22,442 bases of DNA from a virus: positions 1 through 22,442 of IMG/VR virus record IMGVR_UViG_3300021488_000004; one strand, 5' to 3'. How positions within the stretch are numbered: position 1 is the first letter of the stretch; each line of letters begins with the position of its first letter. Shown piece after piece: positions 1-22,442 of the stretch. The notes beneath the pieces were generated by a model. The model did no database searches and was not told the origin of the DNA. It was given only the letters and a program-made list of their open reading frames with translations. The position numbers and the translations under genes are program-made.

Positions 1-1
1 G

Positions 2-136
2 GATAGTGTTGATTTAGTTACATATCCAGCAGCAGGAGGCAGATTTTTAAGAATGGTGGCATCTAGGCTTGCTGCCAGTATTGGAAAGCAAGAAGAGGGG
101 CAAAAAGAAGGATTAAATAGAAAAGGAGGTAACAGC
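2..136 (+). CDS. 3' end of a prohead-protease-like ORF, in frame with the capsid gene (partial)
   Basis: The reading frame is open from the first complete codon and has no stop before the capsid start at 137. Its translation begins DSVDLVTYPAAGGRFLRM. The pattern S-V-D-[LIV]-V-T-x-P-x-A-G-G-R is, from my memory of phage head genes, typical of the region just after the catalytic domain of prohead maturation proteases. It is followed by a short Gln/Glu/Lys-rich stretch. The protease domain itself lies outside the window, so no catalytic residue can be checked. Because there is no stop, ribosomes that read this gene would continue into the capsid protein unless initiation at 137 is the main route. 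In lambda (C/Nu3) and Mu (I/Z) the scaffold is likewise encoded in frame inside the protease gene. The protease assignment rests on one short motif. Confidence 0.5.
123..132 (+). promoter_or_regulatory. Strong internal Shine-Dalgarno deciding the capsid start
   Basis: AAGGAGGTAA lies four bases upstream of ATG 137 and inside a longer open frame. The identical decamer precedes the genes at 1881 (1869-1878), 5940 (5928-5937), 6077 (6061-6070) and 7075 (7063-7072). This is why 137 is chosen over the in-frame ATG at 53, which has no comparable site. Confidence 0.8.
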
Positions 137-1846
137 ATGAACCCTATGTTACTGGCAATCAAAGGATGGAAAAGTGGTCTCCAAGAGGGACAAGCGGTAG
201 AAGCTACTGATGATGTAGTTTCTGCAATCTTTGGCAATGTATTGGATGAGGAAATAATAAAAGAGTCTCGTGACGAATTAAAGGAGATTATTACTCAATG
301 TGTTGGCTTTTTAAGTGAAGGAAAAGAGGAGCTAGCTGAAGCCCTTATTACAGGGATTGTTGAGGCTAAGAAGAAGAAAAAGAAAAAAGACGAGTATCCT
401 ACTCCTGCGGAAAAATATCCAGCACCTCAAAAGGCTTCTACTCAAAACGAGCCTAATGGTGATATGGAAGAGGCTAAAAAGAAAAAGAAAGATGAATATC
501 CTGCTTATCCTGAAATTCAGAAACAATCTCAAGACTTAGAAGCTCTCAAAAATGAGATTACCAGATTGAAATTAGAAAAATACTTAGAAGAAGCTCTTAA
601 AGAGTCTGGTTTGACCAGTGTATCTAAAGAGCAAATCAGAAACATGCAGTTTAGTTCTACTGAAGACATAGACAAGGCTATCGGAAATATGAAAGATTTA
701 GAAGCCAAGTTTATGCAGGAAGCTGGAGTTTCAAGCAAGGTTGAAGCGGGCAATACAGAAGGTGAAAAAGTATTGCAAATGATTGAGGATGTATTAGAGG
801 GTAAATCTCATAGCATCAAAGAGGCTTATATCAGGTTTACTGGTGATAGAAAGGTAACTGGTTTAATTAAGGAATGTGCAGGAAGGGGTAAAGCAAGGAT
901 TACTGAAAGCTTGACAACCTCTGATTGGGCAGAAGCTTTAGGCGATACTTTAAGACGGAAACTTATAAAAGAATATAAGGTATCTGGATTAGATGACTGG
1001 AAAAAGATAGTATCTGATATTGTGCCTTTACCTGATTTTAGAGACCAGCACTGGATTAGATTAGGTGGGTATGGTGAGCTTCCTTCTGTATCTCAAGGTT
1101 CAACCTACACAGAACTTACCTCGCCAACTGATGAGGAAGTGAAGTTATCCGTAGGTAAATATGGTGGCCTTGAATCGGTCACACTGGAAATGATAAAGAA
1201 TGATGACATTCTTGCAGTTAGACAAATCCCTAAACGGTTAGCAAGAGCTGCTGCACAGGCTCTCTACAATGCCATATTTGATGATATTTTAAAGGATAAT
1301 GCAACCATTTATGATAATGTTGCTTTATTCCATGCTAGCCATAGTAATTTAGGTTCTACAGCTTTATCACCAACATCCTTTATGGCAACCAGAAAAGCGA
1401 TGGGACAGCAGACTGCTTATGGAAATAGTGAGGAGTATTTAAATCTTTATCCTAAATACTTGATTGTGCCACTTGACCTTGAAGATACAGCATTTAAGCT
1501 CTGTCATTCACCTGTGTTTGTAAACACTGCAACATATTATTCTGGTGGTGGTGCATCAGAAGCTGCAACTACTCCTAATATTGTGCCTCAGAAATTTAAA
1601 ACTGATTATATCGTAGTGCCTAGATGGACAGATGCTAATGATTGGATTGCTGTGGCTGACCCGAATATGTGTCCTACAATTGTTGTTGGTTTCTTGGATG
1701 GCAATGAAGAGCCTGAAATATTTATTCAAGACCAGCCTTCAGTTGGTAGCTTATTCTATGCTGATAAAATTGTTTATAAAATCAGGCACATTTGGGGTGT
1801 AGCTGTATTTGATTATAGGCCATTTTATAAACATGCTGTAGGTTAA
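137..1846 (+). CDS. Major capsid protein, Mu gpT-like, with N-terminal scaffold-like extension
   Basis: This 569-residue protein probably forms the HK97-fold capsid shell. The C-terminal part, from about residue 253 to the end, resembles the Mu major head subunit gpT family. It has a mixed alpha/beta start (ITESLTTSDWAEALGDTL), a LFHASHSNLG segment followed by a Leu/Pro-rich YPKYLIVPLDLED, and a late VGFLDGNEEPEIF strand pair near the end. Mu gpT is about 305 residues, so roughly 250 residues are extra here. The extension is charged and helical, with two lysine-rich segments (residues 76-88 and 112-122), as expected of a scaffold or delta domain that is removed by the prohead protease. The start at 137 follows a perfect SD. 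The same frame is open further upstream into a protease-like sequence, so a longer fusion product is possible. The capsid call is fairly sure; the scaffold role and cleavage are inferred. Confidence 0.85.
   Translation: MNPMLLAIKGWKSGLQEGQAVEATDDVVSAIFGNVLDEEIIKESRDELKEIITQCVGFLSEGKEELAEALITGIVEAKKKKKKKDEYPTPAEKYPAPQKASTQNEPNGDMEEAKKKKKDEYPAYPEIQKQSQDLEALKNEITRLKLEKYLEEALKESGLTSVSKEQIRNMQFSSTEDIDKAIGNMKDLEAKFMQEAGVSSKVEAGNTEGEKVLQMIEDVLEGKSHSIKEAYIRFTGDRKVTGLIKECAGRGKARITESLTTSDWAEALGDTLRRKLIKEYKVSGLDDWKKIVSDIVPLPDFRDQHWIRLGGYGELPSVSQGSTYTELTSPTDEEVKLSVGKYGGLESVTLEMIKNDDILAVRQIPKRLARAAAQALYNAIFDDILKDNATIYDNVALFHASHSNLGSTALSPTSFMATRKAMGQQTAYGNSEEYLNLYPKYLIVPLDLEDTAFKLCHSPVFVNTATYYSGGGASEAATTPNIVPQKFKTDYIVVPRWTDANDWIAVADPNMCPTIVVGFLDGNEEPEIFIQDQPSVGSLFYADKIVYKIRHIWGVAVFDYRPFYKHAVG
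362..502 (+). repeat. Two lysine-rich direct repeats in the scaffold region
   Basis: Two imperfect in-frame copies encode E-A-K(5-7)-D-E-Y-P, the first at 362-400 with seven lysines and the second at 470-502 with five. They are separated by a Pro/Gln/Asn-rich linker of 23 residues. A further Y-P or K-Y-P-A-P step follows each copy. The copies look like a short duplication retained in the protein. Confidence 0.75.
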
Positions 1847-1880
1847 AAATTAACGGCATAATTAACATAAGGAGGTAACA

Positions 1881-2294
1881 ATGGCAAAAATAATAGCAGG
1901 TGATATTCCTTCTCATACACAATCGGTATTGTTTGAGGTAGCAAGTAGAGGCACGAATGCTGATACCGATAGTAATCTTATGTTTAGAGCACCTAATGAT
2001 ATGAAGGTGAAGAAGGCTTATGTTACTTTCAAGAGTGCTTTAACTGGTGCAGATACAAATTATTGCACTGTTAGGTTGAGGAATTTGGGCACAAATGGGA
2101 GTGGCACTACTGATATTGCAACTTTGGCTTTTACTTCGGGCGTGACTGCTTCTGCTAAAGTTCCCAAAGCATTAACTTTAGCATCTGATGTAACTGTGGA
2201 TGAAGGTGAAGTTTTGGTAGCCCGTATTGACCATGAAGGTTCTGGTTTAAAATCAGATATAGCAATATTACAAGTTGATTATACTTGGGAATAA
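1881..2294 (+). CDS. Small beta-rich virion protein, candidate capsid decoration protein
   Basis: This 137-residue protein starts MAKIIAGDIP after a perfect AAGGAGGTAA with a 2-base spacer, 34 bases behind the capsid gene. I do not recognise a named family. Alternating polar and hydrophobic residues with many Thr, Ser, Gly and Val predict a beta-sandwich. It has no signal peptide or membrane segment. Genes in this position, strongly translated and next to the capsid gene, commonly encode head decoration or stabilisation proteins, and that is the working guess. A minor head or head-fibre protein is the alternative. The gene is followed by an 11-bp inverted repeat and then by an enzyme cassette of much lower G+C content, so it may mark the end of the original head block. 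Confidence 0.6.
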   Translation: MAKIIAGDIPSHTQSVLFEVASRGTNADTDSNLMFRAPNDMKVKKAYVTFKSALTGADTNYCTVRLRNLGTNGSGTTDIATLAFTSGVTASAKVPKALTLASDVTVDEGEVLVARIDHEGSGLKSDIAILQVDYTWE

Positions 2295-2303
2295 TTAAAA
2301 CGG

Positions 2304-2358
2304 AGTAGCCTAGTCTGGACTAATTGGCAAAGACCTCTAATAGCAGAACTAGGCTACT
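2304..2358 (+). repeat. Perfect 11-bp inverted repeat (possible RNA hairpin)
   Basis: AGTAGCCTAGT at 2304-2314 is exactly complementary to ACTAGGCTACT at 2348-2358, with a 33-base loop. No T-tract follows, so it does not look like an ordinary intrinsic terminator. It starts ten bases after the preceding stop codon, and the possible TTG start at 2324 lies in its loop. It could act as an attenuator, an mRNA processing or stability element, or a remnant of the junction where the enzyme cassette entered. Confidence 0.55.
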
Positions 2359-2401
2359 TCATATAAACCAGGTTGGCTTTTTTAATGGCACTGGTGTGAA
2401 A

Positions 2402-3589
2402 ATGAATTTTGAATATATTAACCCTTCTCCAACTCTTTTCATTGTTACTGGATGTCCTCGTTCAGGAACTACCTTTCTAATTGAACAAATCAAAGAACAT
2501 CTCAAAGTGCCAGTGTTGGGATATGACGACCTAGGTTTACACAGAGAGTGGAAGACTGCAATAGCAGCTAATTCCATTCTCTTAGGAGATATATTTGCAG
2601 ATTTAAAACCAGAAATGCCTAACAATGTTAACATGGAAAAACAATTTGAAGAATTTAAAGAATTTCTTATATCTAGTAAGGATGAGTTTAGTGAACATCC
2701 AATGTATTTTTTTAAAGACCCAAGGATTTGTCACACATGGCCATTCTGGATGAGATTATTTGAAATTAGAATTATTCATATAGTTAGAAAATTTGAAGGC
2801 GTTTTTAATAGTATTGACCAAGTAGATAATGTTGGTGGCAAAGAGGTTAGATTTAGATGGATTAAGCCTAAAAATCAATGGAAAGTAATTTGGGAAAATC
2901 ATGTAAATAAAGCCAGAGAAAGCAATGAATATTTACCTTATTTAGAAATACCATTTGAAAGTTTTATTGAAAATCCTAAACCTTGGATTGAAAAGATTGC
3001 TAACTTTGTTAAAGCTCCTGAAAAATGTTTAAATTTAGGTAGTGGTTTAGCACCAAAAGCAGGAGAGGAATGGGTGAATTTGGATTACAATGCTGATTAT
3101 ATTCCACCTGCTAAATATGGTGTAAATGGAGTTGTTGCAGATTTGGAAAGTCCATTGCCTTTTAAAGATAATACCTTTAGTTTTATTCTTGCAAACCATA
3201 TCCTTGAACATATCAAAAATTATGAACAATTGATGTGTGAGATATATAGAGTATTAAAAATTGGAGGCAGATTGATAATTAGAGTTCCTTATGCGTTTTG
3301 CCGTGCTGCAATAGCTGACCCATCGCATGTAAGACAGTTCGTTCCTGAGTCGTTCTTTCACTTTTTGCCTGATAATTTAGGGCCAGTTGCAAATCGTAAA
3401 TTCTGGGGAACGTTTAAGTTAATTGATTTAGAAATAATTAAGCATGACAGACCAGGGATAGATAGGGGTGAAGTGGGTTCATTTTTCACAGAAATATATG
3501 TAGAGTTAGAAAAAATACCAAAGCAAGAGCCACCTAAACCAAAATGGATTGAGAGAGACGATGAGCAAAGGCAAGGCAATAATATTTAG
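2402..3589 (+). CDS. Sulfotransferase-methyltransferase fusion protein
   Basis: The 395-residue protein joins two enzyme domains. Residues about 10-205 look like a PAPS-dependent sulfotransferase: the 5'-phosphosulfate loop TGCPRSGTTFL is at 16-26, and RIIHIVRKFEGVFNSI at 123-138 supplies the 3'-phosphate Arg129 and Ser137 with the family's eight-residue spacing. Residues about 207-360 look like a class I SAM-dependent methyltransferase: glycine loop LNLGSG at 210-215, acidic Asp228 after the second strand, ANHILEHI at 264-271, and YRVLKIGGRLIIRVP at 282-296. The likely job is sulfation and methylation of a sugar or other small acceptor. The start is uncertain: ATG 2402 leaves the sulfotransferase intact but has only a weak SD, and an in-frame TTG at 2324 would add 26 residues. 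The gene overlaps the next one. The domains are clear; substrate and pairing partner are unknown. Confidence 0.88.
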   Translation: MNFEYINPSPTLFIVTGCPRSGTTFLIEQIKEHLKVPVLGYDDLGLHREWKTAIAANSILLGDIFADLKPEMPNNVNMEKQFEEFKEFLISSKDEFSEHPMYFFKDPRICHTWPFWMRLFEIRIIHIVRKFEGVFNSIDQVDNVGGKEVRFRWIKPKNQWKVIWENHVNKARESNEYLPYLEIPFESFIENPKPWIEKIANFVKAPEKCLNLGSGLAPKAGEEWVNLDYNADYIPPAKYGVNGVVADLESPLPFKDNTFSFILANHILEHIKNYEQLMCEIYRVLKIGGRLIIRVPYAFCRAAIADPSHVRQFVPESFFHFLPDNLGPVANRKFWGTFKLIDLEIIKHDRPGIDRGEVGSFFTEIYVELEKIPKQEPPKPKWIERDDEQRQGNNI

Positions 3590-4586
3590 AGGATACATGG
3601 CCATAGGTGATGCACTTTATACATCTGCATTGCCTAGGTTAATGAAAGAGGATGGCTATGAGCAGGTAGATGTTGCTGTTTGGCAGTCAAACCAGCATGT
3701 ATTTTGGAATAATCCTTATGTTGATAATATCAGAGTATTCCCAAATGATTTAACAGAAACGGAATTTGAATATTATTATAATAAATGGAATGAAGAATAT
3801 GATGTTATTGTGGATTTAAGGTGGACAATAGAAAGCAAATATTTATTTAGAACGGATGCTCCTTTACCACCGATAGAAGAAAGAAAAAAGAAAAATAAGG
3901 GTAAGAATTATTATAGAGTTACTATGGAAGTTGCAGGATACAAAGTAGATAAAGGCAAGCCTGAATTATATTTATCTGATGAAGAAGAAAAGTTACTTAA
4001 TGAATTTAAAAAAGAGAATCCTAAGTTTGTGATTTGGCAGTTATATGGCTCATCCAATGCGAAGCAATTGGTAAGAGCACCGATATGGATTACAGAGATT
4101 ATGAAGCAAGTGCCTGATTGTAAACATTATTTAGTAGGTAATGCCCATTTTAGCACCAAGAGATTATTTGGTTCAGATAATGTTAAATGTGTAGCAGGTA
4201 TTTGGGGGTTAAGAACTTCTATGCTAATGTGTAAGTATGCCAATTTAGTAGTTGGGCCTGAATCCGCTATAACCAATGCTTCGGGTGCTTTTGATACGCC
4301 TAAGTTTATAATGTATTCAGGAGTATTACCTGAAAATCTTGGGGGTGATTTTGAAAACCATTATGGTTTCTGTCCTAAATGTGAATGTTATCCTTGCTAT
4401 AAAATCAGTATCAGCCCAAAAGAAGTCTGGAATTTGAAAAAGAGAAAACTTGCTTATGCAAATATGGAAGAATGTAGAGTTAAAGACCCATTTGATTGTT
4501 ATAGGTATCTAGGATTTAAATGCACATTAAGCCTTCCAGAACAAGAGATAATAGAGAAGGCTGTGGATATTTTAAAACATAGTTAG
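3561..4586 (+). CDS. GT9-type glycosyltransferase (heptosyltransferase-like)
   Basis: This 341-residue protein fits the GT-B fold of family 9, whose best-known members transfer ADP-heptose to lipopolysaccharide core. The N-terminal domain has the family's opening, AIIFRGYMAIGDALYTSALP (residues 6-25), including the conserved Gly-Asp. The C-terminal nucleotide-sugar domain has LVVGPESAITNASGAF (about 229-244), matching the G-P/D-S-x-x-x-H/N-x-A motif, though Asn replaces the usual His. A cysteine cluster C-P-K-C-E-C-Y-P-C at 271-279 and later cysteines (EEC, FDC, FKC) suggest a metal site, which is not usual for classical heptosyltransferases. ATG 3561 is preferred to TTG 3549. It overlaps the upstream gene by 29 bases, which suggests translational coupling. 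Family-level call is solid; donor and acceptor are unknown. Confidence 0.82.
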   Translation: MSKGKAIIFRGYMAIGDALYTSALPRLMKEDGYEQVDVAVWQSNQHVFWNNPYVDNIRVFPNDLTETEFEYYYNKWNEEYDVIVDLRWTIESKYLFRTDAPLPPIEERKKKNKGKNYYRVTMEVAGYKVDKGKPELYLSDEEEKLLNEFKKENPKFVIWQLYGSSNAKQLVRAPIWITEIMKQVPDCKHYLVGNAHFSTKRLFGSDNVKCVAGIWGLRTSMLMCKYANLVVGPESAITNASGAFDTPKFIMYSGVLPENLGGDFENHYGFCPKCECYPCYKISISPKEVWNLKKRKLAYANMEECRVKDPFDCYRYLGFKCTLSLPEQEIIEKAVDILKHS

Positions 4587-4595
4587 GAGGAAGAA

Positions 4596-4901
4596 ATGAT
4601 TGGTGGAGTAACCATAGAAGAATATGATGCTTATGATAAGGAAACAATTACTGTAGGCTCAACAGCAGTGGGCTTTACAAGTAGTAAAATTACCAACTGT
4701 AAAGTTGCCTTTTGCACTCTTGATACAGGTGGTGGAGCAATTAGATATTGGATTGATGGTTCAACGCCAACTGCCACATCAGGGCATTATGTAGCTGCTG
4801 GAGATAGTTTTACCATTGTGGGAACTAATAATATTCGGAATTTTAAAGCAATACGAGTAGGTGCAGATGATGGCACATTACAAGTAACATACAAAAGGTA
4901 A
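4596..4901 (+). CDS. Small beta-rich phage structural protein
   Basis: This 101-residue protein begins nine bases after the glycosyltransferase stop with an AGGAGG site. It resembles small proteins I have seen in head or neck clusters of tailed phages, with the pattern IRYWIDGSTPTATSGHYVAAGD followed by an IRNFKAIRVGADDGTLQVTY end. The pattern of short strands and turns predicts a compact beta-sandwich of the kind used for decoration or neck proteins. It contains two Cys (KVAFC and TNC) and no membrane segment. Its return to strong SD use and to the general composition of the virion genes suggests that the structural operon resumes here after the enzyme cassette. The exact place in the particle cannot be told from sequence. 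Confidence 0.6.
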   Translation: MIGGVTIEEYDAYDKETITVGSTAVGFTSSKITNCKVAFCTLDTGGGAIRYWIDGSTPTATSGHYVAAGDSFTIVGTNNIRNFKAIRVGADDGTLQVTYKR

Positions 4902-4906
4902 GAGAA

Positions 4907-5464
4907 ATGCGAATACCAGCTAAGTTAGAAAATATAAATAAAGTTTTAGAGCAAATTAAAGCAGATATAAAAAATCGTATTCTAACAGCAGGGCAACGAA
5001 CTACTGAGCAAACAACTCAATTAAGCTGGGAATTAATGAAAGAACATGCACCAGTGGCTTCTGGTAGTTTAAGAGGTTCAATAGGGAAGAGAGTTATTTA
5101 TGGTTATCCAATAATGTTTGGCGTATCAATGACTGGATTATCACCAAGAAGAAGTAGTGGTGGAGAAGTTTCAACTGGATATGCACAAGCAGTTGAATAT
5201 GGAGTGCCTGCTGGTGCTTATGGGTATGAGCAACATGGCAGGAATTATTCAGGAGTGCCACCTTGGGGTGAAGGCTCAAGATTATATGAATGGGTTAGGC
5301 TCAGAGGTTTATCTCCTGCTTTGGCTGTTTCTGCTAAGATTGCTCGTAAAATAGGACGGAGGGGGATTACGGCAAAGCATTTTATTAAGAAATCCCATTC
5401 AGTCTTAGTAGGTAGATTACCAGATGTAGTAAGAAGAATATTTGACAAACATTTGCATTTTTAG
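4907..5464 (+). CDS. HK97 gp10-like neck/tail-completion protein
   Basis: The 185-residue protein matches the layout of the HK97 gp10-like family, which completes the head-tail joint. There is an N-terminal helix (KLENINKVLEQIKADI), then the hallmark HAPVASGSLRGSI at residues 47-59 (family A-P-V-x-[TS]-G-x-L-[KR]-x-S), then YAQAVEYGVPAG, a PPW...L-Y-E-W-V-R-x-R-G-L segment, and a late ARKIGRRGITAKHFIKKS that parallels the conserved 'G-x-x-A-x-[PH]-F' end. Length is somewhat above the family's usual 110-150 because of a loop between the two halves. Its start is five bases after the preceding gene, and the tail terminator follows, the usual gene order. Confidence 0.78.
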   Translation: MRIPAKLENINKVLEQIKADIKNRILTAGQRTTEQTTQLSWELMKEHAPVASGSLRGSIGKRVIYGYPIMFGVSMTGLSPRRSSGGEVSTGYAQAVEYGVPAGAYGYEQHGRNYSGVPPWGEGSRLYEWVRLRGLSPALAVSAKIARKIGRRGITAKHFIKKSHSVLVGRLPDVVRRIFDKHLHF

Positions 5465-5479
5465 AGGTAAGTTGGTGTT

Positions 5480-5929
5480 ATGAGTTTAAGCACGATTAGA
5501 AGTGAAATTAAGAGCATAATGGAAGATATTTCTGGAATAGGTAAAGTGTATGATTATTTGCGTTGGGATGAAAGTAGTTGGGAAGGCTTTTTCAATTTAT
5601 TTAAAACTGATAGCACCAAACATGGTTGGATGATAACCAGAATAAGCACAACAGAAGATAGAAGATTTGAGACAGAACATAATTTAAGGCATTATACTTT
5701 CAAAATAATTGGTTTCTATCCGTTGAAAGACAAAAGTGCTACTGAAAAAACTTTTCAAGATTTGATTGAGACTGTATGTTCAACATTTAGGACAAATTAT
5801 AATTTAAATGGGACTTGCTTAGACTCAGACCCACCAGAAGTAACTATAGTAGAAAATCGGATATATGGTTCTATCCTTGCACATTATACAGAAATTTTAT
5901 TAAGAGTTAGAGAAAGAATTACTTTGTAA
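5480..5929 (+). CDS. Probable tail terminator protein
   Basis: This 149-residue protein sits between the gp10-like gene and the tail tube gene, where the tail terminator (lambda gpU / HK97 gp11 type) is normally found. It begins with a helix (LSTIRSEIKSIMEDI), followed by GKVYDYLRW, a central strand region HNLRHYTFKIIGFYPL, a long helix EKTFQDLIETVCSTFR, and two closing strands that include YTEILLRVRERI. That alpha-beta-beta-alpha-beta-beta order is what the terminator fold shows. There is no diagnostic motif, so the call rests on order, size and predicted fold. The terminator caps the tube when the tape-measured length is reached. Its stop codon overlaps the SD of the next small gene. Confidence 0.62.
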   Translation: MSLSTIRSEIKSIMEDISGIGKVYDYLRWDESSWEGFFNLFKTDSTKHGWMITRISTTEDRRFETEHNLRHYTFKIIGFYPLKDKSATEKTFQDLIETVCSTFRTNYNLNGTCLDSDPPEVTIVENRIYGSILAHYTEILLRVRERITL

Positions 5930-5939
5930 GGAGGTAAAG

Positions 5940-6080
5940 ATGGCAAAACGATTAAGATTTCAAAGCAGAGCAGGAGGACATTATTCACCTACTCCTGCCA
6001 AGGCAGATAAAGAGGTTAAGATAACTAAGACAAAAGAACCTAAACAAAATATTAAAGGCAAAGGAGGTAAAGAGAAATGA
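5940..6080 (+). CDS. 46-residue basic protein
   Basis: A short open frame starts MAKRLRFQSRAGGHYSP after a perfect AAGGAGGTAA with a two-base spacer and ends in TGA that overlaps the tail tube ATG (ATGA). It has 14 Lys/Arg against four Asp/Glu, with a Lys-rich C-terminal half ending KGKGGKEK. The last codons KGG coincide with the SD of the tail tube gene. Its SD, spacing and coupling argue that it is translated. I recognise no family. It may only couple translation to the tail tube gene, or it may be a small virion or assembly protein. Confidence 0.7.
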   Translation: MAKRLRFQSRAGGHYSPTPAKADKEVKITKTKEPKQNIKGKGGKEK

Positions 6081-7051
6081 GCTTATTACTTAGAAGGAGC
6101 GTTTTATTAGGCAAGGTTGAAGATAACTACGGAACGGATGCCTCTCCTACAACTGCGGATGCAATTTTATGTGCAGCTCCTACTGTAACTCCAGCAGGTG
6201 ATTTATTAACGAGAGACTTTGTTAGGTCTTCAATTTCACCATATCCTCATGTCATTGGTGCTAAAACAGTGGAAGTAACTTTTGACACAGAAATTAAAGG
6301 TTCAGGCACAAATTCAAGCACATCTACTAGTGCAATCATTCCTGAAATTGGAGTGTTATTTAGGGCATGTGGATTAAGTGAGACTGTAACTTGGGGTTCT
6401 ACTTCTGGCACACCTACCACTTATAATGATTTAACTGCATCTTATCAACCTGTATCCACTAATTTTGAAAGTGCTACAATTTATGTTTATTTTGACGGAG
6501 TGCTTCATAAAATAGTTGGATGCAGAGGTAGTGCTGTATTTACTTTAGATGCAGGTGCGTTTCCTAGGATTAGCTGGACTTTCAGAGGATTTTATCAGGA
6601 TGTTGTAGATGCAAGTATGGTATCGGGTGTTTATGATGATACCAAACCGCCAATTGTTGAGTCTATCAGTTTAGTATTAGGTTCTTACTCGCCTAAAGTG
6701 CAATCAGTGAGTATTGACCTTGCAAATACTATTGCAGAGATTAGAGATGTAAATGCTTCGGAGGCAATGAGAGAAATCGCAATCACAGCTAGAGATACTA
6801 ATGGAAGAATTAATCCTGAAATGGATTTAGTTGCTAATTATGATTTCTTTGGTATCTGGAAGAATGCCACTGAAAAAGCTATGAGTTGCACAATTGGAAG
6901 TTCAGGTGGAAATCGTGTAATCTTCTCTTGTCCATCAATTCAAGAAAGTAGTTTAGCTTATGGTGATAGAGAAGGAATTAGAGTATTGGACATCCCGATT
7001 AAGTTAGCAAGTGAATCTGGAGATGATGAGTTAGTAATTAAGTTTACTTAA
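6077..7051 (+). CDS. Major tail tube protein
   Basis: The 324-residue protein forms the tail shaft. Its start, LLLRRSVLLGKVEDNYGTD followed by a 'SPTTADAILCAAPTVTP' segment, is the opening seen in many siphovirus tail tube proteins ('K-x-E-x-x-Y-G-T-D-x-x-P-T-x-A-D-A'). Next comes a basic/aromatic RDFVRSSISPYPHVIGAKTV, a VTFDTEIKGSG strand, and LFRACGLSETVTW, which corresponds to the 'L-L-R-A-C-G-F' motif. The remainder is beta-rich, as expected for a tube fold. It carries one of the strongest SDs of the window, in line with a high-copy protein, and is followed by the tail assembly chaperones. The predicted fold and position agree. Confidence 0.85.
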   Translation: MSLLLRRSVLLGKVEDNYGTDASPTTADAILCAAPTVTPAGDLLTRDFVRSSISPYPHVIGAKTVEVTFDTEIKGSGTNSSTSTSAIIPEIGVLFRACGLSETVTWGSTSGTPTTYNDLTASYQPVSTNFESATIYVYFDGVLHKIVGCRGSAVFTLDAGAFPRISWTFRGFYQDVVDASMVSGVYDDTKPPIVESISLVLGSYSPKVQSVSIDLANTIAEIRDVNASEAMREIAITARDTNGRINPEMDLVANYDFFGIWKNATEKAMSCTIGSSGGNRVIFSCPSIQESSLAYGDREGIRVLDIPIKLASESGDDELVIKFT

Positions 7052-7074
7052 TTTTAAAATTAAAGGAGGTAAAG

Positions 7075-7506
7075 ATGGCAGCACAAGGATTTGACCTCTC
7101 TTTGGATGAGGATGTTATTAGTTTGGTAGATTATCAGCATGGTGAGGAGTTTCAGTTAAAACACTATGTAAGAAGGCCAACGACCTCAGAATACAAAGAA
7201 TATAGACGCAAGATTTCTGAATTTAAAGGTGGATTTAGGCGTTTTAAATGGGAAGATAGAGGTGCAGAAGCAGCCGAATGGTTATATGAAAAGATAATCC
7301 AGAGAGTAGAAGGCTATACCTTCAAAGGTAAAAACATTATGTCTGTTACTAAAGAGGAATTGGAAGAGCTTGGTAATAAACGAGGTGAAAAATACTCTAG
7401 TTGGAAATCGTTAATTCCAATCAGGCATAAGATATTTGTAATTGATAAGGTTGCTGGATTAATACTTGAAGGTGAGACAGAGATGGAGGAAGGCTTGGGG
7501 GAATAA
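7075..7506 (+). CDS. Tail assembly chaperone, gpG-like
   Basis: This 143-residue acidic protein is in the G position, between tail tube and tape measure. It starts with AAGGAGGTAA and MAAQGFDLSLDEDVISL. A central helical part (RRKISEFKGGF, AAEWLYEKIIQRV) and a Glu-rich C-terminus (EGETEMEEGLGE) are consistent with a chaperone that coats the tape measure. Near its stop is a GGGGG run (7497-7501), where a -1 shift fuses it to the downstream frame. Sequence similarity to lambda gpG itself is not evident by eye, so the call rests on position, size and the frameshift arrangement. Confidence 0.75.
   Translation: MAAQGFDLSLDEDVISLVDYQHGEEFQLKHYVRRPTTSEYKEYRRKISEFKGGFRRFKWEDRGAEAAEWLYEKIIQRVEGYTFKGKNIMSVTKEELEELGNKRGEKYSSWKSLIPIRHKIFVIDKVAGLILEGETEMEEGLGE
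7494..7501 (+). other. Programmed -1 ribosomal frameshift site
   Basis: The 0-frame codons are TTG GGG GAA TAA. Sliding back one base at the run of five Gs keeps GGG on its cognate and continues as GGA ATA ATT AGG, which stays open to 7802. The stop of the 0 frame is directly downstream. Lambda uses a -1 shift at GGGAAAG in the same gene pair. The -1 frame closes upstream at a TGA, so the shift must occur in this interval. Confidence 0.72.
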
Positions 7507-7802
7507 TTAGGCAATTCTTAAAGCATAGCTGTAATCCTGCGACTTGTGATGCTTATAAGATTTCGCAAGGAAAGGCTTGTGAGGGTTGCCCAGATAATCC
7601 TGATAACTGGCAGAAAGAATTTGAACCTGAATTGCTTACATTTTCAAATCATATAATTTGGCTGCATACTTTGAGACTTTCGGGATGTGGATTTCAAATG
7701 GATGACCTTAGTCTTACCGAATGGAAAGGGTTAGAGATACTGGAAAGAGAGTTAAAGAGAAAGGAATTAGAAGATATTGAAGAAATGAAACGCAAGAGGT
7801 AG
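7500..7802 (+). CDS. -1 frame extension of the tail chaperone, gpGT-like
   Basis: The -1 frame is open for 100 codons to TAG at 7800 and has no ATG, GTG or TTG for over 40 codons, so a separate gene start is unlikely. A GT-type fusion of about 242 residues is expected. The extension has a C-x4-C-x10-C-x2-C cluster at 7530-7589 (CNPATC...ACEGCP), which could bind zinc. It ends in a helical part WLHTLRLSGCGFQMDDL followed by a charged helix (EWKGLEILERELKRKE) reminiscent of the T domain, which binds tail tube protein in lambda. The reading frame stops five bases before the tape measure start. Confidence 0.78.
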   Translation, partial: GIIRQFLKHSCNPATCDAYKISQGKACEGCPDNPDNWQKEFEPELLTFSNHIIWLHTLRLSGCGFQMDDLSLTEWKGLEILERELKRKELEDIEEMKRKR

Positions 7803-7807
7803 GACAA

Positions 7808-10800
7808 TTGGCAAAGGGCTACGATGTAAGTATCACCATAACTACTCAATGGAGGGAGGGTGGCAAACCACCTTCCCCTCAAAAGATTGAACGAATTAAA
7901 AAGCCTATTCGGGATTTAAATACTGAAATTCGCAAACAACAAGGATTATTATCTAGATTTTATAATAACTGGAAAAGCACTTTTGCTGTTTTTGCTGCTG
8001 GATATGCCTCAGTTGTATTATTCTTGGGAGCTATGAGAGCTTTAAGCAATACAATTACAGGCGGAATTAAAAAGATTGCTGAGTTTGAAGCTTCAGTAGC
8101 TTCCTTAACCGCTAGATTAATATCATTAATCAGAACCAAACCAGGAGAGAGTTTGTCTGCTGGATGGGAACGAATATCTAATTATGTAAAGGATGTATAT
8201 ACCTGGGCTGTCAAATTAGATGCTCAATTCATTGGAACGGCTGAAGAATTAATGGAAGCATTCAAGGCTTTAGCTGACCAAGGAATAATTTTAAATGTTC
8301 AATCTGAAGAACATCGTAAAGCGTGGCTTGCTATTGCTGCTGCTGCTAAAGCAGCCAATCCTCATATTCAAAGACAAGGACAAATATATCAGGAAATCAG
8401 AGGTTTTATTCAGCATATCACAAGACAGGGAAATGAACTTGCAAGACAAGCAAAAGCAATGATTCCGAATTATGAAAAACAAGTTGAACTTCTCTCAAGT
8501 GCAGATGAGTGGGCTAAATTCTTAAATACTCATTTCTTAGGCTATTTGGTCTTATCTCAAAAAATTGGTCAAACTTGGGATGCCATTGTTGCTACATTTG
8601 GAAGTTATTTTAGTTTACTACAAAGGTTTGGATTGAGGCCATTATTTGAAACCTTAAAAAATATCATTCTGGATATGGCAAATTATTTAAGAGAACACCT
8701 CGTGCCTTTAAGTGCTAATTTTGCCATAATTTGGCGTGAAATTTCTCCTGCTATTCGTTTAGTTGCTGATATATTTGGGATAATATTCAAGACCATTTCA
8801 GCTATATCTCCTGTAATTGCTGCGATTTCCCATGTCATTGGCACACTAGCATCCTTATTTAGAGTGCCACTTAAATTGTTTTCTCTAATGCTAGATAAGC
8901 TTATAGATTATGAAGGACAATTAATTAGAATAGAAAACCAACAGAAACGGACATTCACAATTACAGAAACTGAAAGAAAACTACTGGAACTCAGAAAAAA
9001 AGAAGAAAAAATTGATTTAGCTAAACCATTGCAATTAGCTAAAGAAGCGGAGTTTGAGTTATTAGCAGCAGCTAAAAGTGCGACTTATGCAAGACTTGAA
9101 TTAAAACGTCGTGAAATTAAAGCTGAGATGGAGAAAACAAAGACAAAAATTAAAATGTTACTAGAAGAAAGGCAATTAGAACAGAAACTAGCACAAGAAA
9201 GAAAAGAAGAAGCAGAAAAAGAACGAAAAAAATGGGAGAGTGATTATAACAAATGGGTTAAGCTCAATTCAGAACTTAGCCAATTGCAACAGAGATTATA
9301 CAGGATGCCTCTTGGAGGTGGAGCTGAAGCTGGGGAAATAATGTCCCGAATTAATCAAATTAAACCAAAAATATTAGAGCTATCAGAAAGCCTTAATAAG
9401 TATAACAAAGCTCAGGAAGATTATACTAAAAATTCTGAAAAAGCTAAACAAGCTGAGCAAAAGATTGTGGAGCTTAGAGGAAAGTTAACAATATTAAATA
9501 AATATCTCGCACTTGTTACAAAACAATTAACTGAAGAGGACGAACGTTTAAGAAAAGAAAAAGAAGAAGGAACTAAAAAAGAAATAAGTAATATTCAAAA
9601 AATCCGTGATGCTTACAATGCTTTGTTAATGGATTATGAAAGATATGAAAGCCAAAGAAAAGAAATTTCTCAAGAAATGGCTACTGAGAGATTAAGAATT
9701 GAGGCTAAGCTTACAGGTAGTCTGGAAGACCAATATAAATATCGTATGAAACAAGTAGAAGAATGGGAAACTCAAAAATTGAACCGAGTTTTATCTATCA
9801 GAAATGCAATGCTGAAAAAGATTGAAGCGATGGCAAGAAGAATTAGAGAAGAAGCAGCGAAAGAAGGCAGAACATCACTTGACCAATTGACACAAGAAGA
9901 ATTAAAAATGCTTGTTAACTTGGTTAAAAAACGAGTTCAAGTAGAAAAAGATGCTGAAGATGCAATAAATGCAATAAGAAGAGCAGGAGCAGATAAAGGA
10001 AAAGAAATCTTTAGAGATATATATACTTATTCTATAGATTTAGCACAAACTTTTCAAAATACAATTTCAGATGCTTTTGAAGGCATAGTATTAGGAACTC
10101 GGAAACTTTCAGATGTTTTTAAGGCTATGCGAGATGCTTTAGTGCGAGAGTTTGCAACGGGTTTAGCTGGAATGATTACAAAGAAAATTGAATGGGAAAA
10201 AACCTTAATTGGAAATTTAGAAATAAACTTACCTAAAGCATTTGGAAACCCTTTAGAAAAGATAAAATCCATTTGGTCTTCTGCTATGGATTGGCTTAAA
10301 GGCTCAACAGGTAAATTGCTGGGAGCACTGGGCACTGCTACATATGGCATTGCTGGAATGGTGGGAAGTGAACCTTGGCGTGCTATTGGTGGTGCTGGTG
10401 CAACAGCAGCCTTGTTTACAGGCCATCCTGTAATTGCTATGGCAACAATCACAGCAGCAGAAATTGGAAGAGCAATCTTTAAAGGTAGAGTTGAATGGGT
10501 AGGTGTTGGTGCTGGTGCAGCGGGGATACCAATAACTCAGATTGGATTGAGAAGAGGAATTCCTATGAGACCCATTTTAGGAGCGGGTATGTTAGCTGGT
10601 GGAGCATTGGGTGCAATTGGAGGTCAAACTTTGGGAGCTGTGGGTGCAGCTTTAGGTGGAACTGGTGGAACACTCGGTGCGATGCTAGGTGGGGCAGCAT
10701 TTGGTGCTGGTATAGGTCTTGCTGTAGCTGGCATAGTTTCTTTATTTACCTCAATGTTTAGCCGTAAATGGCCAACTATCCGTGGAACAGCAGAGATATC

Positions 10801-12952
10801 ATTAAAAGGTTTAAGTGATAGTCTAGATTATGTTGAAGGGTATATGAGGGAGATTGAAAAATATCTGGATGAACATACTGAAATCTATGCAATGTATAAG
10901 ACTAAGTTTGCTAGAATCACAATAATGGAAAAGAGAGATGTCAAAGGAAGCATGGATGAGATTACACAGGCATTTGGTAGTTTTGTAGATGATTTGGTTG
11001 ATTTTTACCAAAGTATTCTTCCTTCAACAATGAGATTTGAAGAATTGCCTAGCATTAAAATGACTTTTGGTGCTGGTAAGAAAAACATGGAAAATCTAGC
11101 TAAGCAGTTTGTTAATGAACTGGTATCACAAACATACAATGCTTGGGCAGTGCCAATTGTAGAAGAATATAATAGATTGCTTGGTATGGATTTATTTGAA
11201 AAATTTGGTTTACCTAAAATTGGCGAACTAGTTGGTGGGATTGGACATCGCTGGAATGAGCAAATGAAAAAGTTATATGAGAGACTTAGCAGAGAAGTAT
11301 TACCATCATTAGGAGTTGCTTTCACTTATGCCAAAACAATCATGAACCTAGTGGATAAATATGGAGAGGGATTGGTTGGTATATATAAGGATGAGATTGC
11401 TAATGAACTCGTAAATATGTTAGAGAAATATAAAGGTGAAGTGCAGGGGCTAAAGGAAGAAGAAGTAAAAAAGAAAGCAGAGGAGTTTGGACAAACTGTC
11501 AATGAATACCTGTCAACAGTGGTTTCTATCATTGGTGAGATAGAAGATATTATTGCTCAATATACTTTGAGTTCATTTGAGCAGAATTTACGAGAGATAA
11601 GAAGCTGGTATCAGGAAAAACTAGCTGAGCTTACTTCTTTGGGCTTGTCCACAGAGAGGTTGCTGCTTGCTGTCACATTGAAGATTAAAAATCTTATAGA
11701 ACAATCAGTAATTGCACCTCTTAAATCTTTATATGTCTCCATTCAGCAATTTAGATTGCCTGAGCCTGCTTTTGTTTCATGGCAGGTTGCACAATTAGAA
11801 ACTAAATGGGGGCCAATCTGGGGTGATATTGATGCCTTGGCAGGTAGATGGGATGAGTTGATTGCAGATGCCTCAACATATTTTAGCTTATTACAGAGAC
11901 AGTTTGAATTTGAGGCACAAGCCATTAGGGCAAGGGCAGAAGAAAGAAAAGCACAAATCAGGACTGAAGCGGAAGCACAAAGAGCAGTGATGCAGGAGAG
12001 GCTGAATGGAATACAAGAAGAAACCTCAGCACTCCGAGAACAAAAGAGAGAGTTAGAAAGCATTAAAGAACAATGGAAAGGTGTGATAGATAGTATAAAG
12101 CAAAGGCTACAAGAATTACAGTTTGGCCCTGAAGCACCAGTGCAGTCTTGGGCTGCCTATCAGGTCAAATGGGCTGAACTAGTGGAAGCAGCAAAGACTA
12201 GTCCTGAAGCTGCACAAGAGCTAATTGAATTTTCAAAGAGGTATTTAGAAATAGCTAAGATATATGCACCAAGTCAATACCTAGACATTTGGCAACAAGT
12301 AGTAAGCACCTTACAGGATGTTGAAAATAATGCGGTTTCTGAAATAGATTTATTACAGACACAGATTGATGCAATAGAAAGGCAGACAGAGGCACTAGAA
12401 AATAGGGCTAGAGATATTGAGCGTTCAATGAACAATATTGGCAGTGATTTATCAGCACGGTTAGCTGCAATAGATGCCCAAGCAGAGCAACAAATTACAT
12501 TGCTAAGACAAGAGTATGCCAACAGGATGATGGCAATCCATGACCGTCTAAGAGAAGTGGGTGAGTATCTTGCAAAGCAGATAGAAGAGCAAATGCCAGA
12601 AGATATTAGACTGCTTACAGCAACAGCAAACTGGCTAGAGAAAATATACAATTATTTAACTGGCGTTCCATCGGCACAAACAGGTGGAGTAACTACAAGA
12701 GAGGGTCTATATCATCTCCATGCAGGGGAAACAATATTACCACGTAATACAAATATTAAGGTTGAGATTGACAGTGATAAACTAGGTAAGTCAATTGCAT
12801 CATCATTACTAAGTGCTGGTGTAACTAGTGGGTCTGGTTCTCAATCTATCCATCTGCATATAGACGGTAGAGAAATAGCAACAGTTACAGCCGAGCAAAT
12901 GAGGCGAGGTCACTCTGAACTGATTAAGCAAGTAAGGAGGGTGTCGCACTAG
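7808..12952 (+). CDS. Tape measure protein
   Basis: This 1714-residue protein sets tail length and probably helps DNA cross the envelope. TTG 7808 is preceded by AGAGGTAGGA and encodes MAKGYDVSIT. Features in order: an N-terminal helical region with a hydrophobic patch (FAVFAAGYASVVLFLGAM), long coiled coils rich in Glu/Lys/Arg/Gln between about residues 380 and 690, a Gly/Ala-rich hydrophobic zone at about 835-980 (for example GAGMLAGGALGAIGGQTLG) ending in IVSLFTSMF, more helices, a second coiled coil at about 1365-1600, and a C-terminus QTGGV...GLYHLHAGETILP that recalls the conserved end of many tape measures. I recognise no peptidase or lysozyme domain. At about 0.15 nm per residue the tail would be near 250 nm. 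Its stop overlaps the next start by one base. Confidence 0.92.
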   Translation: MAKGYDVSITITTQWREGGKPPSPQKIERIKKPIRDLNTEIRKQQGLLSRFYNNWKSTFAVFAAGYASVVLFLGAMRALSNTITGGIKKIAEFEASVASLTARLISLIRTKPGESLSAGWERISNYVKDVYTWAVKLDAQFIGTAEELMEAFKALADQGIILNVQSEEHRKAWLAIAAAAKAANPHIQRQGQIYQEIRGFIQHITRQGNELARQAKAMIPNYEKQVELLSSADEWAKFLNTHFLGYLVLSQKIGQTWDAIVATFGSYFSLLQRFGLRPLFETLKNIILDMANYLREHLVPLSANFAIIWREISPAIRLVADIFGIIFKTISAISPVIAAISHVIGTLASLFRVPLKLFSLMLDKLIDYEGQLIRIENQQKRTFTITETERKLLELRKKEEKIDLAKPLQLAKEAEFELLAAAKSATYARLELKRREIKAEMEKTKTKIKMLLEERQLEQKLAQERKEEAEKERKKWESDYNKWVKLNSELSQLQQRLYRMPLGGGAEAGEIMSRINQIKPKILELSESLNKYNKAQEDYTKNSEKAKQAEQKIVELRGKLTILNKYLALVTKQLTEEDERLRKEKEEGTKKEISNIQKIRDAYNALLMDYERYESQRKEISQEMATERLRIEAKLTGSLEDQYKYRMKQVEEWETQKLNRVLSIRNAMLKKIEAMARRIREEAAKEGRTSLDQLTQEELKMLVNLVKKRVQVEKDAEDAINAIRRAGADKGKEIFRDIYTYSIDLAQTFQNTISDAFEGIVLGTRKLSDVFKAMRDALVREFATGLAGMITKKIEWEKTLIGNLEINLPKAFGNPLEKIKSIWSSAMDWLKGSTGKLLGALGTATYGIAGMVGSEPWRAIGGAGATAALFTGHPVIAMATITAAEIGRAIFKGRVEWVGVGAGAAGIPITQIGLRRGIPMRPILGAGMLAGGALGAIGGQTLGAVGAALGGTGGTLGAMLGGAAFGAGIGLAVAGIVSLFTSMFSRKWPTIRGTAEISLKGLSDSLDYVEGYMREIEKYLDEHTEIYAMYKTKFARITIMEKRDVKGSMDEITQAFGSFVDDLVDFYQSILPSTMRFEELPSIKMTFGAGKKNMENLAKQFVNELVSQTYNAWAVPIVEEYNRLLGMDLFEKFGLPKIGELVGGIGHRWNEQMKKLYERLSREVLPSLGVAFTYAKTIMNLVDKYGEGLVGIYKDEIANELVNMLEKYKGEVQGLKEEEVKKKAEEFGQTVNEYLSTVVSIIGEIEDIIAQYTLSSFEQNLREIRSWYQEKLAELTSLGLSTERLLLAVTLKIKNLIEQSVIAPLKSLYVSIQQFRLPEPAFVSWQVAQLETKWGPIWGDIDALAGRWDELIADASTYFSLLQRQFEFEAQAIRARAEERKAQIRTEAEAQRAVMQERLNGIQEETSALREQKRELESIKEQWKGVIDSIKQRLQELQFGPEAPVQSWAAYQVKWAELVEAAKTSPEAAQELIEFSKRYLEIAKIYAPSQYLDIWQQVVSTLQDVENNAVSEIDLLQTQIDAIERQTEALENRARDIERSMNNIGSDLSARLAAIDAQAEQQITLLRQEYANRMMAIHDRLREVGEYLAKQIEEQMPEDIRLLTATANWLEKIYNYLTGVPSAQTGGVTTREGLYHLHAGETILPRNTNIKVEIDSDKLGKSIASSLLSAGVTSGSGSQSIHLHIDGREIATVTAEQMRRGHSELIKQVRRVSH

Positions 12953-13437
12953 TGGCTAAGTCATTTTTCTCTTGGCAATGGGCAGATGGTTGGGAATGGG
13001 GTGATGGATGGCAGTGGTGCAGTATTTCAGGCAAAATGGCTGATTATTTACCTCACAAAGAACCAGATTATGATGCAGAGTTTCCTGATTTACCTGTGGA
13101 GAGTTTGTCTGAGAATATAGATACAGAGTGTAGGATAGTTGAGACAGAAGACAATGATGAGGAAAGGGTGGCTATGAGTGAACCATTTTTTATAGTCACA
13201 CTGAACTTCCCTCAACTAAGTAAAAACCAGATTGCAACACTGTTTGATTTTTATTTTAATGAAAATAAGGCTAATGGTAGGATTAATTCTTTCAAATGGA
13301 CACATCCCACAGATAACTGCACTTATGTAGTGCGGTTTGATACGGATTTAGAGAGTGGTCTTAAAAGAGGATTTTATGCTGATAGTTTTTCAATTGATTT
13401 ACGAGTGTTGGGGTGGGATACATTAGATTTAGATTGA
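12952..13437 (+). CDS. Tail-tip protein, gpM/distal-tail-like, with Trp-rich N-terminus
   Basis: The 161-residue protein starts at GTG 12952, which overlaps the tape measure stop and has AAGGAGG 11 bases upstream. Residues 8-22 are an unusual Trp-rich repeat, WQWADGWEWGDGWQW. From residue 38 to 155 it is one domain: a PDYDAEFPDLP entry, an arm, then LNFPQLSKNQIATLFDFYF, SFKWTHPTDNCTYVVRFDT and a closing SIDLRVLG. The order of a paired strand, a helix leading to F-D-F-Y, an F-x-W-x-x-P loop and a final strand resembles lambda minor tail protein M and distal tail proteins, and the gene is in that position, directly after the tape measure. The same domain recurs at the C-terminus of the beta-helix protein encoded at 14927-16984. 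An internal ATG at 13036 exists but lacks an SD. Confidence 0.6.
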   Translation: MAKSFFSWQWADGWEWGDGWQWCSISGKMADYLPHKEPDYDAEFPDLPVESLSENIDTECRIVETEDNDEERVAMSEPFFIVTLNFPQLSKNQIATLFDFYFNENKANGRINSFKWTHPTDNCTYVVRFDTDLESGLKRGFYADSFSIDLRVLGWDTLDLD

Positions 13438-13449
13438 AGAGGTTAGGGT

Positions 13450-14673
13450 ATGGCAGATAAACGAGTATATTCATGTGTTGCGTTAACTGGCGGGGCTTCA
13501 GGTGCTCTTGATGCTTTGCCATATAATTCATTGCAAGACGGCGAGTTAGCATTCACTGTGACAGATGATTATATTTATGTTCATGTCTTTGATGCTAGTA
13601 GCTCATCCTCAGAAAGCTCACCAGATGTAATTACACCTGATGACGTAGGCTCAAACACAGGGCGATGGTTGCTCAGGCTTAGTTTTCTTGAACCATTATA
13701 TGTAGATAGGACAAATAGTAGGTTAGGGCTGGGTAAGAGTCCTAGTTATCAACTTGATATGACTGGTAGTATAAATCTAGAGAACACCACTCATGCCAAT
13801 CAGTATGGGATTATATACAAAGAAGGGACTGCGTTTTTTCATAACTTTAATTATGGTGATAATGGAACTGTAACCACTGTTGGGCATAATCTCTTTATCG
13901 GTGAGAATGCGGGTAACCTCACTATGGGGTCAACAGCAACTCAAACTTACCATAGTAGCTATAATATTGGGATAGGAGATGATGTGCTTCATGCCAATAC
14001 TACTGGTTATCAGAATGTAGGGATTGGCCCGTTAGCTCTTAGCTCAAACACTTCTGGAGTTGAAAATTCAGTAGTGGGGTATAATGCACTTCATGCTAAT
14101 ACTACTGGTAGGTATAATTCAGGATTAGGAACACGAGTGCTTTCTTACAATTCTAGTGGTGATTATAACTCAGGATTAGGAAATCGGGCACTTGGAAATA
14201 ATACTACTGGAGATTACAATGTAGGGATAGGATATAATGCAGGACGATATATTGCTAACGGCTCTGACCCTAATCAAACTTCTAATCAATGTATTTTTAT
14301 TGGTTCTGATACCAAAGCATCTGCTGATGGTGTTACTAATGAGATAGTAATCGGTTATGATGCGACTGGAAAAGGAAGCAATACAATAGTATTAGGGAAT
14401 GATAGTATTACAAAGACATTTTTAAAGGGTAGTGTTAGCATAGGAGTAGCAGACCCTGAAGAGGCAGTCCATGCGTCTGGAAAAGGTTATTTTACCGAAG
14501 GTGTTAGAGTAAGAGAGGATGTAGATGATTATGGTGGTAATTTCACAAATTATACCCCTCCAACTGGTGCTAGTGCCTTGATTATTTTAGCAGCAGACAC
14601 TAATGCGTCTAACCCAGGTCAAAGGCTTTATGCTTATGTAAATGGAAGTTGGAGATATGTAGATTTAACTTAG
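13450..14673 (+). CDS. Repeat-rich tail fibre protein
   Basis: The 407-residue protein is a likely trimeric fibre. An N-terminal attachment-like part (MADKRVYSCVALTGGASGAL) includes a Ser-rich linker (SSSSSESS). It is followed by GLGKSPSYQLDMTGSI and, near the C-terminus, SIGVADPEEAVHASGKGYF. Both fit the 'G-[IL]-G-x-x-P-x-x-x-[LV]-x-x-[ST]-G' motif common in phage and adhesin fibres. Between them lie six 17-residue repeats (residues 166-267) rich in Asn, Gly and small hydrophobics. The C-terminus ends RLYAYVNGSWRYVDLT, a small sheet found in many fibre ends. No S74 chaperone is seen. Start ATG follows GAGGTTAGGG. The role is host contact or side fibre; the receptor is unknown. Confidence 0.75.
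   Translation: MADKRVYSCVALTGGASGALDALPYNSLQDGELAFTVTDDYIYVHVFDASSSSSESSPDVITPDDVGSNTGRWLLRLSFLEPLYVDRTNSRLGLGKSPSYQLDMTGSINLENTTHANQYGIIYKEGTAFFHNFNYGDNGTVTTVGHNLFIGENAGNLTMGSTATQTYHSSYNIGIGDDVLHANTTGYQNVGIGPLALSSNTSGVENSVVGYNALHANTTGRYNSGLGTRVLSYNSSGDYNSGLGNRALGNNTTGDYNVGIGYNAGRYIANGSDPNQTSNQCIFIGSDTKASADGVTNEIVIGYDATGKGSNTIVLGNDSITKTFLKGSVSIGVADPEEAVHASGKGYFTEGVRVREDVDDYGGNFTNYTPPTGASALIILAADTNASNPGQRLYAYVNGSWRYVDLT
13945..14250 (+). repeat. Six in-frame 51-bp (17-residue) tandem repeats
   Basis: Units in order begin TYHSSYNIGIG, NTTGYQNVGIG, NTSGVENSVVG, NTTGRYNSGLG, NSSGDYNSGLG and NTTGDYNVGIG. The consensus is N-T-[TS]-G-x-x-N-[SV]-G-[IL]-G-x-x-A-L-x-x. The first unit is degenerate. 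Such repeats usually build a YadA-like or beta-roll shaft in trimers. The high similarity of neighbouring units at DNA level (e.g. TCAGGATTAGGA twice) suggests recent duplication or gene conversion. Confidence 0.85.
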
Positions 14674-14682
14674 GAGTTTTGA

Positions 14683-14934
14683 ATGGGTAGATTTATTAAG
14701 TTTAAGAAACCAACCAGAAAACAGCTTTTGGAACGGATTGTTTTACTTGAGGGGGAGATTAGAAAGGTAAGAACTGAAACATTAAAGATAGTGGAACAAG
14801 AATTGAATACTAGAACTGCACAATTGCAAGATTTGTTAACTGAAATAACTGCATTGGTTGCTCTTTTAAAAGATAAAGGAGTAGCTACTCAAAAAGAAAT
14901 AAACGAATGGTTAGAAAAGAAGAGAAATGGCTAG
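14683..14934 (+). CDS. Small coiled-coil protein in tail-tip cluster
   Basis: The 83-residue protein is basic at the N-terminus (MGRFIKFKKPTRKQ) and then a single long helix with heptad-spaced hydrophobics (LLERIVLLEGEIRKV ... LQDLLTEITALVALL), ending GVATQKEINEWLEKKRNG. That shape fits a trimeric or dimeric coiled coil. It starts after TAGGAG, and its end overlaps the beta-helix gene start by eight bases, so the two are probably translated together. It may be an assembly chaperone for, or a connector of, the fibre and spike encoded either side. No family recognised. Confidence 0.6.
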   Translation: MGRFIKFKKPTRKQLLERIVLLEGEIRKVRTETLKIVEQELNTRTAQLQDLLTEITALVALLKDKGVATQKEINEWLEKKRNG

Positions 14935-16984
14935 CTATTATGTAGATGCAACTTTAGGTGATGACAGCAACCCTGGGACACAAACCCAGCCTTGGAAGAC
15001 TGTATCTAAAGTAAACTCTATTAGTTTTAGTGCTGGTGATAATATATATTTTAAAAGAGGGGAAGTTTGGCGAGAAACTTTAACCGTTCCTTCTTCTGGT
15101 TCAGATGGAAATCTTATTACCTTTGGAGCGTATGGGAATGGTGATAAACCTAAGATAACAGGGGCAGATATTGAGACAGGTTGGACAGGACCAGATGAAA
15201 ATGGTGTTTGGCAAATTAGTGATAGTATATGGGAACACCAGATTCTATTGGAAGATGGTGAAAAATTGTATAGGTTACAATCTTCAGACCCTGCTGATTT
15301 AAGTCTAGGTCAATTTGGCGGTGACTCCAACCATATTTATTATAAACCAACTTCAGGCACTCCTGATGACCATGTTCTTGAATTAGGGGTTAGAAAATAT
15401 CCACTTTATATCAATGGGAAATCTTATATAAAAGTGGAGAATTTGAGGTTTGAAGCAGGGGCTTATACATCTGCTGACCCATATAAATCTCGCACCGTGG
15501 TGGCAATTCATGATTGTAATTCTTGTAAGATTTCCAATTGTGAGGTTCATTTTGGAGGATTTTTCGGAATAAGTCTTAATAATGCTACTAATTGTGATAT
15601 TGAAAACACTGAAGTTACATATATTGGAAGGCGTGGGATTAATATTGGTGCTGATTGCTCAGATATTACGATAAGTTATTGCCATGTCCATCATATTGGG
15701 AAGAAAGATACTCTCAATTCAGAAGGCATTTCTACAGGGGATAAAGAGGGAATCGCTATATCTGCCTTTAGTTCAGAAGGTTCTCAAGAGCCTTACAATA
15801 TTACGATTGAATATAATGAAATACATGATAATGGGACAGATTATGCAGAAAAAAGCACAAATTGTAAAGGGATTTGCATCTCTCAAGGTGGAGCTGATAG
15901 TGGAAATATAACTAATGTTACAATTAGATATAATAAAATTTATAACTGTGATGGTAAGGGAATTTCACTGGAGGGAGTAAATGGAGACTATGAAATTTAT
16001 TATAATATTGTCTTTAATAATGGGATAGGAGAACAGGATAGTGGGACTTCTCCTTGGGGTGGCCTTATAATGGGCACTGCTACAGGGACTGCAAATGTTA
16101 AGATATTCAATAATGTATTTTGGAAAAATGATGGAGGACCTGGAACAGGTGTAAAGACAAATGTTCGTATTAGTGTGGGTTCGGGTTCAACTCTAGCTCT
16201 TTCCTTCAAAAATAATATAGTTGGCCTTTTCCAAGATGCCAATGGTTATGATTTATATTTTGCTTCTTCAGGCACTCTTAATCTGGATTCTGATTATAAC
16301 CTGTTTTATGAAGACTCAGATAGTAAGAATTGCATATATTGGAATGGCGACACTTATGATTATGCACATATTCTTGGGAGTGAGTCGGGTTATTGGTCTC
16401 ATGACCATTCACAAGACTCTCATTCTTTATGTCAAAATCCACTCTTTATAGATGCAGATAATTATGACTTCCATCTCCAAATTTCTTCCCCCTGTATTGA
16501 TACAGGGATAGGTGTTGGATTGACGGAAGATTATGAAGGTAACTCTGTTCCAAGAGGTGAAGGGGTTGACATTGGTGCTTACGAGAGGATGACAGGTGAA
16601 ATGTGGAACTATCTGGATTCTTTAACACCTGATTATGATTACTCTTTGCCCATAGAACCACAAGAGACAATGGTGGAAGATGGCGAACCTTGGCAAAAAA
16701 TATTGCTAGGTAGTGGATTTGATGAAAAGCGGATAGAGCTAGGGGATGTAAAGTTTTATGTTACCTTAAAATGGCCTACATTGACAAAAAGTGAAAGTAA
16801 TGAATTGTTTAGTTTTTATTTAGGGGTGGAGAAGACAAAGACCTTTAAATGGCAAAATCCTAAAGACAGCCATGACTATGTAGTGCGATTTGATACAAAA
16901 ATGAAAAGGACAATAGCAGCAGGAGGATTATACTCAATTGACCCAGTGCGATTGAGAGTTTTAGGTAATTATTCAGAGGGATAA
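14927..16984 (+). CDS. Right-handed beta-helix tailspike, candidate depolymerase, with gpM-like C-terminal domain
   Basis: This 685-residue protein begins MASYYVDATLGDDSNPGT followed by PWKTVSKVNSISFSAGDNIYFKRGE. This is the standard opening of pectate-lyase-like right-handed parallel beta-helix proteins. Rungs rich in Asn/Asp/Ile, such as NCEVHFGGFFGI and NATNCDIENTEVTYIG, continue to VDIGAYE at about residues 540-550, the usual final rung. Residues 568-682 form a second domain that aligns with residues 38-155 of the 161-residue protein encoded at 12952: the paired YVVRFDT, F-K-W-x-x-P and LRVLG blocks match. Phage spikes of this fold often bind or cleave host polysaccharide. No catalytic residues can be assigned. 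The C-terminal domain may attach the spike to the tail tip, which would be the reverse of the usual N-terminal anchoring. Confidence 0.8.
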   Translation: MASYYVDATLGDDSNPGTQTQPWKTVSKVNSISFSAGDNIYFKRGEVWRETLTVPSSGSDGNLITFGAYGNGDKPKITGADIETGWTGPDENGVWQISDSIWEHQILLEDGEKLYRLQSSDPADLSLGQFGGDSNHIYYKPTSGTPDDHVLELGVRKYPLYINGKSYIKVENLRFEAGAYTSADPYKSRTVVAIHDCNSCKISNCEVHFGGFFGISLNNATNCDIENTEVTYIGRRGINIGADCSDITISYCHVHHIGKKDTLNSEGISTGDKEGIAISAFSSEGSQEPYNITIEYNEIHDNGTDYAEKSTNCKGICISQGGADSGNITNVTIRYNKIYNCDGKGISLEGVNGDYEIYYNIVFNNGIGEQDSGTSPWGGLIMGTATGTANVKIFNNVFWKNDGGPGTGVKTNVRISVGSGSTLALSFKNNIVGLFQDANGYDLYFASSGTLNLDSDYNLFYEDSDSKNCIYWNGDTYDYAHILGSESGYWSHDHSQDSHSLCQNPLFIDADNYDFHLQISSPCIDTGIGVGLTEDYEGNSVPRGEGVDIGAYERMTGEMWNYLDSLTPDYDYSLPIEPQETMVEDGEPWQKILLGSGFDEKRIELGDVKFYVTLKWPTLTKSESNELFSFYLGVEKTKTFKWQNPKDSHDYVVRFDTKMKRTIAAGGLYSIDPVRLRVLGNYSEG

Positions 16985-19945
16985 ATGAGAAGTCTGGACA
17001 GCACACAAAATTATTTACTAGGTAAAACTTATAAATCAGCCATTTGGCTGTTTGATATAACGGATAAATATGATAATTCATACCACTGGTCAACTAGGGA
17101 ATACACATACAATTCAACCACTTACTCTTTTAATATAGTAGATTTCCCTGGTATCACTTTAAACCGAAATCAATCAGAAGCAGGTATCATCGCACCTAAT
17201 GAAGTGAGAATTGAAATAGGAAACAAAGACAATGCTTACACGGCAGACAATTTTATAGATGGCAGTGTTTTAATTTACTTATTGATAGATGATACTCTGA
17301 TTGCCAAATGGAAGTTTAACATTATAAGGGCTTATGGAAGCTATCAATCAATTACTTTAGAGTGTGAAGACTTCTTACAAAAGTATTTAGAAGGTGCATA
17401 TCCTAACACGCAATATGTAAAAGCCTTATTCCCAGACAATTATTATGAAGATGAAGACCTTTGTGTGCCTGTATGTTTTGGCACTGCATACATTCCTTTA
17501 CGGCCTGTGGAGATAGATGGGGATAGATATTACTTGCTCGGTTCTACTGACAATACTTATACAATTGCCGAGGTTCATACACCTGCTGAATGGGGCATAA
17601 AACAGTCATGGTCTTCCTCTAGCTATACTTTTACTCAATCCACTAAGACAGACCAGTTCGGTAACTCTTGGCGGGTGTTTCAGCCTATCATAGCTGATTC
17701 TAATTTAGATGGCACTCCAGATGCTTGTGGCGTATGGATTAGTGGGCAAAAGATACTGGATATGCCAACTAAATTTAGCTACAACACTACTACCAACCCA
17801 GCAAACATTATAAAAGAGATACTAAAAGATTTTGGTGTGCCTGATGATGAGATAGATGATGATTCATTTACCAGTGCAGCCTCTACTTTTACTAGTTGGG
17901 GTTTGGAGTGGAATGGTGGTTTTTGGAAAAAATCAACTAGACAGTCTATGCTATCCACTCTACTAAATATGTGCCATGCTAGAATACTGGTTAGAGATAA
18001 ACTAGTGCTGTCTGTCCTATCTAAGACAAGCCAAAAGACAATTACCACTTCATTAGTAGTCAAGGAAAGCTTTGATTACTCCAAACTATCAGAGGAGCTA
18101 TCTGATAGTGGGTATGTGGCATGGCAAAAAGAGGACGAGCCACAGGACAATATGCTTAAAGCCTTAGTCCCAGGTAAAGGTTCTACCACTGATTATATTA
18201 GCGATGAAACAGTATTTATTCCTTGGGTTCAAAATGCAGTTCATGTCCAAAAGCTAGCCTGCTTAGTGTTTCAGCGTAAGTTTTTCAAAGTTGCTCAAAT
18301 ATCTTTTACTGGTAGAAGTGAATTGCTGGCACTTGAACCAGGGGATGTAATCACAATAAATGGAGATAACTATGGTGGTGAGTATAAAGTAGTCATAGAC
18401 AGTATAGAGATAGGTAGTGATTTACTGGTCAAGGTGACAGCTACCCGATACTCCATTGAGCTGGATGATTGGGACGATTTAACTCAGTTTAGTGATATAA
18501 CCATTTATACCACCGTCCCCTCTGCATGGGAAAACTTGCCTTCAGGTTATGGTTATGGGTTGCGCTGGGATAGAGACCAAGCTACCTTGTTTGTAGCGGG
18601 CACAGTTAGAGTTACTGGTGGTTTTATTGCTGATGCTGGTGGTTTTATCCGTTCGGGGCAAACTGCTTTTGATACAGGCACAGGGTTTTTCCTAGGTGCA
18701 AATGATAGTGGCACTCCACTGTTCTCTGTGGGTAGTTCTAGTGGGAAAAAGATTACATGGAATGGCACAACATTGACAATCAAAGGGGACTTAGTATTTG
18801 ACAGCTATAATTACTGGTATCCTGGGGGGAATTTTAGAGTTGGTTCTAGCAGCCATTATTTGTATTGGGATGGCTCAACCTTTACTGTTCAAGGCAAACT
18901 GGTTGCACAGAGTGGCTCTAGTATTCATGGTGCTTATATAACAGATGCTACCATTACCAATGTCAAGATTTCTGATATATCGGCTACAAAAATCAATGCA
19001 GGATATATTGTTACTACGCAGTTGGATACAGGCTCTCCCCCTTCTACTGGATGTATTTTAGATGGCAATGGCTTACGAGCTTATAAATCAGGCACAATGG
19101 TAGTGGATATAAGTGAAGACCCATATTTTAGAGGTGAAGCTCATTTGGGGGATGATAATGATTTTGTGCAAATTGGTGAGCAAAATACTCTTTGTCAGGT
19201 TCGTTTTTATGCAGATGGAGTGTTGCAGGGCCGTGTTTTTTCTTTAGCTTATAACACAGGCGATATATATGTTGAAGCTAATGATAATTTAATTTTACAA
19301 GCAGGCACTGGAGGCGATGTTTCTATCAAAGCAAATGCTGAAGCTAGATTGAAGATTTCTAGTGACATCACTATTTATAGGTCGGTAAAACCGTATTCAA
19401 ATATTACTTATGACCTTGGGAGTAGCTCTTATGCATGGAACAATATTTATGGGAAAAATGTTCGCACTGATGAGTTGTATGATAAGGGCACAGGTAGAAT
19501 AGATTTTCATTGCAGGATAGCACCTTCATCGCATATTACCTATGATAATGGATTGAGTAACTATGCTTGGAACAATGTTTATTATTGCACAGCAAATGGT
19601 GTTTGCTCACTTGGAATGGTGGAAGAAATAGCAGACCCGCTTGAACTACTCAAAAATATTAAGGCTAGCAAAGACAAATACACAACAAAGGAAATTCCCA
19701 AAGCAGATTATAAGACTTTACCCAAATTCATTAAGACAATAAAATACAGTGATTTAAAGAAAGATGAAGAAGATTTTGAAGAGCATTTACAAAGTATTTT
19801 ATCCAAAAATGCAGAAATAACTTATGAGGATGATAAAAAAGTAACGGTGAGAATAGAAGCATTGGATGTGACAGCTACTTTAAGCCTGTTGTTAGGTGCT
19901 ATAAGGCAATTAAGTAAAAAGATAGAAGCGTTAGAAGGACATTAA
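16985..19945 (+). CDS. Tail hub / receptor-binding fibre protein
   Basis: A 986-residue protein starts directly after the spike stop. The N-terminal half (to about 540) is rich in strands and turns, including KSAIWLFDITDKYDN, ALEPGDVITINGDNYGGEY and a GVWISGQKILD segment. It resembles central tail-hub proteins, which begin with a tail-binding and a baseplate-like part. The second half is fibre: two WxG...GxLV units (WNGTTLTIKGDLV from 592, WDGSTFTVQGKLV from 628), a T-D-A-T-I-T-N-V-K-I-S segment, and two I-T-Y-D-x-G-x-x-x-Y-A-W-N-N-[IV]-Y units (from 807 and 851). The last about 110 residues are helical and charged, ending LLGAIRQLSKKIEALEGH, like a fibre-trimerisation chaperone. The S-D dyad of S74 peptidases is not seen. 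The protein likely contacts the host receptor. Confidence 0.78.
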   Translation: MRSLDSTQNYLLGKTYKSAIWLFDITDKYDNSYHWSTREYTYNSTTYSFNIVDFPGITLNRNQSEAGIIAPNEVRIEIGNKDNAYTADNFIDGSVLIYLLIDDTLIAKWKFNIIRAYGSYQSITLECEDFLQKYLEGAYPNTQYVKALFPDNYYEDEDLCVPVCFGTAYIPLRPVEIDGDRYYLLGSTDNTYTIAEVHTPAEWGIKQSWSSSSYTFTQSTKTDQFGNSWRVFQPIIADSNLDGTPDACGVWISGQKILDMPTKFSYNTTTNPANIIKEILKDFGVPDDEIDDDSFTSAASTFTSWGLEWNGGFWKKSTRQSMLSTLLNMCHARILVRDKLVLSVLSKTSQKTITTSLVVKESFDYSKLSEELSDSGYVAWQKEDEPQDNMLKALVPGKGSTTDYISDETVFIPWVQNAVHVQKLACLVFQRKFFKVAQISFTGRSELLALEPGDVITINGDNYGGEYKVVIDSIEIGSDLLVKVTATRYSIELDDWDDLTQFSDITIYTTVPSAWENLPSGYGYGLRWDRDQATLFVAGTVRVTGGFIADAGGFIRSGQTAFDTGTGFFLGANDSGTPLFSVGSSSGKKITWNGTTLTIKGDLVFDSYNYWYPGGNFRVGSSSHYLYWDGSTFTVQGKLVAQSGSSIHGAYITDATITNVKISDISATKINAGYIVTTQLDTGSPPSTGCILDGNGLRAYKSGTMVVDISEDPYFRGEAHLGDDNDFVQIGEQNTLCQVRFYADGVLQGRVFSLAYNTGDIYVEANDNLILQAGTGGDVSIKANAEARLKISSDITIYRSVKPYSNITYDLGSSSYAWNNIYGKNVRTDELYDKGTGRIDFHCRIAPSSHITYDNGLSNYAWNNVYYCTANGVCSLGMVEEIADPLELLKNIKASKDKYTTKEIPKADYKTLPKFIKTIKYSDLKKDEEDFEEHLQSILSKNAEITYEDDKKVTVRIEALDVTATLSLLLGAIRQLSKKIEALEGH

Positions 19946-19959
19946 GGAAAGAGGGTAAA

Positions 19960-19995
19960 ATGAGTATAATAATATGGAGGGTAAGTAATGAATAA
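19960..19995 (+). other. 11-codon mini-ORF overlapping the next gene start
   Basis: ATG 19960 follows AAAGAGGGTAAA and encodes MSIIIWRVSNE, ending in TAA that overlaps the start of the gene at 19988. The GGAGGG inside it (19977-19982) is the SD of the next gene. It could be a translated leader that couples expression, or a chance reading frame. Confidence 0.3.
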
Positions 19996-20572
19996 GAGAT
20001 TGGCTGAAGGGAGTTTATTGTTATTAGGGGTTTTTATGGTAGGGATTGTTACCATCCCACATCATTTTACTTTCAGAAGTGACCCCTTGTTTAAAAGGGG
20101 TTTTGATATTCAAGGAGTATGGAGCTACTATGAGATGCGACTGCAAACAAACAACCGAGCAATTCCTACCTGTATTGGAACCACCAATGGGTTCTTGAAG
20201 TTTGATGTGAAAGAGAATAGATATGAGTATAGAATTGAGGGGGATAATGTGGATACGCATGGAGATTATTTTTATGAGACCTCTTCCTACCCAGCCACTG
20301 TATATTTTGATGACATGGATTTATCTCATTGGCCTGTTGTTAATGTTAGGTTAAGTAGTGCTGATTGGCTTCGTCTGAAAGTTGTAAATGAAAACTGTAT
20401 GATGATATTTTTTTGGTTAGATGAACATAAGGTAACTATAACTTCAATGTTATATAGAACTAACCAAGGTTATTTTAAAAGGCCATTTTATAGTTGCCCA
20501 ACAATGCAAAAATATTACAGAGTTGAAGAGGGCTTAAACATATTGGACAATTGTGCAAGGGAAAGCAATTAA
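19988..20572 (+). CDS. Membrane-anchored or secreted lipocalin-like protein of unknown function
   Basis: The 194-residue protein has a positively charged start (MNKRLAEG) and one hydrophobic segment at about residues 9-23 (SLLLLGVFMVGIVTI), a signal anchor or cleaved signal peptide; no lipobox cysteine is seen. After it, DIQGVWSYYEMRL (39-51) has the G-x-W of lipocalin-type beta-barrels, then strands GFLKFDVKENRYEYRIEG, DYFYETSSYPATVYF, VVNVRLSSADWLRLKVV and MMIFFWLDEHKVTITSML follow, as in an eight-stranded barrel. Cysteines fall in PTCIG, NENC, YSCPT and DNCARESN. The role is not recognised. Exported phage proteins near the adsorption genes can act in superinfection exclusion or envelope remodelling; this is only inference. 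It starts with GGAGGG and overlaps a mini-ORF. Confidence 0.5.
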   Translation: MNKRLAEGSLLLLGVFMVGIVTIPHHFTFRSDPLFKRGFDIQGVWSYYEMRLQTNNRAIPTCIGTTNGFLKFDVKENRYEYRIEGDNVDTHGDYFYETSSYPATVYFDDMDLSHWPVVNVRLSSADWLRLKVVNENCMMIFFWLDEHKVTITSMLYRTNQGYFKRPFYSCPTMQKYYRVEEGLNILDNCARESN

Positions 20573-20588
20573 AGGAGGGGCAATATAG

Positions 20589-20993
20589 ATGAAAAAGAAA
20601 GTAAAAGTAAAGAATGTGTTTTTTGAGAAGTTCGCTGTTGAGGCACAAAAACTCCAGCAAAAACAGTTGCCTATGGTTCTCTCTTTTTGGATTACCCGTA
20701 ACTTTGACAAAATAGGGAAAGAGGCTGAACCATATTTTACTATGAAGCGAAAGCTGGCAGAGAAATACAGCGTGAAAGATGAAAAAGGCAAATTTAAAGT
20801 AGATGCTCAAGGTAATTATCAAATTGAAAATATATCTAAGTTTATTGAAGAGCTTAGGGAGCTACAAGAGCAAGAGATAGAGATGGAGCTGGATGTAGTA
20901 AAAGTCAAACTAAAGGATTTGCAAAAGATAAAGGTAGAGATAACTCCAGCAGAGATGTCTTGTTTAACGCCGTTCTTAGAAATTGAAGAATAA
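20589..20993 (+). CDS. DUF1617-type phage protein
   Basis: The 134-residue protein fits a small uncharacterised family found in phage tail and late-gene clusters (I recall it as DUF1617). It starts with a basic strand (MKKKVKVKNVFFEKF), then a helix LPMVLSFWITRNFDKIGKEAE, a Lys/Glu helix, the nucleating turn VDAQGNYQIENISKF, an ELRELQEQEIEMEL helix and a final ITPAEMSCLTPFLEIEE; 'x-I-S/T-P-A-E-x-x-x-L-x-P-F' is the family's usual end. The SD (AAAGGAGG) is 15 bases from the start, which is long. The function is unknown. Confidence 0.68.
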   Translation: MKKKVKVKNVFFEKFAVEAQKLQQKQLPMVLSFWITRNFDKIGKEAEPYFTMKRKLAEKYSVKDEKGKFKVDAQGNYQIENISKFIEELRELQEQEIEMELDVVKVKLKDLQKIKVEITPAEMSCLTPFLEIEE

Positions 20994-21003
20994 GGAGGAT
21001 TGA

Positions 21004-21249
21004 ATGGCAGAGATAAGTGAAGAAATCATAAGTAGCGAGTTATTAAGAAAGAAAAGGCGAGTGCAGTTTAAAGCACCTTCTGCAAGCACGGATGATACAA
21101 TTGTATTAGGAGATTATACGACTGTTCATGGTTGTTGTCTTATGAAAGAGGATGGGACTTCAGTTGCTTGCACGGTATCAGGTAATGAAATTACAATAAC
21201 AGGCAGTGCTAGCTCAGAAGATTTATACGGATTTGCCATTGTAAGTTAA
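21004..21249 (+). CDS. Small hypothetical protein
   Basis: An 81-residue protein starts after AAGGAGGATTGA, 10 bases from the previous stop. The N-terminal helix (AEISEEIISSELLRKKRRV) leads into a strand-rich part, TIVLGDYTTVHGCCLMKEDG and ITITGSASSEDLYGFAIVS. It resembles the small beta-rich proteins near the head genes in style but not in sequence. There is no signal peptide. A virion accessory role is possible; the family is not recognised. Confidence 0.5.
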   Translation: MAEISEEIISSELLRKKRRVQFKAPSASTDDTIVLGDYTTVHGCCLMKEDGTSVACTVSGNEITITGSASSEDLYGFAIVS

Positions 21250-21250
21250 A

Positions 21251-21442
21251 TTGAAATGGAGAGTAGAAAAACATGCTGATGAGTGGTGGATTAGAATTAA
21301 ATATAATATGTTCCAGTTAAGAGAGACAGAGATAGTGATGGTAGAGGTAGAAGACTTGCTTTATGCAGGTTCAAATAAAAAAGATGAAAATAAAATGGCT
21401 AAATTATTTAGAAAAATATATGGTAAGGAGGTTCAGGAATGA
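21251..21442 (+). CDS. 63-residue hypothetical protein, probably coupled to its neighbours
   Basis: TTG 21251 lies one base after the previous stop, and its stop overlaps the next ATG (ATGA). The product begins MKWRVEKHADEWWIRI and has a Trp-containing strand pair then a charged helix ENKMAKLFRKIYG. No SD is visible for this start, so expression would depend on re-initiation after the upstream gene. Alternatively the segment holds only the SD of the next gene. No family recognised. Confidence 0.42.
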   Translation: MKWRVEKHADEWWIRIKYNMFQLRETEIVMVEVEDLLYAGSNKKDENKMAKLFRKIYGKEVQE

Positions 21443-21849
21443 GAAAATTAATTACTACATTAGCTTTTGTATTAATGCTTTTACCTTTATTGGCTGGTGC
21501 TGTGGTTCATACCTACATCATCGTTCCAGAGGCTACAGCAATGGATTTTATAGCTCGGTGGGGTTATGACTGTCCTGGCTGGGAAACAAAGTTTGTCTTG
21601 TATTTGAAAAATCCAGACGATACTTGGACACAAATACAGGAGTTTACCTCTAAATGCAGTGATGGTGAAACAGGCATGAAGAGTTTTGAAGAGGCTTTTA
21701 CTTATGATGTTATCTCAGTTGGACAAAATTACACATTTGGTTTAAGCGCGAAGAATGCAGATAATGAAAGTGGCAAAACTGAGGTAACAATCTATATTCC
21801 CTATCCAGTGCCTGAAGTTCCTCAAAGCTTTCAAGTGGAGGTTCAATGA
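21439..21849 (+). CDS. Secreted FN3/Ig-like protein
   Basis: This 136-residue protein has a textbook signal peptide: MRKLITTLAFVLMLLPLLAG with a likely cut after LAGA at residue 21. The mature part is about 115 residues of beta-sandwich type, with VVHTYIIVPEATAMDFIA at the start, a W-G-Y...W aromatic core, VGQNYTFGLSAKN (the 'Y-x-F-x-V/L-x-A-x-N' strand of FN3 domains) and a proline-rich end YPVPEVPQ. Two cysteines (YDC, SKC) could form a disulfide outside the cytoplasm. A phage-encoded exported adhesion-like domain is unusual in a structural operon. It starts after AAGGAGG, and its stop overlaps the next start (ATGATG). Confidence 0.6.
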   Translation: MRKLITTLAFVLMLLPLLAGAVVHTYIIVPEATAMDFIARWGYDCPGWETKFVLYLKNPDDTWTQIQEFTSKCSDGETGMKSFEEAFTYDVISVGQNYTFGLSAKNADNESGKTEVTIYIPYPVPEVPQSFQVEVQ

Positions 21850-22367
21850 TGCCTGCTGAATTGCTTGTAAAAGCTTGTGATGCAACCCACAGCAATGAAG
21901 TAAAAGACCTGCGGGGTTGCTATAAAAAAGGCTATGTGGTTGTAATTAAGCCTGATGGTTGGAAATGGGGTAAGGAAGAACTAAACAAAGAAAAGTTCTA
22001 TATTATCCGAGTTAAGGATGCTGAGCCAGAGGATTTGGTTCATCTTCTTGATTTTCATAAAATAATTATTGGCTCTAGGTATCATGCTGTATCAGATAAA
22101 CTTGGTGTTCTTGTTACAAGCACAGACAAAGACACTGCACAAAGTGAATGCCTGAAAAAATGTAAACTAGTGGCTCAAGAGTTAAGTCATTTTGGAGTAA
22201 CAGTGAATGAGCCAGACTACAATATCAAAGTTGAAGAAGAACCAGAAATCCATACAATAGCACGGAGGCGGTATAAGATTGATGTTAGTGGAATAGAGGA
22301 TAGTTTAAAGAAAGGCATAGTTGAGGTAAGTGCAAAAGATTTAAAAATCGTTGACCAGAGGCAATAA
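21846..22367 (+). CDS. Conserved phage protein of unknown function
   Basis: The 173-residue protein resembles an uncharacterised family I have seen in tailed-phage structural regions, whose first half reads about 'L-L-V-K-A-x-D-A-T-H ... K-D-x-R-G-C-Y-K-x-G-x-V-V-V-x-x-P-D-G-x-x-W-G'. Here this is AELLVKACDATH and RGCYKKGYVVVIKPDGWKWG (residues 4-15 and 23-42). The C-terminal half is helical and charged (SECLKKCKLVAQELSHF), ending in repeated basic/acidic stretches. There is no signal peptide. Its conserved core and context suggest a virion-associated or late assembly role. Its start overlaps the previous stop and it has a GTGGAGG site upstream. Confidence 0.6.
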   Translation: MMPAELLVKACDATHSNEVKDLRGCYKKGYVVVIKPDGWKWGKEELNKEKFYIIRVKDAEPEDLVHLLDFHKIIIGSRYHAVSDKLGVLVTSTDKDTAQSECLKKCKLVAQELSHFGVTVNEPDYNIKVEEEPEIHTIARRRYKIDVSGIEDSLKKGIVEVSAKDLKIVDQRQ

Positions 22368-22442
22368 TGGCAACTGAGAGTGTTAAAATAGTTGACCCAG
22401 ACAATGGTGCAGGGACGGATTATACCAGCTTGAGTGCTTGGG
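22367..22442 (+). CDS. N-terminus of a further beta-helix protein (partial)
   Basis: ATG 22367 overlaps the preceding TAA (TAATG) and the frame stays open to the window end, giving MATESVKIVDPDNGAGTDYTSL then SAW. The pattern 'V-D-P-x-x-G-x-G-x-D-Y-x-S-L-x-A-W' is typical of the start of pectate-lyase-like beta-helix proteins in phages and environmental bacteria. The call rests on only 25 residues. Confidence 0.45.
   Translation, partial: MATESVKIVDPDNGAGTDYTSLSAW

What the first reader, a model, noticed from the sequence alone, without database searches (positions are those of the whole stretch)
2402..3589. PAPS-type sulfotransferase fused to a methyltransferase inside a phage head operon
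The 5'-phosphosulfate loop TGCPRSGTTFL and the R129/S137 pair mark a sulfotransferase, and a complete class I methyltransferase core follows with almost no linker. Seen: both motif sets in one ORF. Known: PAPS sulfotransferases transfer sulfate to hydroxyl or amino groups of sugars and small molecules, and class I methyltransferases use SAM. Inferred: two-step modification of one acceptor, such as a surface glycan. I know of no standard phage morphogenesis gene of this kind.
Basis: partly seen in the sequence, partly recalled or inferred. Interest (0 to 1): 0.78.

Follow-up and report, generated by a model that had tools for sequence, protein, structure and literature searches.

The report
Phage sulfotransferase-methyltransferase fusion with glycosyltransferase
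A bacterial or archaeal virus carries, in the middle of its head-building genes, a single enzyme that looks able to add both a sulfate and a methyl group, next to a sugar-adding enzyme, which suggests the virus decorates its own particle (or its host's surface) with chemically capped sugars.

Summary
ORF 2402-3589 (+) is one intact 395-aa protein: Sulfotransfer_3 at residues 14-204 (E 8.7e-9), then a class I methyltransferase (Methyltransf_11 at 219-293, E 4.8e-13), with a linker of only a few residues. It lies between a major capsid/decoration pair and neck/tail genes. The fusion is no assembly error: four further viral contigs encode it full length (81-98% identical; one has a stop codon), and both halves are under strong purifying selection (dN/dS 0.06-0.09).

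A second, very divergent phage (L036/L082) has another ST-MT fusion beside GT2, GT9 and an APS kinase next to the terminase, plus a GT/methyltransferase/sulfotransferase island directly after its capsid gene. The best reading is a virion-glycan decoration cassette (GT9 adds a sugar, the fusion caps it by O-sulfation and O-methylation), analogous to the Corndog modification genes. Host-surface modification is the main rival. Acceptor and activity are unproven. I rate it a new variant of a known kind. A conserved RNA hairpin without an Rfam match precedes the gene.

The parts
53..1846 (+). Major capsid protein (C-terminal part of a protease-MCP fusion; N-terminal part cut by the window edge)
   Evidence: Phage_capsid_4 1.9e-47; prohead protease/MCP fusion models; 778-792 aa ORF in L004/L005
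1881..2294 (+). Probable head decoration protein
   Evidence: Position directly after the MCP; homologue after the MCP in L025 (32%, 7.6e-11); no Pfam family
2301..2366 (+). Conserved RNA hairpin in the leader of the fusion gene
   Evidence: z = -3.56; 3 double-compensatory pairs among kin; no Rfam match
2402..3589 (+). PAPS-type sulfotransferase (residues about 10-205) fused to class I SAM methyltransferase (about 206-360)
   Evidence: Pfam, PDB profile, kin, dN/dS
3561..4586 (+). GT9-like (heptosyltransferase-type) glycosyltransferase; start overlaps the end of the fusion gene by 29 nt
   Evidence: GT9 profile: hmmsearch 1.5e-7, hhalign 89.5% over 288 columns, control 0.1%; overlap kept in window, L002, L004, L005, L006; not detected by Pfam PF01075
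4596..4901 (+). Small beta-sandwich protein, possible decoration or carbohydrate-associated domain
   Evidence: CHB_HEX_C_1 8.1e-6, above cut-off
4907..5464 (+). Neck / tail completion protein (downstream border of the cassette)
   Evidence: phrog_5 1.2e-3
6077..7051 (+). Tail tube protein (context)
   Evidence: Phage_tube_2 2.3e-17

Best explanation
The fusion and the overlapping GT9-like gene form a two-gene late-expressed glycan cassette. The GT9-like enzyme transfers a sugar from a nucleotide-sugar donor. The bifunctional enzyme then caps hydroxyls of that glycan: its N-terminal half transfers sulfate from host-made PAPS, and its C-terminal half transfers methyl from SAM. Because the genes sit in the head operon beside two probable decoration proteins, the most likely acceptor is a glycan on a virion protein (capsid or decoration protein), giving the particle a charged, methyl-capped surface. 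Shown by sequence: domain identities, cofactor motifs, intact fusion in several contigs, purifying selection, fixed linkage to the GT, position in the head operon, and recurrence of sulfotransferase/GT islands in head modules of unrelated phages. Inferred: catalytic activity, sugar acceptor, virion target, order of steps.
For: Families and motifs. The low-confidence model's best structural matches are still PAPS sulfotransferases, with class I methyltransferases further down. Purifying selection on both halves, dN/dS 0.06-0.09, and on the GT. The same contigs are recovered with the fusion and with the GT as query, and the overlapping start is kept. GT9 assignment. The cassette is absent from the fetched flanks of six more distant capsid relatives, so it is an insertion in the slot between capsid/decoration and neck genes. 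Independent phage G031: ST-MT fusion + GT2 + GT9 + APS kinase beside the terminase, and GT2/methyltransferase/sulfotransferase/GT2 directly after the major capsid protein, before the head-tail adaptor. L069, L032 and L035: sulfotransferase genes near portal, terminase or head genes, with methyltransferases, GTs or sugar-isomerase genes in L032 and L035. The closest cellular relative of the MT half (L084) sits beside an LPS-type GT2 gene. Precedent: Corndog O-methyltransferase + GTs between portal and protease, proposed to modify the capsid (PMC4351075).
Against: No acceptor glycan or virion chemistry is known. No PAPS-making gene was found in this lineage (APS kinase absent), so it depends on the host. 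The sulfotransferase half passes straight into the methyltransferase and has no recognisable C-terminal third as in SULTs (Sulfotransfer_1 match stops at 182/255), so activity is not assured. L002 carries a stop codon in the fusion. AlphaFold models were poor (pLDDT 31 and 48). The second fusion is a single contig.
Confidence: 0.5

Rival explanations
1. The cassette modifies a host cell-surface glycan during infection (for example LPS, S-layer or capsule glycan), to block superinfection or to stop released virions from binding debris.
For: GT9 enzymes are mostly LPS heptosyltransferases; one cellular relative of the MT half lies by an LPS-type GT2 gene (L084); phage GTs of O-antigen conversion exist (phrog_841 matches the L074 sulfotransferase-GT2 fusion).
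Against: The genes sit in the late head operon between capsid and neck genes, not in a lysogenic-conversion position; no tyrosine-type integrase in the kin contigs (contigs incomplete); no membrane anchor or flippase gene next to it.
Confidence: 0.27
2. The sulfotransferase half sulfates a virion protein directly (tyrosine sulfation, like TPST) and the methyltransferase half methylates protein; the glycosyltransferase is a separate system.
For: Tyrosylprotein sulfotransferases are the top structural matches of the weak model.
Against: TM-scores are low; the P-loop sulfotransferase fold does not tell the acceptor; the gene is always tied to a GT.
Confidence: 0.09
3. It is a DNA hypermodification system: base glycosylation followed by sulfation and methylation.
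For: A viromics paper cites Iyer et al. 2013 for glycosyltransferase and sulfotransferase base-modification systems in phages (PMC10829341).
Against: No TET/JBP oxygenase in any of the five contigs; GT9-like enzyme and head-operon position do not fit; methyltransferase relatives include a glycan locus.
Confidence: 0.05
4. The fusion is a decaying cargo gene or a chance joining with no present function.
For: One kin copy (L002) has an in-frame stop.
Against: Intact in window, L003, L004 and L005; dN/dS 0.06-0.09 over saturated synonymous sites.
Confidence: 0.04

Closest known systems
Mycobacteriophage Corndog/Cluster O modification genes gp35-gp38 (PMC4351075)
   Same: O-methyltransferase and glycosyltransferases inside the virion structural operon, made in infected cells, proposed to modify the capsid
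   Different: No sulfotransferase; separate genes rather than a fusion; lies between portal and protease, not after the capsid gene
Sulfotransfer_3 / PAPS sulfotransferases (CurM 4gbm, OlsA-type 4gox, TPST)
   Same: 5'-PSB GxPRSGTT loop and R-x7-S 3'-phosphate motif
   Different: Fused to a methyltransferase straight after the last shared helix; no recognisable C-terminal SULT segment; acceptor unknown
GT9 heptosyltransferases (WaaC/WaaF)
   Same: Full-length profile match, GD..TSALPRL and VVGPESAITNASGA motifs
   Different: Below Pfam detection; very divergent; in a phage head operon
Moumouvirus sulfotransferase / adenylyl-sulfate kinase glycan genes (PMC10117803)
   Same: Virus-encoded sulfation and methylation genes associated with virion-fibril glycan genes
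   Different: Eukaryotic giant viruses, separate enzymes, no fusion

Membership tests
PAPS-dependent sulfotransferase (Sulfotransfer_3) | 5'-phosphosulfate-binding loop | tested here: met
   TGCPRSGTTFL at 16-26; conserved in distant phage sulfotransferases
PAPS-dependent sulfotransferase (Sulfotransfer_3) | 3'-phosphate motif R-x7-S | tested here: met
   R129 and S137 nearly invariant
PAPS-dependent sulfotransferase (Sulfotransfer_3) | Whole-domain profile match | tested here: met
   8.7e-9, model 3-211/216; PDB 4gbm 4e-12
PAPS-dependent sulfotransferase (Sulfotransfer_3) | C-terminal PAPS-contact segment of SULT-type enzymes | tested here: inconclusive
   Sulfotransfer_1 match ends at 182/255; the methyltransferase follows directly
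PAPS-dependent sulfotransferase (Sulfotransfer_3) | Sulfate transfer from PAPS | not testable with these tools
   -
Class I SAM methyltransferase (Methyltransf_11) | Motif I and Rossmann core | tested here: met
   LNLGSG at 210-215, D228, D247; Methyltransf_11 4.8e-13
Class I SAM methyltransferase (Methyltransf_11) | O-methylation of a sugar | not testable with these tools
   One cellular relative in an LPS-type locus, indirect only
GT9 glycosyltransferase (gene 3561-4586) | Family profile | tested here: inconclusive
   hhalign 89.5% and custom HMM 1.5e-7, but no PF01075 match
Phage virion glycosylation cassette | GT and sugar-modifying genes within the structural operon | tested here: met
Phage virion glycosylation cassette | Modified glycan on virion proteins | not testable with these tools
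DNA hypermodification system | Base-oxidising enzyme (TET/JBP) in the genome | tested here: not met
   No match in five contigs
Lysogenic serotype conversion | Temperate phage with integrase | tested here: inconclusive
   No PF00589 match, but contigs may be incomplete

The most novel reading that the evidence does not exclude
Phages of unrelated lineages have more than once built sulfoglycan coats: head-operon islands in which a glycosyltransferase, a PAPS sulfotransferase and a methyltransferase (here the last two fused into one enzyme, in one lineage with its own APS kinase) put sulfated, O-methylated sugars on the virion surface.
Probability: 0.3. Interest if true: 0.78.

Novelty: new variant of a known kind. 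Interest (0 to 1): 0.58.

Why it matters
Virion glycosylation in phages is documented in mycobacteriophages, where it affects immune recognition (Freeman et al. 2023, known here only through a citing paper, PMC12894461). Sulfation of phage particles would be new to my knowledge. A single bifunctional sulfate/methyl capping enzyme gives a compact target: one gene deletion or one mass spectrum would tell whether phage particles carry sulfated glycans. If so, it would bear on particle stability, adsorption and escape from glycan-binding defences.

Tried and rejected
AlphaFold of the fusion with the 4-row alignment (pLDDT 31) and an 11-row alignment (pLDDT 48): too poor to stand alone; only the sulfotransferase core is moderate. 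Search of cellular genomes for the fusion: none by pattern; in 299 sampled genomes of one bacterial phylum all listed matches were to one half only. Host: not determined; the capsid search of genome contigs gave one 47% relative. Annotated phages: no match to the ST half, the GT, or the ST parts of the independent phage. Pfam and PDB sequence searches did not identify the GT; only the custom GT9 profile and profile-profile comparison did. DNA modification and integrase tests negative. Papers with the IMG sample numbers: none.

Full report
Observation. ORF 2402-3589 (+) encodes 395 aa without a stop. Pfam places Sulfotransfer_3 at 14-204 (8.7e-9) and Methyltransf_11 at 219-293 (4.8e-13), both above curated cut-offs. 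The loop TGCPRSGTTFL and R129/S137 are as described. In an alignment with six divergent phage sulfotransferase sequences the nearly invariant columns are G17 C18 P19 R20 S21 G22 T23 T24 R129 S137 E182. A profile of that alignment finds solved PAPS sulfotransferases (CurM 4gbm 4e-12; 4gox 5e-12; SULTs; TPST1) and class I methyltransferases.

Not an artefact. The same fusion is found full length in four other viral contigs, L002 (98%), L003 (96%), L004 (95%) and L005 (81%), and its C-terminal part in L006, which starts inside the gene. L002 has one internal stop. Between window and L005, synonymous sites are near saturation while dN/dS is 0.086 for the sulfotransferase half and 0.064 for the methyltransferase half. 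Both halves are therefore kept by selection.

Surroundings. Upstream are a protease-type major capsid protein (53-1846) and a probable decoration protein (1881-2294); downstream are a small beta-sandwich protein (4596-4901), a neck protein (4907-5464), a tail tube and a tape measure. The next gene, 3561-4586, begins 29 nt before the fusion ends, an overlap kept in the window, L002, L004, L005 and L006. It has no Pfam hit. Against a GT9 alignment built from E. coli WaaC/F/Q/U and bacterial family members it scores 1.5e-7 by HMM (down to 1e-9 for kin) and 89.5% by hhalign over 288 columns, with 0.1% for the fusion as control. It is a GT9-type glycosyltransferase. Searches with the fusion and with the GT recover the same contigs. 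In the fetched flanks of six more distant capsid relatives (39-47% over the capsid) the cassette is absent, so it is an insertion of this lineage.

Independent parallels. A DNA pattern for GCPRSGTTFL in 2.9 million viral contigs gave the kin plus three others; a looser one added L069, L073 and L074 as further sulfotransferase carriers. L036 (31% GC) holds another ST-MT fusion (Sulfotransfer_3 3.9e-8, Methyltransf_11 4e-11), followed by GT2, GT9 (1.2e-11), an APS kinase (2.2e-17) and the terminase. Further along the same contig (L082), GT2, methyltransferase, sugar-transferase-like, sulfotransferase (4.2e-15) and GT2 genes lie between the major head protein and the head-tail adaptor, the same slot as in the window. 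The two fusions share only about 25% identity. Whether the fusion arose once or twice is open, and the second is one contig. L069, L032 and L035 hold sulfotransferases near portal, terminase or head genes, with methyltransferases, GTs or sugar isomerases in L032 and L035. L074 fuses a sulfotransferase to a GT2.

Mechanism. Shown: families, cofactor motifs, linkage, selection, location. Inferred: the GT9-like enzyme adds a sugar, and the fusion adds sulfate (from host PAPS; no APS kinase in this lineage) and methyl to that glycan; the target is most likely a virion surface protein. The nearest precedent is Corndog, whose O-methyltransferase and glycosyltransferases in the head operon are proposed to modify the capsid (PMC4351075). 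Mimivirus relatives carry sulfotransferase, adenylyl-sulfate kinase and methyltransferase genes in glycan clusters linked to virion fibrils (PMC10117803). A rival is modification of the host surface, since GT9 enzymes usually build LPS and one cellular relative of the MT half lies in an LPS-type locus. DNA modification is unlikely.

Caveats. Structure prediction failed for lack of homologues; the weak model nevertheless matches TPST/SULT structures first. The sulfotransferase half lacks a recognisable C-terminal SULT segment. No host is known. Activity and acceptor need experiment.

RNA element. Between the decoration gene and the fusion lies a 66-nt hairpin with an almost invariant internal loop (z -3.56), three double-compensatory changes in L005, no Rfam match and no occurrence outside the kin contigs. 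A second hairpin follows whose 3' arm contains the start codon in most kin. It may regulate the gene; this is untested.

Noticed in passing
window 2301-2366 (+): Conserved RNA hairpin with a nearly invariant internal loop and compensatory stem changes in kin phages, directly upstream of the fusion gene; no Rfam family. A second hairpin (about 2367-2396) encloses the start codon region of most kin.
   Followed up: partly
L006:1-960: An intein (LAGLIDADG_3, ending HN/C) interrupts the methyltransferase half at its post-motif HILEH site; the intein reading frame appears shifted, and the contig starts inside it.
   Followed up: partly
L005:54-4415: A 1453-aa ORF upstream of the capsid gene contains what looks like an intein (CVDDKTEILTKDRGW...), not tested.
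   Followed up: no
L082:4692-10703 and L036:3122-7576: One 40.9-kb phage contig carries two glycan/sulfation islands, one by the terminase (with an APS kinase) and one right after the major capsid gene.
   Followed up: partly
L074:4460-6181 (-): Sulfotransferase fused to a GT2 glycosyltransferase (573 aa) in a 130-kb viral contig.
   Followed up: partly
window 2386-2401: The start used by kin (ATGGCACTAGC, MALA) reads MALV-stop in the window because of an indel, moving the start to ATG 2402.
   Followed up: yes
L002:2768-2770: In-frame TAA inside the fusion gene of a 98% identical relative: sequencing error or decaying copy.
   Followed up: no
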